Source of the DNA: Candidatus Jettenia sp.
GTDB lineage: Bacteria; Planctomycetota; Brocadiia; Brocadiales; Brocadiaceae
Direction: 5' to 3'
DNA length: 64,000 nucleotides
Assembly (NCBI GenBank): GCA_021650895.1
Contig: CP091278.1
Coordinates: 1,517,659-1,581,658, forward strand
In this document: positions 1 through 64,000 of the stretch, one piece after another
Layout: each line of letters opens with the position of its first letter
Numbering within the stretch: position 1 is the first letter of the stretch
Notes under the pieces: generated by a model
Databases searched by the model: none
Told to the model about the DNA's origin: nothing
Seen by the model: only the letters and a program-made list of their open reading frames with translations
Made by a program: the position numbers and the translations under genes

Positions 1-131
1 ATGACGAACAGATCTGAGATACCGCTTTGTGCGAGAAAATCTATCAATTCTTTCACCTGATTCTGATCATGCACCTCACCCCTCTTGTTAAATTCCACTT
101 CAAAATAAGGAAAACCTTTCAAGTCTTGCAT
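1..131 (-). CDS. Hydrolase-like protein, N-terminal fragment cut by the window edge
   Basis: The minus strand opens with ATG at 131, preceded by a good ribosome binding site (GGGAGGATAGT), and reads 43 residues to the window edge without a stop. It begins MQDLKGFPYFEVEFNKRG and reaches GISDLFV. From memory, this start resembles a family of cytoplasmic alpha/beta-hydrolase-like proteins in which a SHGWN-type strand follows; that part lies outside the window, so the function is a guess. It starts 15 bases after the end of the subtilisin-like gene on the same strand, so the two are probably co-transcribed. The reading frame itself is well supported; the family is not. Confidence 0.55.
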   Translation of the reverse strand, partial: MQDLKGFPYFEVEFNKRGEVHDQNQVKELIDFLAQSGISDLFV

Positions 132-146
132 ACTATCCTCCCTTCA

Positions 147-1750
147 TTATACAGATTGAATAGCCCTCATTAAATCTACAAGGCCGTACCCCTGAAAATA
201 TCGCTCACGTTTCAGGTCCGTAGCGGTGGACAGAAATATCTCTTTAACCTTTTCTGGTCGCCCAATGAATTCGCGCCTTATTGAAAGGAATGCGGCAATC
301 ACACCTGAGACATGCGGCGCAGCCATACTCGTGCCGCTCTCTTCCAGATAATCACAATCACCGATCTTTTCTCTCATTTCTGCGCGCCGCTTGCCCGCCG
401 CACAGGATAAAATTTTTTCACCGGGAGCAACAAGATCTGGCTTGATCCGTCCGTCACCAGTTGGGCCTTTCGATGAGAAATAAGAAACACCGTAGACATG
501 CGGCATATCTTTATGCGTCGAACCAACGGTAATCGCAAGTTCAGCATTACCCGGATCATTGATAGTCAAGTCCATACCGGCTGAGATAACTCCCCGAAAC
601 TGGCTTTGTGCAACTCCATAACCGGTATTGCCTGCTGCAACAACAACGACAACGCCGAACGAACGAGTCTGTCTACTTCCACACAGAGGGGACTCTGTCC
701 ACAGGCAAACCATTCAGGCTCAAAGTCGTAACCAACACTCATATTTACTCCATGAATCAGTAGGCGACGACCATACCCGTTAATCTCCTGTATCATTTCA
801 ATTGCCGCTATAAGGTTGCTTGCCAGGCCATCTCCTTTTTCGTCAAGCACCTTGAGACTCAAAAGCTTACATTTAGGCGACATTCCCGAAATAGCATCGA
901 GGGTAAGTTCGTTATAGGATATCTCTCCATCTTCATTGCGCAATCGGGTATACGCCCGGATTTTCTTCGCCTCCGCTTCCTCTCCCCTTCCACCTTTATT
1001 CTTAACTCTCATTTCACCCGCAATGATACCTGCCACATGTGTGCCATGACCGAAAGCATCTTGCTTCGCATCTTCCGGGTTTGCAGAACCTAATTTGGTG
1101 AAATCTGTATGGATGAGCGGATCCTTAAGATTGAGATTATCGTGCAAGGTAAAATGCGGATGAGTCGCATCTATCCCTGAATCAAGCACTGCCCACACAA
1201 TACCCTCGCCATAGGCAGAAAATGAAGTTTGTGCAGCGTCGGCCTTCACGGTGCTGATTGATTTATTGATGAGAGATTTAACGGGAAAATCAGGCCAGAT
1301 ATGATAAATCGCCCGTTCCTTTACTTTTGCTCTGCTATCCCGCTTCACCAACTCACGTATCACATCACCTTCAAGACTTGCAAACAGGTATTGCTGGCTG
1401 CGTTTACTTTTCAACTCGTTGATTCCCTGATGTCCGGGATCTTTATCTTTTCCTATTTCACTGATTATTTCTTTCGTTGTTTTCATAACCCAATCTCTCG
1501 CCCCATCACGCCCTGTAGGATACTCCAGGTTTAAATCAATGATCACCGGGAAGACTTTGGGTTTATGTGCCGGACCTTCTTTAAGTTTCTTCTGCTTCTC
1601 TTTGAGCATTTCCTCTTTAAGCATCTCCTCTTTGAGCATTTTGAGAAGCGGTATTGCGATTACCGTTGAGTCCAAAGTTTCTGGTGTAAATGGTTTTTTC
1701 ATAGGGTCTTGTTGCGTCAATCCATCTATACCGGTTTTCTGTTTAGCCAT
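147..1750 (-). pseudogene. Subtilisin-like (S8) serine peptidase, split by a one-base frameshift
   Basis: Two overlapping minus-strand frames together form one S8 peptidase of about 530 residues. The first (1750 to about 660) carries the catalytic Asp190 in VLDSGID and His238 in FGHGTHVAG. The second (to 147) carries the oxyanion Asn in VVAAGNTGYG and the catalytic Ser in GTSMAAPHVSG. The frame changes near 654-655, where one extra C on the plus strand would join LVRS to GVVVVVAAGN; this is a single-base loss in a short run, or an assembly error. All catalytic residues survive. The start at 1750 follows GGAGGATATCT. There is no signal peptide, and residues 37-58 are a charged Lys/Glu/Leu repeat (LKEEM copies) probably forming a helix. 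It probably acted as a cytoplasmic peptidase, possibly with the hydrolase-like gene that follows. Confidence 0.85.
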
Positions 1751-1984
1751 AGATATCCTCCATAATAGACTTCAATACGTAGTCCGTTCCAATCATTATT
1801 GGGTAAGAGAAAACTTTTATTTACCAGGCGGCATTATCTGGCAGCAATGAAGGTGTGAATGTATAATAAAATAGATTATTCTGTCAATAGTAATTTAAAA
1901 TGAGGAGATTACTATGCATGAAACTAAATAGTAAATATCGCTCTACATCAGATTATTGAAATCACTTCAACGGAGGAAAATAAA

Positions 1985-2440
1985 ATGGATACAAATAATA
2001 CTCCTTTTAGATGGGCATTCTGGACTTTTTTTATACTTCTTCTTATGACTTTTTCAATCTCATGCAATGCGGTAAATCCGGAAAAGCAACCTATCTTCTC
2101 AAATATAGTCGGCGGCCTGTTGTGCGGTACAGCCAGCGACAATCAATGCACAGTGCCAGCGGGAAAACGATTAATAATCGAGTATGTGTCAGGGTATGTT
2201 TTTCAACCTCCCTCAGCTAGTGAAACGATATCAGTTGCTATGGCAATTACGGATCCTCAACTTGGCCTTAATGGGAATTCTTTCCACCATTTCGTGGCAA
2301 CGAAGACCAATGCTACAGGGACAACAGACGTTTTTGTTTTCTCTGCACCCTTGAGAATGATGCTGCATCCTCAGGCGACCTTTTATTTCTCGGGCGTGGC
2401 TGCTGTTGCAGTTTCTGGCTACCTGGTAGACTCCGAATAG
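1985..2440 (+). CDS. Hypothetical secreted lipoprotein-like protein
   Basis: This is a 151-residue protein with a GGAGG site eight bases before its ATG. Residues 15-32 are hydrophobic and end in SISC, compatible with a lipobox, so the mature protein probably starts at Cys27 and sits in the envelope. The rest is rich in small and beta-forming residues and has two more cysteines (GLLCGTASDNQC) that could form a disulfide. I do not recognise a family. It diverges from the peptidase gene across a 234-base gap. Confidence 0.7.
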   Translation: MDTNNTPFRWAFWTFFILLLMTFSISCNAVNPEKQPIFSNIVGGLLCGTASDNQCTVPAGKRLIIEYVSGYVFQPPSASETISVAMAITDPQLGLNGNSFHHFVATKTNATGTTDVFVFSAPLRMMLHPQATFYFSGVAAVAVSGYLVDSE

Positions 2441-2545
2441 ATCCCTGAATCATTTCACCCCTTCGGGCTTGCAGTATAGAAATCAACCGTTGAAACAAAA
2501 TATAAAGTGCGTTGATAGTAAATCGCTCTTGTTAAAAAATTCTGA

Positions 2546-4816
2546 TTATTTTAAAATATCTTTTAAAATATCGCCTACGGGTGACTCCTCGCCCTGTTGG
2601 TCTTTGTCACCTTTTTTGGGTAATCCTATCTTATCGCCTAATTTTTCCAGTTCTTTCCTGCCATAATATTTCGCCATGGCGCTGGTTATATAGGGTATGT
2701 CCAAAATAGGTCTTGGCTTGTTTATACTTCCCGTTACCGTAATTGGAAGCACCATGCGGTTCTCCGGATTAAAGAGGGCTTTGAGAGGTTCAGCCTTCTT
2801 GGCTAATTTAGCAGAATATTCATGGGAGAGAACAACCTTGCCCTTAAGGTCGAGGCTGCTGGTATCATAGTCAACCAACCCTTCTATAAAAGCATCAGAA
2901 TCCGTTGCTTTTGCAGTATGAATATTATGTAATGCAATCTTCTTTACATTGATTTTATTACCGGTCATGGAAAAATCACCATCCAGATAATCAAACCGTG
3001 TGGCCTTTTGTTTATCCAGTTCACCACCCTCTTTTCCCAGAAACTTAGATACACCCTTTATACCAAAAAGCGCATCCAGGACTGTATCTACAAGATTTAC
3101 ATTCATAATTTCCCCCTGATCGATACGGAATGGCCCACGAGCATGAATCGCTCCTTTCTGGTTATCATCTCCGGCATTGTTTGCTGTGAAAGATCCGGAA
3201 AATCTCCCTTTGAATAAACCCTTGTATTGTGTGAGGGTATCTATAGCTTCTGCCACATTCATATTTTCAACAACCGGTTTCACGTTCCATTGAAATTCAC
3301 GGGGTTTTACTTTACCGTTCATCGAAACGTTTCCCTGGAAGGCATGAACTTGAAATTTACGAATATCGAGCATATCATTCTGGTAATCAAACTGTGCCTG
3401 TATATTCTCAAAAGGAGCAGCCATCACATTCCCCTTCTTGACATCGAGGCTGCCATTGCCTATGATGTTGTTCTGCTTTTTCCCGGCTTGGACTTTCATA
3501 TCTATAGATTCAAAGAAACTTTGAGAAGTTGTTGCTTTCTGGTTATTATCCGATGTTTGAGATAGATTACACATAAGTCTTGGAGACGAGAACTGCAGAT
3601 TAACAGAAGCGTCTTCCATCGTTCCTTTCAAAGAGCTCTGAAGGACAAAGTCCCCCTCCGGTTCATACTCTTTCAGTGCAGGAACCAGTGATCCCCAACC
3701 TTTCAGGGATGTTTCTTCGGTGCCCATCAAAAGATCAAAATGCGGATTTGTTAGACCGGTAATTTTCCCTGATGTCTTTAAAAACAAGGTATGCATACTG
3801 ATAACACACGGGTCTAAATAAATATCATCTCCTGTCTTAGTTGCCTTCATAGAAATTTGACAAGGGACAGATTTTGGCTTGTGAAATGTTTCGCCATACA
3901 TAATCTCAAGGTCTCTCATGTCCACGTTGCAATCAGCCTTGAGATTATCAATATTTCCCTTCAAAACCATTTGCATGTTTACTAAGCCTAAAAAGCTCAT
4001 ATCCGGTAAAGAGTTCTTGATAGAAAAGTAAGATTTACCTGCATCCGGATTAAATTCATCGAGAGATAATGTAACATCCATAAAAAGCCGTTTTATATCC
4101 AGGGTATCGTCTAAGGGACCCACAGTACCCTTAGTCACGAAGTTTTGCTTCGAACTCCCAGGCAATCGGGCTGTTATATACATTTGAATCGGTTTATTCG
4201 TGGATACATCAATGAATTTCATGTCTAATAAATCTATCGTTGTCGTTGTGGTAGTTCCCTGCTGGGTGAACTCATCAACAAAATCGATATGACCCTGGTT
4301 CACCGTAAATGTAGAAACCAGCAGTCCTGCAAAAAGGTCGCTTCCACTTTTCACCTCATTTTCACTACCATTCTTTTCATTCTCTTTTTTCTCCGGGCTT
4401 TCAGTATCTCCATGCCCTTCTATCCCGGAACCCATCAGGTCTGCGATATTAAGCTCTCCTTTTGAGTTCCTTATCAGTCGTACTACCGGCTTTTCCAGAA
4501 TTAATTCCTTTACTTGAATTTGCTTTTTTAAAAGAGGAAGTAATTTTACTTTTATCCGCAGGCGTTCTAAATTCAGAAAATCACTGGTACCAAATCCCAG
4601 CTTTTCCGCAATATGAAGTCCCTGAATCTCCGCTCCCAGCCCTTTCAAAATGGTGAGTTTTATGCTGCCAAAATCCAAATCTCTCGCCACGTGCGGCTTC
4701 GCAATATCGATAATTTTTGCTTTATATTTATTTACATCAATAAGAAATGGCGTAATTAATGCACCTATCACAAGAATAAAAATCGAACACAGAACAATAA
4801 TAATGATCTTTTTCAT
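2546..4816 (-). CDS. AsmA family protein
   Basis: This encodes about 756 residues. The start at 4816 (MKKIIIIVLCS) is preferred over an upstream ATG at 4879 because it follows GAGGATAAAATT and gives a proper signal anchor. One N-terminal membrane helix (residues 5-25) leads into ALITPFLIDVNKYKAKI, typical of AsmA proteins, followed by a long beta-rich periplasmic region and a C-terminal AsmA domain around GPFRIDQGEIMNVNLVDTVL. AsmA-family proteins act between inner and outer membrane; in E. coli several members are implicated in phospholipid transport and outer-membrane homeostasis. Which member this is cannot be told from sequence alone. The untranslated leader (4836-4882) is part of a dispersed repeat also found inverted near 36.75 kb. 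Confidence 0.9.
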   Translation of the reverse strand: MKKIIIIVLCSIFILVIGALITPFLIDVNKYKAKIIDIAKPHVARDLDFGSIKLTILKGLGAEIQGLHIAEKLGFGTSDFLNLERLRIKVKLLPLLKKQIQVKELILEKPVVRLIRNSKGELNIADLMGSGIEGHGDTESPEKKENEKNGSENEVKSGSDLFAGLLVSTFTVNQGHIDFVDEFTQQGTTTTTTIDLLDMKFIDVSTNKPIQMYITARLPGSSKQNFVTKGTVGPLDDTLDIKRLFMDVTLSLDEFNPDAGKSYFSIKNSLPDMSFLGLVNMQMVLKGNIDNLKADCNVDMRDLEIMYGETFHKPKSVPCQISMKATKTGDDIYLDPCVISMHTLFLKTSGKITGLTNPHFDLLMGTEETSLKGWGSLVPALKEYEPEGDFVLQSSLKGTMEDASVNLQFSSPRLMCNLSQTSDNNQKATTSQSFFESIDMKVQAGKKQNNIIGNGSLDVKKGNVMAAPFENIQAQFDYQNDMLDIRKFQVHAFQGNVSMNGKVKPREFQWNVKPVVENMNVAEAIDTLTQYKGLFKGRFSGSFTANNAGDDNQKGAIHARGPFRIDQGEIMNVNLVDTVLDALFGIKGVSKFLGKEGGELDKQKATRFDYLDGDFSMTGNKINVKKIALHNIHTAKATDSDAFIEGLVDYDTSSLDLKGKVVLSHEYSAKLAKKAEPLKALFNPENRMVLPITVTGSINKPRPILDIPYITSAMAKYYGRKELEKLGDKIGLPKKGDKDQQGEESPVGDILKDILK

Positions 4817-4947
4817 AATTTTATCCTCTATAAATAGGTTGAGTTTTAAAAGGCAAAACCCAACGACTTTTTTACCCACCCCTAAAGCCCATACGCATCA
4901 AGCTAAGAGTATTATTCCCTAAGAGAGGAGGATGTGTGTCTATTTTT

Positions 4948-5015
4948 CCTCCCTAATCCCCCTGTTTCCCCCTTTAGAAAAGGGGGATTTCCCTATTTTC
5001 CCCCTTTTCTAAACT
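4948..5015. repeat. Palindromic CCCCCTTT-AGAAAAGGGGG repeat block
   Basis: The block contains two units of the type CCCCCTTTAGAAAAGGGGG, each able to form a hairpin. The same unit recurs at about 36.5-36.7 kb and, read as codons, inside the SBBP gene at 44.17-44.35 kb. Confidence 0.75.
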
Positions 5016-5269
5016 TGTCCTTACCCACATCTTTAAATACCACAAAGAACACGAAGTACACGAAGAATAAGAGAGTTCTAAATCTCAATAAATTCTTTTT
5101 ATGATCGATCCCTTCTTGAGGCGAAGCAACACACCCCTACCTCAATTGTAAAAGCGCAAAATCTTGCTTCTCTCCGTTCTTCTTTCTTCGTGTACTTCGT
5201 GGTTTACCTTGCTTCTACCTTCGCTCCCTCCCTAACTTGTGGGTAAGGATAAGTTTTCTAAAGGGGGAT
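5000..5269. repeat. MITE-like element A, copy 1
   Basis: This segment of about 270 bp has imperfect terminal inverted repeats: CTAAACTTGTCCTTACCCACA on the left and the complement of TGTGGGTAAGGATAAG on the right. A second internal inverted pair (AACACGAAGTACACGAAGAA near 5050 and its complement near 5190) extends the symmetry. A copy in opposite orientation lies at 36218-36510. It has no coding capacity. Confidence 0.8.
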
Positions 5270-5744
5270 TATGTTATTCTTCACCGTTTCCACATGTTAG
5301 CTTGATGCATATGGAGTTCATTCCCCTGTAGAGACGCAAAATCTTGCTTCCCTACAATTAGGGTAGGGATGGGTTAACGGCATCATGAAAAACTTTGAAT
5401 TTCCCATACATCATCGTTTTCTTGCATCCGGAATTTACAACAATGTAGCAGAAGTTAGATATTTTATCAAGGGAAACAGAAGCCTCTGATAAATGTTTAT
5501 CATGCTATTGCTCTATTTTTGGTGGGAGGGTACCTACTCTACCTGGCTTATAAGTACCTGATCATATTGTACATTTTCTTTGGTAGTAATGAGTATACCA
5601 TGCAAAAATTTTGACGCAAAGGTTTTGCCATAAGCTCTTTTTGTTGCCGAAAATTTACCGTGAAAGAAAATGGAGAAGTCTTTATAATAGCAACAGAGAC
5701 CTTGAAGAATTAAAAAAAATTTAAAAAAGAAGAGGAGCGCAATT
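5270..5744. other. Intergenic region before the GH15 gene
   Basis: At 5319-5390 there is a degenerate copy of the GTAGAGACGCAA palindrome family with the flanking words GGAGTTCATTCCCC and GGGTTAACGGCAT, also seen at 27.93-28.0 kb. The word TTTGAATTTCCCATACAT at 5394-5411 matches the right arm of the palindromic elements at 8.2 and 15.66 kb. The remaining bases up to the gene show nothing recognisable and are AT-rich. Confidence 0.5.
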
Positions 5745-7589
5745 ATGGCATATCAACCGATTGAAAACTATGGGTTGATAGGCAACCTGAGAACTGCAGC
5801 GCTGGTGGGAATGAACGGCTCCATCGACTGGCTGTGCCTGCCCCGCTTCGACTCGGCCAGCGTCTTCGCCGCCATCCTGGATGACCAGAAGGGAGGCCGG
5901 TTTCGCATCGCCCCGAAGGGAGAAGGTCTACGGCACAAGCAACACTACTGGCCGAACACCAACATTCTCATTACGCGGTTTCTGCATCCCGATGGGATTG
6001 GCGAAATCGAGGACTACATGCCCGTAGGCGGGGCCGGTGGCGCCCCGGATGATCAACTCGTCCGGCGAGTCCGGGTGGTGCATGGCCGCATGCCGTTCTA
6101 TCTGGAGTGCCGGCCTGCCTTTGACTATGCCCGTGCCCAGCACGAGACATTAGTTGCCTGGCAAGGCGCCCGCTTCGATGGACCAGAACTGAGCCTCGGA
6201 CTAGCAGCCTCAGTCCCGCTGCGGCGTGACGGAGACGGTGTGCTTTCCGATTTTGTCCTGAGCGAAGGACAGAGCGCAACCTTTGTTCTACGCCGGCTCG
6301 ACCAGGGTCGCGATGCTGGCTACTGCCCCGATACCGGAGAGGCGGAGGAACGGTTCCGGGAAACTGTGGCATACTGGCAACGATGGCTGTCGCACTGCAC
6401 TTATCAGGGCCGCTGGCGTGAAATGGTTCAGCGCTCGGCGCTGGCACTCAAGCTGTTGACATACGAGCCAACAGGGGCCCTCATAGCTGCCCCAACCACG
6501 AGCCTTCCCGAAAACATTGGCGGGGTGAGAAATTGGGACTACCGCTATACCTGGCTTCGGGACGCATCCTTCACCCTCTATGCGTTGATGCGGATTGGCT
6601 TCACCGAAGAAGCTGCCCGGTTTATGGACTGGCTGGTGGCGCGCTTACAGGAAGACAAATCCGCCTGTGATGGCCCTCTCCAACTCATGTATGGCATCGA
6701 CGGCCAGGCCGAGTTGATCGAACAGGAACTTCCACACCTGGAGGGCTACCGATGTTCTCGGCCTGTGCGGATCGGCAACGGCGCTTACGATCAACTCCAG
6801 CTCGATATTTACGGTGAACTGATGGACTCTGCCTACTTGTTTAATAAATATGGCACGCCCGCTGGCTATGATGCATGGAAGAATATGCGCCGGCTGGTAG
6901 ACTGGGTCTGTAACAACTGGGCGCGTACGGATGAGGGGATCTGGGAAGTGCGCGGTGGACAGCGGTACTTCGTTTTCTCACGACTTATGTGCTGGGTAGC
7001 CCTGGACCGCGGTCTGCGTCTGGCCGATAAACGGTCGTTCCCGGCAGACCGGGCACGGTGGCTGCGTGTACGGGACGAAATATACGAGGATGTAATGCAA
7101 AAAGGATGGGACCTACAACGCCGGGCCTTCGTCCAGGCATACGGCTCTCCCGCCCTGGACGCCTCGAATCTGCTGATGCCACTGGTATTCTTCATTGCCC
7201 CCAGCGACCCGCGGATGCTTGCGACTGTGGACGCAATCCGCAAACCAATAGCGCAAGGTGGACTGGCTGCCGGCGGACTGGTTTACCGATACGACCCACG
7301 TGAGGCTCCAGATGGGCTACCGGGAACCGAAGGGACATTTAACATGTGCAGCTTTTGGCTCGTTGAGGCGCTGACCCGCGCCGGGCGCACCGACTCAAGA
7401 CGGCTGGAGGAGGCACGACTCTTGTTCGAAGAGATGCTCGGCTACGCCAATCACCTGGGGCTCTATGCGGAGCAAACAGGCCCTAGCGGTGAAGCGTTGG
7501 GAAACTTTCCGCAAGCGTTCACCCACCTGGCCCTTATCAGCGCCGCATTCAACCTCGACCGGACGCTGGACGGCGGACGTACCGATTGA
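5745..7589 (+). CDS. Glycoside hydrolase family 15 protein (glucoamylase/trehalase-like)
   Basis: This is 614 residues, the usual length for bacterial GH15 enzymes, with an (alpha/alpha)6 catalytic barrel expected. The start [20 protein letters not shown] is the classic N-terminal region, and the ATG follows [26 protein letters not shown] (about residues 251-271) is the first conserved active-site region, and [14 protein letters not shown] near residue 530 the second, where the general base glutamate is expected. The family hydrolyses alpha-glucosidic bonds in maltodextrins or trehalose; the substrate cannot be chosen here. No signal peptide is seen, so it is probably cytoplasmic. Base composition is much more GC-rich than every neighbour and codon choice is correspondingly different, which suggests recent transfer. 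Confidence 0.93.
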
Positions 7590-8107
7590 CGCAGGAAGAA
7601 GGCTGGCACGCAGGGTATCCTCATTTAACACAAAAAGTGAGGCAAGAGGATTGTAGAATGAGCGCTCAAAGGCACGCACTCCACCATCTCATCCACAACC
7701 TGATCGCATAGCAATAGAGTCCCTGTGCTTTCATCAACCGATAAGAAATTATTCTTCGATAAACAATAAAATACTATGATATGTACGGTTGCATTTACCT
7801 CATTCTCAAGGCAACCTGTAAACAGGCTGCCCGGGAATTATTTTGTAAATAAATCAAATACTCTCTGGTATATTGATCAATCTTTACCATGTACACAATG
7901 GTAGAGACTCAAGATGTTGCGTCTCTACGTCATGTTCCGATACATGCTGGTATATTCGGTTTCATTCATGGAATTCTCGAATCATTTCACCCCTTCGGGG
8001 TTATTTACCCGTGGTTGTGCATTCTCTATAATCATGACAGCCCTTCGAGTTTATAAATAGCTTAAGGAGAAATGCTCCGTTGTTATTCTTTTACTGTTTA
8101 CGTTTCA

Positions 8108-8200
8108 TTAGGCCTTCGACGACTTTCAAATCGTAAAGACGTGTAGTGGCGAGGCGCGCCTCGCCACTACGTAGTTTGTTTGAATTTCCTATACATAAAT
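8108..8200. repeat. Arm-core-arm palindromic element with GGCGAGGCGCGCC core
   Basis: The left arm is AGGCCTTCGACGACTTT, the core is the perfect palindrome GGCGAGGCGCGCCTCGCC extended by GTAGT/ACTAC, and the right arm is TTTGAATTTCCTATACAT. The same arms bracket a different core at 15594-15678. Confidence 0.65.
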
Positions 8201-8550
8201 AAACCTTCGGCAGCCTTTTTCTTATTAAGATGTAGGGCAAGGCTTTAGCCTTGCTTCCCCGCCTGAATATGTGCATGGGGATGGCAACCCTAAAGGGTTG
8301 CCCTACAGATCGGTAAAAACTTGATATCTTTTGCCGTTTTCTCATCTCAAAGGAATTGAATGATTATTGAATGGTGAGAGCGATTGTAAAGATGCAAGAT
8401 TTTAGAGACACAAGGTTTTGTAACTGTACAGACGCAAGATGTTGCGTCTCTACCCAATCTCGAAGGGATGACATAGGGGAAACCTGTGTTGATATATCAT
8501 CCCAGGGCAATTGTATCAAAATGAGAATTGTTCAGCCCATTTTGGGTGGC

Positions 8551-8579
8551 ACTGACAAACCCTGTTTGTCAGTATTTTT
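8551..8579. terminator. Hairpin followed by T-run, terminator-like
   Basis: ACTGACAAAC-CCT-GTTTGTCAGT forms a perfect 10-bp stem followed by ATTTTTC. No gene ends immediately upstream (GH15 ends almost 1 kb before), and the hairpin is nested in a larger inverted repeat, so it may be a repeat element rather than a working terminator. Confidence 0.3.
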
Positions 8580-8841
8580 CTCTTCCCTATCCCTGTATGA
8601 ATTTAAACAGACACGGACAATCCCCATCCCTGTTCAAGACATACAGGGACAGGTTTGTCCGTGCCACCCTGTCCAAGTGGTATTGCAAAACTTCAGACTT
8701 TCCCTCTACGTGTGGGTAATGATGAGGTGAAAACGAAGTATACTCTCTATTGTTTAAATTATCATGATTGATCTATAGAGAGCATAGCTTTCGACCTGCA
8801 AATAATTCTTGGACAACCTGTAAAGATATGGCTTCGAAACT

Positions 8842-10032
8842 TTACTTTATGGGAACAATTTCAGCCCTTCTGTTCAGCGCACGGCCTTCTTCTGTGTCAT
8901 TAGGAGCAATAGGCTTTTTATATCCAAAACCTACGATAGAGACACGTGATTCATTGATACCTTTATCGACTAAATAGTTCTTTACCGCCTGAGCTCTTTT
9001 TTGGGAGAGGTCTATATTATACTCCATTGAACCGATATTGTCCGTATGTCCCTCTATTCTTATGTGCATATTCGGATTTTTTTGTAAAATATCGACAATG
9101 TTGCTGAGATTTGAATTAAACTCTTCTTTAATATCCCATTTCTTATATTCAAACGTGATTCCTTTTACCACCCAGCATCCTCTAGGATCGACAATTGCTC
9201 CTTGAGGTGTATCCGGGCATTCATCATCTTTGTCGTAAACACCATCACCATCACTATCAATATCAATATCTTGTTTTTGCGTAGCTGTCAAAAATACCTT
9301 TTTTACAAAGTCCGCCATGTCATCACTGGATGCAATTTCATCGGCAGTTACCGAAAAACCACATGTTACTTCTTGTGCAAGGTCTCTGAGCTCTCTTTCT
9401 CCTTCGGCAGTATTTCCCACGAAAATGGTGTAAAGGCATACCCTATCTCCGTACATTTCTTTTAAATCCTGTGCCCTCGCCATAGGACTTCCGATTAACT
9501 GTTCACCGTCACTGACAAGAATCACTGCATTTTGGCCACCTGACGTCAGTAATAGATTCTTTGCATCTTTTATAGCATTACCAGCCGGACTGCTGCCCTT
9601 GGGAACCGTTGCCCCGTTTAATGCGTCTTCTAAAAGACTCCGTGAGTGCTTCGTGAGTTCATAAACAACAAATGTTTTGTCTAATGGCTTTAAAAATCCA
9701 TGCCCAAATGTTACAAGGGCACTATTTATATCGATTTCAGGCAGGGTATTATTCATTCTCGTTAAAATATCTTTTGCCACAGCAAATTTGGAATGCCCTT
9801 TATTAACGGTACCGGTAAATTCTTCTTCCATAGATGCTGATGCATCTAAAATAATTACAAAACTTTTAATTTTTGGCACATACTTCACATCTTGAGATTC
9901 TGAATCCAGATTTTGAGGAACAAAAGTCTCAAGGGGTTCGATAGGTTTCTTAAGAGGCTTAAGTTGCGCGCAACCCGTTAAAATTATCATTGATACCATA
10001 AGAAACGATGCTGATAGATATTTTTTCCGCAT
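8842..10032 (-). CDS. VWA domain / OmpA-like peptidoglycan-binding lipoprotein
   Basis: This is 396 residues. A lipoprotein signal ends in LTGC (Cys21). A von Willebrand A domain follows (about 60-240) with the MIDAS motif DASAS and the later strand VSDGEQ. A thrombospondin type 3-like calcium site (DSDGDGVYDKDDECPDTPQG, about 258-278) comes next, then a C-terminal OmpA domain (about 285-396) with GHTDNIGSMEYN and the LSQKRAQAVKNYL helix, which binds peptidoglycan in this family. The protein is probably anchored in the outer membrane facing the periplasm. The combination suggests a calcium- or metal-dependent adhesion or scaffold role in the cell wall, which is inference. It is monocistronic; the opposing strand carries only repeats. 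Confidence 0.9.
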   Translation of the reverse strand: MRKKYLSASFLMVSMIILTGCAQLKPLKKPIEPLETFVPQNLDSESQDVKYVPKIKSFVIILDASASMEEEFTGTVNKGHSKFAVAKDILTRMNNTLPEIDINSALVTFGHGFLKPLDKTFVVYELTKHSRSLLEDALNGATVPKGSSPAGNAIKDAKNLLLTSGGQNAVILVSDGEQLIGSPMARAQDLKEMYGDRVCLYTIFVGNTAEGERELRDLAQEVTCGFSVTADEIASSDDMADFVKKVFLTATQKQDIDIDSDGDGVYDKDDECPDTPQGAIVDPRGCWVVKGITFEYKKWDIKEEFNSNLSNIVDILQKNPNMHIRIEGHTDNIGSMEYNIDLSQKRAQAVKNYLVDKGINESRVSIVGFGYKKPIAPNDTEEGRALNRRAEIVPIK

Positions 10033-10618
10033 AACGATTCCTCTATAAAATTAAAAAACAAACTCCAATTTACAAAATACTGCTTGGGAAAGAAAACTTA
10101 ATAGTATTAAACATTTTCCCACGAGAGAAATACTGTAGCAAAAAGGCAGTAGATTGCAAGCTATTTTAATGTCAATAGGACTATTTAATTCTTTTTAGCT
10201 ACATTGAATACGAAAGAAGAGAAGCGTAAAAATGATAAGGACGACGTAAAATTTATGGTAACATTCTCTCATATCCTTTGTCCCGCCTTACGAGCTTATA
10301 TTCCCGGCTAGCCTGTTAGCAAGCTGTCCGAGAATACAAATTCACAGAACAGAAAGATGAGGTTTATCTTCTTCCGGTTCTTTTCCTTCATGATCTCTCA
10401 TGCCTCTTCAATCTTACTCTTTAAGATTTTGATGTGTTTCTTTTTTGGTAATAATTTACCGCAGAAAACACTGGAATCTCGGAGGTTCTTTGAGTATAAA
10501 TAATTATACGGATTTTTTCCGTTATAATCTCTTTCTCTATGTTCTCAGTGCCCTTTGCGGTAAAAGTATTACCTGAGTTGATACTGAAAAATGAATTGCT
10601 CGCATTTTATCACGTTTT
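10033..10618. other. Intergenic region between divergent genes
   Basis: No gene is seen. ATTCCCGGCTAGCCTGTTAG...GTCCGAGAATA at 10302-10336 is a relative of the ACCTGTAAACAGGCTGCCCGGG word at 7818-7839. The rest is AT-rich and should contain promoters for the divergent lipoprotein and Rsm22-like genes, but none can be named with confidence. Confidence 0.4.
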
Positions 10619-11665
10619 ATGTCTTACAATACAACAGAAGAAATCAAAATTCGGCGTTACAGACTTCCTGATCATCTTTCCCGGTTTATTGAACAACAGT
10701 TAGATAAGATTGGTTTTTCACTAGCAACCCCAAAATCTCTTGCTCAGGCGATTCTTCACCAATCTGATTTTTATATCAGACATCCCTATGGAGAAACCCC
10801 ATGGAAGGAGCATTGGGCTCAGGCTGCACAGTTGGCCTATTACTTTCCCCTTAACTGGATTCGGGCACAGGCCATATTAGATAGGGGTGAAGAAGTTGGG
10901 TTTTGGAATGATATCAAATCTTATTTGGAATTTGGTAGCGGACTTGGCCCCTTTACCTGTCAGAACCGGTATTTCAACGAAGGACTATGTATTGAACCTT
11001 CCCTTGAAGCTCAATCAGTTGCCAGGAATCTGGCTCGTCATTTTGGAATTACACGGCCACTTACATGGAATGTAAGATTTGAAAAAACAGCATCGATTGA
11101 TGTGGCTGTTTTTTCTTACGTACTGACAGAACTGCCACAACTGCCTCCCTGGATTTATGAGGTAAAAAGCCTGGTGTTTGCAGAACCATCAACTCAAGAT
11201 GATGGACGCCGGCTGATGAATCTCAGAGAACGCCTTATTAAAGACGGATATTATCCATATGCACCCTGTGTACACAGCAATGCATGTCCGCTTCTTATAG
11301 AATCAAAAAAAGACTGGTGCCACGACCGGGTTTTGTTTGATGCACCTCCGTGGTGGCTTGAAATGGAAGAATATCTTCCCATGAAAAACCGTACGGTCAC
11401 ATTCTCCTATCTATTAATGAAAAAAGAAAAACCTGATCTGAAAAAGGCAAATATGGGAAGACTCGTGGGTGACAGCCTTGTCGAAAAAGGAAAGACGAGA
11501 CAAATGGTTTGTAGAAATTCCAGGCGTGAATTCCTTTCCTGGCTGCACAAAGAAGCTGAAAAATTCGAACTCCCTCGGGGAGAAATGGTTTCAATTCCGG
11601 AAGATGAGATCAGAAAGGGGCCAGAAATACGCATCCGAAAAAGTCCGAAACTCGGTATTCCTTAA
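10619..11665 (+). CDS. Rsm22-like small ribosomal subunit methyltransferase family protein
   Basis: This is 348 residues. A class I SAM-binding loop is visible as LEFGSGLGPF (103-112), followed by the Rsm22-type motif AEPSTQDDGRRLM (188-200). Cysteines at 217, 223 and 234 in PCVHSNACPL and DWCHDR, with Cys298 further on, match the cysteine pattern that holds a 4Fe-4S cluster in the mitochondrial homologue METTL17. The family associates with the small ribosomal subunit; METTL17 acts as an assembly factor. Whether this bacterial member methylates anything is open. No clear Shine-Dalgarno sequence precedes the ATG. The gene stands alone, with the DUF1566 gene 140 bases downstream. Confidence 0.8.
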   Translation: MSYNTTEEIKIRRYRLPDHLSRFIEQQLDKIGFSLATPKSLAQAILHQSDFYIRHPYGETPWKEHWAQAAQLAYYFPLNWIRAQAILDRGEEVGFWNDIKSYLEFGSGLGPFTCQNRYFNEGLCIEPSLEAQSVARNLARHFGITRPLTWNVRFEKTASIDVAVFSYVLTELPQLPPWIYEVKSLVFAEPSTQDDGRRLMNLRERLIKDGYYPYAPCVHSNACPLLIESKKDWCHDRVLFDAPPWWLEMEEYLPMKNRTVTFSYLLMKKEKPDLKKANMGRLVGDSLVEKGKTRQMVCRNSRREFLSWLHKEAEKFELPRGEMVSIPEDEIRKGPEIRIRKSPKLGIP

Positions 11666-11806
11666 TAAGTCTGTATTTGAGAAATCGGTGTCACTTCAGG
11701 TTTTTGAAAAAATACCACAGGAAGCTCGGTTAGGAGCAATAATATTATGAGAAGTTGAAAAATACACCGGACGCCGATTCGTGCAGATTTTTACGGATTT
11801 TCTAAC

Positions 11807-12508
11807 ATGAAGAAAGAGTATAAACAAGATATCCCAAATCAAGAAAAACCTCAACACGGTTCAACAAACAGAAAGAGGAACAGGTTGCTGTATTTGCTCC
11901 TGAGCATTCCTATCCCTATAATAATTGGTTTGTTTGTAATGACAATAGTAAATAAAGAAGCTACCGTTTCCCATCTAAAGAGAACTGCAAATCCTGAGAA
12001 TTTAACGATTGTGAGAACAACATTCCGCAACAAGTCGGAAAAGGGATTATCACCTGAAACAGTACAAATCATGCTGAAAAATACGGATCTCTTCGATGCT
12101 CGCAGGAATCCTTCCGTCCCCGGTCTTTCTCATAAGTTTGAAGTACAAAATAAAGGAATGGTTGTTTATGACCATGCGAGTGGTTTAATGTGGCAGCAGT
12201 CAGGTTCACAGGATGATATGAATTATGAAAAAGCAAAGGATTATGTTTCCAAACTGAACTCTGAACAATTTTCCGGCTATAATGACTGGCGTTTACCAAC
12301 CCTGGAAGAAGCTATGTCTTTGATGGAGCCAACACACAAGAATGGTGATTTACATATTGACCAAGTGTTTGATCCGTATCAGGTGAGAATTTGGACATCT
12401 GATTTTAGAAAAGACTCGATGGTCTGGGTTGTTAGGTTTGATTCAGGTTATTGTGACTATACCTATAACGATGGCAACATCAATTACTCTGTCCGTGCTG
12501 TTCGGTGA
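11807..12508 (+). CDS. Membrane-anchored DUF1566 (Lcl C-terminal domain) protein
   Basis: This is 233 residues. A Lys/Arg-rich cytoplasmic start is followed by one membrane helix (about 27-46), then an extracytoplasmic DUF1566 domain (about 115-233): GLMWQQSGS, YNDWRLPTLEEAMSLM, the WTSDF turn and a final SVRAVR strand. DUF1566 domains belong to the C-type-lectin/FGE-like fold group and occur on surface proteins; ligands are unknown. The gene converges on the rnk gene downstream. Confidence 0.82.
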   Translation: MKKEYKQDIPNQEKPQHGSTNRKRNRLLYLLLSIPIPIIIGLFVMTIVNKEATVSHLKRTANPENLTIVRTTFRNKSEKGLSPETVQIMLKNTDLFDARRNPSVPGLSHKFEVQNKGMVVYDHASGLMWQQSGSQDDMNYEKAKDYVSKLNSEQFSGYNDWRLPTLEEAMSLMEPTHKNGDLHIDQVFDPYQVRIWTSDFRKDSMVWVVRFDSGYCDYTYNDGNINYSVRAVR

Positions 12509-12666
12509 GAACAATTGATCATCTGTATATTTGAACATCTCAAATCTATTATTGTTCATGATATCTCCTTCCTGAGCGGTCTAACGATGAGGTTTCCTGC
12601 CACCATGGATTGCAGCTCGTCATGAATTGCAGCAAAATAGTGGCCAGGTAGAGGGCTTTATCAGCA

Positions 12667-13083
12667 CTACAAGTGGAAATCTCCTGCTGCCTCTGGCTGG
12701 TAAAGTATTTTCTTTATGGAAATGCTTCTCTGCCCGGACGGAACCTTCCATTCGATAATATCTCCTTCTCTGTAGCCCAGGATTGCCGTCCCAATGGGGG
12801 CAAGAACTGAAATTGACCCAGATTCAATATCCGCATCTTTTGGAAAAACCAGGGTATAAGTCATTTCTTCAGACGTATCAGTGTCGTGAAGAAGAACCCT
12901 TGAATTCATGGTAACTACGTTGGATGGCACCTCTTTGGAAGATATAATCCTGGCACGTTCCAGCTCTTTTTGCAAATCCTGTAAATCTTGTCTGCTGTGG
13001 CCCCCGAAGGTTTCAGCAACCTCGATGAGTTCGTCAAGTCGATCCTTGTCGAATTTTGTAATAAAGATCTCTCTTTGTTTCAT
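12667..13083 (-). CDS. rnk: Rnk-type nucleoside diphosphate kinase regulator (GreA/GreB C-terminal family)
   Basis: This is 138 residues from ATG 13083, chosen because GGAGG sits five bases upstream; a TTG at 13095 is less likely. An N-terminal helical segment (DRLDELIEVAETFGG to ELERARII) precedes the FKBP-like GreA/GreB C-terminal domain with DTSEEMTYTLVFPKDAD and SVLAPIGTAILGYREGD. Rnk proteins bind RNA polymerase near the secondary channel but lack the long coiled-coil finger of GreA, as here. In pseudomonads Rnk affects nucleoside diphosphate kinase levels; the role in this organism is unknown. It is transcribed away from the MgtC-like gene, with about 90 bases between them on the same strand. 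Confidence 0.88.
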   Translation of the reverse strand: MKQREIFITKFDKDRLDELIEVAETFGGHSRQDLQDLQKELERARIISSKEVPSNVVTMNSRVLLHDTDTSEEMTYTLVFPKDADIESGSISVLAPIGTAILGYREGDIIEWKVPSGQRSISIKKILYQPEAAGDFHL

Positions 13084-13175
13084 GATTGCCTCCAAAATTT
13101 TATGCTAATACGATTTGACTTCATCCGGTATTCGGGCATTAAACCAGTAATTTACATATCTACGGTTTTTGTCGA

Positions 13176-13640
13176 TTATCTTTTCTTGTTCCGAAATTCA
13201 ATTTTGCCAATGGCTGTGAGAATGATCCATGTCAGAACGACACTCAACGTCGCCAACCACCAGCGGCCCACCCCTACAGCTACGCCGACTGCCGCTGTCA
13301 GCCAGATACCAGCCGCCGTTGTTAACCCTGTAATCTCACGTTCCTTGGTCAGCTTGAGAATGGCTCCCCCTCCAATAAAACCAATACCGGTGGCAAGCCC
13401 TTGAATTACGCGTGATAAATCGCTCGAAGACATCCCGAACTCTAAGGAAATAAGCACGAAGAGGGACGCTCCCAGAGCGACCAGCATATGCGTTCGTAAG
13501 CCTGCCGCTTTGCCCGCGCTCTCACGCTGGATTCCTATTACCGCGCCCAATATTGCAGCAGCTGCCAGCCGGATGGCTACGCGAGCTATTTGCGCTGTGT
13601 CCGGCAATTCGGTAGCTAGTTCTTTCAGAAGGGCTTCCAT
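13176..13640 (-). CDS. MgtC/SapB family membrane protein
   Basis: This is 154 residues from ATG 13640 (AAGGGATAGCA upstream; the earlier TTG start is less convincing). It has about four hydrophobic helices. The MgtC hallmark is present: GAVIGIQRESAGKAAGLRTH (about 30-49), the signature GIGFIGGGAI and TTAAGIWLTAAVGVAVG. It lacks the cytoplasmic ACT-like C-terminal domain of Salmonella MgtC, so it is a short SapB-like form. Members affect magnesium adaptation and F-ATPase activity in pathogens; the role here is not deducible. Confidence 0.9.
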   Translation of the reverse strand: MEALLKELATELPDTAQIARVAIRLAAAAILGAVIGIQRESAGKAAGLRTHMLVALGASLFVLISLEFGMSSSDLSRVIQGLATGIGFIGGGAILKLTKEREITGLTTAAGIWLTAAVGVAVGVGRWWLATLSVVLTWIILTAIGKIEFRNKKR

Positions 13641-13776
13641 TGCTATCCCTTTCTTGTCCAATAAGAATCAGTTTATTTCCATAATCTCATAAGGGATTAT
13701 ACACCTTCTATAAATATCTGCATATACCTTGTAAAGTCAAGTAAATTAACGTATAGAGACAGATTGCTGTAAATGA

Positions 13777-15174
13777 TTAATCTCTGCCGAGAGTCTTTTG
13801 TAACGGAAAGGTCCTGCTAACGGGAAGGTTATGTTCAAAATTATGGATAAGTTTTACCACTAACGGTGCAAGGACAATCAGTGCAATAAGGTTTGGTACT
13901 GCCATCAATCCATTCAGGATGTCGGCTATACCCCATACTGCATCGAGCTTCATCAATGCTCCAATCAATACAAACGGCAGCCATAAGAACCGGTATGCGT
14001 ATCTGACAATACGTCCATGTCCTAAGAGATAAGCAGCACAAGTCTCTCCATAGAAACACCAGGCGATGTTTGTATCATAAGCCGTAAGCACCATACAAAA
14101 CGCAACCAGGGCGGATCCAAATTTTAGACCAAAGAGTGATGAAAAACCATGGATCGTAAGCGATGCTCCGGTTTCACCAGACGACCATGCACCCGTGAGA
14201 ATAATTACCAGTGCCGTTGCTGAGCACATGATAATGGTATCGACAAATACCTCCATCATGCCCCAGAATGCCTGACGAATCGGATGATCGGTTTTGGCGG
14301 TTGCGTGTGCAATCGGGGCGCTACCAAGCCCTGCTTCATTACTAAAAGTTCCCCGCGATATTCCATAGCGAATCGCCTGCATGATCGTTGCGCCGGCAAA
14401 CCCTCCGATTGCAGCTCTCGGATGGAATGCATCGTGGATAATCATAGCCAGTACCGAAGGTATATAGTTTATTTTCCAGATAATAATTGCGGCAGCACCG
14501 AGCATATACAGGACACACATAACCGGCACACAGAACATTGCCACATGTGCAATTCTCTTTATACCTCCAATAGTTACCAACCCTACGAAAACCAGTAATC
14601 CAATGCCGGTTATCCAGGAAGGGATATTGAAGTATCGTAATCCTTCTGCTACAGAATTTGCCTGGACCATATTCCCTATCCCAAAAGCTGCCAGTGCACC
14701 AAATAATGCAAAAGCAAAAGCGAGCCATCTCCATCGGAATCCCATACCCCGGCTGATGTACATCATAGGACCGCCGATCATTGGCCCACCCGGTTCCCTT
14801 GTTCTGTAATGAATACCGAGGGCTACTTCAAAGAATTTGGTTCCCATTCCTACAATTCCGGAAATCCACATCCAGAAGATTGCACCGGGTCCTCCTGCGG
14901 CAATTGCTGTGGCCACTCCAGCAATGTTTCCAACCCCTACCGTTCCTCCCATCGCAACGTTTAATGCCTGAAATGGGCTAATATCACCTTCGCCTGACGA
15001 TTCCTTGCGGAACGTCCTTATAAACGTTTCACGCCACATCCGCATAAATTTTCGTATCTGAATAAAACGGCTCAAAACGGTTAAAAAGAGTCCTATTCCA
15101 ACAATGGTAACCACCATCGGAAGACCCCAGATGAAGGTATTTATTCCATGAATTACTTCTATTAATTTTTCCAT
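13777..15174 (-). CDS. Alanine/glycine:cation symporter (AGCS) family transporter
   Basis: This is 465 residues with about eleven membrane helices. Family signatures are clear: ISPFQALNVAMGGTVGVGNI (about 65-84), the GGPGAIFWMWISG segment, and YGISRGTFSNEAGLGSAPIA (about 270-290). AGCS transporters import alanine or glycine with sodium or protons through the inner membrane. The residues of the unwound helix 1 region (GTVGVGNIAG) are intact. The gene appears monocistronic, with no strong ribosome binding site before the ATG. Confidence 0.93.
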   Translation of the reverse strand: MEKLIEVIHGINTFIWGLPMVVTIVGIGLFLTVLSRFIQIRKFMRMWRETFIRTFRKESSGEGDISPFQALNVAMGGTVGVGNIAGVATAIAAGGPGAIFWMWISGIVGMGTKFFEVALGIHYRTREPGGPMIGGPMMYISRGMGFRWRWLAFAFALFGALAAFGIGNMVQANSVAEGLRYFNIPSWITGIGLLVFVGLVTIGGIKRIAHVAMFCVPVMCVLYMLGAAAIIIWKINYIPSVLAMIIHDAFHPRAAIGGFAGATIMQAIRYGISRGTFSNEAGLGSAPIAHATAKTDHPIRQAFWGMMEVFVDTIIMCSATALVIILTGAWSSGETGASLTIHGFSSLFGLKFGSALVAFCMVLTAYDTNIAWCFYGETCAAYLLGHGRIVRYAYRFLWLPFVLIGALMKLDAVWGIADILNGLMAVPNLIALIVLAPLVVKLIHNFEHNLPVSRTFPLQKTLGRD

Positions 15175-15848
15175 AGATGTTATTTGTTGTTAGAAGTGGA
15201 TTTCCAAATTTATTTGGAATGAGCTATAAAACTATCAGTGCCAGGTGGTCTGTCGTTTCGCTCATAACATGGCCACATCTTAACTATTTTGAGCACAAAG
15301 TCAATAATTAAATAGTATGGCATTTCTGAAATTAGATCACCGATTTTAGGTATTACACGATCAGTACGAGGATACTTTTATAAGCAATCTGTTGCCTTAA
15401 GAATGACCAATGATAATCGGTGATGGAATGAGTACTTTATTGTCTGAGCATAAATGCCTTGCCAAAAAGGTTGTTTTTGCAGAGGATGCTTTTATCGTTT
15501 ACCTTAACGAGCGATATTATATTATAGAATGATTCGGAAATCTTCCGTGGTTTAAAGGAGATTTAGATATTATCAGAAAGTAGACAAACTAAGCCTTCGG
15601 CGACTTTTTATAACACCGGTGTAGGGGCAGGTTTTAAACCTGCCCCTATAACAAAACATTGAAATTCCTATACATTCCATGAGATTGTAAACCAGGATAT
15701 ACCATAATTCTGATGAATTTATCTCTATAAGAATAATTGAAATCAGAGAAAAAGAGGTTGGAAAGGTAGAAAGTTTCGTTATACTCAATTTCCCGTTAAT
15801 AATTCCCGCATAAACAGATACCTGAAATCCAACTTTAATTTTGAGTAA
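15175..15848. other. Intergenic region with palindromic element
   Basis: These are 670 bases between the AGCS gene and MITE B. There is no convincing gene. An arm-core-arm palindromic element occupies 15594-15678. The remainder is AT-rich with no recognised motif. Confidence 0.5.
15594..15678. repeat. Arm-core-arm palindromic element with GGGGCAGGTTTTAAACCTGCCCC core
   Basis: The left arm is AGCCTTCGGCGACTTTTT, the core is a perfect palindrome centred on TTTTAAA (15624-15646) and the right arm is TTGAAATTCCTATACAT. The arms match those at 8108-8200 but the core is unrelated in sequence. Confidence 0.7.
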
Positions 15849-15852
15849 CTAC

Positions 15853-16036
15853 TACACTGTCAACTTAATTTATCATAATAGACTCTCTCGTATGTGTCAT
15901 TGCGAGGGGTATTTTCCCGAAGCAATCTCTTTTGAAATATCCAGGGGATTGCTTCGGACAATACCCTCGCAATGACACAGCCATATGCAGTTGAACCGAT
16001 ACAAATCGTATTATCATGAATTATATTGACAGTGTA
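15853..16036. repeat. MITE-like element B, copy 1 (184 bp)
   Basis: The ends are TACACTGTCAA and its exact complement TTGACAGTGTA, and CTAC directly flanks both sides (15849-15852 and 16037-16040), which looks like a 4-bp target duplication. The interior holds the CATTGCGAGG...GAAGCAATCTC palindrome. A copy of identical length lies inverted at 43156-43339. It ends 13 bases beyond the stop codon of the adaptor gene. Confidence 0.85.
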
Positions 16037-16049
16037 CTACAATACAAAG

Positions 16050-17252
16050 TTAATAACGGCCGCCGCGCCAGGGAACCCTTTGCCCGCCTTTTGGGGGTGC
16101 TTTAGAATGAGCAATCTCCGAAATAACAACCTCTTGTCCCTCTTTTACATCACCTTCTAAAATCTGGGTAAAATGGTCATCACCAATTCCCAGCTTTACA
16201 GCTACTTGTCTCAATTTCCCCTGTTCTAAGATCCAGATATGTGTGCTTGTTTTCTTGGCAAATTTCCTTTCAACTAAGGTCTTTTTATCTATTTCGCCTT
16301 TTAAAACCTCCGAGGGAGTATACCGTAATGCGGCATTAGGAATTCTCAGAACATTTTCTGCCCTGGCTACCAGGATGGAAGTATTTGCCGTCATTCCGGG
16401 CAAAAGCTTAAGCTCTGTATTATTAACATTAATTATCGTATTATAGGTTACAACGTTTTGGAAGATAATAGGGGACATACGGATCTCGATCACCTTGCCC
16501 TCAAAAACGTCCTCAGGAAAAGCATCTACCGTAAACTTTGCATCCTGCCCTACCCTGACCATACCGATATCAGCCTCATCAACATTGGTATTTACCTGCA
16601 TATGCACCAGATCTGCAGCAATAGTAAATAATGTGGGAGTCTGAAAGCTTGCAGCTACGGTCTGCCCTACATCAACATCCCTCGATATCACGACACCATC
16701 TAATGGTGAAATGATTATGGTATGTTCTAAATCCGTTTTTGCAACTCCCAGCGAAGCTTTTGCTTGCAATACCTGTGCTTCTGCTAATTTCACATCAGCT
16801 AAATTCGCTTCATAGGTTGCCCGCGCTGCATCAAAATCAGTGTCTGAAATTATCTTTTTTTCGAACAGCTCTTTTAAGCGACGGTAATTTCTCTTGCTAT
16901 TTTTCAAATTCACCTTCGACTTCTCAAGACTAGCTGTAGCAATGGCAAGGGTCGCTTCCGCATTTTTCACCCGGTGCTCAAAAGGGGTTGGTTCGATCTG
17001 TGCAACAATCTGCCCTGCTTTCACCTCAGAATTAAAATCGGCATACAGTTTGGTTATAAGGCCTGAAACCTGGCTGCCAATTATTACCGTTCTTACAGGA
17101 TTTACGGTTCCGGTTGCAGTAACATACTTGCTAATATTACCTCTATCAATCTTTTCTGTCTTGTATTGAATAGTGTCTTTACTGTTAAAGAAATACAGAT
17201 ATCCTATTACCAGAGTAATGAGGCAAAAAATGCCGATAATATACTTTTTCAT
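16050..17252 (-). CDS. HlyD/MacA-type periplasmic adaptor (membrane fusion) protein
   Basis: This is 400 residues: an N-terminal membrane anchor (5-22), a lipoyl-like half motif (VTATGTVNPVRTVIIGSQVSG, with its partner TIISPLDGVVISRDVDVGQTV), a long helical hairpin between them (about 95-175, rich in Ala/Lys/Glu heptads), a beta-barrel domain and a membrane-proximal domain. Order and length fit MacA-like adaptors linking an inner-membrane ABC or RND pump to an outer-membrane channel. No pump or TolC gene is adjacent: the gene ends at MITE B and has a 190-base gap upstream, so it is an orphan here. The C-terminal tail is Gly/Arg-rich (GGQRVPWRGGRY). Confidence 0.9.
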   Translation of the reverse strand: MKKYIIGIFCLITLVIGYLYFFNSKDTIQYKTEKIDRGNISKYVTATGTVNPVRTVIIGSQVSGLITKLYADFNSEVKAGQIVAQIEPTPFEHRVKNAEATLAIATASLEKSKVNLKNSKRNYRRLKELFEKKIISDTDFDAARATYEANLADVKLAEAQVLQAKASLGVAKTDLEHTIIISPLDGVVISRDVDVGQTVAASFQTPTLFTIAADLVHMQVNTNVDEADIGMVRVGQDAKFTVDAFPEDVFEGKVIEIRMSPIIFQNVVTYNTIINVNNTELKLLPGMTANTSILVARAENVLRIPNAALRYTPSEVLKGEIDKKTLVERKFAKKTSTHIWILEQGKLRQVAVKLGIGDDHFTQILEGDVKEGQEVVISEIAHSKAPPKGGQRVPWRGGRY

Positions 17253-17444
17253 GAAATAGTATTTACCTTTAAGAAAACAACAAGGAGCTCATAATCGAGG
17301 TTAAGAAAATAGCGTATTGAGAAATTGAAGGAATGGAGATTTCTCATGGCCTCAACTTTCCCTCTTCTGCAATTTTTACCTGTTTTCTCATTGATTTAAA
17401 CTCTCATATTTGGAAAGGAATTTTTGCAACAAAGCTAACCAATA

Positions 17445-18521
17445 CTACACATAGCGAATAACCCTTATCTTGCCAGTTTCATTTCCACCCTGTTCGATTT
17501 TTAAGGCCCCCAGATGCACTGTTATTATCTTATGAGTATCCTGTACCGGTGTAAAGAGCGTTAATGTTTCCGTAATAGGGTCTAAATCAACAATTGTGCC
17601 CAGTCCCAGGGTGTTATTTCTCTTATCATGTAAGCCGACAAGGAGGTCTTTTAATTCAGATTTATTGATACATATCACGGTAGCAATTCCAAAAAATTTT
17701 TTCAATTTATCTGCCGGTAGTATCGTATCAGCATGATCTGCTACTATTAATAGTTCAGATCCGCTCTTTTCCATGTACCAGTAATCAGAAATATTTGCAA
17801 GAATTTCTTTTGGTACGTCAGCAGGGTATACCCTTTGGCCGGCACCCAGGATAGAGGAGGGGAATACAAGTTTGGTAACAGGATACTGTATTACCCTTGC
17901 TCGTTTGAAGTACGCCCGGTATTTCTCGCTTCTGTATTTCTGCCTTTCAGCTTGCGAACGCACTATCACGTGCTTTGAACTTGCAAGCCGTATGATCTGC
18001 CAGCCCATTCTCTCATATCCTCTCAAAAGATGCTCAATCTCTCCCTGCGCCTGTAATGCAATAATCCATTGAGGTTTGAGCATTTCTATCTTGTAGAATT
18101 TCAGAATACGGGCAACGGGGCCATCGATAAAACCCGTCGTGTCTATCAGGGCAATTTCCGAACCCTGTTGAAAACAGGCGTCCACCATGATTCTTAATGC
18201 ATGGAGGGTCTGCAACAAAAAACCTTCCGGTGAAGTATTTCCTACAAAGTGCAAGCCGTTGGGACGTGAATAATCATCGGGATAGGGAGGATCATGAAAA
18301 ACCTTCATCGATACCGTAGTTGGCAGGCCTAAAGTGGATTGTCCTAAATCACTATCGACATATCCAACGCATATTTTAGATGCCGTCCATTTCCGGACCA
18401 GAAATTTACAGAAGGTGCTTTTGCCACTATTAACACTACCGAGAACGATACAGGTTTTTGCATTCTGTTTTATCTGGTCTGCAACAAGCTCCCACTCTTT
18501 TGAAATACAGATATTGTCCAT
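17445..18521 (-). CDS. Clp1/Grc3-type polynucleotide 5'-kinase family protein
   Basis: This is 358 residues. The P-loop is GSVNSGKST (28-36), preceded by CIVL. GYVDSDLGQSTLGLPTTV (about 54-71) is the characteristic Clp1/Grc3 motif with Asp and Gln that contact the phosphate acceptor, and IALIDTTGFI (about 122-131) is Walker B-like. The family phosphorylates RNA or DNA 5'-hydroxyl ends in eukaryotes and archaea; bacterial members are uncommon and little studied. A C-terminal beta domain (about 275-358) follows. The ATG overlaps the recJ stop codon by one base (TAATG), so the two are translationally coupled, which suggests work on nucleic acid ends together with RecJ (inference). Confidence 0.85.
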   Translation of the reverse strand: MDNICISKEWELVADQIKQNAKTCIVLGSVNSGKSTFCKFLVRKWTASKICVGYVDSDLGQSTLGLPTTVSMKVFHDPPYPDDYSRPNGLHFVGNTSPEGFLLQTLHALRIMVDACFQQGSEIALIDTTGFIDGPVARILKFYKIEMLKPQWIIALQAQGEIEHLLRGYERMGWQIIRLASSKHVIVRSQAERQKYRSEKYRAYFKRARVIQYPVTKLVFPSSILGAGQRVYPADVPKEILANISDYWYMEKSGSELLIVADHADTILPADKLKKFFGIATVICINKSELKDLLVGLHDKRNNTLGLGTIVDLDPITETLTLFTPVQDTHKIITVHLGALKIEQGGNETGKIRVIRYV

Positions 18522-20254
18522 TATTCATTATCAAATTTTATATCTTTAACCTCCAGTTCAAGGTTATCACCATCCATCCAATTATTTATTTTTACGGCGA
18601 AGGCAAGAGAACATGTCCTCCCGTTTTGTCTCAGTCTGTCTATTTGTCCGCCCATCCCAAAAGCTACAGCCCTGATAGCAACATCTTCCTGTTTCACATA
18701 AAAGCTCAGGTGTTGCCCCTTTGTGCCAATACGACGTGGCTGACCGACAATTTTTAAATTTGTGGCAGCAAACACAGGGGCAGGGTTCCCTTCGCCGTAG
18801 GGGGACAGACGTGCAAGTTCTGTCACTAATGCCTTCGATAGCATCGAAAGGGTAATTTCTGCATCAATATTCAAGACGGGTACCAGATCTGTCTTGTGAA
18901 GCCTTTGAGATGTCGCGCTGTTGAGCATATCACGAAATTCATTGATGTGTTGAGGATGTATCTTTAATCCGGCAGCCTGTGCATGACCCCCTACCGAAAG
19001 CAACTTACTCTTACAAAACTCCAGGGCTTTCAGTATGTGGAATGATGGAATGGAACGTGCAGAGCCATGACCCACATCATCAGCAATAGCAATCATTACC
19101 GTGGGACGGTTAAACTCTTCCACAATTTTCGAGGCAATAATTCCTATAACTCCAGGATGCCAGGCCTGGTCTGCCAATACGATAGCGCTCGTTTCATCCA
19201 GGTTTATTTCATTAATAACCTTCTTTCTTGCCGATACCATGATATCAACCTGGATGTCTTGCCGTCTCTTATTCTCCTGTTCCAGAAAATTGGCAATCTC
19301 TATGGCCCTTTCTTTACACGCCGTAGTTAACATCTCCACCACAATACCGGCATTACTTATACGACCCGGGGCGTTCAGGCGGGGACCCAACCGATATCCC
19401 ACATGAAAGACATCAAGGTTGGTATGGGAAAGGTCTGCGATATCGAGAAGTGCCCGCAGACCCGGAATTTCAGTATATTGCAATGCGCTAAGTCCGTATT
19501 TTGTCAGGATACGGTTTTCACCCACCAGCGGTACTACATCAGCAATCGTACCCAATGATACTAACCCTATTGCGCTAAGGAGAAAATCTTTGAATTCCGG
19601 AGATACCTTCTTGAGAGGAGAAAAATATTGCCCGATAGCCCATGCAAGCTTAAAAGCAATGCCAACTCCGGAAAGATCTCTGAAGACGCCCGGAGATGAC
19701 TCCAATTTCGGATTGATCACCGCAAAAGCATTAGGTATTTCCTGGCCAGGTTGATGGTGATCAGTAATAATCAGATCAATACCATACGCATGTGCGATAT
19801 CTGCCTCACGGCAGGCATTGATACCACAATCTACGGTCAGAATAACATCAGCTCCATCCTCTTTTAATCTTCTAATGGCATCTGCATTGAGACCATACCC
19901 CTCTTCCAGTCTTTCAGGGATATAATAACGTACCTGCGCTCCTAATAGTTTCAGGCAACGATACATGACCGCAGTAGCTGTTAGTCCGTCAACATCGTAA
20001 TCACCATAGATAACAATCTTCTCCCCTTTACTTACAGCTTTATTAATTCGAATAGATGCCTCTTCCATGCCGTGAAGGAGAGAAGGGTCTCCTAATCCCG
20101 CAATTTGCGGCTGAAGAAAGTTTCTCGCCGATGTAATATCCAGTATCCCGCGATTGATAAGAACTTGTGCCAACAAATGTGATATTTTAAGTTTACTTGC
20201 AATCTCTATCTGTAACACCTTATTGAGGGGAAAAAATATCCACCTTTTACTCAT
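18521..20254 (-). CDS. recJ: Single-stranded-DNA-specific exonuclease RecJ
   Basis: This is 577 residues, normal for bacterial RecJ. The DHH phosphoesterase motifs are present: VIYGDYDVDGLTATA (motif I, about 80-94), VDCGI, TDHHQPG (motif III, the DHH itself) and LGTIADVVPL (motif IV). The DHHA1 domain has the GHAQAAGL motif, and a C-terminal OB-like domain follows. RecJ degrades single strands 5' to 3' in recombination and mismatch or base excision repair, with Mn or Mg ions in the DHH site. It is the first gene of a two-gene unit with the Clp1-like kinase. Confidence 0.96.
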   Translation of the reverse strand: MSKRWIFFPLNKVLQIEIASKLKISHLLAQVLINRGILDITSARNFLQPQIAGLGDPSLLHGMEEASIRINKAVSKGEKIVIYGDYDVDGLTATAVMYRCLKLLGAQVRYYIPERLEEGYGLNADAIRRLKEDGADVILTVDCGINACREADIAHAYGIDLIITDHHQPGQEIPNAFAVINPKLESSPGVFRDLSGVGIAFKLAWAIGQYFSPLKKVSPEFKDFLLSAIGLVSLGTIADVVPLVGENRILTKYGLSALQYTEIPGLRALLDIADLSHTNLDVFHVGYRLGPRLNAPGRISNAGIVVEMLTTACKERAIEIANFLEQENKRRQDIQVDIMVSARKKVINEINLDETSAIVLADQAWHPGVIGIIASKIVEEFNRPTVMIAIADDVGHGSARSIPSFHILKALEFCKSKLLSVGGHAQAAGLKIHPQHINEFRDMLNSATSQRLHKTDLVPVLNIDAEITLSMLSKALVTELARLSPYGEGNPAPVFAATNLKIVGQPRRIGTKGQHLSFYVKQEDVAIRAVAFGMGGQIDRLRQNGRTCSLAFAVKINNWMDGDNLELEVKDIKFDNE

Positions 20255-20725
20255 AATATATTTTACTCATAGAAGAAAAGGAAATGTTAGCAATAGCAAA
20301 ATTTCCGAATGTTTACTTATTATAGATAATCAATACAAACTTTCTTGTTTTAATGGTTTATGACTTATTTTTTCTGTTTTGATGTCTTACCATTTTACTT
20401 GGATTCCCAAGCCTTTCAAGAAAATTTCATTATTTTTACCTTGAAGATTATATTTTATCTTCCTCAGTTGGGTCAACACAAAATCTTTTTATTGAAAAAC
20501 AGATAGCTATGTGATAGCATTTTTCCAGTTGAATAGCGCCTAAAATGTTTTGTAGCTGATGAGTACTAGCAGGTAATATCCCTAAAATATAGACTCGGTA
20601 ACGAGCGATTATAAAACTCTATAAACAATGTAATACGTGCTTAACACATCAGATTTTATTCTATCACCCCTGCACAGCGTATCTTCTTTAATGCCTTTTA
20701 TTTCACAAAATCAATTGAGGGACCG
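20255..20725. other. Intergenic region between divergent recJ and msbA
   Basis: These are 471 AT-rich bases with no gene and no clear repeat. They must hold the divergent promoters, but no -35/-10 pair could be picked reliably. Confidence 0.4.
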
Positions 20726-22615
20726 ATGATAAGGAATTCGCTTTTCCGTGAGTGTGCCAAGTTATTATCTTTTGCAAAACCCTATTGGAGAATTATGATA
20801 TTGGCCATTATCAGTATGATACTATATACATCGGCAAATGGCATTCAGATATCACTGATCAAACCTATCCTGGACAAATTGCTTCATGGGGAAGCACAAG
20901 AAATGACTGACTTGCCAAAGATAGATATAGATCAACCGGTACAGGACCAGAAAAGTTCTTCTCCTGCCAGGCAGTTTAAAGAACAGGTCTTCAATAAATT
21001 TACCTTTATCGAAAGAGCGCAGAAACGTGCAACAGGTTCATTTACCAGTATCGGCATAGTAATGGCAATCCTCGCTCCCATTATTTTCCTGTCATCTTAT
21101 TTTCAGCAATATTTCAGAAACCTTATCATGTGGGCTGTGATTGTGGATATTCGAAATAAGGTATGTGACCATCTGCTGCCTCAACCCCTCAGTTTTTTTG
21201 AAAACAGAAAGAGTGGTGATTTGCTGTCGAGATTAACAAATGATATGGCCGTTACACAATCCGGACTCACCATTCTTTTTGATGAAATATTGCTTCAGCC
21301 CATGAAACTGATATGTGGATTGGTCTTAGCATTTTATTTTAGTTGGAAGCTGTCGTTATTCACCCTGATTGTTTTTCCCATCGTATTCTTCCCGGTACTG
21401 ATCATGGGCAAGAAGATTAAAAAACACGGCAAAGGGAGCCTCCGGCATCTCTCCGATCTTACGGATGCCTTACGTGAAATGTTTGCAGGTATTCGGATTG
21501 TAAAGGCATTCAAAATGGAAGATGAAGAGAGCCGGGAGATACACACGATCAGTGAACGCTTCTACAAAAAAAGGTTAAAAATGGTTAAGGCAAAGGCACT
21601 CAATACCAGCACCAGTGAGTTCGTCTATACCTTAGGGCTTGCTGCTTTAATTGCTTTTGGCGGTTATGTAGTCATATCAAAAAAAATCACCCCTGGAGAA
21701 CTTGCAGGGTTTATTACTGCTACCGGTTTTATGGTAATTACTTCAGTAAAGAAATTGGCAAAGGGTTACGCAAGCCTGCAGGAATCGCTTTCCGGTGTAA
21801 GCAGGGTCTTTGAGCTATTGACAATAGAGCCAGATATAAAAGACCATCCTGAAGCTGTGCATCTCGATAGAATAGAAGAAGGCATCTCCTTTAAGAATGT
21901 AAGCTTTTCATATGATGGCAGTAAAGAATTTAAATTGAAAGATATATGCCTTACGATTTATAAAGGGGAGGTTATTGCCATTGTAGGTGAAAGCGGGGCA
22001 GGTAAGACCAGTCTTATAAATTTAATACCGCGTTTCTATGATCCTGTCGAAGGTAGTATCGAAATTGATGGAATAGATATACGGCAGATCAAACGAGAGT
22101 CGCTTCTTTCTCATATTGCGATTGTAGCCCAGCAGACCTTTCTTTTTAATCGTAGTTTTTATGAGAATATTCTCTATGGAAAAAGGGATGCCTCGATAGC
22201 TGACGTTCATGCTGCGGCACAAGCTGCCCACATTCACGACTTCATTATGGGACTTCCCAAAGGTTATGATACGGTGGTAGGTGAATTGGGAGTGAAATTA
22301 TCAGGAGGACAACGCCAGCGAATTGCCATTGCCCGCGCCATACTAAAAAATGCTCCTATTTTACTCCTGGATGAAGCAACTTCATCCCTGGATTATACAT
22401 CTGAGAAGCTGGTACAGGATGCATTAAACAATCTGATTACCGGCAGAACAACCATTATTATTGCCCACCGCCTCTCCACGGTACAACATTGTAACAGAAT
22501 CGTTGTAATGAAACATGGACGTATCATAGAAGTAGGCAATCATGAGTCCCTCATGTCGGAAGAAGGGGAATATAAACGTGTCTATCAGCTACATTTTAAT
22601 ACAATCTCTCTATGA
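20726..22615 (+). CDS. MsbA-like lipid/multidrug ABC exporter
   Basis: This is 629 residues: an N-terminal six-helix ABC exporter domain (about 15-345) with a 50-residue Gln/Lys/Pro-rich insertion in the first periplasmic loop, then the nucleotide-binding domain with Walker A GESGAGKTS (about 421), the QQTFLFN Q-loop region, signature LSGGQRQRIAIARA (about 524), Walker B ILLLDEATSSLD and the H-loop IIAHRLST. It is a homodimeric exporter, most like MsbA, which flips lipid A core across the inner membrane. The next gene makes dTDP-rhamnose precursor and overlaps by four bases (ATGA), so an envelope polysaccharide or lipid export role is plausible. TTGAGGGACCG precedes the start. Confidence 0.9.
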   Translation: MIRNSLFRECAKLLSFAKPYWRIMILAIISMILYTSANGIQISLIKPILDKLLHGEAQEMTDLPKIDIDQPVQDQKSSSPARQFKEQVFNKFTFIERAQKRATGSFTSIGIVMAILAPIIFLSSYFQQYFRNLIMWAVIVDIRNKVCDHLLPQPLSFFENRKSGDLLSRLTNDMAVTQSGLTILFDEILLQPMKLICGLVLAFYFSWKLSLFTLIVFPIVFFPVLIMGKKIKKHGKGSLRHLSDLTDALREMFAGIRIVKAFKMEDEESREIHTISERFYKKRLKMVKAKALNTSTSEFVYTLGLAALIAFGGYVVISKKITPGELAGFITATGFMVITSVKKLAKGYASLQESLSGVSRVFELLTIEPDIKDHPEAVHLDRIEEGISFKNVSFSYDGSKEFKLKDICLTIYKGEVIAIVGESGAGKTSLINLIPRFYDPVEGSIEIDGIDIRQIKRESLLSHIAIVAQQTFLFNRSFYENILYGKRDASIADVHAAAQAAHIHDFIMGLPKGYDTVVGELGVKLSGGQRQRIAIARAILKNAPILLLDEATSSLDYTSEKLVQDALNNLITGRTTIIIAHRLSTVQHCNRIVVMKHGRIIEVGNHESLMSEEGEYKRVYQLHFNTISL

Positions 22616-23469
22616 AAATACTTGTTATTGGCTCTGACGGCATGCTGGGTAGATATCTTGTTAACTATTTGTCCAATCTCTCTCATTCCAAAAGTATTTC
22701 TGAAGTAATGGGTGTAAACCATAAGCAGATGGATATTACTCATGATTCAGATACCTCCAGACTCATCGCTCAAATCAAGCCAAATACTATTATCAATTGT
22801 GCAGCATTTACAAATGTAGATGCATGTGAAACACAGATTTCTGAGGCCTTTGCCGTTAACGCTACTGGAGTAAAAAATATAGCATTGGCCGCAAAACATG
22901 CAGAGGCAAAGGTTATCCAGGTAAGTACTGATTATGTATTTGATGGCACGAAAAATGAGCCTTATATCGAAACGGATCAAACAAATCCCATATCGGTTTA
23001 TGGTAAATCGAAACTAGCAGGAGAGTTGGCTATACAGGAGATATTGGATAATTACATTATTATCAGAACAGCATGGCTCTTTGGTCCGTGGAGAAGAAAT
23101 TTCGTAACTACCATGCTCGATCTTGGAAAAAAGAACCGCTCGGTGTCCGTTGTAACTGATCAGTATGGAAGCCCTACGTATACAGCAAACTTATCGCATG
23201 CAATAGGAACAATTATTTCGCTGGACCTTCGGGGCCTCTATCATATAACAAATTCAGGGACTTGTTCACGGTATGAATGGGCAAAGAGGATCTTCGAATT
23301 AACCGATAGCTCTGTATCGGTACTTCCGGTGAAAACTGCTGATTACAAACGTGCCGCAATGGTTCCTCAAAATTCTTCTCTCAACTGCACTAAATATGCC
23401 CAAGATAGCGGGCAAACCATGAAACCGTGGCAGGAGGCATTAAAGGAGTACCTGGACAAAAACCTGTAG
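22612..23469 (+). CDS. rfbD: dTDP-4-dehydrorhamnose reductase (RmlD/RfbD)
   Basis: This is 285 residues of the extended short-chain dehydrogenase type. Cofactor motif GSDGMLGRYL is at residues 7-16, the catalytic Thr/Tyr/Lys are in STDYVFDGT and YGKSKLAGE, and the substrate segment is RTAWLFGPWRRNFV. It reduces dTDP-4-dehydrorhamnose to dTDP-L-rhamnose with NAD(P)H, the last step of the RmlABCD pathway; the other rml genes are not in this window. It overlaps msbA by four bases and is followed six bases later by MITE C. Confidence 0.93.
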   Translation: MKILVIGSDGMLGRYLVNYLSNLSHSKSISEVMGVNHKQMDITHDSDTSRLIAQIKPNTIINCAAFTNVDACETQISEAFAVNATGVKNIALAAKHAEAKVIQVSTDYVFDGTKNEPYIETDQTNPISVYGKSKLAGELAIQEILDNYIIIRTAWLFGPWRRNFVTTMLDLGKKNRSVSVVTDQYGSPTYTANLSHAIGTIISLDLRGLYHITNSGTCSRYEWAKRIFELTDSSVSVLPVKTADYKRAAMVPQNSSLNCTKYAQDSGQTMKPWQEALKEYLDKNL

Positions 23470-23475
23470 GTGTTA

Positions 23476-23692
23476 TAGCATCCAAGAGATGAAACCGAAC
23501 AGAATGTGGAGAAAGTTGATCTTTGGTTGTATGCAAATGTATGGAATCCTTAAGCATGTCATTGCGAGGGGATTTTCCGAAGCAATCTCTTCTGAAACAT
23601 GCAAAGGATTGTTTCGGAAAAACCCCTCGTAATGACCGGTGGGGTAGTCTCTCCTCTGTTGAGGATATGTTCGATTCATCCTTGAAGTACTA
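23476..23692. repeat. MITE-like element C, copy 1 (217 bp)
   Basis: The ends are TAGCATCCAAGAGATGAAAC and, inverted, TAGTACTTCAAGGATGAAT, with imperfect terminal inverted repeats of about 30 bases. A TA dinucleotide flanks both sides (23474-23475, 23693-23694), as with IS630/Tc1-mariner elements. The interior holds the CATTGCGAGG...AAGCAATCTC palindrome. Copy 2, in the same orientation, is at 49473-49699. Confidence 0.85.
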
Positions 23693-23801
23693 TAACCACG
23701 AATAAACACGAAACAGATACAGAGAAATTATAAAGAAATCTATGTTCATCCGTGTCCAAATGAAAATTTCTTTATCATTCAATTAAAATAATTACACAAC
23801 T

Positions 23802-26672
23802 ATGAAAAAATCCATTATTGCCCGTGGCATACGGGTGCATAATCTCAAGAATATTACCGTTGAAATCCCGCATAAAAAGCTTGTGGTGATTACAGGAGTC
23901 AGTGGATCGGGCAAATCAAGCCTGGCATTTGATACCCTTTTTGCAGAGGGGCAAAGGCGATATGTAGAGTCTTTTTCAGCTTATGCGCGTCAATTCCTGG
24001 AAAAAATGGATAAACCGGATGTAGATCACATTGAAGGAATCCCGCCTGCAATAGCCATTCAGCAAAAAAATCCGGTAAAAAACCGCCGCTCAACCGTTGG
24101 GACTGCTACAGAGATTAATGACTATCTGAGACTACTGTTTGCCCGGATTGGCAAGACCTTTTGTAGTAGCTGTAACCGACAGGTACAGATAGACTCTGTC
24201 TCTCATATTGTGGAAACCATCTTATCATTGCCGGAAGATACACGATTCCTCGTTACATTCCCAATCGTTATGAGTCAAAAAGTTTCAAGTCAGGCACACA
24301 TTAACCTGCTGAAAGAGCGCGGGTTGGTAAGAATCCTGGCCGATAATACTATTCTTGACATCACCTCAGAAAAAAACGATTGGGATATCAGGTCTGCAAA
24401 ATTTGTTTATGGAATTATTGACCGGCTGGTCGTTAAAGACGTTAGTAAAGAACGCCTTGTAGATGCTCTGGAAACTGCATACCGCCTGGGTGCGGGACAT
24501 GCAAGCATTATCTACAATAGTCCTGATTCTTCTCTTTGTAATGATCCGCATATACAAGGCCAGCCTCTCAATATTCAGGGATCCTCCTGGAGAGAACTCA
24601 AATACAGCAAGCAATTCTTTTGCAGTTATTGTGCTATTGAATATCCTGATCCCGTACCTATGCTATTTTCGTTTAACAACCCGATTGGCGCCTGTCCTAA
24701 ATGTCAGGGTTTTGGACATACTATCGATATCAACCTGGATGCCGTCATACCGGATAAAGAAAAAACGTTGAATCAGGGAGCTATCGCTCCCTGGAAAACA
24801 CCTACCTACAACTCGATGTTTGAATCGCTTAAAAAGGCATCTGCAAAATATAATATACCACTCACTGTCCCCTTCCGTAAATTAACGAAGGAGCAGGTAA
24901 AATTAATCCTGGAAGGCACAGAAGATTTCTGTGGCATCTACGACTTCTTTCACTGGTTAGAACAGCGAAAATATAAGATGCACATCCGCGTATTCCTGAG
25001 TAAATACCGGGGATATACCCTTTGTCATACCTGCAATGGAAAACGCTTGAAAAATCAGGCATTACATGTTCTGATTAACAATAAGAATATATCGGATATC
25101 TGCAACATGACAATCGAAGAAGCTTACCAATTCTTTAAAGAACTTCAGCTTACCGATTATGAAACAAATATAGCTCACTTGCTTTTACAGGAAATTAAAA
25201 AGCGATTAGACTACATGATCAAGGTAGGATTAGAATATCTGACCCTGGATCGTATGACTCGTACCCTTTCCGGAGGAGAAGCACAAAGGGTAAACCTTAC
25301 AACATCTCTGGGTTCTTCACTGGTAAATACTCTCTATATCCTGGATGAACCGAGTATTGGGCTTCATCCGAGAGATACCGACAGGCTCATACAGATCCTG
25401 AAACGATTACAGAGTATTGGAAACACCGTTGTCGTCGTTGAACATGAAAAAGAGGTCATTAAGGCAGCGGATGAGATTATCGATATTGGACCGGGGGCAG
25501 GAGAAAATGGCGGCATGCTTGTTTATCAAGGTGCATTTAAAGATTTGCCTGCTCATAATATTTCACTGACGGGACAATATTTAAAAGGTGCTAAAGAGAT
25601 TAAAATACCTCGGAATCGGAAAAAAAGTTCCAAGAAGGCCATTGTATTGAGAGGCGCTTCACAAAATAATTTGAAAGGAATAGATGTTACCTTTCCTCTT
25701 AATATGCTCGTATGTGTAACGGGGGTATCCGGATCAGGGAAAAGCACCCTTGTACAAGATACCCTTTACGGGGCAATAAAAGAAAAGAAAAAAGGGTGCG
25801 CAGGACTCATAGGAAAATACAAGGGAATCGAAGGCACACAATTAATTACTGATGTTGTCCTTGTAGATCAATCACCCATAGGCCGAACCCCTCGTTCTAA
25901 TCCTGTTACATACATAAAGATATTTGATGAAATCCGAAGGCTCTTTTCATCAACCCGGGATGCAAAAATACGAAAACTGGAAATCGGCTCTTTTTCTTTC
26001 AATGTGGCTGGCGGAAGATGCGAACAATGCGAGGGCGCCGGCTATATCATAGTCGATATGCAGTTCCTTGCAGACATTACAATTACCTGCGATAAATGTA
26101 ACGGGAAACGATTTAATAAAAAGGTGCTTGATGTAAAATATAAAGACAAAAACATCCATGAGGTATTAGAAATGACGGTAGATGAAGCCCTTATATTCTT
26201 CCATGATTCAACACGAATTACCAAAGGATTAAAATTTCTTCAGGATACGGGATTGGGCTACCTGCGGTTAGGCCAACCTGCAACAACCTTATCCGGAGGG
26301 GAGGCACAAAGACTCAAAATTTCATCCTACATAGCTCAGGAAAACACCGACGTGATGCTCTTTATCTTTGATGAACCTACGATAGGACTCCACATGGATG
26401 ATATTCAAAAATTACTCACGTGTTTTCAGAAATTACTTGAGGCCGGACACTCTTTAATCGTGGTGGAACATAATCTGGATATTATTAAATCTGCTGATTA
26501 TCTTATCGATCTCGGCCCCGAAGGTGGCAATGCGGGCGGATATATCGTTGGATGTGGCACGCCGGAACAAATTTCTCAAATACAATCAAGTTATACCGGC
26601 AGGTATTTGAAGCCTTATTTTTCTCAAACATCAAACGCAGGCAGGGGCAAACGGAGCGTTATTTCAAAATGA
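23802..26672 (+). CDS. uvrA: UvrABC system protein A
   Basis: This is 956 residues, full length. Two ABC modules: Walker A GVSGSGKSS (about 32) and GVSGSGKST (about 645); signatures LSGGEAQRVNL and LSGGEAQRLKI; Walker B YILDEPSIGLHPRD and FIFDEPTIGLHMDD. Three zinc modules are visible: CSSC near 118, CSYC...CPKC around 275-305, and CEQCEGAGYI...CDKCNGKRF in the second half. The protein starts nucleotide excision repair by finding helix distortions and loading UvrB. Its TGA overlaps the start of the flippase-like gene by three bases. The ATG at 23802 lacks a strong ribosome binding site but fits the family N-terminus. Confidence 0.97.
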   Translation: MKKSIIARGIRVHNLKNITVEIPHKKLVVITGVSGSGKSSLAFDTLFAEGQRRYVESFSAYARQFLEKMDKPDVDHIEGIPPAIAIQQKNPVKNRRSTVGTATEINDYLRLLFARIGKTFCSSCNRQVQIDSVSHIVETILSLPEDTRFLVTFPIVMSQKVSSQAHINLLKERGLVRILADNTILDITSEKNDWDIRSAKFVYGIIDRLVVKDVSKERLVDALETAYRLGAGHASIIYNSPDSSLCNDPHIQGQPLNIQGSSWRELKYSKQFFCSYCAIEYPDPVPMLFSFNNPIGACPKCQGFGHTIDINLDAVIPDKEKTLNQGAIAPWKTPTYNSMFESLKKASAKYNIPLTVPFRKLTKEQVKLILEGTEDFCGIYDFFHWLEQRKYKMHIRVFLSKYRGYTLCHTCNGKRLKNQALHVLINNKNISDICNMTIEEAYQFFKELQLTDYETNIAHLLLQEIKKRLDYMIKVGLEYLTLDRMTRTLSGGEAQRVNLTTSLGSSLVNTLYILDEPSIGLHPRDTDRLIQILKRLQSIGNTVVVVEHEKEVIKAADEIIDIGPGAGENGGMLVYQGAFKDLPAHNISLTGQYLKGAKEIKIPRNRKKSSKKAIVLRGASQNNLKGIDVTFPLNMLVCVTGVSGSGKSTLVQDTLYGAIKEKKKGCAGLIGKYKGIEGTQLITDVVLVDQSPIGRTPRSNPVTYIKIFDEIRRLFSSTRDAKIRKLEIGSFSFNVAGGRCEQCEGAGYIIVDMQFLADITITCDKCNGKRFNKKVLDVKYKDKNIHEVLEMTVDEALIFFHDSTRITKGLKFLQDTGLGYLRLGQPATTLSGGEAQRLKISSYIAQENTDVMLFIFDEPTIGLHMDDIQKLLTCFQKLLEAGHSLIVVEHNLDIIKSADYLIDLGPEGGNAGGYIVGCGTPEQISQIQSSYTGRYLKPYFSQTSNAGRGKRSVISK

Positions 26673-27784
26673 ATTTGAACAAAAAAAATATCTTTTTCAT
26701 TTTAAGTATTATCGTTAGCGTTGTTTGCTTATGGTTATTTGTCAAAAATATCAAATGGTCACTCCTGGGAAATGCCTTACGAGAAGCAAATTATTGGTTT
26801 ATCATACCAACACTTATTTTATCTTCGCTATTTTTTGCAGTAAGGACGCTTCGTTGGCAAGGATTATTATCGCACATTAAACCAATTCCTATGATAAATC
26901 TGTTATCTATCACCTGCATTGGTTTCATGGCAAACAACATCCTTCCCGCCCGTGTTGGAGAAGTTTTACGGCCTTTTTTATTATATAAAAAGGAGGGTGT
27001 AAAATTTTCAACCTCGGTTGCCACCGTAATCGTGGAGCGGATATTCGATATGTTAAGCCTTATTCTCTTTACCGTGATCGTCATCGCTTTACTGCCACAC
27101 CCCTCTGCAACGAACCACAATCCCTCTGCTCAGGTTTCACCCCATGACGTAAACACAATTAAGGAATCCATTATTCCTTCCTTGAAAAAATGGACTGAGG
27201 TATTCGCTGTGATAGGAGTCCTTACTACCGTTTCCCTTTTTTTAGTTATTATAAGGCCTGATTTCTTTAGAAAAATACTGCTGAAACTCTGTTCCTTTCT
27301 CCCCCACAAATTTAAGGATAAAACTATGGAGTTTTACGAATCCTTTGTTTATGGACTAAGGATACTGGAGAACAAAGCGCAGACCCTGTGGATACTAGCG
27401 CTTTCATTCTTGATCTGGATTATTGCCGGAGCAGAAATATATCTTCTTGGATTTTCCTTCCATATACATCTTCCTTTCGTTGGCGCATGCCTTATTGCTG
27501 TTTGTCTGGCACTGGCAATTGCTCTGCCTCAAGCGCCCGGGTACATTGGAGTCTTTCATATCGCAATACTAAAATCACTGGATATTTTTGGGATACAGGC
27601 GACGGCAGCTCAAAGCTATGCTATTATCTTGTGGGCCATCAGTGTTCTACCTTCCATAGTTTTGGGTTTTCTTTTTCTCTGGAGAGAAGGTATCGCCTTT
27701 CGGGAAGTAGTAAGACTGGAAGAAGAGATTGCTGAAGGAAAGCTGGAAGAATTAGAAGGTATACCAAAAGAAACTCCTCATTAA
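26669..27784 (+). CDS. YbhN/UPF0104-type flippase-like integral membrane protein
   Basis: This is 371 residues from the ATG at 26669, which forms an ATGA overlap with the uvrA stop; an upstream in-frame ATG at 26552 would lie inside uvrA and is rejected. It has about eight membrane helices. Family features: LRTLRWQGLL, NNILPARVGEVLRPFLL (residues about 89-105), VATVIVERIFDM, and near the end ALPQAPGYIGVFHIAIL. These match the lysylphosphatidylglycerol synthase transmembrane region family (UPF0104). Such proteins are linked to lipid flipping; the substrate is unknown. A charged Glu-rich tail ends the protein. Confidence 0.88.
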   Translation: MNLNKKNIFFILSIIVSVVCLWLFVKNIKWSLLGNALREANYWFIIPTLILSSLFFAVRTLRWQGLLSHIKPIPMINLLSITCIGFMANNILPARVGEVLRPFLLYKKEGVKFSTSVATVIVERIFDMLSLILFTVIVIALLPHPSATNHNPSAQVSPHDVNTIKESIIPSLKKWTEVFAVIGVLTTVSLFLVIIRPDFFRKILLKLCSFLPHKFKDKTMEFYESFVYGLRILENKAQTLWILALSFLIWIIAGAEIYLLGFSFHIHLPFVGACLIAVCLALAIALPQAPGYIGVFHIAILKSLDIFGIQATAAQSYAIILWAISVLPSIVLGFLFLWREGIAFREVVRLEEEIAEGKLEELEGIPKETPH

Positions 27785-28109
27785 GAAAACACAGTATATA
27801 CCTAAATCAGGCCTTTGGCGACTTTTACCTATTCGTAAGCGGATTTCCTCCCATTTTACCCACCCCTGAATCCCCTCCCGGGAGGGGACTTTTTTATTCC
27901 CCTCTTGGGAGGGGTTAGGGGCGGGTTCATTCCCCTGGAGAGACGCAACATCTTGCGTCTCTACAATTGGGGTAGGAGTGTGTTAACGGCATAAGGATGA
28001 GTAGGGTGGATTAAGGCGTTGGTTTTTACGCCGAATCCACCAATACTATTTCCAGAAAAGGCGGATTCGCTATCGCTTAATTCGCCCTACCGCAAACTAT
28101 GTTAGTTTA
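27785..28109. other. Intergenic region made of dispersed palindromes
   Basis: It contains the arm word AGGCCTTTGGCGACTTTT (27812-27829), a composite block with two CCCCTCCCGGGAGGGG-like hairpins (27866-27925), the GAGAGACGCAACATCTTGCGTC palindrome (27939-27962) and a GTAGGGTGGATTAAGGCG...GAATCCACC hairpin (28002-28042) with a second half ending in CGCCCTACC (28091). The block 27855-27975 is repeated inverted at 42508-42625. Confidence 0.65.
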
Positions 28110-28703
28110 CTACCAACCAATGAGACTTTGTTTTCCTTGTTTAGCGATTTGCTTCTCATCTTCCCAGACAGCCAAACCTCTGCCATCAGTGAGCGATAAC
28201 TGGAAGATATATGCAACCTGGCGAATATTGTTTTGGCTATCACGTTTCTCAATGATTTTACCGGAAAGCGTGTAGTCAGGCAGCGGTTGCGGTTCTTTTT
28301 TATCTGAATAAAACTCTTTTTCCTGTTGAATATCCTTAGCCAAAGGATCTTCAGCGATACCGCCTATTCCCATCGTTGTAGTAGTTAAGACCTTTCCACT
28401 CTGGTTGAGGGCAACCCGAATCTTTTTTGTCAGCATATCGGTATCAATCTGCTGAGTGGTATTGTTTACAATTCTGCTAATTGCAAGAATAGCAGGCTGG
28501 ACGGGTGTTTTGTCTAAAGATCCTGAAATCAGGAGCGACTTAACCATATCCTCGGCAGCGTAAGAGAAGTCCTGAATATTTATTTCAGAAGTAACCAAAG
28601 TACGCGGGCCAGTAGGTTCAACATACCTTGTATGTGTTGCACATCCGCCAATAACTATCGACGATAGTAACGGTATAAGATAAAAGCGGGGAGTCTTTTT
28701 CAT
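28110..28703 (-). CDS. LpoB-like penicillin-binding protein activator lipoprotein
   Basis: This is about 197 residues. A signal peptide ends in VIGGC, giving a lipidated Cys21 from the ATG at 28703. An alternative start at 28736 overlaps the previous stop codon as ATGA; it would lengthen the n-region by 11 residues. The domain shows the LpoB/CsgG N-terminal-like fold pattern: EINIQDFSYAAEDMVKSLL, PAILAISRIVNNTTQQIDTD, LTKKIRVALNQSGKV and YTLSGKIIEKR. In E. coli LpoB activates PBP1b from the outer membrane. It is the last gene of a five-gene lipoprotein operon; pairing with a YcfL homologue matches the enterobacterial ycfL-lpoB order. Confidence 0.88.
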   Translation of the reverse strand: MKKTPRFYLIPLLSSIVIGGCATHTRYVEPTGPRTLVTSEINIQDFSYAAEDMVKSLLISGSLDKTPVQPAILAISRIVNNTTQQIDTDMLTKKIRVALNQSGKVLTTTTMGIGGIAEDPLAKDIQQEKEFYSDKKEPQPLPDYTLSGKIIEKRDSQNNIRQVAYIFQLSLTDGRGLAVWEDEKQIAKQGKQSLIGW

Positions 28704-28732
28704 AATGAACGATTCATCCTTTCTCTTGTGTA

Positions 28733-29158
28733 TCATCTTACATTCTCAATAAATTTTACACGGAAATCCTTAGCCATTGTTGTAGGAGCTACTGCGGTAA
28801 TTGTCAAAGCCTCACGCCCCTCAATATGCCGGGGTATCCACACAGAAGCAGGTGAGTTGATGAGCATTCCATTCATATCAAACCATTCAAAATTATAGCT
28901 GAATTCCTGCAGGGAATTCTTTTGGTTAAGCAGCTCAATTTGCACCTGTAAAAATCCGCCACTGGTAGTATTTTCGTTCAGACCAACGATACTAACCTTT
29001 CTGTTTAACGTAGCATCAGTAATAACCCGTTTATCAGCGATCATCTGGCGTGTTCCAACCGGGGTTTCCCTTCCCACGGTATTAACCGTGGTACATGATG
29101 AGGATACCATAGCCATACTTATCAAGAAACCTGTCAGCAACCATATCGTTTTTTGCAT
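28733..29158 (-). CDS. YcfL/DUF1425 family lipoprotein
   Basis: This is 141 residues from the ATG at 29158 (AAGGA seven bases upstream). The signal peptide ends at SSSC. The DUF1425 core follows: NRKVSIVGLNENTTSGGFLQ, LQEFSYNFEWFDMNGMLI and a WIPRHIEGREALTITAVAP segment, an immunoglobulin-like beta sandwich in solved relatives. The function is unknown even in E. coli, where ycfL precedes lpoB. Here the stop codon likewise touches the LpoB-like gene. Confidence 0.88.
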   Translation of the reverse strand: MQKTIWLLTGFLISMAMVSSSCTTVNTVGRETPVGTRQMIADKRVITDATLNRKVSIVGLNENTTSGGFLQVQIELLNQKNSLQEFSYNFEWFDMNGMLINSPASVWIPRHIEGREALTITAVAPTTMAKDFRVKFIENVR

Positions 29159-29211
29159 ATTCAATTCCTTATTCGATTATTATATCCTTACTAAAATATT
29201 TTCTCTTCGTG

Positions 29212-30756
29212 CTAACTCTTATTTACCTTATCTGTCTGTTCATTTTTCTGTGTTGACTGCTCAGGTCGAGAAGATTCTACCAGAGGAATACTTTTGGGCG
29301 CTGGAATCTCGAAAGGCATATTTCTCTTTGCATTGTCCTTTAACAAAGTAAATTGCTTTACCAACAATGGACTGTTTCGGTTTACCGATTTAACCCAAAC
29401 AACATTGACAACCCCTTCATCTATTATTACCGGTACTTTTTGTCCACAATCCGGAGCTGTTAACTCGATTTTTCGATTAGCTGGGGTAGGGAAACGGCAC
29501 AATTGGAATTCTTTGGGCAAGGTAGTCCACGTCCTTAAATCTGCCTGATTCATGACTACCTGGGTAATTGCTCCGGCAATCAATACTGCCAACCCGGCTT
29601 CAGGGTTATTTCTTCCCCCATTCGTCATGCCTGCATATGCCCCATAGGTAGCACCCGCCTTTAGTGCAGATGCAATAAGTGTTTTTGTAATAATAAGGGG
29701 AAGCACATTTTTAAATTCATGGGTAACGACCGCATCCATGTCTGATAACAACAGAGTCGACTCGGTCATCTCTTCACAGGAAATGTGAAGATCTGATAGA
29801 TAGTTATTTCGGTACTTCAGTTTCGGAAAGGCGGCACCCACATAAGGCACCTGAGGGGTAACGATAAAAAGCGGGAGATCAATGCGGATTTGCTCACGTT
29901 CTGGCGCCAGACCGGTCTCAAAAAAGACATACGTAGTTGCTGGAATCGGGTGCCCTTCTATTACCTGCTCCAAGATCTCCAAATCCTGATGAATAAACTT
30001 CTTTTCACTCACCATACCAAGTACCCGCTCGAACGACTTACGCGATCTCTCTAAATCTGAAAATCCTGCGGCCTGAGTCATGAAAAACAGGGCATCCAGA
30101 TAAACGGTCAATGGATTCACATAGTCCGCATACGCTTTGAATTGTTCAAGGCTGGCATAATTATTCTCGAATTGATTCCCGAATCTCTCATCATTATGAA
30201 CGTCTTCCAAATCGACATGCAGGTTTTTTCTCTTCCCTTCTTCCTGTGCTTTTTCAATACGCGCCGCATTTACCTGAACAGCCTCATCCTGGCGCTCGTA
30301 TGCACGGTTAAATTCTACCCTGGCTTTTTCATAATCTCCCAATTCCAAATAGTTCAACGCCTTGTAGGTATTCATCATGATCTTATCATAGGCAAAACCC
30401 TCGTAAGGTAACGTTGTCAAATTAGTGACAGATGCCAAAGTCTCATGGGAAACTTTAACCTTTGCCCTTTCTTCGAACCGGTTGATCATCTCTTCGGCCA
30501 TATCAAAGGCATGATTACTTTCCTCTAATTGTCCGGCAGCCCGCAATACGGTTCCTTGCTCCAGTCGCCATATTACGGCGTCTTTCGTATCCTTACGTTT
30601 TTCTGCTTCAGCAGAAACCTGTGCGGCGGCAGACTGAACATTGCCTGACTCCCAACTTTGGTTTATATTTTTGGTTTGCTTATTATAACTTGCGCACCCG
30701 GTGCCAAGCCATCCGACTAAGAATGCAACAAAAATAGCACCAAGGAATCTTTTCAT
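29212..30756 (-). CDS. COG3014-family lipoprotein with TPR-like N-terminal region
   Basis: This is 514 residues from the ATG at 30756 (AGGT nine bases upstream). The lipoprotein signal ends in LGTGC. Residues about 25-270 are helical and TPR-like (NYLELGDYEKARVEFNRAYE), and the C-terminal half is beta-rich with a hydrophobic Ala/Gly helix (LAVLIAGAITQVVMN). It matches the COG3014 group, found beside LpoB/CsgG-type lipoproteins in several Gram-negative bacteria (recalled, not checked). The tail is Gln/Thr/Lys-rich. It probably sits at the outer membrane as part of the complex formed by its operon. Confidence 0.78.
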   Translation of the reverse strand: MKRFLGAIFVAFLVGWLGTGCASYNKQTKNINQSWESGNVQSAAAQVSAEAEKRKDTKDAVIWRLEQGTVLRAAGQLEESNHAFDMAEEMINRFEERAKVKVSHETLASVTNLTTLPYEGFAYDKIMMNTYKALNYLELGDYEKARVEFNRAYERQDEAVQVNAARIEKAQEEGKRKNLHVDLEDVHNDERFGNQFENNYASLEQFKAYADYVNPLTVYLDALFFMTQAAGFSDLERSRKSFERVLGMVSEKKFIHQDLEILEQVIEGHPIPATTYVFFETGLAPEREQIRIDLPLFIVTPQVPYVGAAFPKLKYRNNYLSDLHISCEEMTESTLLLSDMDAVVTHEFKNVLPLIITKTLIASALKAGATYGAYAGMTNGGRNNPEAGLAVLIAGAITQVVMNQADLRTWTTLPKEFQLCRFPTPANRKIELTAPDCGQKVPVIIDEGVVNVVWVKSVNRNSPLLVKQFTLLKDNAKRNMPFEIPAPKSIPLVESSRPEQSTQKNEQTDKVNKS

Positions 30757-30826
30757 TTTTCTGTTACCTGTTTGCACCACGTCATTCTTCTATTTTACCA
30801 GATAGATACCCATTTGATGAGGCTTC

Positions 30827-31729
30827 CTACTGCGCCTTTCTCAAAAGAGTATCTTTGTTAATTCCAAAATCTTCCAGAATCTCCGCTGTTGACGTCTTAG
30901 GTAGAATGCTGATGATTTTTACCTTACCAATGAGCACTTCTTCTCTGCCCAGAGATTCTTTCGTGTCAGGATCAATTAATTCTTCACCCACGGCAAAAAC
31001 ATTCCAGATCTGCCCTACCGTAACGTCAGTGCCATCGCCACGATTGATGGTAACCTGCTTGTCTCTCTTACTCAGTACCCTGGGTGGAAAAATTACGTCG
31101 GCTACACGATTAGCGATTTTTCCCGCCATTTCACGGGCGATTGTCACCAACAGATCCTCGCCCACCATACCCTCCCTTGCCGAATACGTCCGATTTTCTG
31201 AAATGTCTTTATTACTCATCTGGAAATTCGTAGACTCCAGTAATTTCCCTGTAGTTGAGTCGTATATTTTACCTACACAAGAAAGTCTGACAACGCGTTT
31301 TGTAGCACTTCTGCCAGTGCTTTTAAAAGTGGCGGTCTCCGTGTAATCCTGAAAATCATCAACGGTTGTGACAAGGAGATATTTCGCTCCGGCTAATTTG
31401 GACTGCAATGCGGCAGATTTGTCATTTGAGTCAACATTCCCGGAATTGGCAAACTCCTGCTCCTTTAAAATTTCACTCAAATCACTCCTCCCTACTACCT
31501 GGAATTTTCTTGTCGCATGAATAGAGTCGGTCAGTTGACCATCCAGTGATTGTAATACACGGTCCATTTCAACCCTCTTGCCTGCCCGTTCTACACCTTG
31601 CACAAGAGCGGGAGTAGGTTTGACGGCAGAGACACCTAATGTCTCCTTTTGCGCCCAGGTAAGTGCCGGGGCCAAAAAAACTAACGTACAAATAGTGAAA
31701 AAGATTTTACCAATTAGTAAGAGTTTCAT
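30827..31729 (-). CDS. CsgG/LpoB-like periplasmic protein
   Basis: This is 300 residues. A signal peptide ends at LTWAQ (about 26); there is no lipobox Cys, unlike CsgG itself. The middle has the CsgG/LpoB-type fold: LDGQLTDSIHATRKFQVVGR, LSEILKEQEFA, AKYLLVTTVDDFQDY and LSCVGKIYDSTTGKLL. The C-terminus (about 225-300) is a small beta domain (RGDGTDVTVGQIWNVFAVG) like those in flagellar or secretion assembly proteins. It is co-transcribed with the PEGA protein 18 bases upstream and the COG3014 lipoprotein downstream. Confidence 0.8.
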   Translation of the reverse strand: MKLLLIGKIFFTICTLVFLAPALTWAQKETLGVSAVKPTPALVQGVERAGKRVEMDRVLQSLDGQLTDSIHATRKFQVVGRSDLSEILKEQEFANSGNVDSNDKSAALQSKLAGAKYLLVTTVDDFQDYTETATFKSTGRSATKRVVRLSCVGKIYDSTTGKLLESTNFQMSNKDISENRTYSAREGMVGEDLLVTIAREMAGKIANRVADVIFPPRVLSKRDKQVTINRGDGTDVTVGQIWNVFAVGEELIDPDTKESLGREEVLIGKVKIISILPKTSTAEILEDFGINKDTLLRKAQ

Positions 31730-31747
31730 AGGTATACCGTTTATTTT

Positions 31748-32989
31748 TTAACGAGATAGATTAAAAATTGAATTACCCTTCTTGGGATCTATATTGAAAT
31801 CCCCTTTGACATGTATATTGAACCCGCTTTGTCTCAGCATCTGTGCGCCTCCTTTTATCAATTCGACTGTAGCATCTGTCAGTTTCTCCCCATTTTTCAA
31901 ATCCTGGAGAAATGCAATGGTATCTTTCCATCGCGCATATCCGGTCTCATGCATCTGCAAGGCTACCTTTAGTTTCTGCCCTTCAATGATATTGATTGTC
32001 CGCTCCCAATCCTTAAACCCTTCACGGGAAAGACGAATCTTACTGAGTCCCTGAGGCACCTTAAAAACGCCGGGGGCAGAACCAATAACCGTTCCATTCA
32101 GTTCAACAGTAACATCCAGCACTTGCACTTCCAATGCATCCTTTTCGATTATCACGGTACCGTTTTCTGTCAATCGAACATCAGGAATGCTTATTGGCAG
32201 CTGGACTAAATCCTGCATGCCGCAAGCAATCGTAATTTCAACAAGGTTACGTCCCGGAGGAGGTTGGGCAAGGTGTTTTTTATCTAGACCTTCTGCAACC
32301 TTAACTGCCGCATCATCCAATAGTCCATTGATCATATCGCTGTCCTCGTTGCGACTGCTTTCTGTAGAACGCAAAGATTTACTTACTCTGATAGTATCTG
32401 CAACCAAAGTCCCACCATATACACTATCGAGAATCTTATAACTTACTCGCACATGAGTAATGAGATTCATGGTTTCTACCCCGTAGCCTTTAAATGCTTT
32501 CTTTTCTGTGCCAAGCGAAGTCAGGGAAACCACAATGATATAATCTGCACCTATCATCTGCGTTAATCGCAAAGCGGAAGTTTCTTTACTGAGGAGTTTG
32601 TCCAGTCCTGCACCCGATATCCCTTCCTCCAAACCTTTTTGATCTTTAGTCAATAAGGCTTTCAGAAGCTGCACAGCATTGATAAAATCCTTTAACTCTT
32701 CATCAGAATCCTTTGGTTCTTGTACAGGATAATTATTCAGGCTGTTGATCACGACTTCCCGGCTGAGTACACTGAATCCTTTCTCCGTTATACGACTGGT
32801 AATGAAATCCTCCAATACAGGTACTTTATCATGAAAGGCGCTGCCCGCCCGATTTTCCACAAAAATAGCAGCCTTGCGCACAGGTTGTTCGCCCGGTTCA
32901 GCAATCGAAAGGGTATTTATAAAAAGAAAAGGAGAAAGAATCGACAGGCATACGCATAGGTACTGTATCAATGAGGTATATATTCTCAT
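31748..32989 (-). CDS. Secreted CsgG-like/PEGA domain protein
   Basis: This is 413 residues from the ATG at 32989 (AAGG five bases upstream; an in-frame ATG at 33055 adds an unlikely leader). The signal peptide covers residues 1-30. Residues 35-250 are CsgG/LpoB-like (KAAIFVENRAGSAFHDKV, LRLTQMIGADYIIVVSLTSLG, VRVSYKILDSVYGGTLV). A PEGA domain (about 290-345) follows with VELNGTVIGSAPGVFKVPQG and IRLSREGFKDWERTI. PEGA domains are found on surface or cell-wall proteins. It is the first gene of the lipoprotein operon. Confidence 0.82.
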   Translation of the reverse strand: MRIYTSLIQYLCVCLSILSPFLFINTLSIAEPGEQPVRKAAIFVENRAGSAFHDKVPVLEDFITSRITEKGFSVLSREVVINSLNNYPVQEPKDSDEELKDFINAVQLLKALLTKDQKGLEEGISGAGLDKLLSKETSALRLTQMIGADYIIVVSLTSLGTEKKAFKGYGVETMNLITHVRVSYKILDSVYGGTLVADTIRVSKSLRSTESSRNEDSDMINGLLDDAAVKVAEGLDKKHLAQPPPGRNLVEITIACGMQDLVQLPISIPDVRLTENGTVIIEKDALEVQVLDVTVELNGTVIGSAPGVFKVPQGLSKIRLSREGFKDWERTINIIEGQKLKVALQMHETGYARWKDTIAFLQDLKNGEKLTDATVELIKGGAQMLRQSGFNIHVKGDFNIDPKKGNSIFNLSR

Positions 32990-33233
32990 ACGAACCTTAG
33001 GCAGGATTGATTCTGATGAAAGGGAAAATGCTCTAAAAACTAAATTCGACATCAAATTATTTCATTCACTATTGCCACTTACTCTCATTAAGGCGCAATT
33101 CTCTAGCAGCGAAGGTAGGAATATCAAACGAATAATAATTCTTATCAAAAAGAAAAACAGAAAAAATTTTTGTGAAATATAACAAAAATAAATTACCTGT
33201 CAATAGAATTTTTCTTAAGACCCAAATACAATA

Positions 33234-33359
33234 TTACTCAGATAAGGGTCTTTGCAATTTTGTTTGACAGCAATGATCACCGTGATGGCAACCTGCGCAC
33301 ACCATGAATACACCAACAACGCTAATAAAAGTCATTATAATACCAATCTTCTTTAACAT
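33234..33359 (-). CDS. 41-residue Cys/His-rich putative small lipoprotein
   Basis: This short gene starts at ATG 33359 behind an excellent ribosome binding site (AAAGGAGATAAGAA) and ends at TAA 33234. Residues 1-20 are a signal-like helix (MLKKIGIIMTFISVVGVFMV), followed by CAGC and CHHGDHCC, giving four cysteines and three histidines within eleven residues (21-31). The signal fits a lipobox (VCAGC), and the cluster suggests binding of a metal such as copper, zinc or iron. No family was recognised. It is downstream of the PhnP-like gene on the same strand with about 60 bases between. The strong ribosome site and signal peptide are the main reasons for calling it real. Confidence 0.65.
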   Translation of the reverse strand: MLKKIGIIMTFISVVGVFMVCAGCHHGDHCCQTKLQRPLSE

Positions 33360-33417
33360 TTCTTATCTCCTTTCAATATATTAAAATGAAATTACTTTAT
33401 TCTATAATAATTTTCAA

Positions 33418-34179
33418 TCAAACTTCAATCATAAGCCCATCAAATGCAAATTCAACACCTGATGGAAGTTTACGATTAGCCTCTTCATGTTCGATATCGT
33501 GGCACATATGGGTAAAGTATGCCTTGTGTGGCCTTAATTTCTCAACAACAGACAACGCCTGCTCAATACTAAAGTGTTTTGCATGAGGAATATAGCGCAA
33601 TGCCCCTAATACGAGTACATCCAGCCCTCTTAGCTTTTCCAGTGATTCGGCAGGGATCTCATTGACATCAGTAATGTAAGCAAATTTCTCAAACCGGTAA
33701 CCTGTCACCTGTCCATCGCCATGAATAGCCTCTATAGGTGCAACAGAAAGGTTGCCTATTTTTACACTATCATGTATGACATTCAGAGAAAATCTCGGCT
33801 TAAAACCACCACTATCCCGTTCTCCATTAAATACGTAAGAGAAGACATTTCGTATGGTATCAAGAGTACTGGCAGTGCCGTAAATAGGCATATCCATATG
33901 CTGCACTATATTGAATCGCCGAATGTCGTCCAAACCAAATATATGATCAGCATGAGCATGGGTAATGAGCACAGCATCGAGCCTTGTAACATTGTTTTTA
34001 ATGCACTGAAGCCTTAATTCCGGTGGGGCATCGATGAGGATATTGGAGCTATTACTATGAACAAGCACGGAGGTACGCATTCGCTTATTCTTTGGATTAT
34101 CAGAGGTACAAACCTTGCAGTTACAGGCAATCATGGGAATGCCATGAGAGGTACCGGTACCGAGAAATGTCACCTTCAT
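33418..34179 (-). CDS. PhnP-like metallo-beta-lactamase-fold phosphodiesterase
   Basis: This is 253 residues from the ATG at 34179 (MKVTFLGTGTSHGIP); the earlier TTG is less likely. Metal ligands are present: THAHADHIFGLDD (HxHxDH), a later His in AIHGDGQ, Asp in ITDVNEIP and a C-terminal FTHMCHDIEH. MIACNCKVCTSDNPKNKR near the start matches the PhnP zinc-binding cysteines. PhnP cleaves 5-phosphoribosyl 1,2-cyclic phosphate in phosphonate catabolism, but no phn genes are nearby, so another cyclic phosphate substrate is possible. Two metal ions (Mn or Zn) are expected in the active site. Confidence 0.88.
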   Translation of the reverse strand: MKVTFLGTGTSHGIPMIACNCKVCTSDNPKNKRMRTSVLVHSNSSNILIDAPPELRLQCIKNNVTRLDAVLITHAHADHIFGLDDIRRFNIVQHMDMPIYGTASTLDTIRNVFSYVFNGERDSGGFKPRFSLNVIHDSVKIGNLSVAPIEAIHGDGQVTGYRFEKFAYITDVNEIPAESLEKLRGLDVLVLGALRYIPHAKHFSIEQALSVVEKLRPHKAYFTHMCHDIEHEEANRKLPSGVEFAFDGLMIEV

Positions 34180-34319
34180 GAAATTTTTAATCAATTCTTA
34201 ATCTGAAATTTTAGAACTACCTCTTTTTTCTGCTGCAATAAGGTAAAATTATGATATTATTATATGGGTAAGCCTGTAGTCATTTCAAGGATTCTTTTGG
34301 GTTTATCGAGGAGAAAAAT

Positions 34320-34913
34320 ATGCGGAAGATTTTTCCCCTATGGATGATTTTTCTGCTTCTTGTATTCTCCAAAAATACCTATGCTGTATATTATTACCTA
34401 ACTGATGAACAGATGAGAGAGGCTATTGAGTTTGGTGAAAAAAACAAGAACACCGATTGTGTAATATTCTTAGATGAGTGGGTCAGAGGTACCGGAGATG
34501 GATATGAATGGGCAGCCTTAAATACAAAATTCAGCATATTGGCTTTCGAATCAAAACAGGCTGCCGTAAAATCCAGAAAATTAACTGAAATAGAAATTAT
34601 TCGTTTTCTTTTGGAAGTAGAGGATATTTTATCATTTGAGGTAATTCTTTACGGTAATTCTCCTGACTTTGCCAGGGATTATCATGCAGTGCTATTATAT
34701 GAAAATAAACCTGTCCAGCCTGTTAACAAACAAAACGATGCACACGCTAAACCAACGAGTATTGGATTACGAATACCCACAACCTACCGTGCAACCTGTA
34801 AGTACGATTTTCCGAATTATTCTATAGACCCTGATGCAGAGGTTGCTCTCATAATTATTAGCCCATTACAGAAAGAGCGAAGATTTATTTTTAACTTAAA
34901 GGAAATACGATAA
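34320..34913 (+). CDS. Hypothetical secreted protein
   Basis: This is 197 residues behind GAGGAGAAAAAT. A typical signal peptide ends at NTYA (about residue 22), so it is exported. The mature part starts YYYLTDEQMREAIEFGEKNK, with alternating helices and strands, and no known family is recognised. There is one Cys at 46 and another near 161. It is followed 14 bases later by an 89-residue cytoplasmic protein and then an FGE-like protein, all co-oriented, so it may be the first gene of that operon. Confidence 0.7.
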   Translation: MRKIFPLWMIFLLLVFSKNTYAVYYYLTDEQMREAIEFGEKNKNTDCVIFLDEWVRGTGDGYEWAALNTKFSILAFESKQAAVKSRKLTEIEIIRFLLEVEDILSFEVILYGNSPDFARDYHAVLLYENKPVQPVNKQNDAHAKPTSIGLRIPTTYRATCKYDFPNYSIDPDAEVALIIISPLQKERRFIFNLKEIR

Positions 34914-34927
34914 CGTGGAGAAATGAG

Positions 34928-35197
34928 ATGGATCAGAAGGATGTGAAAGGATATACGCCATACCAGAGAAAGGTAATCAGGAATTTTTATGAGAATAAAG
35001 ATCTTCGGCTTATACAAAAGTTAGGCGAACTCGTCTCAAATTTATATTTAGAATCTAATGAGAAAAAGAGAGAATCCGGATGGAAAAATATCAGGAAAAT
35101 GCTTATCGATTTAAAAGTAAACCCGCACGAAGTAGAATACCTGACCAAAGATAGAAATCTTGCAATAATATCAAAAAAATTAGCAGAAATGTTTTGA
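34928..35197 (+). CDS. Small hypothetical helical protein
   Basis: This is 89 residues behind GTGGAGAAATGAG. It has no signal or membrane segment, is rich in Lys/Arg/Glu/Asn, and is predicted to be mostly helical (GYTPYQRKVIRNFYENKDLR, LGELVSNLYLE, GWKNIRKMLIDL). No family was recognised. It lies between the secreted protein and the FGE-like gene with gaps of 14 and 7 bases, so it is very likely co-transcribed with both. Confidence 0.7.
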   Translation: MDQKDVKGYTPYQRKVIRNFYENKDLRLIQKLGELVSNLYLESNEKKRESGWKNIRKMLIDLKVNPHEVEYLTKDRNLAIISKKLAEMF

Positions 35198-35204
35198 TTC
35201 TCTT

Positions 35205-36107
35205 ATGATTAAAATACCTGAAGAAAAACAACCTATTCCCGACGGTATGATACTTATCCCCGAAGGACCATTCCTCATGGGAAGTACAAAGGAGGATATC
35301 GATACATTATTAGACCTTGACCATAATATCGAGATTGATCGGTTATATAACGAATTTCCTCAAAGAGAAGTTTACTTAAGCGCTTATCTTATAGATAAGT
35401 ACCCGGTCACTAATGCTCAATACAAGAAATTTATCGAATCTGGAGGTTATACGCAAAAATTATTCTGGTCAGATGCTGGATGGCAGTTTATCTTACAGAC
35501 AAATCCTTTGGACAGTGGTGATCTTGACACTGTTCTGCAGGGCGAGCAACAAGATTGTCCCGTTGTAAATATTTCGTGGTATGAGGCTGAGGCTTTTGCG
35601 AAATGGACGGGGAAAAGGATGCCTACTGAAGCAGAATGGGAAAAGGCCGCCCGTGGAATGGATGGTAGGATCTATCCATGGGGTAATGTCTTCGATAAAA
35701 CAAAATTGAATTGTGCTGAGTTAAAGATTGAAAAACCAACTCCGGTTACTCAATTCCCGCAAGGACAAAGTGTCTGCGGATGTTTTGATATGGCAGGAAA
35801 TGTGTGGGAATGGACAGCTGATTGGTATGATAGTCATTATTATGAGCATGCTCCTCATAAAGATCCACAAGGGCCAACTATAGCAGAGGAAAATCCCTAC
35901 TTCGGAAGGCCCGAAGAGGTTGGCATCTCTATTTATGAATTAAAACCTTCAGCAACCAGTGGGTCCCTGAACGCATGTAAGGTATTGCGGGGAGGCTCGT
36001 GGAATGGGTCTGGTGTAGTTCATATCCGATGTGCGAACCGGGATTATGATGAACCTACTTACAAAAATGATACGATCGGCTTCCGATGTGCTAAATCTCT
36101 GGGGTAA
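35205..36107 (+). CDS. Formylglycine-generating enzyme (SUMF1/EgtB/PvdO) family protein
   Basis: This is 300 residues, a single FGE-sulfatase domain: GMILIPEGPFLMGS at the start, PVTNAQYKKFIESGG, PVVNISWYEAEAFAKWTGKR, RMPTEAEWEKAARG, YPWGN, GNVWEWTADWYDSHYY, LRGGSWNGS and a final GFRCAKS. In true FGE two C-terminal cysteines bind copper and oxidise a sulfatase Cys; here the region HIRCANRDY has one Cys, so canonical FGE activity is uncertain. Relatives act as iron-dependent sulfoxide synthases, kinase-linked sensors or structural proteins. It begins seven bases after the previous stop without its own clear ribosome site, which suggests coupled translation. Confidence 0.88.
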   Translation: MIKIPEEKQPIPDGMILIPEGPFLMGSTKEDIDTLLDLDHNIEIDRLYNEFPQREVYLSAYLIDKYPVTNAQYKKFIESGGYTQKLFWSDAGWQFILQTNPLDSGDLDTVLQGEQQDCPVVNISWYEAEAFAKWTGKRMPTEAEWEKAARGMDGRIYPWGNVFDKTKLNCAELKIEKPTPVTQFPQGQSVCGCFDMAGNVWEWTADWYDSHYYEHAPHKDPQGPTIAEENPYFGRPEEVGISIYELKPSATSGSLNACKVLRGGSWNGSGVVHIRCANRDYDEPTYKNDTIGFRCAKSLG

Positions 36108-36911
36108 CAGAATACCCCTCCTCTAAATTGTGAAGAAGGAACGACTGAAGTAATCTCATAATCTCCTGTATCCAATATCAAAGCGGTACCAGGATGTTGC
36201 TGGGATCCCCCTTGATCCCTTTAGAAAAACTTATCTTTACCCACAAGTTAGGTAGGGAGCGAAGGTAGAAGCAAGGTAAACCACGAAGTACACGAAGAAA
36301 GAAGAACGGAGAGAAGCAAGATTTTGCGAAAGATGTAGAGACGCAAGATTTTGCGCCTTTACAATTGAGGTAGGGGTGTGTTGCTTCGCCTCAAGAAGGG
36401 ATCGATCATAAAAAGAATTTATTGAGATGTGGAACTCTCTTATTCTTCGTGTACTTCGTGCTCTTTGTGGTATTTAAAGATGTGGGTAAGGATAAGTTTA
36501 GAAAAGGGGGAAATATTTGATATTTTTGATCAGCTTTAGAAAAGGGGGAAAAGTTTGATATGTTTGATCAGACAAACTTTTCTCAAGAGAAATCCTTCCT
36601 TCTTTCCCCCCTTTTTCTAAACCTATTCTTCTTTTCCCCTTTTCTAAATTTATCTTTCTTTCCTCCCTTTTTTAAAGGGGGATTAGGGGGGATTAGAGGG
36701 GAATAAAAAGTCCCCTCTCGGGAGGGGATTGAGGGGTGGGTAAAAAAAATCATTGGGTTTTGCCTTTTAAAACTCAACCTAATTAATGGATAGAAATTTT
36801 CTTCTGTAGAGCGACCCTTCGTGATTGTGTTATCTCCGATCACCTATTCAGATGGTGAAGCAGGGCTAAAGCCTTGCCCCATAACAGCGCTAAGGAGGCT
36901 AGATTTCCGGT
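36108..36911. other. Intergenic repeat cluster
   Basis: This 800-base gap is nearly all repeat: MITE A copy 2 (36218-36510), tandem TTAGAAAAGGGGGAAA units (36498-36513 and 36535-36552), CCCCCTTTTTCTAAA-type palindromes to about 36690, a CCCCTCTCGGGAGGGG hairpin (36711-36726), and a block (36731-36781) that is the inverted copy of the asmA leader at 4836-4882. A half palindrome GGGCTAAAGCCTTGCCCC lies at 36862-36879. Open frames here are repeat translations. Confidence 0.7.
36218..36510. repeat. MITE-like element A, copy 2
   Basis: This is an inverted copy of 5000-5269, with the same terminal words (TTATCTTTACCCACAAGTTA left, GATGTGGGTAAGGATAAG right). It carries an additional segment of about 27 bases near 36325-36355, a duplication around GCAAGATTTTGCG, which explains its greater length. 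Confidence 0.8.
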
Positions 36912-37268
36912 ATGATTTATTTAAAAAGAGCTTATGACGCCCCTTCGAAAGACGATGGCTACCGGGTGTTGGTAGACCGGATATGGCCTCGCGGTGTTAG
37001 TAAGGAAAAAGCACATATTCATTCCTGGCTCAAGGAGATTGCACCAAGCAACGAGCTTCGGAAATGGTTTGGTCACGACCCGGAGAAATGGGAAGAGTTC
37101 AGGAATCGTTATTATCGGGAACTGGAAAATCAATCTGAAGTGGTAGAACAACTTGCGAGGAAAGCTGGCGAAGGAACATTGACCCTCGTATTTGCTGCTA
37201 AAAATAAGGGCTTTAATAACGCAGTCGCCCTCAAGGAATACCTGGAGAAAAGGCGAAGTAAGGAATAA
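36912..37268 (+). CDS. DUF488 family protein (YeaO-like)
   Basis: This is 118 residues: [20 protein letters not shown], then [40 protein letters not shown] and [22 protein letters not shown]. These are the conserved DUF488 blocks of the short YeaO type. The function is not established; a nucleic-acid or small-molecule role has been suggested for relatives. It probably forms a pair with the cupin-DUF1232 gene 80 bases downstream. Confidence 0.88.
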
Positions 37269-37347
37269 GGAAGGGCAAAATTCAATATTTTGTTCTCATT
37301 TTGTCCATCCCGTCAAAATAAAAACTTCTATAGGATTGAGATAGCAT

Positions 37348-38145
37348 ATGAAAATTGTATCACTTTCAGACCTGCCAGAGGAAGGTGTATCCCATAACCC
37401 TGAAATAAAGAAAAAGGTGTTGTTGAAGAAAGATGAAATACCCAATGTAACGGGTTTTTCTCAGGCACGCATCACACCTGGCCAAATAGCTGGCTCCCAT
37501 GCCCACGATGACAGGTATGAAATCTTCTTTTTCGAAGAGGGTAAGGGAGTTGTCCGAATCGATGATAAAGAATACCCGGTTGAAAAGGGTGTTTGTATTA
37601 CGATCGAACCTGGAGAAATCCATACTATTATTAATACGGCATCCTCCGATCTTGTTCTTACTTACTTCGGAGTAAAGACTGAAAGAAAACCCGTAGTAAA
37701 AGACTACCTGGCCGGAAGATTCGGAATATTCAGAAAGGTCAGCAATGTGCTGACATCAAAAGAGTTCAAAAGAGCCAGATATAAGGCAGAAATATACGCA
37801 CATAACCCGGAGAAAACGAAAAAACTTCTTGATAAAGCAGTCAAAAAAACAAAACGTAAGAAGCAGGGACCTGTTAGCCAGGCATGGCAATACCTTTCAG
37901 CGCTAATCCGGATGGTACGGGCTTACATTCGTGGCGATTATAAGGAAATCCCGTGGGAATCGATCGTTTTATCGATAGCTGCCATTATCTATTTTGTTTC
38001 TCCCGTCGACTTTATGCCAGATTTTATTCCCGTAATTGGTTACCTTGATGATATGGCTGTTATTGCATTTGTAGTAAAATCAGTCAAGACCGACATGGAT
38101 AACTTCCTGCAGTGGGAAAATGAACAAAGCGAGGCGCTCAAATAA
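37348..38145 (+). CDS. Cupin-DUF1232 fusion protein
   Basis: This is 265 residues with two parts. Residues 1-112 are a cupin: GSHAHDDRYEIFFFEEGKGV gives the two His and Glu of motif 1, and PGEIHTIIN the His of motif 2, so a metal site is intact. Residues about 113-180 are Lys/Arg-rich and probably helical. Residues about 180-265 are a DUF1232 (YkvA) domain with two membrane helices around IPWESIVLSIAAIIYFVSPV, DFMPDFIPVIGYLDDM and AVIAFVVKSV. DUF1232 proteins are small membrane proteins of unknown function. Joining a soluble cupin sensor or enzyme to DUF1232 in one chain is unusual. Confidence 0.87.
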   Translation: MKIVSLSDLPEEGVSHNPEIKKKVLLKKDEIPNVTGFSQARITPGQIAGSHAHDDRYEIFFFEEGKGVVRIDDKEYPVEKGVCITIEPGEIHTIINTASSDLVLTYFGVKTERKPVVKDYLAGRFGIFRKVSNVLTSKEFKRARYKAEIYAHNPEKTKKLLDKAVKKTKRKKQGPVSQAWQYLSALIRMVRAYIRGDYKEIPWESIVLSIAAIIYFVSPVDFMPDFIPVIGYLDDMAVIAFVVKSVKTDMDNFLQWENEQSEALK

Positions 38146-38816
38146 GATGAAAGAAATATAAAAGGTTTACATTAGGCCTTCAACAAGTTTTTCGTGTCAG
38201 TAATTAGTATCGGTGCAAATGGACACAAACCACGAACACTGTCACTTCGTGACTTTATGGCTATTTTGCTTGTCACCAAAACTCTGTAATACTTTAGTTT
38301 TTTGAGCAAACACCGTGAAACTGACATTCAAGAGGTTTTTAGGAGGATAGAGTAATCTACCTATTAAAAACCTTTTTTACGCAATTCCATAACTGACATT
38401 CGAGAGGTTTTCTTTTAAGCTAAGCGGAAGAACTATAGATACCTTTATCAGAATTATGATATATCCTCAGTTGAGGAATTTCAATTCCGTAGGGCAACCC
38501 TTCAGGGTTGCCTGGCAAGGCTAAAGCCTCGCCCTACATATGATCTATATAACTACAGAGTGAGTAGGGTGAATTAAGCGGAGCGAATCCACCAAAGGGA
38601 TAAATGCCAGGTATGAATTATGAATTTTATAGACAACCTCTTAGCATTTTTACCATTCCCTTAATAAAGCAGGCTGCTTAACTTAATGACATTGATATTT
38701 TATCTGCAACCATTTCATCCCTTTGGGGTTGAGTGCGGTATGTTCAGTTTTATACAGAGGGTGCTATAGCTCATAGATATGCTGCTCTGTCGGGTAAAAC
38801 TATTGCGGAATTTAGG
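38146..38816. other. Intergenic region with repeats
   Basis: It contains the arm word TAGGCCTTCAACAAGTTTTT (38173-38192), two direct copies of AACTGACATTCRAGAGGTTTT (38321-38341, 38391-38411), the GTAGGGCAACCCTTCAGGGT...CTCGCCCTAC palindrome pair (38491-38537), a GTAGGGTGAATTAAGCGG...GAATCCACC unit (38564-38592) and a CATCCCTTTGGGGTTG hairpin (38724-38739). No gene was seen. Confidence 0.6.
38491..38538. repeat. GTAGGGCAACCC...CTCGCCCTAC palindrome pair
   Basis: A left hairpin (GCAACCCTTCAGGGTTGC) and a right hairpin (GGCAAGGCTAAAGCCTCGCC) are joined by TG. Near-identical copies are at 47242-47293 and 63847-63900, with related, longer-spaced versions at 8233-8308 and 42631-42703. Confidence 0.75.
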
Positions 38817-41800
38817 TCACATCTTTTTTTTACCTACAGTTAGATTGCCAATTTCATGATATTTCTTAAGTCTCACATCATGTTCCAGCCTGAATCTGAG
38901 TGGTTGATTGCTTTTTCGGCAAATGGCAGCAAATTCACACCACTCGCACTTTTGATTATCTGAGGTTGGTGAAATGGGGAAAATGCCTTCACGAATATAG
39001 TGTAAGAATTCTTTTACCGTATCCCAACATTGTTTTCCATATTCATTCCAGTCATCTGCATCAATAACCTTTTCAGGTACACCCTTTTGCCCCTTTTTGT
39101 CTTCTCTATTCTGCGCAACATAAACGAAAGATGCCTCTTCTAACCTTATCTCGTTTTGAGCAATACGTCCCTTTTCAATCTCTTTTGAAAGCATATATTC
39201 TATCATGATGATATAAAAGGGAATTTGCAGCTTTTGGCCCCTTACAACAGACCTCATGAGATTTTCCTTTAAGAACCTTCCGGATTTATAATCCACGATA
39301 CGAAAACTCACGGTATTTCCTACCGTCTTTATATCTATACGGTCGATTTTACCCTTCCATAGTATTTTCGAAACATTTTTGGACAAATCGTTTTTTGGAT
39401 TAACCCTAATTACCTTTTCCAAATAGGCAGGAATATAACCGGTTTGTTCTATACGCTGAAGGTCCCATGCCACGAAATTTGTTAAAGAAGCAAGTATTTC
39501 CTCCTTTTCAATTTCCCAGATGATAGGATAACGAAGCGGTATCTGACGTTCTCTCTTTGTAAAATGTCCCCGGGCAATATTGTATAAAATGACTCCGGGG
39601 TCAACATTATTTGTCTTCGCATTAAAATACCCCTGGTTTCGTAAAATGCTATAAAAATCCATCAATATGCTATGATACAGATTTCCGGTGTCTATGGCTG
39701 ATGCCATCTCATCTTTTTCCGGCTCTTCCACAGGTCGTAATTGTAAAACTTTTCTCATAAAGAACTGGAATGGACAGGCACCAAATGTCTCTAGTGTTGT
39801 AGGGCTAAACCCTGAGCGTATTTGTTTGTTCCACCATTGAGATATATCACCAACAATCCCGTCATATGCTGTCAGGTGAGGATGGTAATCATCTATAAGA
39901 TTTACAGCCGATTGTGATCGCTCATAAGAACCAGACTTCATCCCACAAGCACGCATAAAACAAACAGGGTCGATTTTATCGAGAGCCATACGAATATGGA
40001 CCTCTTTTGGTGTAAGCAGGGATATCTCCTGGCTGTAAAGTTTATCCCGAATACCGCGGGGAACGTAAATCTCACAGCCAGACTCTTTGGAAATATTCCC
40101 CGTTCCTGCGATTATGTCATGGATATTCTGAAGAATATCCATAAGGTAATGGGAAGGAACCCTGGGTTTTCCCGCCTCATCTGAACGCTGGTAGAGGAGA
40201 TAGATTCGTTCCCTTGCCGCATTTAGCATAAGATGGAAAAGGATACGTTCCTCATCAAATCCCCGTAATTTTTCGGGAAGGTAATTCCCGAGCACCTCGG
40301 TAAGTTTCCGGCGAACATGATCCCTCAGGAATGGCTCTTCAGAAATGGCGCGAGGGAAGACTTTCTCGTTGAGACCCAGTACAAATAAGGCACGAAAGGA
40401 AAGACCCCGCGCCGATAAGACATCCAGGACCTGTACCCCTCTGATATTTTCCGATCCCATAGGCAACCCCTCTTGCCTGCACGCCCTTATAAAGGTATCG
40501 ACATATTGATCCAGGGTAACCTCTTCATGCAGACAGTCCAGGACTTGTATGGTATCGAACAATTCCCATATTTTCTGCATTATCAGGCGGTCTCTTTCTT
40601 CGTCTTTCGAACCTGTGCCTTCTGATGGAATACAAATATAGCTTTGAAGAATATGGGTAATCTTCTGACCCATAACTTTCCATGATGCCCTTTCAGGAAG
40701 AGAAGACAGATCGTTTGATACTATTTTCAGGACGTCTTCGAGAAATGTAATTTGATCATGAGGGATACTGCCGTATCCTTCTATCTCCTCTTCATCGATA
40801 CATCCTGTACCCTCATCTTCCCTTTCTGAAAAAGGAAATTCGTTATATGCAGCCTCGGAAATCCTGTTCATTTCTCCTTTATGAAAGGATGATTCAGGAA
40901 GATATTCACTCCTGGCATCCTCGCTTGATATCTCAGTAAAGACTGATTTTACCTGCTGAAGTCTCGACAACCAGCATTCAATACCGCCACGAATGCCTAA
41001 TCTCCTGCTCAGGATATCCCAGAGATCCGGACGTGGAGTAACCTTTTGAGAACGGGAGACAGGCATCTTGAAATAAGGTGATTTTAATAGTTCTATTACC
41101 ATAGGGCGATCGTAGTTCTCCCGTTTGAGAAGGAGCATCTGCCGGATAACTTTTGCCAGAGGATATCGTTCGAGAGGCTCCTGTATACTGGTTACAAACG
41201 GGATAAAGTTTTCCTGAAATAGTTTTTGAATAGTTTCTGCATAAGGATCAAGCGATCTTGCGACGACACCGATCTCTTCCATCTTATAACCTTCACCTGC
41301 TAACTTCAGTATCTCTTTAGCAACAACCCAAACTTCATCCCTTTTACCGGAAACGTTTATAATAGAGCTTTTTCCTGCAGGAACAGCTCTTTCCGGAAGA
41401 TTTTTCGTCTCTTCCTCATTCCCCTTCCCGGCAAGAGGAGATGTAAGAATGGCAATCTGGTTAGGGCTTGCCCCATCATCGAAATCCCCTATTTCGGAAT
41501 CAACAGAAATAGCCTCACTATTATCGTGAAAATTCGGTATACAGGGGAACGGAGAATTATCATCCGGAGATAGCTCCTCTATATCATGCGCCAATCCGAG
41601 CACAAAGGATTCAAAAAAAGGTTTTATGGAAGAAAAGGCCGGACACTTCTTTTGATAGGGAAGAAAAAGTGTTGTGGGATGGTATCTGAATATCTCCCGG
41701 AAAAAATCCAACTCAACACCGCTAAGATCGTAAAATCCGTATGTCAGAATATGGTGAAAACCTCTCAGGAATTCAGAATCTGAAACCTGTGGAGTAGCCA

Positions 41801-42350
41801 GATGATAGACATTTGAATCATTGGATATGCGTAAGACCTTCAATTTCTGCTTAAACCTATCGTACAGTTGTGCAATTCCATAAAGTCTTTGCCTCTCAGC
41901 ATCTCCAATAAATTCTTCCTGAATAACCGCCTTGAGATCATCAGCGCAAACATTCGCATTGCTGAGATCCTGCACAACGCGGAAAAGAGTACGGGCAAGG
42001 GCGGGCAAAGACCGTACATTCTTACAAAGGGTATTCTGGAATATACGATTTTTTAATAACCCTTCAATAAGGCATTCGTACATAACGGACTGATAAATAA
42101 TCCGGCCCACATGAGTTCCTGAATATCGGCATATTTCGTGTGCAAAAACAGAGAAGTTCATAAAAGAAATATTCATGAAAGAGGCGCCCTGTTCATGAGC
42201 AAGGCATTCCTGAAGGCGATTTACCATGATATTTGTGGGCGCTACAACGGCAAGGGGTGCCAGGGGATTATCCTTTTTCAATATTTGTATCGTATCTACA
42301 AATGATTGTTCAAGGAATGGGTGATAAAGTCCTATCTTAACAGATAACAT
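38817..42350 (-). CDS. AddB-like PD-(D/E)XK nuclease with Fe-S cluster (orphan)
   Basis: This is 1177 residues. The N-terminal region (LAVVAPTNIMVNRLQECLAH) is helicase-like without a Walker A lysine, as in AddB. The middle has inactive UvrD-like segments (VQVLDVLSARGLSFRALFVLG, NEKVFPRAISEEPFLRD). The C-terminal nuclease has FRIVDYKSGRF (DxK) and four cysteines typical of the AddB iron-sulfur site: one in FGACPFQFFM (about 860) and three in CEWCEFAAICR (about 1135-1145). AddB works with the AddA helicase-nuclease in double-strand-break resection, but no addA lies next to it, so its partner must be elsewhere or it acts alone. Confidence 0.85.
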   Translation of the reverse strand: MLSVKIGLYHPFLEQSFVDTIQILKKDNPLAPLAVVAPTNIMVNRLQECLAHEQGASFMNISFMNFSVFAHEICRYSGTHVGRIIYQSVMYECLIEGLLKNRIFQNTLCKNVRSLPALARTLFRVVQDLSNANVCADDLKAVIQEEFIGDAERQRLYGIAQLYDRFKQKLKVLRISNDSNVYHLATPQVSDSEFLRGFHHILTYGFYDLSGVELDFFREIFRYHPTTLFLPYQKKCPAFSSIKPFFESFVLGLAHDIEELSPDDNSPFPCIPNFHDNSEAISVDSEIGDFDDGASPNQIAILTSPLAGKGNEEETKNLPERAVPAGKSSIINVSGKRDEVWVVAKEILKLAGEGYKMEEIGVVARSLDPYAETIQKLFQENFIPFVTSIQEPLERYPLAKVIRQMLLLKRENYDRPMVIELLKSPYFKMPVSRSQKVTPRPDLWDILSRRLGIRGGIECWLSRLQQVKSVFTEISSEDARSEYLPESSFHKGEMNRISEAAYNEFPFSEREDEGTGCIDEEEIEGYGSIPHDQITFLEDVLKIVSNDLSSLPERASWKVMGQKITHILQSYICIPSEGTGSKDEERDRLIMQKIWELFDTIQVLDCLHEEVTLDQYVDTFIRACRQEGLPMGSENIRGVQVLDVLSARGLSFRALFVLGLNEKVFPRAISEEPFLRDHVRRKLTEVLGNYLPEKLRGFDEERILFHLMLNAARERIYLLYQRSDEAGKPRVPSHYLMDILQNIHDIIAGTGNISKESGCEIYVPRGIRDKLYSQEISLLTPKEVHIRMALDKIDPVCFMRACGMKSGSYERSQSAVNLIDDYHPHLTAYDGIVGDISQWWNKQIRSGFSPTTLETFGACPFQFFMRKVLQLRPVEEPEKDEMASAIDTGNLYHSILMDFYSILRNQGYFNAKTNNVDPGVILYNIARGHFTKRERQIPLRYPIIWEIEKEEILASLTNFVAWDLQRIEQTGYIPAYLEKVIRVNPKNDLSKNVSKILWKGKIDRIDIKTVGNTVSFRIVDYKSGRFLKENLMRSVVRGQKLQIPFYIIMIEYMLSKEIEKGRIAQNEIRLEEASFVYVAQNREDKKGQKGVPEKVIDADDWNEYGKQCWDTVKEFLHYIREGIFPISPTSDNQKCEWCEFAAICRKSNQPLRFRLEHDVRLKKYHEIGNLTVGKKKM

Positions 42351-42507
42351 TACGTATCATATGCCTCAAAGGAAATAGAACGCGCACAACCTTTTCTATG
42401 GGGAAATAATAGGTATAGTATAGCAGATTACAGGAGATTTTTTTAATGAAATATTGTTAGACAATTTTTAATTTCATTGTATTATAATCGTGTTCCTGAA
42501 TGACCAT

Positions 42508-42625
42508 TGTAGAGACGCAAGATTTTGCGTCTCTCCAGGGGAATGAACCCACCCCTAACCCCTCCCAGGAGGGGAATAAAAAGTCCTCTCCTGGGAGGGG
42601 ATTTAGGGGTGGGTAAAAAGTCTTT
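42508..42625. repeat. Composite palindromic repeat, inverted copy of 27855-27975
   Basis: It holds GTAGAGACGCAAGATTTTGC...CTCTCC, then CCCACCCCTAACCCCTCCCA...GGAGGGG and a second GGGAGGGGATTTAGGGGTGG hairpin half. Read on the other strand it matches the block between uvrA-linked genes and lpoB. Confidence 0.7.
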
Positions 42626-42630
42626 CTGTA

Positions 42631-42703
42631 GGGTAACCCTTTCGGGTTGCTATCCCGGCGCATATATTCTGGCGGTGTGGCAAGGCTGAAGCCTTGCCCT
42701 ACA
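42631..42703. repeat. GTAGGGTAACCC...GCCTTGCCCTAC palindrome pair
   Basis: The left hairpin GTAACCCTTTCGGGTTGC and right hairpin GGCAAGGCTGAAGCCTTGCC are separated by 28 bases. It lies directly upstream of the EamA gene and may supply its leader. Confidence 0.65.
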
Positions 42704-42727
42704 TTATGTATCGAGGATACTTGTGTT

Positions 42728-43144
42728 ATGGAAGCATTTTTCCTTGCCCTGCTTACTGCCTTTATTTGGGGATTTGTGCCCTTTTTAGAAAAGATTGGGC
42801 TCTCATCTGTTGAGCCTACAACCGCATATCTGGTAAGGTGCTCAGGCGTCCTTATCGGGATGGTAATCGCTATCTCATATACCCCTGACTTTTCATCGTT
42901 TGGGAAGATGGGGATTCGATCCATTTCCTTTCTCGTCCTTGCCGGCATTCTGGCAGGATTTGTAGCACAAGTAGTATTTTATAAAGCGCTTAAGATGGGT
43001 GAGCTATCGATGATCATCCCTGTCACCAGTTGTTACCCTTTGTTCACCTTCATTTTGGGTTGGGTATTTCTTGGAGAAGAAGTTACCCTCTCAAAGGTTA
43101 TAGGGATGCTCCTTATCCTGGGGGGACTCTTTCTCCTCAAATAA
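42728..43144 (+). CDS. EamA/DMT-type small membrane transporter (half-size)
   Basis: This is 138 residues from ATG 42728; an upstream in-frame ATG at 42647 would translate the repeat and is rejected. It has five hydrophobic helices and one EamA repeat: ALLTAFIWGFVPFLEKIGL at the start, ILAGFVAQVVFYKALKMGEL, VTSCYPLFTFILGWVFLGEE and a final LLILGGLFLL. Full-length DMT exporters have two such repeats; half-size forms dimerise. The substrate is unknown. GAGG lies 11 bases before the ATG, a loose spacing. Confidence 0.85.
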   Translation: MEAFFLALLTAFIWGFVPFLEKIGLSSVEPTTAYLVRCSGVLIGMVIAISYTPDFSSFGKMGIRSISFLVLAGILAGFVAQVVFYKALKMGELSMIIPVTSCYPLFTFILGWVFLGEEVTLSKVIGMLLILGGLFLLK

Positions 43145-43155
43145 TTTTGACCTAC

Positions 43156-43339
43156 TACACTGTCAATATAATTCATGATAATACGATTTGTATCGGTTCA
43201 ACTGCATGGGGCTGTGTCATTGCGAGGGTAGTATCCGAAGCAATCCCCTGGATATTTCAAAAGAGATTGCTTCGGGAAAATACCCCTCGCAATGACACAT
43301 ACGAGAGAGTCTATTATAATAAATTAAGTTGACAGTGTA
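43156..43339. repeat. MITE-like element B, copy 2 (184 bp)
   Basis: This is an inverted copy of 15853-16036, of equal length, ending in TACACTGTCAA/TTGACAGTGTA and flanked on both sides by CTAC (43152-43155, 43340-43343). It lies between the EamA gene and the SBBP gene. Confidence 0.85.
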
Positions 43340-43453
43340 CTACATGAAGAAGAAAGCTGGTTCGATCTTGCAGGTCGAATCGGGAAAACAGGCGCTTAGG
43401 CAGGAAATGTTTCCCGGCACGCATATATTCAGGAACTTTTCAGGAGGGGATGT

Positions 43454-46400
43454 ATGGAAAGGAGTATGAGGTTTTTTGGGGCGTCTGTAGTTCTTTTATT
43501 CACCCTCGTTTTAACGGGAGGTCATGGATTCGGGGAAGGCAACGCAAGAAGACTGATACAGGAGGAGTTTGCACAAAAGGCGAAAAGACTTCAGTTGCCC
43601 TTTATCGCCAATGAAGGTCAGGCAGATGCAAGGGTAGGCTTTTATGCGAATACCTTTAGCGGGACGGTGTTTGTAACAAAGGAAGGCGAGATTATCTATT
43701 CATTGCCTCACTCCAGGAATAAAGAAGATAATAATAGTAAGGGACCAGAGGGATTACCACCAAACGACCTGTATCGTACAAAGCACATCAGGCGCTATGC
43801 ACACTGCCGGTTACCTCACTATCAGAGTACCGTGCATCCCGCATCACCTGTGCGGGCTTTTATCGATACCATGCTCCGGAATACGTCGTGTGAAAAAGGA
43901 CTGATATTAAAAGAAGAGCTGGTTAACGGGAAGGTTGCAGAGATAAAGGGAGAGGATGAGGCAGAGACACAGGTGAGTTATTTTAAGGGCAATGATCCAT
44001 CGAAGTGGAGGAGTGGCATTGCGACCTATGGAGAGGTAAACCTCGGAGAGGTATACGAGGGGATTGAGCTAAGGCTGAAGGCATATGGGGATAATGTGGA
44101 GAAGCTCTTTTGTGTGAAACCAGGGGCTGATCCGGGACAGATTCAGGTAAGGTTGAGTGGGGTGAAACTTCCTAATCCCCCCAACCCCCCTTTAGAAAAG
44201 GGGGGCTTTGCTATTCCCTCTTTACAAAAGGGGGATTTCGCTATTCCTCCTTTACAAAAGGGAGGCTTCGCTGTTTCTTCTTTACCAAAGGGGGATAGAG
44301 GGAATTTTCCCCCTTTTCTAAAGGGGGATCAAGGGGGATTATACATTAACGACCACGGAGAGCTTGAGGTAGAGACAGAGTTAGGGAAGGTGTCATTTAC
44401 CAAACCGGTAGCCTTTCAGGAAATTGGTGGGAAGAGGGTTGATGTGGCAGTGGAATATCGTGTTCAGAAGACAGAAGCCAGGAGTCAGCATAAAGAAGAA
44501 AAGACCTCTCACCTTGTTTATGGCTTTACGGTAGCATCATACGATACATCAAAGGAACTCATCATCGACCCCCTCCTGGCATCCACATTTCTCGGCGGCT
44601 CTCATAGTGATTATGGTCAATCAATTACTACAGACACAAATGGAAACATCTATGTAATGGGTTATACCTATGATACAACAACCGACCTCCCCACTAAGGC
44701 AGGCGCTTATGATACCTCTCACAATGGCGCGCTTGATGTCTTTGTATCAAAGTTCAATAGTGGTCTGACTACTCTCCAGGCATCTACGTTCCTGGGTGGC
44801 TCTGGTGATGATTTGGGTAGGTTTCTTGCCATAGATACGGAAGGAAACATCTATGTGACGGGTTATACCTATGATGCAGCAACAGACCTTCCTACCACGG
44901 CAGGCGCTTATGATACCTCTCACAATGGTTCTTGGGATATTTTTGTATCAAAGTTCAACAATGGTCTGACCAGTCTCCTGGCATCCACGTTCCTGGGTGG
45001 CTCTCATAATGATCATGGCATTTCTCTTGCCATAGATGCGGAGGGAAATGTCTATGTAACGGGTCATACTTATGATGCAACAACCGACCTCCCTACCACG
45101 GCAGGTGCTTATGATACCTCTCACAATGGTGGGGATGATGCCTTTGTATCAAAGTTCAATAGTAGCCTGACGAGTCTCCTGGCATCCACATTTCTGGGTG
45201 GCTCTAGTAATGATTATTATGGCCTTTCTTTTGCCATAGATACGGAGGGGAACATCTATGTGACGGGTTATACCAATAGTAGCGCCTTCCCTACCACGGT
45301 TGATGCTTATGATACATCTTACAATGGTTCAGATGATATCTTTGTATCAAAGTTCAACAGTGGTCTGACCAGTCTCCTGGCATCCACATTCCTGGGTGGC
45401 TCTGGTAATGATTATGGCCTTTCCCTTACCATAGATACGGAAGGAAACATCTATGTGACGGGTTATACATCTGATGCAACAACCGACCTCCCTACCACGG
45501 CAGGCGCTTATGATACCTCTCACAATGGTGGGTATGATATCTTTGTATCAAAGTTCAACAGTAATCTGACCAGCCTCCTGACATCTACGTTCCTGGGTGG
45601 CTCTGGTTCTGATCTAGGCTATTCCCTTGCTATAGATACGGAGGGAAACGTCTATCTGACGGGTTATACCAATAGTGGCACCTTCCCTACCACGACAGGC
45701 GCTTATGATACGACCTACAATGGCTCAGCTGATGTCTTTGTATCAAAGTTCAACAGCGGTCTGACCAGTCTCCTGGCATCTACGTTCCTGGGTGGCTCTC
45801 ATAATGATTATGGCATTTCTCTTGCCATAGATACGGAGGGAAATGTCTATGTAATAGGTTATACCGCTGATGCAACGACAGACCTTCCTACCACGGCAGG
45901 CGTTTACGATACCTCTCACAATGGCTGGGATGATGTCTTCGTATCCCGCTTTGATAGTAACCTCTCTGAGGGTACCTGGTATATTGCCAGCATGGGAGGC
46001 AATAATGCTGAAGGGACATTTACCTCTCTGGCTTTAGACAGATCGGAATGGGCACGTATCAGCTATTATAATGCGAGCAATAGAAACCTTCAAATTGTGT
46101 ATAATATTTCTAATGGATCATGGCCAAAGAGTACACCGGATAGGATAGGAGATGTAGGAAGGTACCCCTCTCTGGCAATAAAGAAATCGATCTTTCGAAA
46201 GTATATCAGTTACTATGACCAAACCAATGGTGATCTGAAATTTGCTACCGCTGATGGCAAAGCTGCATGGTCCGTCTCTACCATAGACAGCACGGGCAAT
46301 GTGGGACTGTATACCTCTCTGGCGTTCGATTCAACGGATAAGGTATATATCAGTTATTATGATGCTACCAATCAGGATCTTAAATGCGCCTCTACCAGCA

Positions 46401-47086
46401 CCCCTCTTGATCCTGCCTCATGGACAATCACGACCGTAGATAGTACCGGAGATGTAGGCATGTACACCTCTCTGGCAGTCGATTCTATGGATAATGTGCA
46501 TATCAGTTATTATGATCGTACCAATGGCGATCTCAAGTATGCCCTGTATACGAACGGTTCATGGTCAACTGAGATTGTGCATGGTGAGAATGGATGGGTA
46601 GGAAAATATTCTTCACTCGCAGTAGATTCGTCTGATACGGTACATATCAGCTACTATAACGCAAGTACTACGGGGCTTAGCTATGCTCATAAGGTGAGTG
46701 GTTCATGGGTAAGTGAATCGATAGATACGGTTGGATTAGTTGGTTCATACACCTCTCTGGCAATTGATGCTGCTGATAACGTTCACATAAGTTACTATGA
46801 TCACACAAATCGGGATCTCAAATATACCCATAATACCACTCCTGGTTCATGGGCTACGATAACGGTGGATAGTGCAGGGCGGGTAGGCGAGTATACCTCG
46901 ATAAAGGTAGACAGTAATGGTTTTGTGCATATCAGCTATTACGATCGGTCAAATACCGATCTCAAGTATGCACGTTCCCTTATTTCTTACGGTACTTCAG
47001 GCCTTGCCCTGAAAAAACCATACTCAGGTAACATTCGATCATCACGCAAGCGTCCACAACAGCAGAATAGAAATAACTCATTGTAG
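43454..47086 (+). CDS. Large secreted SBBP-repeat protein with two predicted beta-propellers
   Basis: This is 1210 residues behind AGGAGGGG. The signal peptide is about 1-28. Residues 45-372 form the N-terminal domain common in SBBP proteins (LPFIANEGQADARVGFYANT, WRSGIATYGEVNLGEVYEGI, LVYGFTVASYDTSKELIIDP). Seven SBBP repeats (373-835) of about 65 residues follow, each starting ASTFLGGS and containing NIYVTGYT and AYDTSHNG. Then come seven repeats of about 50 residues (836-1190) with TSLAVDS...VHISYYD...DLKYA. Both sets suit seven-bladed propellers. Residues about 239-297 are encoded by a palindromic DNA repeat read in frame (FAIPPLQKGGF units). It is likely surface-exposed, with an adhesive or matrix role by inference. 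Confidence 0.9.
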   Translation: MERSMRFFGASVVLLFTLVLTGGHGFGEGNARRLIQEEFAQKAKRLQLPFIANEGQADARVGFYANTFSGTVFVTKEGEIIYSLPHSRNKEDNNSKGPEGLPPNDLYRTKHIRRYAHCRLPHYQSTVHPASPVRAFIDTMLRNTSCEKGLILKEELVNGKVAEIKGEDEAETQVSYFKGNDPSKWRSGIATYGEVNLGEVYEGIELRLKAYGDNVEKLFCVKPGADPGQIQVRLSGVKLPNPPNPPLEKGGFAIPSLQKGDFAIPPLQKGGFAVSSLPKGDRGNFPPFLKGDQGGLYINDHGELEVETELGKVSFTKPVAFQEIGGKRVDVAVEYRVQKTEARSQHKEEKTSHLVYGFTVASYDTSKELIIDPLLASTFLGGSHSDYGQSITTDTNGNIYVMGYTYDTTTDLPTKAGAYDTSHNGALDVFVSKFNSGLTTLQASTFLGGSGDDLGRFLAIDTEGNIYVTGYTYDAATDLPTTAGAYDTSHNGSWDIFVSKFNNGLTSLLASTFLGGSHNDHGISLAIDAEGNVYVTGHTYDATTDLPTTAGAYDTSHNGGDDAFVSKFNSSLTSLLASTFLGGSSNDYYGLSFAIDTEGNIYVTGYTNSSAFPTTVDAYDTSYNGSDDIFVSKFNSGLTSLLASTFLGGSGNDYGLSLTIDTEGNIYVTGYTSDATTDLPTTAGAYDTSHNGGYDIFVSKFNSNLTSLLTSTFLGGSGSDLGYSLAIDTEGNVYLTGYTNSGTFPTTTGAYDTTYNGSADVFVSKFNSGLTSLLASTFLGGSHNDYGISLAIDTEGNVYVIGYTADATTDLPTTAGVYDTSHNGWDDVFVSRFDSNLSEGTWYIASMGGNNAEGTFTSLALDRSEWARISYYNASNRNLQIVYNISNGSWPKSTPDRIGDVGRYPSLAIKKSIFRKYISYYDQTNGDLKFATADGKAAWSVSTIDSTGNVGLYTSLAFDSTDKVYISYYDATNQDLKCASTSTPLDPASWTITTVDSTGDVGMYTSLAVDSMDNVHISYYDRTNGDLKYALYTNGSWSTEIVHGENGWVGKYSSLAVDSSDTVHISYYNASTTGLSYAHKVSGSWVSESIDTVGLVGSYTSLAIDAADNVHISYYDHTNRDLKYTHNTTPGSWATITVDSAGRVGEYTSIKVDSNGFVHISYYDRSNTDLKYARSLISYGTSGLALKKPYSGNIRSSRKRPQQQNRNNSL
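44170..44345. repeat. In-frame palindromic repeat inside the SBBP gene
   Basis: Several CCCCCCTTTAGAAAAGGGGG-type units follow one another, the same family as at 4948-5015 and 36.5-36.7 kb. They are read without a stop as Pro/Gly/Lys-rich tandem peptides (PPLEKGGF, PSLQKGDF, PPLQKGGF, SSLPKGDRG). Confidence 0.85.
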
Positions 47087-47587
47087 CTTTCACTGTCACC
47101 CCTCCGGGGTTTAAGGGTTTTTTTCTGTTTTTTGCTATAATCATGACATCCCTACGGGATTGGGTAGAGACGCAACATCTTGCGTCTCTACCATTGCAAC
47201 ATCGTGTATCTCTGCGTTTAACGTTGAGAAATTTTAATTCCGTAGGGCAACCCTTTAGGGTTGCCTGGCAAGGCTAAAGCCTCGCCCTACATCGGACTCC
47301 GTGAGTATTTCCATGGTAAACATTGGTCACTATACCGGAGAATATGTGATTTACAAAACTTCGTCTCTGTCATATGCTGTCTGGTTTCAATCATTAGTCA
47401 CTATAGTATTGTTTATTGCAGGGTAGCCAATTTACCGGAACCATTAGATCTGGCAATAACAATTACTTGCAAACAATAAATCATCAATGGTCATTGTTTC
47501 ATAGAATAGATTCGTTATAATATTACGATAATTGTTTGAAAAATGAAACTGATAGTAACATACAATAGTATAGGGGAGATTTTTGAA
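47087..47587. other. Intergenic region with palindromes
   Basis: After the possible terminator come a TATAATCATGACATCCC word (also at 8030-8046 with GACAGCCC), the GTAGAGACGCAA...TTGCGTCTCTAC palindrome (47164-47191), and the GTAGGGCAACCC...CTCGCCCTAC pair (47242-47293). The last 250 bases show nothing and probably carry the promoter of the TPR gene. Confidence 0.55.
47098..47124 (+). terminator. Possible terminator after the SBBP gene
   Basis: A short ACCCC-TCC-GGGGT hairpin is followed by TTAAGGG and seven T residues, 12 bases after the stop codon. The stem is short and resembles the CCCCTTCGGGG words scattered in this genome, so it could be a repeat. Confidence 0.4.
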
Positions 47588-48442
47588 ATGATTATGGTAG
47601 TAAACAGTATGAAACGTCTTTGCCTCTGGGGAGTGAAAGCCTTTTTTGTGTTGGTTCTGTTTGGCGCTTGCGCTTTGCCTGCATATACCCAGGAAAATGT
47701 GTGGAAGGAACTCAATGATAAAGCCACCTCGCTTTTACAAAAAAAGAGATATGCAGATGGAATAAAGGCAGGTGAAGAGGCATTAAAGATAGCGAAAAAT
47801 ACCTTTCCTCCCGGCAACACCCGTATTGCTGATTCAATGAACTTGCTGGGGATACTGTACAGAACCTATGGCAGATATGACGAAGCCGGTCCTCTCTTTA
47901 ACCAGGCGCTCAATATTTACAAAGAATCGTTAGGCCCAAATCATCCCCATGTTGCTAACGTATTGCATGAGCTTGCGGAAATGTATCTCCTTCAGGATAA
48001 ATATGCTGAAGCCGAGCCCCTTTACAAACAGTCTCTTGTCATATACGAGAATGCGTTTGGTCTGGATCATTCCAGTGTTGTTGATGCCCTGAACAGATTG
48101 GGAGATCTTTACCAGGACCAGGAGAAATATGCTGAAGCGATACCGTTCTATAAAAGGGCCCTGGCCATCGAAGAAAAAACGCTCGGTTCAGACCACCCCA
48201 ACCTTGCCTCTTCAATGAACAATCTAGCAACGCTTTATTACTACGAGGGTGACAACACCATGGCTGAGTCCCTTTATAAAAAGGCGCTTAAAATCTATAA
48301 AAAAGAATATGGCAAAGACCACCCCTTAATTGCAACTATATTAGAAAAAATGGCAGAATTTTATGAGGGTACCGGAAGGAAGAACAAAGCGAAACAATTA
48401 ACACAAAGGGCAAAAAAGATTTATTCAAATTATCAGAGATAA
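47588..48442 (+). CDS. Exported tetratricopeptide repeat protein (kinesin-light-chain-like TPR)
   Basis: This is 284 residues from ATG 47588, chosen because GGGGAG precedes it and a signal peptide follows (hydrophobic stretch ending ALPAYTQ). An in-frame ATG at 47543 would add a leader of 15 residues. It contains about five 42-residue TPR units of the KLC type, each with the pattern LGPNHPHVA...LAEMYLLQDKYAEAEPLYKQ and SLVIYENAFGLDHSSV. Such repeats bind proteins or peptides; here it is probably periplasmic. No enzyme domain. It converges on the deaminase gene. Confidence 0.85.
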   Translation: MIMVVNSMKRLCLWGVKAFFVLVLFGACALPAYTQENVWKELNDKATSLLQKKRYADGIKAGEEALKIAKNTFPPGNTRIADSMNLLGILYRTYGRYDEAGPLFNQALNIYKESLGPNHPHVANVLHELAEMYLLQDKYAEAEPLYKQSLVIYENAFGLDHSSVVDALNRLGDLYQDQEKYAEAIPFYKRALAIEEKTLGSDHPNLASSMNNLATLYYYEGDNTMAESLYKKALKIYKKEYGKDHPLIATILEKMAEFYEGTGRKNKAKQLTQRAKKIYSNYQR

Positions 48443-48524
48443 AAGTATCGACGGAAGAATTTGTTGATATTCAAAAAACAAAAGATTTCGGATTTCGGGA
48501 TTCGAATTTAGAATTTAAACACTT

Positions 48525-48556
48525 CGACATATCGGCAAGGTTTTGTCGATATGTCG
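48525..48556. other. Perfect inverted repeat between convergent genes
   Basis: CGACATATCG and CGATATGTCG are separated by 12 bases. The repeat lies between the ends of the TPR gene and the deaminase gene, so it may act as a bidirectional stop signal or be a protein-binding site. There is no T-run, and the stem is not GC-rich. Confidence 0.35.
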
Positions 48557-48569
48557 AGGCGCCAGGCAT

Positions 48570-49007
48570 CTATCTGCCAATATCTTCATTCCAAAGCTCC
48601 GGATGCTCATTGATGAACTTTCTCATGAGTTGCCAACACTCCTGATTATCGATGACGATGGTCTGTACTCCACGGGACTGCAGGTAATCCTCCGGTCCCA
48701 GAAAAGTACGGTTCTCTCCAATAACGACCTTTGGAATTCCGTACAGCAGTACAGCGCCGCTGCACATATCACAAGGTGACAGTGTGGAGTACAAAGTTCC
48801 CCGGCGATAATCGGATGCTTTAAGACGACCAGCATTCTCCAGACAATCCATCTCAGCGTGCAACACCGCACTCCCCTTTTGTACACGCCGGTTGTGCCCT
48901 CGGCCAACAATCTGTCCATCAATCACCAGTACTGACCCGATCGGAATACCGCCTTCGGTCAGTCCCTTTTTCGCTTCTTCAATTGCTGCTTCAAGAAATT
49001 CATCCAT
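48570..49007 (-). CDS. Cytosine deaminase-like zinc nucleoside/base deaminase
   Basis: This is 145 residues of the cytidine-deaminase fold. Zinc motifs are complete: LHAEMDCL (HAE) and LSPCDMCSGAVLLYGIPKVV (PCxxC). LTEGGIPIGSVLVIDGQIVG near the start and NRTFLGPEDYLQSRGVQTIV near the end most resemble the yeast-type small cytosine deaminase (Fcy1), although guanine or tRNA adenosine deaminases are related. The reaction would be hydrolytic deamination in the cytoplasm. GGAG is eight bases before the ATG. Confidence 0.88.
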   Translation of the reverse strand: MDEFLEAAIEEAKKGLTEGGIPIGSVLVIDGQIVGRGHNRRVQKGSAVLHAEMDCLENAGRLKASDYRRGTLYSTLSPCDMCSGAVLLYGIPKVVIGENRTFLGPEDYLQSRGVQTIVIDNQECWQLMRKFINEHPELWNEDIGR

Positions 49008-49069
49008 ACCTTTTTCTCCATATAAGTATCTAAAATTATTGTTTGCTTTTTAGAAGAAAGACTATTTCT

Positions 49070-49366
49070 TCAACGGCTTTTTTTAGTTACCGAATTACAA
49101 TCCACGACTGATTCTTTTGTAAAAATCGCATATTCAGTGTTGCCTATTTTTACAAAAGTGTTAGGGATGTAACGTCTAAGCTTTATTGCTTTTTTAACTT
49201 GCGAGGTTGCGTTAACCAGGATCAGGCATTTGTCTTTTAGGGGGATTTTATTTACAACTATAAGATAATGTGATTCCATATTGTTAAAGCTTTTTTCTGT
49301 GAAGGAGTAGACAGAGCCTGGTTGTATATATTGTAGACTTGATTTGTATATCTGGCGGGATATCAA
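49070..49366 (-). CDS. Small hypothetical protein, second gene of a disrupted pair
   Basis: This is 98 residues: YIQPGSVYSFTEKSFNNMES, HYLIVVNKIPLKDKCLILVN, AIKLRRYIPNTFVKI, YAIFTKESVVDCNSV. The order of short beta strands loosely resembles PemK/MazF-like small barrels, but no catalytic signature can be claimed. Its ATG overlaps the stop of the upstream small gene (ATGA, 49363-49366), an arrangement common in toxin-antitoxin pairs. That upstream gene is broken by MITE C, so expression of this one may be impaired. Confidence 0.6.
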   Translation of the reverse strand: MISRQIYKSSLQYIQPGSVYSFTEKSFNNMESHYLIVVNKIPLKDKCLILVNATSQVKKAIKLRRYIPNTFVKIGNTEYAIFTKESVVDCNSVTKKSR

Positions 49367-49813
49367 TCAGGGATTTGCTCCCATTGGTTTTTCAGTTCCA
49401 TTTGTTCTTTTATATAATGCAACATTTCTTCTTTGTCATCAGCATCCATAACAAATAAGTCTTTACCTTCTATAGCATCCAATAGATGAAAACCGAACAA
49501 AATGTGGTGCATGAGTCTTTGGTTGTATGCTGGTATAGGGAACGTTACGGAATCTCTAAACATATCATTATGAGGGTTTTTTCCGAAGCAATCTCTTCTG
49601 AAACTTGTAAAGGATTGCTTCGGACAAGACCCTCGCAATGACTGGCGGGATGGTCTTGCCTCTGTTGAGGATATGTTCGGTTTCATCATTGAAGTACTAT
49701 AATAGGGCTGAATGCTTGCTTCCAAGCATTGCATCCTTAAAGAAATCTTTGTAATCATCCCGATTGTTCAATTTTGTAGACAGTCCTACCGTCCTACCTG
49801 GATTAATTTCAGG
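49363..49813 (-). pseudogene. Small gene interrupted by MITE C copy 2
   Basis: On the minus strand, codons reading STKLNNRDDYKDFFKDAMLG and then SKHSALL run into a stop at the MITE edge, while the frame after the MITE reads EGKDLFVMDADDKEEMLHY and ends QWEQIPD. Deleting the element 49473-49699 together with one TA duplication joins ALL directly to EGKD in the same frame, giving a small acidic protein of about 60-75 residues. The start is uncertain: TTG at 49771 is possible, since no ATG fits and a stop lies at 49814. The family is unknown. It is coupled to the 98-residue gene by an ATGA overlap; acidic first gene plus small second gene is compatible with an antitoxin role, but this is a guess. 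Confidence 0.65.
49473..49699. repeat. MITE-like element C, copy 2 (227 bp)
   Basis: The ends are TAGCATCCAATAGATGAAAA and, inverted, TAGTACTTCAATGATGAAAC, flanked by TA on both sides (49471-49472, 49700-49701). It has the same orientation as copy 1 and the same internal GAAGCAATCTC palindrome. It interrupts a small gene. Confidence 0.88.
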
Positions 49814-49890
49814 CTATTCAAGTAATGAAAAAGTATAATTAAGTGTGGTGTTCCAGAAATTGCCTTGCCGAACAGAATGCACAAAGACGA

Positions 49891-52800
49891 TTATTTCTCA
49901 TGTGCAATTTCATCCGCTATCAATTCTGCTTGTTTCAATACCGTTTCAGTTGCCAGCATTTGCATGTCTGGCGGATAACCGTATTGTCGCAATACTCTTT
50001 TTACAATCACTTTCAATTTAGCCTTTACACTTTCCTTGATTGTCCAGTCTATTGACGCATTTTCTCTTACCTTTTCAAACAAGACAACGGCTAACTCCCG
50101 CAATTTGTCCTTTGCCATTACTTGTCGCGCACTTTCATTATTGGCGATTGCCGTATAAAAAGCATATTCGTAATCTGACATTCCCATTTCCTGAGGTTCT
50201 TTATCCATTTCCTTGATTTCTTTACTCAGTTTAATAAGTTCTTCAATAACCTCTGCTGCCGTTAGAATTTTATTGTGATATTTCTTGATGGAATTCTCAA
50301 GCATCTCCATGAACGACTTACCCTGTATCAAATTTTTCTTAATTCGCGCCTTGATTTCGTCATTCAAAAGTTTCTTGAGAACCTCAAGGGCAATATTCTT
50401 ATGCTCCATGTTTTGAACTTCGAGAAGAAAATCCTCGGAAAGAATAGATATATCCGGTTTCTTAATGCCTGCTGCATCAAAAACGTCTATGACCTGCTCT
50501 GTAACAAGCGCCTTATCTATGACTTGCCGTATCGCCGTTTCTAGACCCTCACCCCCGCCTCTCCCAAAGGGAGAGGAGCTATCGAATTTTGCCAGCCGGG
50601 ATTTGACAGCCTGAAAAAACGCGACCTCATCCTTAACATCCATTGCCTGTTCATGCGGGATCGCAATTGAAAAGGCCTGTGAAAGTGCCGTTACTTCATC
50701 AATAAACCTCTTTTTCCCGTTATCTAATCCAAGAATATGATCTTCAGCAGCAAGAATAAGAGACAGCTTTTTGCCTGTGCCGGCTTCAAAGTATTCCTCA
50801 TAAGCAAATGAATGAAACATCTGTGAAACAATTTCAAGCTTTTCAAGCATAAGTTGAACAGCTTTTTCCTGTGCGACAGCCGGGTCACCCTTACCGCCAC
50901 TATCCGAGTAGAAAGACAACGCTTTTTTAAGGTCAGCGGCAATACCGAGATAATCAACAATAAGACCGCCGGTCTTATCTTTATACACACGGTTTACACG
51001 TGCAATTGCCTGCATCAGGTTATGACCCCTCATCGGCTTATCAATGTAAAGGGTATGCAGACAGGGCACATCAAAACCGGTAAGCCACATATCCCTGACG
51101 ATAACAAGTTTGAGTTCATCTTCCGGGTTTTTCATCCTGTCGGCTAAAGTCCTCCGCTGTTCTTTTGTCGTGTGGTGTTTTGAAATTTCCGGGCCATCGG
51201 ATGAAGCGGAGGTCATAACCACTTTTATAACGCCCTTTCGCAAGTCGTCATTATGCCACTGAGGCCGTATTTTTATTATTTCCGCATAAAGTTCGGCGGC
51301 AATCCGGCGCGACATGGTGACAACCATGCCCTTGCCTTCGAATACCTCCTGCCGAAGTTCGAAATGGCTAACAACGTCCTGCGCAACCTGCCGTATCCTG
51401 TCTGCGCTCCCGATAAGGGCTTCAAGCTGTGTCCATTTTGCCAAACCCTCTCTTCCAATGGTGATACCACCCTCTCTTTTATCTCTCCCAATGGTGGAAC
51501 CACCCTCTCTTCCGTCTCTCCCAAAGGGAGAGAAACTATCATCTTCTTCCTCTAGCCATGTGCATGCATCCTCCTCTCCCTCTGGGAGAGGCCGGGAGAG
51601 GGTTTCATCAAAAGATGAAATCAGTTTTCTTCCTTCTTCGCTCAAGGTGATTTTTGCCAGGCGGCTTTCGTAGTAAATCCGCACCGTTGCACCATCGGTC
51701 ACGGCCTGCAATATATCGTAGACGTCAACGTAATTTCCGAATACAGCAGGGGTGTTGACGTCGGTATTCTCAATCGGCGTACCGGTAAACCCAAGGTAGG
51801 TAGCATTCGGCAGGGCATCCCGTAAGTATTTAGCAAAACCATAAACAATCCTCTTACCGACAACGTTTCCATTTTTGTCTTTTGCATCTATGGTTTTAGC
51901 ATTAAAACCATATTGCGTGCGGTGGGCTTCGTCGGCAATAACAACGATGTTCTTTCTGTCTGAAAGCCTTTCGTAAACATTGCCTTCATCCGCCCGCTCG
52001 ATTCCACGCGCAGGCGGGTCGGGTTGGAATTTCTGAATAGTGGTGAAAACAATGCCGCCGGAAGCAACCTTCAGGAGTTCTTTCAAATGCTCCCGGTTTT
52101 CAGCCTGCACCGGCTCCTGACGCAGGAGTTGTTTTGAAGAGGCGAACGTATCAAAAAGCTGGTCGTCCAAATCGTTTCTGTCGGTAATGACCAATATTGT
52201 GGGGTTGTCCATTGCAAGGACAATTTTCCCCGTATAAAAGACCATGGAAAGAGATTTACCGCTGCCCTGTGTATGCCAGACAACACCGCCTTTCCTGTCA
52301 CCAACGGGCTGTGATTCAGTACTGGGCAATCCGTAGCTTGCCGGCGATTCTATAACCTCCGGTTCGGCGGGTTTTGTGGAAGCGTAGCCTGATGCCCTCA
52401 GCGTTGATTCGACGGCACGGTTGACTGCATAATACTGGTGATATGCTGCAAGTTTTTTGATGGTAGTAATGGTCGTTATACCACCACCCTCTCTTCCGTC
52501 TCTCCCAGAGGGAGAGAGACTTTCGACGATGACCTTCAGCACGTTTTCGGTATACTCAATCAATTCAGCATTGCTGAATCGCAATACCTTGTTACCCAGG
52601 CTTTTCAGATACTTATCTCTTATTTCATCTTTTTTCCTTTGTTCCGAAGTGTTATGAACTTTACCGTCAAATTCAATAATTAATCTTTCTGAATGGCAAT
52701 AAAAATCAACAATATAGTGTCCTATCTGGTGTTGGCGTCTGAATTTTAGTCCCAAGAACCCTTTATTTCTAACCAGTTCCCAGAAAATCTCCTCTGCCTT

Positions 52801-53691
52801 CGTTTGATTCTTCCGCAATTCCCTAACTTGATTTATCATCCCCATAAAATACATCCCACCCCGATAATGCCCTCCCTCCCTTTGGGAGGGACTGAGGGAG
52901 GGTTGTTTTTGAACAGCCTTTCGTTCAAAAACAATAAAGTGGCGTATAAGGTCTAAAAGCGTATTCCTACAAAGCATACCTTTTATAAGTGTTTCCAACT
53001 GGCCGATGAGCGGCGAGGCTTCGATCTTGCCGTCCGCTGTCTTCCATGCCATGAAACGGCTGAAGCCAGCGGAAATGGTCCCAGCCCTTGCCTCCAGCCC
53101 ATCTGAAATAACGATGAAACCGCTGTATGCAAACAATTTGGGAATTGTCTGCTTATAGGTTTGTATCTGCTGAAAGGCGGAATGAATGGTAGCATTTTCA
53201 TCGGCAGGGTTTTTTAGCTCGATAATTACCAATGGCAATCCATTCACAAAAAGTACAACATCAGGCCTTTTATTGATGTGGTTCTCAATTACCGTATACT
53301 GATTCAACACCAAAAAGTCGTTGTTATCCGGGGCGCTGAAATCAATAAGCCATACGAGGTCGCCGCGGCTGTTACCGTCTTTTTGGTAACTTACCTTAAC
53401 GCCTTCGGTAAGCATCCGGTGAAATGTTTCGTTATTTGATATAAGTTCGGGCGAATTAAGGCGAAGCAGTTGTTTTACCGCATCTTCCCGCGCATCTGCA
53501 GGGATGTTCGGATTGATACGAGCCACGGCAGTAGTAAGCCGCTCAATGAGCAGGATATCCTCAAAAGACTGGCGTTCAGGTGTCTGGCCATCGGGCGCGA
53601 TATCAGTACCATAGAGGTATTGGTATCCGGATTTTTCAAGAAGTTCAATGGCGAATTGCTCGATGGAGGATTCAGTGAATTTATTATTCAT
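49891..53691 (-). CDS. hsdR: Type I restriction enzyme R subunit with inserted DUF559 domain
   Basis: This is 1266 residues. The N-terminal nuclease has Asp143 in RPDVVLF and Glu158-Lys160 in VIIELK. The motor has Walker A WHTQGSGKS (about 472-480), IADEAHRTQ (about 586-593), the FTGTPI motif, and later SF2 motifs including GFDVPCLHTLYIDKP and IARVNRVYK, followed by a helical C-terminal domain. Between FIVFERK (to 259) and TIKKLAAYHQYYAVN (410 on), where HsdR proteins are normally continuous, about 147 extra residues hold a complete DUF559 endonuclease domain (283-391). Further repeat-coded peptides (SPFGRDGREGG type) lie near 735-765 and 1045. HsdR drives ATP-dependent translocation and cleavage with HsdM and HsdS. 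It starts one base after the DUF3732 gene. Confidence 0.95.
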   Translation of the reverse strand: MNNKFTESSIEQFAIELLEKSGYQYLYGTDIAPDGQTPERQSFEDILLIERLTTAVARINPNIPADAREDAVKQLLRLNSPELISNNETFHRMLTEGVKVSYQKDGNSRGDLVWLIDFSAPDNNDFLVLNQYTVIENHINKRPDVVLFVNGLPLVIIELKNPADENATIHSAFQQIQTYKQTIPKLFAYSGFIVISDGLEARAGTISAGFSRFMAWKTADGKIEASPLIGQLETLIKGMLCRNTLLDLIRHFIVFERKAVQKQPSLSPSQREGGHYRGGMYFMGMINQVRELRKNQTKAEEIFWELVRNKGFLGLKFRRQHQIGHYIVDFYCHSERLIIEFDGKVHNTSEQRKKDEIRDKYLKSLGNKVLRFSNAELIEYTENVLKVIVESLSPSGRDGREGGGITTITTIKKLAAYHQYYAVNRAVESTLRASGYASTKPAEPEVIESPASYGLPSTESQPVGDRKGGVVWHTQGSGKSLSMVFYTGKIVLAMDNPTILVITDRNDLDDQLFDTFASSKQLLRQEPVQAENREHLKELLKVASGGIVFTTIQKFQPDPPARGIERADEGNVYERLSDRKNIVVIADEAHRTQYGFNAKTIDAKDKNGNVVGKRIVYGFAKYLRDALPNATYLGFTGTPIENTDVNTPAVFGNYVDVYDILQAVTDGATVRIYYESRLAKITLSEEGRKLISSFDETLSRPLPEGEEDACTWLEEEDDSFSPFGRDGREGGSTIGRDKREGGITIGREGLAKWTQLEALIGSADRIRQVAQDVVSHFELRQEVFEGKGMVVTMSRRIAAELYAEIIKIRPQWHNDDLRKGVIKVVMTSASSDGPEISKHHTTKEQRRTLADRMKNPEDELKLVIVRDMWLTGFDVPCLHTLYIDKPMRGHNLMQAIARVNRVYKDKTGGLIVDYLGIAADLKKALSFYSDSGGKGDPAVAQEKAVQLMLEKLEIVSQMFHSFAYEEYFEAGTGKKLSLILAAEDHILGLDNGKKRFIDEVTALSQAFSIAIPHEQAMDVKDEVAFFQAVKSRLAKFDSSSPFGRGGGEGLETAIRQVIDKALVTEQVIDVFDAAGIKKPDISILSEDFLLEVQNMEHKNIALEVLKKLLNDEIKARIKKNLIQGKSFMEMLENSIKKYHNKILTAAEVIEELIKLSKEIKEMDKEPQEMGMSDYEYAFYTAIANNESARQVMAKDKLRELAVVLFEKVRENASIDWTIKESVKAKLKVIVKRVLRQYGYPPDMQMLATETVLKQAELIADEIAHEK
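52471..52911 (-). mobile_element. DUF559 endonuclease cassette inserted in hsdR
   Basis: This in-frame insertion encodes MINQVRELRKNQTKAEEIFW, FRRQHQIGHYIVDFYCHSER and LIIEFDGKVHNTSEQ, the standard DUF559 (Vsr-like PD-(D/E)XK) pattern. It is bordered by palindromic repeats: CCCTCCCTTTGGGAGGGACT on one side (52871-52890) and TCTCTCCCAGAGGGAGAGA (52498-52516) on the other. Free-standing DUF559 genes are common; here one seems to have landed inside hsdR without breaking the frame. Confidence 0.75.
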
Positions 53692-53692
53692 A

Positions 53693-55630
53693 TTACATCT
53701 CTATCCATTCTATTGGAACAAGCTTTTGTGCTCCATCCCACCATTTTTCACAGACTAAGACTTGATACCATTCTTCACTAATATCGGCGTGATCAGTAAT
53801 GATAACTTGAAAATTCTTCGTTTCGGCAGCGATTAGCTGAAACATCCGGATAACCGATTGGCGATCAGGGTTTGTTGTTTCTGTTTCCCGCCGTATCGTT
53901 TCGGCAGAGGTATCAGGTGGGAAATATGCCTGTGAAGGTTGGTCAAGAAACAGGAACTGCGGAACTGGTCTCTGTTTTTTCACAAACCAATTGTGGAGCG
54001 CTAAGTGCGTCACCAAATGAAGGCCAACCCATGTTTCTCCGCTACCCATTTTCGGCATAGGTATTGGGCCGTCTTCGGTATCTGCAACAATAGTTAGTTT
54101 TTTCAAATCCAGACGCATTGGAGAATCGGAATGCTCAATTCCTAGCTCTTTAGCTAACGCCGTTATCTGTGCTGAAATAAGTGAGAGTGTGGACTCTAAC
54201 CGCTCGGAGAGGATATCGTCATCCAGCAGTGCCTCAATGTTGACGATCTGAGTTGCTAGTTTTTCAGCCTCAAGCTTGTCCTCAGATACGTCAATTCCTC
54301 CTACCGGCATATTTTCCAGATAGAGGCTGAGGCGACCTTTTATAAGCGCTCGCTTTGAGCTCTGATCGCGCAGATGTGACAGGTGTTCGTTCGTTTTCTG
54401 GAGGGAAAGAATCGAAAACTTGAGTTCATCAAGCTCCTTTTTAATATTAGCCAATCGCTCCTCAGCAGCCATGATCATAGCATCCAGATGAGGAGTATCA
54501 CTCGTAACAGCTTGAAGCTGCGAATCAATATCTGTCAGTGATGATCTGATGGCCTCAACAGATGGGATATTGCTCGCTAAGGATGATGAGCACAGCGGGC
54601 AGGTGCTTGAATCACCGGTGTGACTAAAGATGCTTATTGTTTCCAGTCTCGATTTCTGTTCAGTCATTTCTGAACCGAAACCATTCAATGAGCGCTTCAG
54701 ATCCTTTAAGGATTGAAGTCCAGTAATGGCAGCCCTGTAGGTGTCCCGAATTTTCTGCTGTTTATCCAGCAGGTCATTAAGTATGCATACGTTTGGCTCA
54801 TTCAGATCGTTATCTATGTTTTTCGCAAGTGCTGCTTCAATTAACCTTCGAACCAGTTCCCATGAGGCTTGAAGAGGCTCTTCCTTTGGAATCAAGTCAA
54901 CGCTCTTTGCTTCATTGATGAGAGCGAATGCCCGCTCGAAATTGTCTCCTTTAATTCGCTCGCGTTCGGAGATTCTCAACTCAATTTGCTTTAACTTTCG
55001 TTTTAGCTTTCTCCATTCCTCTTTGTTCTGGATGTAATCATCAGTTATTGCACCTAGAAAGAATGGCAGATAATCCTTAATGCTTTGTGGAATGAATGGC
55101 TCTCCTTGGCGATGAAAAAGGAATTTCTGGTCATCAATTTCAGTTTGCTCCTGGAAACAATAAAAAAGTGCCTTTCCAATATCTGCTGTGCCGGTTTTTC
55201 GAGTTTGTCCCGGCTTCGGCTCATGTGCATATTCACTAATCCCGATGATCTGACTGAGGATTGAATTTAGCGTCTCCATGTTGGTATTTTTGATGAGAGC
55301 TTCCGCAACAGGAATATTGAGAGAAGTGCCGCGTTCAACATAAATATCTTCAGATGATTCTTTGCCTGGATTAGGGTTCCGCCTTGCGATAAAGATTTCA
55401 CCAGAAGATGTCTGCAGTTTTAAGCCATACCAAGAAACGTACTTGCGAATGACTCCAGCAGGCACATTGCATTCTCTTCGGCCTAGGCAATAATCAACAA
55501 TATGAATAAGTGCTGATTTTCCTGTTTTGGACTGTCCAGTAATTATATTGACTGCGTCTGGTTTAATTTCTATGAAACGTCTCTGTCCGTTTACTCCATA
55601 GACTATAATGTTCAAGATTTGAAATTTCAT
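53693..55630 (-). CDS. DUF3732 SMC-like ATPase of an ABC three-component system
   Basis: This is 645 residues. Walker A is GQSKTGKSALI (about 32-42). Long coiled-coil arms follow (about 200-300 and 380-480), meeting at a zinc-hook-like CPLC (about 344-347). The ABC signature equivalent is KMGSGETWVGLHLVTHLALH (about 525-544) and Walker B is QFLFLDQPSQAYFP (about 562-575), followed by IITDHAD. This is the DUF3732 family, the ATPase of the ABC-3C conflict systems described by comparative genomics (Aravind group). The ATG follows AGGAG and overlaps the middle-component stop (55627-55630). Confidence 0.9.
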   Translation of the reverse strand: MKFQILNIIVYGVNGQRRFIEIKPDAVNIITGQSKTGKSALIHIVDYCLGRRECNVPAGVIRKYVSWYGLKLQTSSGEIFIARRNPNPGKESSEDIYVERGTSLNIPVAEALIKNTNMETLNSILSQIIGISEYAHEPKPGQTRKTGTADIGKALFYCFQEQTEIDDQKFLFHRQGEPFIPQSIKDYLPFFLGAITDDYIQNKEEWRKLKRKLKQIELRISERERIKGDNFERAFALINEAKSVDLIPKEEPLQASWELVRRLIEAALAKNIDNDLNEPNVCILNDLLDKQQKIRDTYRAAITGLQSLKDLKRSLNGFGSEMTEQKSRLETISIFSHTGDSSTCPLCSSSLASNIPSVEAIRSSLTDIDSQLQAVTSDTPHLDAMIMAAEERLANIKKELDELKFSILSLQKTNEHLSHLRDQSSKRALIKGRLSLYLENMPVGGIDVSEDKLEAEKLATQIVNIEALLDDDILSERLESTLSLISAQITALAKELGIEHSDSPMRLDLKKLTIVADTEDGPIPMPKMGSGETWVGLHLVTHLALHNWFVKKQRPVPQFLFLDQPSQAYFPPDTSAETIRRETETTNPDRQSVIRMFQLIAAETKNFQVIITDHADISEEWYQVLVCEKWWDGAQKLVPIEWIEM

Positions 55631-56121
55631 GGTCTCACTCCTAGCAGTGCCATTGCTGTCTTAAAATCTCCAACTATGGAAAACCATTTGCCACACATTA
55701 TCGAAGTGCGAATACACTCATTGACTTCCTGCGTTGCATTAGAAAAAGACTTGCACGATGGTGAAACAGGCTTTAGCAGTCCTGAATCAGTGACTTGAAT
55801 GCTATTATTTTGGATGGCAAACATAAGAGCCTCCTTGACGTAAGGAATCATGTTTCTTGCTCGTTCCGCGAAGCCAATTTTGGCTATTGCTGTATCGGCA
55901 TTGGTTATCCAGGCCGAAAAGGTTGTGCGAGATGTTCTCGGAAAAATGAGTCTGGTTGGCTTATGAAGAACCAGAGGCAGCATTATAAATGGGAAAACAT
56001 ATGGTGCGCCATCTTTTGCTTTCTTGATATATTCATCAAGACCTGCTGACACAAGGAAGCCGCAAAAAGCCGGATTTAGAAGTGCTGCCACCTCAGGAGA
56101 TCTTTTTGCCCACTTTCTCAT
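55627..56121 (-). CDS. ABC three-component system middle component
   Basis: This is 164 residues: VAALLNPAFCGFLVSAGLDE, APYVFPFIMLPLVLHKPTRL, TRTTFSAW-like segment (SRTTFSAWITNADTAI), then MIPYVKEALMFAIQNNSIQV and a C-terminal KWFSIVGDFKTAMALLGVRP. This pattern of a helical protein between the effector and the DUF3732 ATPase is what defines the ABC-3C middle component. The precise role is unknown; it is thought to couple ATPase and effector. A clear GGAGG precedes the ATG, which overlaps the effector stop (56118-56121). Confidence 0.85.
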   Translation of the reverse strand: MRKWAKRSPEVAALLNPAFCGFLVSAGLDEYIKKAKDGAPYVFPFIMLPLVLHKPTRLIFPRTSRTTFSAWITNADTAIAKIGFAERARNMIPYVKEALMFAIQNNSIQVTDSGLLKPVSPSCKSFSNATQEVNECIRTSIMCGKWFSIVGDFKTAMALLGVRP

Positions 56122-57308
56122 AAATTTTCCTCCTCTGATTGCGGACTAAGGAGAGATTCGAAATCGGGATGCCAGCCCACTTGCAACCGATTAGCAAGCA
56201 TCTGATATGAACCTCTTGTTATGAATCGAGCCTGGCAAGAAGGACGAATGGGGAAATCAGCTTCGGCTTCTGCCCATTGATAAATTTTTTGACCAGATGC
56301 AATCTTATCAGCACTATTTGCATTCGAGGCCATACTGTCTTTTGATTGCTCAAAACGAATGGCCCACTCCTCTTTTAGGGTATCGTCATATTTGTCCATT
56401 TCGTTATCGACAAGGAGATCCTCTCTTACCCATCTTGAACGTTGCTCTGATGCCTGGTAAAAGTTTTTGACCGCTCTTTGGATTCGATTTTCTCCGACAT
56501 TTATTAGTCGCAGTTGCTTTGTGAATACCCAGTTTGCAAATGGGGTAACATCTGGATTTGCCGCTTGGATCTCCGGATGAATCGGAAGAGCATTCAATTT
56601 AAACTGTTCCCGGAGAGCCATAAGTTCGGAGTCGATTTCCTGGCCTGTAATTGGCTTCGATCTATCGCTATCAAGCCTAGCAACCACACGCTGGAGCCAC
56701 CAGCCTTCTAAATAACAGAGGAATTGCTCAGCGTGCTGGCGGTCACAATGCCCCCAGAGTTCGTGGTTTAAGTAAGCTCGAAGGTCTTTGCTTAATGGGC
56801 AATTATCAAGAATCAGCATCCGATCCAGAAGCGTTTTGCGTTGATCTGGCTGAAGTGAATTGAATTTCACATAAGCGTCCTTATTGTTCTCGTTTGAGGA
56901 TGTCTGGCTCGTCCGCAGGAGTAAGCTTTCGGCCACAGAAATATCTCTCCCTTCAACCCGTAAGAATCGAGCAGCAGAACTATCGGTTGCTGTTTCTGTT
57001 GTCATGAGACACAATATTGCCCCTTCCTTAATCACTCCTTCGGCAAAAAGGTCCGACCATATTCGGATAGTTTTCCATAAGTCAGAGCTTGCATTTGTCA
57101 AACTGGCTTTTCGCTTAATATGGTGTTTTACCTGTATGACTTCTGTAGGGCTGCCGTCCTTTTCAAAAACAACATCATCGAGTGATTCAATTGCTACTGC
57201 AATATCCGGGTCTGACTTTAAACGTTTTAGGGACTCCAACAATGCAAGACGACACTGATAAATATATCCAATTAAGGACTCAGCAGCTGAATACTTCGAA
57301 TTATTCAT
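56118..57308 (-). CDS. ABC three-component system effector (PD-(D/E)XK nuclease-like N-terminus plus C-terminal domain)
   Basis: This is 396 residues from ATG 57308, preferred over ATG 57314 because GGAGG is seven bases upstream. Residues 1-130 look like a restriction-type nuclease domain: AAESLIGYIYQCRLALLESL, AIESLDDVVFEKDG and EVIQVKHHIKRK carry the Asp and the Q-x-K pair also seen in Cap4/DUF4297-type effectors. The C-terminal half (about 190-396) matches ABC-3C C-terminal regions, with a final GSYQMLANRLQVGWHPDFE. The predicted role is the DNA-damaging effector of the system. It begins two bases after hsdS ends. Confidence 0.82.
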   Translation of the reverse strand: MNNSKYSAAESLIGYIYQCRLALLESLKRLKSDPDIAVAIESLDDVVFEKDGSPTEVIQVKHHIKRKASLTNASSDLWKTIRIWSDLFAEGVIKEGAILCLMTTETATDSSAARFLRVEGRDISVAESLLLRTSQTSSNENNKDAYVKFNSLQPDQRKTLLDRMLILDNCPLSKDLRAYLNHELWGHCDRQHAEQFLCYLEGWWLQRVVARLDSDRSKPITGQEIDSELMALREQFKLNALPIHPEIQAANPDVTPFANWVFTKQLRLINVGENRIQRAVKNFYQASEQRSRWVREDLLVDNEMDKYDDTLKEEWAIRFEQSKDSMASNANSADKIASGQKIYQWAEAEADFPIRPSCQARFITRGSYQMLANRLQVGWHPDFESLLSPQSEEENL

Positions 57309-57310
57309 CG

Positions 57311-58513
57311 TCATACCTCCACCCTCACTTCCCCGCTCATAAGCTTCGACAAGAGGGTATCGCGAAGTTTTTCTAAAGTACAGATTTGATTATAATTTAC
57401 GTTTTTTCTTTCCCAATGCCCTCCAACAATTTTTGAAAATTCAAAAACTTTTTCATTCGGAGGCAATCTAAACTTTGGCCGTTTTAAGCCATCTATTGCA
57501 AGCATATTTACTGTTGAACCGTTTGTTGCCGATATAATTTGTTCTCTAACAAATGGAGACATTAACAAATAATAAATATACTCATTTGAAAGATAAGTTT
57601 GTTCTATAAGTGTAAGTTTATAAATATGTTGACTGAATAACCCAATATTACCAAATGAGTTTGGAACAACTGCTGGAAAACCAATTAATTTAAACTCGTG
57701 CCCTTGCTCTGTGTTCGTAACAATTATATCTCCAGGATAAATTAGATGTCTCTCTTTGTATTTTCCATTATAAAACTTAATCCCTTCGTGTTTATAACCA
57801 CCACCTTCGTAAACAGAATTGAGGTTATGCATTGGAAGCCCCAAACCTGCATCAGTTAGCCCACTTCCTTTATAACTCAATCCACGGAATACCTCAATAT
57901 GTTGTTCAAGCGTTGCTTCCTCCCAACCCCTCTCCGCCTCTTCCACAAACCACTGCCTGAACAGCGTTTCGGCCATGGCTTCGAGAGTTTTGTTCTGGCG
58001 GTAGAGCAGGTCTATTTTGTCGTCGAGACTGGATAGAACTGAGGCGATAGCATGTTGTTCGGGAAGAGGAGGAAGAAGGATATCAATTGCTTTGATTCTC
58101 TCTCTTCCCAGTTCAATTTGCCCTGTTGAGCCCTCAGCGTAACTTTCAATTTCATTTTCACGCTGTCGTAAATTGTTAAATACAAATATTGGGTTTGCTA
58201 TTTTTGAGTTTACTCTAACAATAGTAATATGACTGTCTGTAGTAGCCTTCCCTTTGCCTTTATATATTGCGACTCTTCCAGCAGTACCAATACCGGTTGA
58301 ATTAATTAAAATATCCCCATACCTTAGAATCTTTTCAATTGTAATTGGCTTCTTTGTATCCGTTAACCTCGCTAGGGAATAATTAATACAACCATTTCGT
58401 ATGCATTTTTGATTAAGGATTATATCTCCATGCGAATCAACATACTTTGGAGAAAAGCCTCGATTTACATAATCAGTAATTGCACCGAGAGTATAGTCCT
58501 TCCAGTTTTTCAT
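57311..58513 (-). CDS. hsdS: Type I restriction-modification specificity subunit S
   Basis: This is 400 residues from ATG 58513 (MKNWKDYTLGAI), which overlaps the stop of the ORF6N gene as ATGA. It has two target recognition domains separated by conserved helices: LLPPLPEQHAIASVLSSLDD and KIDLLYRQNKTLEAMAETLF in the centre, and ICTLEKLRDTLLSKLMSGEV at the end. HsdS reads a bipartite DNA sequence and positions HsdM and HsdR; the target sequence cannot be predicted here. No frameshift or internal repeat was seen. Confidence 0.95.
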   Translation of the reverse strand: MKNWKDYTLGAITDYVNRGFSPKYVDSHGDIILNQKCIRNGCINYSLARLTDTKKPITIEKILRYGDILINSTGIGTAGRVAIYKGKGKATTDSHITIVRVNSKIANPIFVFNNLRQRENEIESYAEGSTGQIELGRERIKAIDILLPPLPEQHAIASVLSSLDDKIDLLYRQNKTLEAMAETLFRQWFVEEAERGWEEATLEQHIEVFRGLSYKGSGLTDAGLGLPMHNLNSVYEGGGYKHEGIKFYNGKYKERHLIYPGDIIVTNTEQGHEFKLIGFPAVVPNSFGNIGLFSQHIYKLTLIEQTYLSNEYIYYLLMSPFVREQIISATNGSTVNMLAIDGLKRPKFRLPPNEKVFEFSKIVGGHWERKNVNYNQICTLEKLRDTLLSKLMSGEVRVEV

Positions 58514-59433
58514 ACCATCTTCACCTTCTTCAAATTCGCCAGCATTTCTGCTGCCCCGATATCCATCTTTGAGAACGCAAACCATTTTCTCCCGAGGTCT
58601 TTCAGTGATGCCCCGAAGTGATAAACGGTATTACCGTCAATTATGATGAAGCGATCGTGGGAGTTCCTAAACTCCTTTATCTCGACGGACGGATACTGTT
58701 CATTGCACTTTTTTACATCAAGCGCCAGTTGACTGGAGATTGATTTGGTCAGAATAGTAACCGTAACGTTCTTATGCCGTTTGGTGAGATGCGTGAGGAC
58801 GGTGTCATCAACATAGTTGTCTATGATGATTATTGATTTCTTTGCAGTCCTGAAAAGATCGGATACAAACCTGTAAGCGTCGAATATTTGGCCGTTGAAA
58901 AAAATACCCTGCCTTGGTTTGATTTCCTTTGCTTCTATGGCGCTGAAAATCTTTTTGAATTTTTCATCCGCTTCGAGCTTGTGTTCAAGCTGTTTCCGTT
59001 CAACAGTATCGAGTCGATGGAAAATCTGGGCATTCGCGGTGATAAACCTGCGCATGGCGATAAATGCATTAATAATTTGGATGCTTGTCCTGACAGCGGT
59101 TTCGCTTCGTAATACCGCAGAAAGCATGGCAACGCCCTGTTCGGTGAACGCATAAGGTAAATATTTCCTGTGTTTTCCGTGTCTGCTGTCTAAGGTCGCA
59201 AATTGCGACCTTAGAGCAATGTATTCATCAGCAGACAGTTGAAACATAAATTCTTCCGGAAATCTCTCAATGTTTCGTCTTACCTGTTCATTCAATCTTT
59301 TTACTTCAACACCGTACAGTTCAGCTAGATCACTATCTAACATTACCTGCACACCGCGAATAGTGTAGATTCTGCTTTGGACTTCTTCCACTTTTATCAA
59401 GTCATTTCCACTACTGCCATCTTCACTTTTCAT
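58510..59433 (-). CDS. ORF6N domain protein with phospholipase D-like C-terminal domain
   Basis: This is 307 residues. Residues about 15-115 are an ORF6N/KilA-N-type DNA-binding domain: IYTIRGVQVMLDSDLAELYG, VKRLNEQVRRNIERFPEEFM, YLPYAFTEQGVAMLSAVLRS. The C-terminal part (about 180-307) has SIIIIDNYVDDTVLTHL and SHDRFIIIDGNTVYHFGASL, a single HxxxxxxD-type half site like PLD-fold proteins. Such proteins are frequent in type I R-M operons between hsdM and hsdS; a regulatory or accessory role is assumed. ATGA overlap with hsdS supports co-expression. Confidence 0.88.
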   Translation of the reverse strand: MKSEDGSSGNDLIKVEEVQSRIYTIRGVQVMLDSDLAELYGVEVKRLNEQVRRNIERFPEEFMFQLSADEYIALRSQFATLDSRHGKHRKYLPYAFTEQGVAMLSAVLRSETAVRTSIQIINAFIAMRRFITANAQIFHRLDTVERKQLEHKLEADEKFKKIFSAIEAKEIKPRQGIFFNGQIFDAYRFVSDLFRTAKKSIIIIDNYVDDTVLTHLTKRHKNVTVTILTKSISSQLALDVKKCNEQYPSVEIKEFRNSHDRFIIIDGNTVYHFGASLKDLGRKWFAFSKMDIGAAEMLANLKKVKMV

Positions 59434-59519
59434 TGTCTGAACCTTGATTTTCTTGATTCTTTAACCATGGGCAACAATTTATTCTTTTGAAAAATCCCGG
59501 GAAAATATAATGAGCAACG

Positions 59520-60000
59520 CAGCCCCTATAGGGGCGACCTGTTTGTAGAAATCAATGCAATTATAGTAATACAAGCTCCGTAGGAGCGGCCTGTTCATTC
59601 TATCCACCCAAACAAATATTTTTTATCATAATTGATTTCATATTTCTTCAAAAAATCAAGATATTCTTCCTTGATGAAATTTGATAAGCCGGCTTTTATA
59701 TCTCTTGCCAAATCAGAAATTGCAATGGATGGTTTTAACCCAACCAGCAAATGGGTATGATCGGGCATGCAAAAAATGGATAACATTTTGTGTTCGCGAT
59801 ATTGAACAATGCCCGTGATGTATTTATGCAACTCCTCCCGATACCGGCTTTGAATTAAATTCAGTCTGTCTTTTACGGCAAAGACAATTTGAATATAAAT
59901 TTGTGAATAGGTATTAGACATGGCACAGGTCGCTCCTACGGAGCTTTCCTTTTCTTTTTGTATTGATTTCTACAAACAGGTCGCCCCTGCCGGGGCTATA
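59520..60000. mobile_element. REP-type transposon with flanking inverted repeats
   Basis: Two inverted repeats of about 75 bases (59520-59594 and 59926-60000) bracket a transposase gene. Each contains a GGGGCGACCTGTTTGTAGAA word, an ATCAATRCAA word and a GCTCCGTAGGAGCG hairpin. This REP-transposase-REP arrangement sits between the ORF6N gene and the truncated DUF1016 gene, inside the R-M operon. Confidence 0.8.
59595..59921 (-). CDS. IS200/IS605-like REP-associated transposase, internally deleted
   Basis: This is 108 residues, whereas complete relatives have about 150. The N-terminal half is intact: TYSQIYIQIVFAVKDRLNLI, then FCMPDHTHLLVGLKPSIAIS with the HTH metal-binding pair, and LARDIKAGLSNFI. 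It then jumps directly to KEEYLDFLKKYEINYDKKYL, the family C-terminus. The missing stretch should contain the catalytic tyrosine helix (the YSRSQ...YI-QEEHH region in relatives). The frame is preserved, but the enzyme should be unable to form the tyrosine-DNA link. Confidence 0.85.
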   Translation of the reverse strand: MSNTYSQIYIQIVFAVKDRLNLIQSRYREELHKYITGIVQYREHKMLSIFCMPDHTHLLVGLKPSIAISDLARDIKAGLSNFIKEEYLDFLKKYEINYDKKYLFGWIE

Positions 60001-60005
60001 AAGAG

Positions 60006-60578
60006 ATTCATCTATATTCTTACATTTGGAAATAATAGCGATATTGTATCCCATGTGCCTTGAGTTATTTGGGCAACAGCTTGTTGCCTAATATTTGTTT
60101 CCAATTGAGAAACAGGTTGTTTCGCAATTGTGCTTTTCTGGTTGTAGGACAGATACCATTGACAGATACGTTCCTCTCTTACCCATTTAAGTCTCCCAAT
60201 CTCGCCTCTATCTCTTCTCAGCTCAGTAGTGATAATGACAATATTGTATCTACAAATGATTTACGTTATTTGGCCAACAACCTGTCAGCTTTTTTCAAAG
60301 AAAAGATACCATTGTCGCATGTATTTCAAATTAGAGAGCGAAAATCCCTTCATACCAGGAAATTCTTTTTGCAAATCCCGGCTCATCTGGCCGATAAAGT
60401 CATCACCCCATGCGGTTTCTTTTTGTTTGGCAACCATTCGTTCAGCCAAATCCCAGTATAGACGCAAAAGCCCCTGGTTGACCGCAACAACCGCCTTGAT
60501 CTGCGCAGACTGAATACGTTGTTTTATCTCCTGAATAAACCGCTTGTAATCATTGGTTTTAATGATATTGCTTCTCAT
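60006..60578 (-). pseudogene. DUF1016 (YhcG-like PDDEXK nuclease) gene, truncated and decayed
   Basis: An intact reading frame from ATG 60578 to 60285 gives 97 residues of the DUF1016 N-terminal domain: IQSAQIKAVVAVNQGLLRLY, WDLAERMVAKQKETAWGDDF and LSNLKYMRQWYLFFEKS, then a stop. Complete YhcG proteins have about 350 residues with a C-terminal nuclease. Beyond the stop (60285 to about 60006) recognisable scraps remain, such as WYLSYNQKSTIAKQPVSQLE and QAVAQITQGTWDTI, out of order with stops, so the gene has decayed, probably with the adjacent transposon insertion. Its start overlaps the hsdM stop (ATGA). Confidence 0.8.
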
Positions 60579-62263
60579 ACCAGCTTCACCTTTTTCAGGT
60601 TTTCTTTTATCAGCGTATTCAGCTTCTCTTCCTCCTTCAACTGTTCTTCAAATTCCTTCTTCAAACTGGTAAAACGCTCATTAAAATCAAAATCATCCTC
60701 ATCGTCAGGCAAACCGACATACCTTCCAGGCGTGAGTACATAATCAAGTTCTCGCACGCGTTCAATGGATGCGGAATTACAGAAGCCCCTGATGTCTTGA
60801 TAGACACCCTCACCCCCGCCTCTCCCAGGGGGAGAGGGGCTTTTGTTCTCCGCCTTTTTGGAGGAGTTAAAGGGGGGTAAAGATTTCCATGTACGATACG
60901 TATTGGCGATCTTCATGATGTCTTCAGTCGAAAGCTCGCGGGTTCTCCGGTTTATCAAATGTCCGATATTGCGGGCGTCAATGAAAAGGATTTCTCCCTC
61001 TCTTCCGTCTCTCCCAGAGGGAGAGAAACTTCCCTCCCTTTGGGAGGGATTGAGGGAGGGTTCGGCGCGGCCGCGCCGAATAAACCAGAGGCATGCGGGG
61101 ATCTGGGTATTCAGGAACAGCTTGGCTGGAAGATTGACAATGCAATCAACTAAGCGGGCTTCGACTAATGCCTTGCGAATTTCTCCTTCACCCGAAGTCT
61201 TGGAGGTGAGCGAACCTTTTGCCAGCACAAAACCGGCAATGCCGCCGGGACTCAGATGATAAAGGAATTGTTGTATCCATGCATAATTTGCGTTCCCTGA
61301 CGGAGGCACGCCGTATTTCCATCTCCCGTCTTTGCGGAGCAGATCGCCGCTCCAGTCGCTGTCATTAAAGGGTGGATTGGCGATAACGAAATCGGCTTTT
61401 AAATCTTTGTGAACATCATTCAGGAAAGAGCCTTCGTTGTTCCATTTGACTTGTGAACTGTCAATGCCTCGGATGGCAAGGTTCATCTTCGCCAGCCGCC
61501 AGGTGGTCTGGTTGCTCTCCTGTCCATAAATGGAGATATCATTCACCTTGCCATGATGGTTAGCAACAAACTTTTCTGACTGAACAAACATACCGCCTGA
61601 GCCGCAACAGGGGTCAAACACGCGGCCTTTATGCGGTTCAAGCATTTCTACCAGTAACTCAACAACACTTCGCGGAGTATAGAACTGCCCGCCCTTCTTT
61701 CCTTCGGCAAGGGCAAATTCTCCGAGAAAGTATTCAAACACATGGCCAAGCACGTCAGCGCTGCGGGCTTTTGCATCGCCAAGGGCAATGTTCCCGATAA
61801 GGTCTATCAATCCACCCAGATTGGTGGGGTCAAGGTTCCCACGCGCAAAGACCTTCGGCAGCACATCTTTGAGCGATGGATTATCCTTCTCGATAGCGTC
61901 CATCGCATTATCAACTTCTTTACCGATGGTGGGAAGCTTTGCTTTGGATTGCAGATATGACCAACGGGCAATCTCGGGCACAAAGAAGACATTCTCCGCT
62001 TTGTATTCGTCTTTATCTTCGGGGTCTGCCCCAGCGTATTCACCCTTGCCGTTTTTCAGCCTGGTATGCAAGTCTTCAAAGGCGTCGGAAATATATCTCA
62101 AGAAAATCAGACCGAGCACAATGTGTTTATATTCTGCTGCGTCAATATTCTTACGGAGCTTATCTGCCGCCTTCCAAAGCTGCTTTTCAATCGGTTCCCC
62201 GCCTGTGCGTTGCACGCGGACAGGTTCTTTTGTGCTATTCTCTTTAATCTTTGCCATCTTCAT
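60575..62263 (-). CDS. hsdM: Type I restriction-modification methyltransferase subunit M
   Basis: This is 562 residues (a second Met at residue 3 is equally possible). The N-terminal HsdM helical domain ([35 protein letters not shown]) is followed by the N6-adenine methyltransferase core: [32 protein letters not shown] (SAM site) and [13 protein letters not shown] (NPPF catalytic motif). Two repeat-coded peptides interrupt the C-terminal half: [20 protein letters not shown] (about 407-426) and [12 protein letters not shown] (about 475-486). The protein methylates adenine in the HsdS target. It heads the defence operon, directly after the integron cassettes. Confidence 0.95.
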
Positions 62264-62317
62264 TTCCAGTTAGTTATTCACTTCTCTCTTGCGCAGAGGT
62301 ATTGTTTTATTTATAGA

Positions 62318-62385
62318 GCTAACGACGCGTTGAGGGCACCCGGCAGCGCAGCTGACAGGCGCTTCGCTCGAACGCGGGGTTAGGC
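62318..62385 (-). other. Integron attC site 1
   Basis: Read on the minus strand it starts GCCTAAC, ends GTTAGC and folds into an imperfect 68-base hairpin with inner pairs CGCGTTCGAG and CTCAACGCG, one unpaired base and an asymmetrical loop, the hallmarks of attC. The first GCCTAAC contains the stop codon of the cassette gene at 62380-62382, as is common in cassettes. Confidence 0.85.
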
Positions 62386-62760
62386 ATCATATGCCCAAGG
62401 GTCGTCTTTATCTTCATTGACACCGCAGATCTTGATTTCATCAGGCAGCGCCCAACCTCTCGAAAATTCTCGAGCCTTTTGCCACGATTCGAGCCGCGCA
62501 GCGAGCAAGGCGATAGCCTCTTCATAAGAATGCGTTTCCTCGTCGAGAACTTCTTTCTCAGTGAAGTGACATCTGACGGTGCCATAATCAGTACGTTGCC
62601 AATATGGGCAAAGCACTTCTTTGAAACCTGGTCGGTACGAGAATTCTCGAAGGTCTTTACCGAAGCGCATTAGATCATCGACAAGTATTTCGCCTTCGCG
62701 CAGTGGGTAAATACGGTAGCAAAACTCACCAGGTGGAATTCTTAAGGGATCTTTATCCAT
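62380..62760 (-). CDS. Integron cassette 1: hypothetical protein
   Basis: This is 126 residues from ATG 62760, or 129 from GTG 62769; no ribosome site is seen, which is usual for cassette genes. Visible blocks are GEFCYRIYPLREGEILVDDL, VLCPYWQRTDYGTVRCHFTE and EEAIALLAARLESWQKAREF, ending DDPWAYDA. The CPYWQRTDYGTVRC stretch is, from memory, a recurring uncharacterised family in environmental cassettes. Base composition is more GC-rich than the core genes. It is followed directly by attC site 1. Confidence 0.75.
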   Translation of the reverse strand: MDKDPLRIPPGEFCYRIYPLREGEILVDDLMRFGKDLREFSYRPGFKEVLCPYWQRTDYGTVRCHFTEKEVLDEETHSYEEAIALLAARLESWQKAREFSRGWALPDEIKICGVNEDKDDPWAYDA

Positions 62761-62791
62761 CAGCGTCACTACACACGTACGTTTCTATGAT

Positions 62792-62853
62792 GCCTAACGA
62801 AAGCATCAGCGGCACGACGCCTTTTTCGTGTCCGCTGAATGCTCCGGTTAGCC
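62792..62853 (-). other. Integron attC site 2
   Basis: It is 62 bases, reading GGCTAAC...GTTAGGC on the minus strand, with inner arms GAGCATTCAGCGG and CCGCTGATGCTTTC and a short terminal loop. It begins five bases after the stop codon of the second cassette gene and ends about 22 bases before the first cassette gene. Confidence 0.87.
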
Positions 62854-62857
62854 GGTG

Positions 62858-63361
62858 CTACGGCACCGACTTCCATTGTTTTTCAATCAATTCCCACTGC
62901 TTCTCGATGTCTCTTGCTTCCTGCAAATCCATTAGTCCATCATATAAGCTGCACAAGATTCTCTTCTCCCGCTGGGCCGCTTCGGAAAATAGGCGTTCTT
63001 GATTGGTGGGAGAGAAATCTTTAGCCTCGTCATTGGACCAGACGCAATAAGTGTCTCTAAAATTCCTTCTTGCTTCGGAAAGACTGTGGTCGTTCGGTCC
63101 TCCGTTAGGTTGATCGGCCCAAGGATCATCTTGACCGTCGTCCTCCCAGTGGCACAACGAGCAGTAGTCGTATCCATTCCGGTATCGCAAAGTTGGATAA
63201 CCACACGCCGGACAAACAGCGTTGCCTTTACTATGTGTTTCATGACGCTCGAAGAACATTCGCCGCTTTGCGAACGAGGATCCTCGAAGTGCCGCGGGCG
63301 GCTCCCAATCACTGAAGCATTGCCTTGGCTCGGATAGCCACCTAAACGCTTCGTCTTTCAT
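62858..63361 (-). CDS. Integron cassette 2: CPCC-type cysteine-rich protein
   Basis: This is 167 residues behind GGAAGAGAT. The central part has CPACGYPTLRYRNGYDYC, then SLCHWEDDGQDDPWADQPNG and GPNDHSLSEARRNF, the cysteine-rich CPCC family with four cysteines (CPAC...CSLC) that probably bind zinc. The C-terminus is helical (LMDLQEARDIEKQWELIEKQ). The function is unknown; relatives are frequent in integron cassettes and near toxin immunity genes (recalled). It is followed by attC site 2. Confidence 0.85.
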   Translation of the reverse strand: MKDEAFRWLSEPRQCFSDWEPPAALRGSSFAKRRMFFERHETHSKGNAVCPACGYPTLRYRNGYDYCSLCHWEDDGQDDPWADQPNGGPNDHSLSEARRNFRDTYCVWSNDEAKDFSPTNQERLFSEAAQREKRILCSLYDGLMDLQEARDIEKQWELIEKQWKSVP

Positions 63362-63374
63362 ATCTCTTCCATAC

Positions 63375-63381
63375 GGCTAAC
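63375..63381 (-). other. Possible recombination point (attI or previous attC half site)
   Basis: GTTAGCC on the minus strand lies 14 bases before the start of cassette gene 2, where an integron crossover site is expected. No matching GGCTAAC partner was found further upstream, so this may be the attI core. Confidence 0.4.
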
Positions 63382-64000
63382 ATTAATTAGATTGATCCGC
63401 ATAATATGCAAATTCAGGTTTTTTGTCTATATAACATGCCTTTAATATGGTAAATACTATCGTGATAATTACTTTAGACACTGTCACTTATATCTCTTTG
63501 GACTTTTTATCATGTCTTCTTATACGGATCAGCATAAAATCCTCTTGTTCCATTTCAAGGCTTATCTAACAGGCTATAAGCTCCTGTCGATCCGCGATTA
63601 AGGATATGGGTATAGATCATCGTCGTTTTTACATCGCTATGGTTCATGAGTTCCTGAACGGTTCGAATATCATAGCTACCTTCCAACAGAATGGTGTAAA
63701 GATAAAGAATGCATTTGTCATAGGCACAAATAAATACTGCATTTGATGTGTAATATCAAGGAAATTTTTAGGGAATGGAGATGACAAGAAAGAAGAAAAT
63801 AGTGTTCGGGAGTGCAGATTTTTGTAGCAGTTCAGACGATCGGGTTTGTAGGGCAACCCTTCAGGATTGCTCATGGGCAAGGCTAAAGCCTCGCCCTACA
63901 TCGACTCCATTTTTTCATGAGTCGCTGCTAAAGACAGCTTAATTTAACATAATGATAGTAAAAGAATAACAACAGAGCATTTCTCCTTAAGTTATCTATA
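63382..64000. other. Region between cassettes and window end
   Basis: The stretch 63382-63554 is AT-rich with no gene and could hold attI. The integrase relic follows (63555-63690). From 63690 to 63845 nothing is recognised. A GTAGGGCAACCC...CTCGCCCTAC palindrome pair occupies 63847-63900. The last 100 bases show no feature. Confidence 0.5.
63555..63690 (-). pseudogene. Integron integrase (IntI-like tyrosine recombinase), C-terminal relic
   Basis: Minus-strand codons from about 63690 to the TGA at 63555 read [20 protein letters not shown], then [20 protein letters not shown] and LLDKP. This is the end of an integron-type tyrosine recombinase: the His/Trp box (NHSD) and the catalytic Tyr (MIYTH) followed by LNRG...LLD. 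Everything upstream, including the RHSF Arg box and the IntI-specific insert, is missing or scrambled. It has the same orientation as the cassette genes and its 3' end faces them, unlike class 1-3 integrons. Confidence 0.85.

What the first reader, a model, noticed from the sequence alone, without database searches (positions are those of the whole stretch)
49363..49813. MITE insertion whose removal exactly restores a reading frame
Removing 49473-49699 and one TA joins two coding fragments in the same frame (…SALL plus EGKD…). This fixes the element ends and its TA target duplication, identifies an IS630/mariner-like mode, and shows the insertion broke a live gene rather than landing in a spacer. 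The broken gene overlaps a second small gene by ATGA.
Basis: seen in the sequence. Interest (0 to 1): 0.72.

Follow-up and report, generated by a model that had tools for sequence, protein, structure and literature searches.

The report
IS630-type MITE in decayed antitoxin gene
A 227-base non-autonomous transposon sits, with a duplicated TA, in the leftover tail of a bacterial antitoxin gene that has also lost its front three quarters; the element is a new member of a known kind of mobile DNA, and its likely parent transposon was found in sister species.

Summary
A 227-bp element (49473-49699) is flanked by TA (49471-2, 49700-1); deleting it plus one TA joins ...SALL to EGKD... in one frame. 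Four other anammox genomes (Kuenenia and other Brocadiaceae) have exactly this uninterrupted joint. The element is one of at least 27 near-full-length copies in this 3.82-Mb genome (genus of Ca. Jettenia ecosi); 23 of 27 inspected copies have TA on both sides, and four sibling copies have exact empty sites in congeners. The IS630 mode is now supported directly: a 1155-bp IS630-family IS in a congener carries the same terminal repeats (22/28). Its transposase has no detected homologue in the window's own genome.

The "live gene" claim is not supported. The host is only the last ~54 of 213 codons of a SocA/Panacea-type antitoxin gene (panA). A microhomology deletion removed its start and whole Panacea domain, and the partner gene is frameshifted and truncated. 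Whether the MITE came before or after this decay is unknown. The overlap is TTGA, not ATGA. The present sequence also has an unbroken 131-aa ORF reading through the element. Verdict: an ordinary MITE in an ordinary relic. The main extra is a hairpin loop that inverted in place in 3 of 7 orthologous copies.

The parts
49473..49699 (+). MITE (227 bp; TAGCATCC...GTACTA); family length is mostly 226 bp and this copy has one extra A in its left terminal repeat
49471..49472 (.). left TA of the target duplication
49700..49701 (.). right TA of the target duplication
49471..49499 (+). left terminal repeat incl. TA: TATAGCATCCAATAGATGAAAACCGAACA
49674..49701 (-). right terminal repeat incl. TA: TATAGTACTTCAATGATGAAACCGAACA; 22/28 identical to an end of the IS630-family IS in congener locus L189
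49565..49641 (.). central palindrome (arms 49565-49593 and 49613-49641, 19-nt loop); arms also occur without the MITE in the genome; loop orientation differs between copies and between some orthologues
49702..49759 (-). upstream half of the panA remnant (DYKDFFKDAMLGSKHSALL)
49363..49470 (-). downstream half of the panA remnant (EGKD...QIPD*); the remnant is about residues 159-213 of a 213-aa SocA/Panacea protein
49753..49861 (-). sequence homologous to the region 5' of panA in congener G001 (74%, E=7e-15), fused directly to about codon 159: internal deletion at ATGATT/GATT microhomology
49070..49366 (-). decayed partner (PanT position) ORF, TTG start overlapping the panA stop by TTGA; frameshifted near its end and lacking about 40 C-terminal codons
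49325..49330 (-). TATATA where six relatives have a single TA (+4 bp in the partner gene); matches in form the footprint expected for excision of this MITE family (speculative)
49363..49758 (-). 131-aa ORF reading through the whole MITE into the panA tail; probably fortuitous
23476..23692 (+). second copy of the same MITE in the window (80% identical); exact empty site in congener G002, occupied in G001

Best explanation
49473-49699 is a non-autonomous IS630/Tc1-mariner-type MITE. An IS630-family transposase acting in trans on its roughly 28-bp ends (TATAG...ATGAAACCGAACA) moved it by cut-and-paste into a TA, which was duplicated. Shown: ends, TA duplication, multicopy family, exact empty sites, and an IS630-family IS with matching ends in a congener. 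Inferred: that this IS or a relative of it supplied the transposase. The target was the 3' part of a SocA/Panacea antitoxin gene (panA) of an antitoxin-toxin-like pair. In this lineage the pair is a relic: a microhomology deletion fused the 5' flank to about codon 159, removing the start codon and the whole Panacea domain, and the partner gene is frameshifted and truncated. The MITE is therefore one lesion among several in a decaying locus, not shown to be the one that killed a working gene.
For: TA-flanked ends and joined frame. At least 27 near-full-length copies with common ends and 23/27 TA on both sides. Empty site at the homologous codon in four other anammox genomes; homology to distant relatives stops at 49472. 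Exact empty sites of sibling copies L004, L006, L011 and L018 in congeners G001/G002. IS630-family IS (351-aa transposase, NF033545 208.8 bits against a cut-off of 100; DDE_3 plus HTH_33) with ends 22/28 identical to the MITE right end, 0 of 20,000 shuffles as good, in G002 L189 and G005 L190/L201. ISY100, another IS630-family element, inserts almost only at TA and duplicates it (PMC2170065). Host identity: PF13274 SocA_Panacea E=1e-23 in the intact homologue L035, spanning residues 34-143, absent from the window. Deletion junction. Partner-gene lesions.
Against: The genome itself holds no detected homologue of the matching transposase, so mobilisation by that IS is inferred from shared ends in relatives. 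The exact empty site for this copy is seen only in other genera: the closest congener locus (G001) has lost the site by its own deletion, and no panA match was found in G002. dN/dS of the remnant is low (0.22-0.32), so a late loss of function is possible.
Confidence: 0.93

Rival explanations
1. The MITE inserted into an intact, working panA gene and itself inactivated it; the 5' deletion and partner-gene lesions followed.
For: The remnant frame is stop-free and evolves under constraint (dN/dS 0.22-0.32 against intact homologues). The copy is fairly young (4 private changes in 227 bp).
Against: The start codon and residues 1-158 are missing. The remnant is too short for dN/dS to be decisive, and most of the constraint may come from before the decay or from the homologue's lineage. 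panA is independently deleted in G001 and G013, so decay without this MITE is common.
Confidence: 0.25
2. The insertion is tolerated: the 131-aa ORF (MITKIS... + 76 element-encoded residues + panA tail) is expressed as a new fusion protein.
For: The ORF is unbroken from an ATG at 49758 to the panA stop. One minus-strand frame is stop-free in about half of 27 inspected copies, and the usual 226-bp length plus TA is a multiple of three.
Against: No clear ribosome-binding site; the N-terminal 20 residues are an out-of-frame reading of the panA remnant; the functional domain is gone. The open frame in the hairpin can arise from base composition. None of the 27 copies examined reads in frame through a recognisable gene.
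Confidence: 0.05
3. The 227 bp are an ancestral part of the gene deleted in relatives, not an insertion.
For: None found beyond the logical possibility.
Against: Dozens of dispersed copies with the same ends in unrelated flanks, TA duplications, and precise empty sites for sibling copies.
Confidence: 0.01

Closest known systems
IS630/Tc1-mariner-family MITEs (e.g. Correia elements of Neisseria; recalled, not compared by sequence here)
   Same: Short, non-coding, TA duplication, imperfect terminal repeats beginning TATAG, central palindromes, dispersed copies
   Different: Different sequence and host; about 227 bp with an inner palindrome that also occurs alone; partner IS found only in relatives
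IS630-family IS in L189 (G002) and L190 (G005)
   Same: Ends TATAGTA...RTGAAACCGAACA and TA flanks
   Different: 1155 bp with a 351-aa transposase; no clear interior similarity to the MITE; absent from the window's genome as far as tested
PanAT toxin-antitoxin pairs (PMC8832971) and SocAB
   Same: The intact homologue has a SocA_Panacea domain and a small adjacent downstream gene
   Different: In the window only the C-terminal tail of the antitoxin remains; the partner gene matches no family and is broken

Membership tests
IS630-type MITE | TA target duplication | tested here: met
   23 of 27 copies TA on both sides; window copy TA/TA
IS630-type MITE | terminal inverted repeats shared with an autonomous IS630-family IS | tested here: met
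   22/28 to L189 end, 0/20,000 shuffles; transposase NF033545
IS630-type MITE | no transposase gene; multicopy with precise empty sites | tested here: met
   227 bp, no transposase; at least 27 copies; empty sites of four sibling copies
IS630-type MITE | mobilised in trans by the cognate transposase | not testable with these tools
   needs a transposition assay
SocA/Panacea antitoxin gene (host) | Panacea domain PF13274 | tested here: met
   Met in the intact homologue L035 (E=1e-23); the domain is deleted in the window copy
Working PanAT toxin-antitoxin pair in the window | intact antitoxin and toxin genes | tested here: not met
   antitoxin lacks residues 1-158; partner frameshifted and truncated
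PemK/MazF-like toxin (partner gene) | fold of the partner protein | tested here: inconclusive
   no family match; AlphaFold model poor, pLDDT 38.7

The most novel reading that the evidence does not exclude
One set of IS630-type ends acts as a chassis for exchangeable hairpin cores. The 19-nt loop of the core inverted in place in 3 of 7 orthologous copies, another orthologous site holds a different core between similar ends, and one copy carries a GIY-YIG nuclease ORF between the palindrome arms. The core would then be a separately evolving, actively flipping module rather than passive filler.
Probability: 0.15. Interest if true: 0.5.

Novelty: new member of a known kind. Interest (0 to 1): 0.27.

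Why it matters
It gives a clean, comparative case in anammox bacteria of a MITE family tied to its likely parent IS, with empty sites in congeners, and shows why a restored reading frame alone does not prove that a live gene was broken. The in-place loop inversions are a small measurable marker of hairpin instability.

Tried and rejected
Rfam: no match. The four intact IS630-family copies in the own genome as partner: rejected, their ends are CTAGTCCTGCTTCTATTTAA. Two larger TIR-bounded stretches, 3.3 and 3.4 kb (L081, L082), as autonomous elements: no ORF of 90 aa or more that I recognised as a transposase. AlphaFold of the partner protein: useless (pLDDT 38.7). PDB sequence search: nothing. 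Weak Pfam hits Nbs1_C and AMP-binding_C_2 to the small ORFs: below cut-off, ignored. hsdR arrival as the cause of the panA truncation: rejected, because the flank between hsdR and panA matches the panA 5' region of G001. IS630-like excision footprint TATATA in the partner gene: fits the 2-nt stagger of ISY100, but two TA slippages would do the same, and the four exact empty sites show no footprint. One search printed nothing because of a script error (wrong record picked as the window) and was replaced.

Full report
Observation. The element runs 49473-49699 between TA 49471-49472 and TA 49700-49701. Removing it with one TA joins, on the minus strand, DYKDFFKDAMLGSKHSALL to EGKDLFVMDADDKEEMLHYIKEQMELKNQWEQIPD*. 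The overlap with the next ORF is TTGA (TTG start), not ATGA.

Empty site. Four distinct Brocadiaceae homologues (L031/L148; L035; L034/L151 from Ca. Kuenenia hertensis; L032/L150) are uninterrupted at the same codon. DNA homology of the downstream half to them ends exactly at 49472.

Family. The 3.82-Mb genome, congeneric with Ca. Jettenia ecosi J2 (G001), has at least 27 near-full-length copies of 69-100% identity (only 40 of 133 candidates were scored, so this is a lower bound). The ends are common, flanks unrelated, and TA is found on both sides in 23 of 27 inspected copies (23 from this genome, 4 from relatives). The motif GATGAAACCGAACA occurs 91 times with up to one mismatch, against one hit for the reversed control. 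It also bounds other short elements with different inner palindromes. Copies L004, L006, L011 and L018 have exact empty sites in G001 and/or G002. L018 lies in this window at 23476-23692: it is occupied in G001 and empty in G002.

Partner IS. None of the IS630-family copies in the own genome has these ends. In congener G002 (L189) and in G005 (L190, and the internally deleted L201), an IS630-family element has ends TATAGTACTAAACAAGTGAAACCGAACA / TATAGTTAACAACAATTGAAACCGAACG (L189), TA flanks and a 351-aa transposase (L189: 1155 bp). Its end matches the MITE right end at 22/28, with 0 of 20,000 shuffles as good. The own genome shows no homologue of that transposase. Trans-mobilisation is thus inferred, either from a lost IS or from one that came and went. 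ISY100 work (PMC2170065) documents TA insertion and duplication for the family.

Host gene. Intact homologues are 213 aa with a SocA_Panacea domain at residues 34-143; NCBIfam gives only a sub-threshold SocA match (29.4 bits, cut-off 190). The window holds about residues 159-213 only, and the own genome has no other copy. The sequence 5' of the remnant matches the region upstream of panA in G001 (74% over 113 nt, E=7e-15) up to ...CGGGATGATT and then jumps to codon ~159, a microhomology deletion. The locus is orthologous in G001: the neighbouring TPR gene is 93% identical, and panA there has a different internal deletion. G013 has another. The partner ORF in the window has +4 bp (TATATA at 49325-49330), a 1-nt frameshift near codon 97, and lacks about 40 C-terminal codons. 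dN/dS of the remnants is 0.2-0.3, compatible with recent decay. The claim that the insertion broke a live gene is thus unproven, and I think it less likely than insertion into, or alongside, an already decaying gene.

Read-through ORF. Today an ATG-initiated 131-aa ORF crosses the whole MITE and ends in the panA tail. One minus-strand frame is free of stops in about half of 27 inspected copies, but no copy examined reads in frame through a recognisable gene. I treat it as fortuitous.

Core. The central palindrome (arms 29 nt, loop 19 nt) also occurs without the MITE. Loop orientation differs between copies. In orthologous pairs with scorable loops it is inverted in L010/L164, L013/L168 and L018/L169, and the same in L015/L219, L022/L223, L007/L220 and L014/L222 (the last two matched on one flank only): 3 of 7. 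Inversion of a spacer between close inverted repeats is a known kind of event (own knowledge); no recombinase need be invoked.

Novelty. New member of a known kind. No paper on anammox MITEs of this type turned up in a limited full-text search.

Noticed in passing
L010/L164, L013/L168, L018/L169 (core of the MITE): The 19-nt loop of the central hairpin is inverted between orthologous copies in 3 of 7 scorable pairs: inversion in place.
   Followed up: partly
L170 (G002:C3 about 1504650-1504789) versus L010: The orthologous TA site holds a different 144-bp MITE (other inner palindrome) whose right 31 bp are nearly identical: core exchange or re-insertion at one site.
   Followed up: partly
L115/L081 (G000:C1:153050-153510): A GIY-YIG nuclease ORF lies between the two arms of the MITE-type palindrome next to a MITE left end.
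   Followed up: partly
49891-53691 (-): hsdR carries an in-frame DUF559 domain (residues 287-392) and several in-frame copies of a 42-nt palindromic repeat (CTCTCCCAAAGGGAGAG); the domain looks like a repeat-flanked in-frame insertion.
   Followed up: partly
49325-49330: TATATA in the partner gene where six relatives have one TA; would fit an IS630-type excision footprint, but slippage is possible.
   Followed up: partly
L003, L005 (G000): Two MITE copies sit inside copies of another dispersed repeat, and in congeners that repeat lacks them.
   Followed up: no
L080 (G000:C1:3216600-3217600): A repeat array (36-nt unit ATATGAACGAAGACCTGTAATAGAAGGGATTGCGAC, CRISPR-like) abuts an IS630-type transposase fragment that is itself cut by a MITE end.
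   Followed up: no
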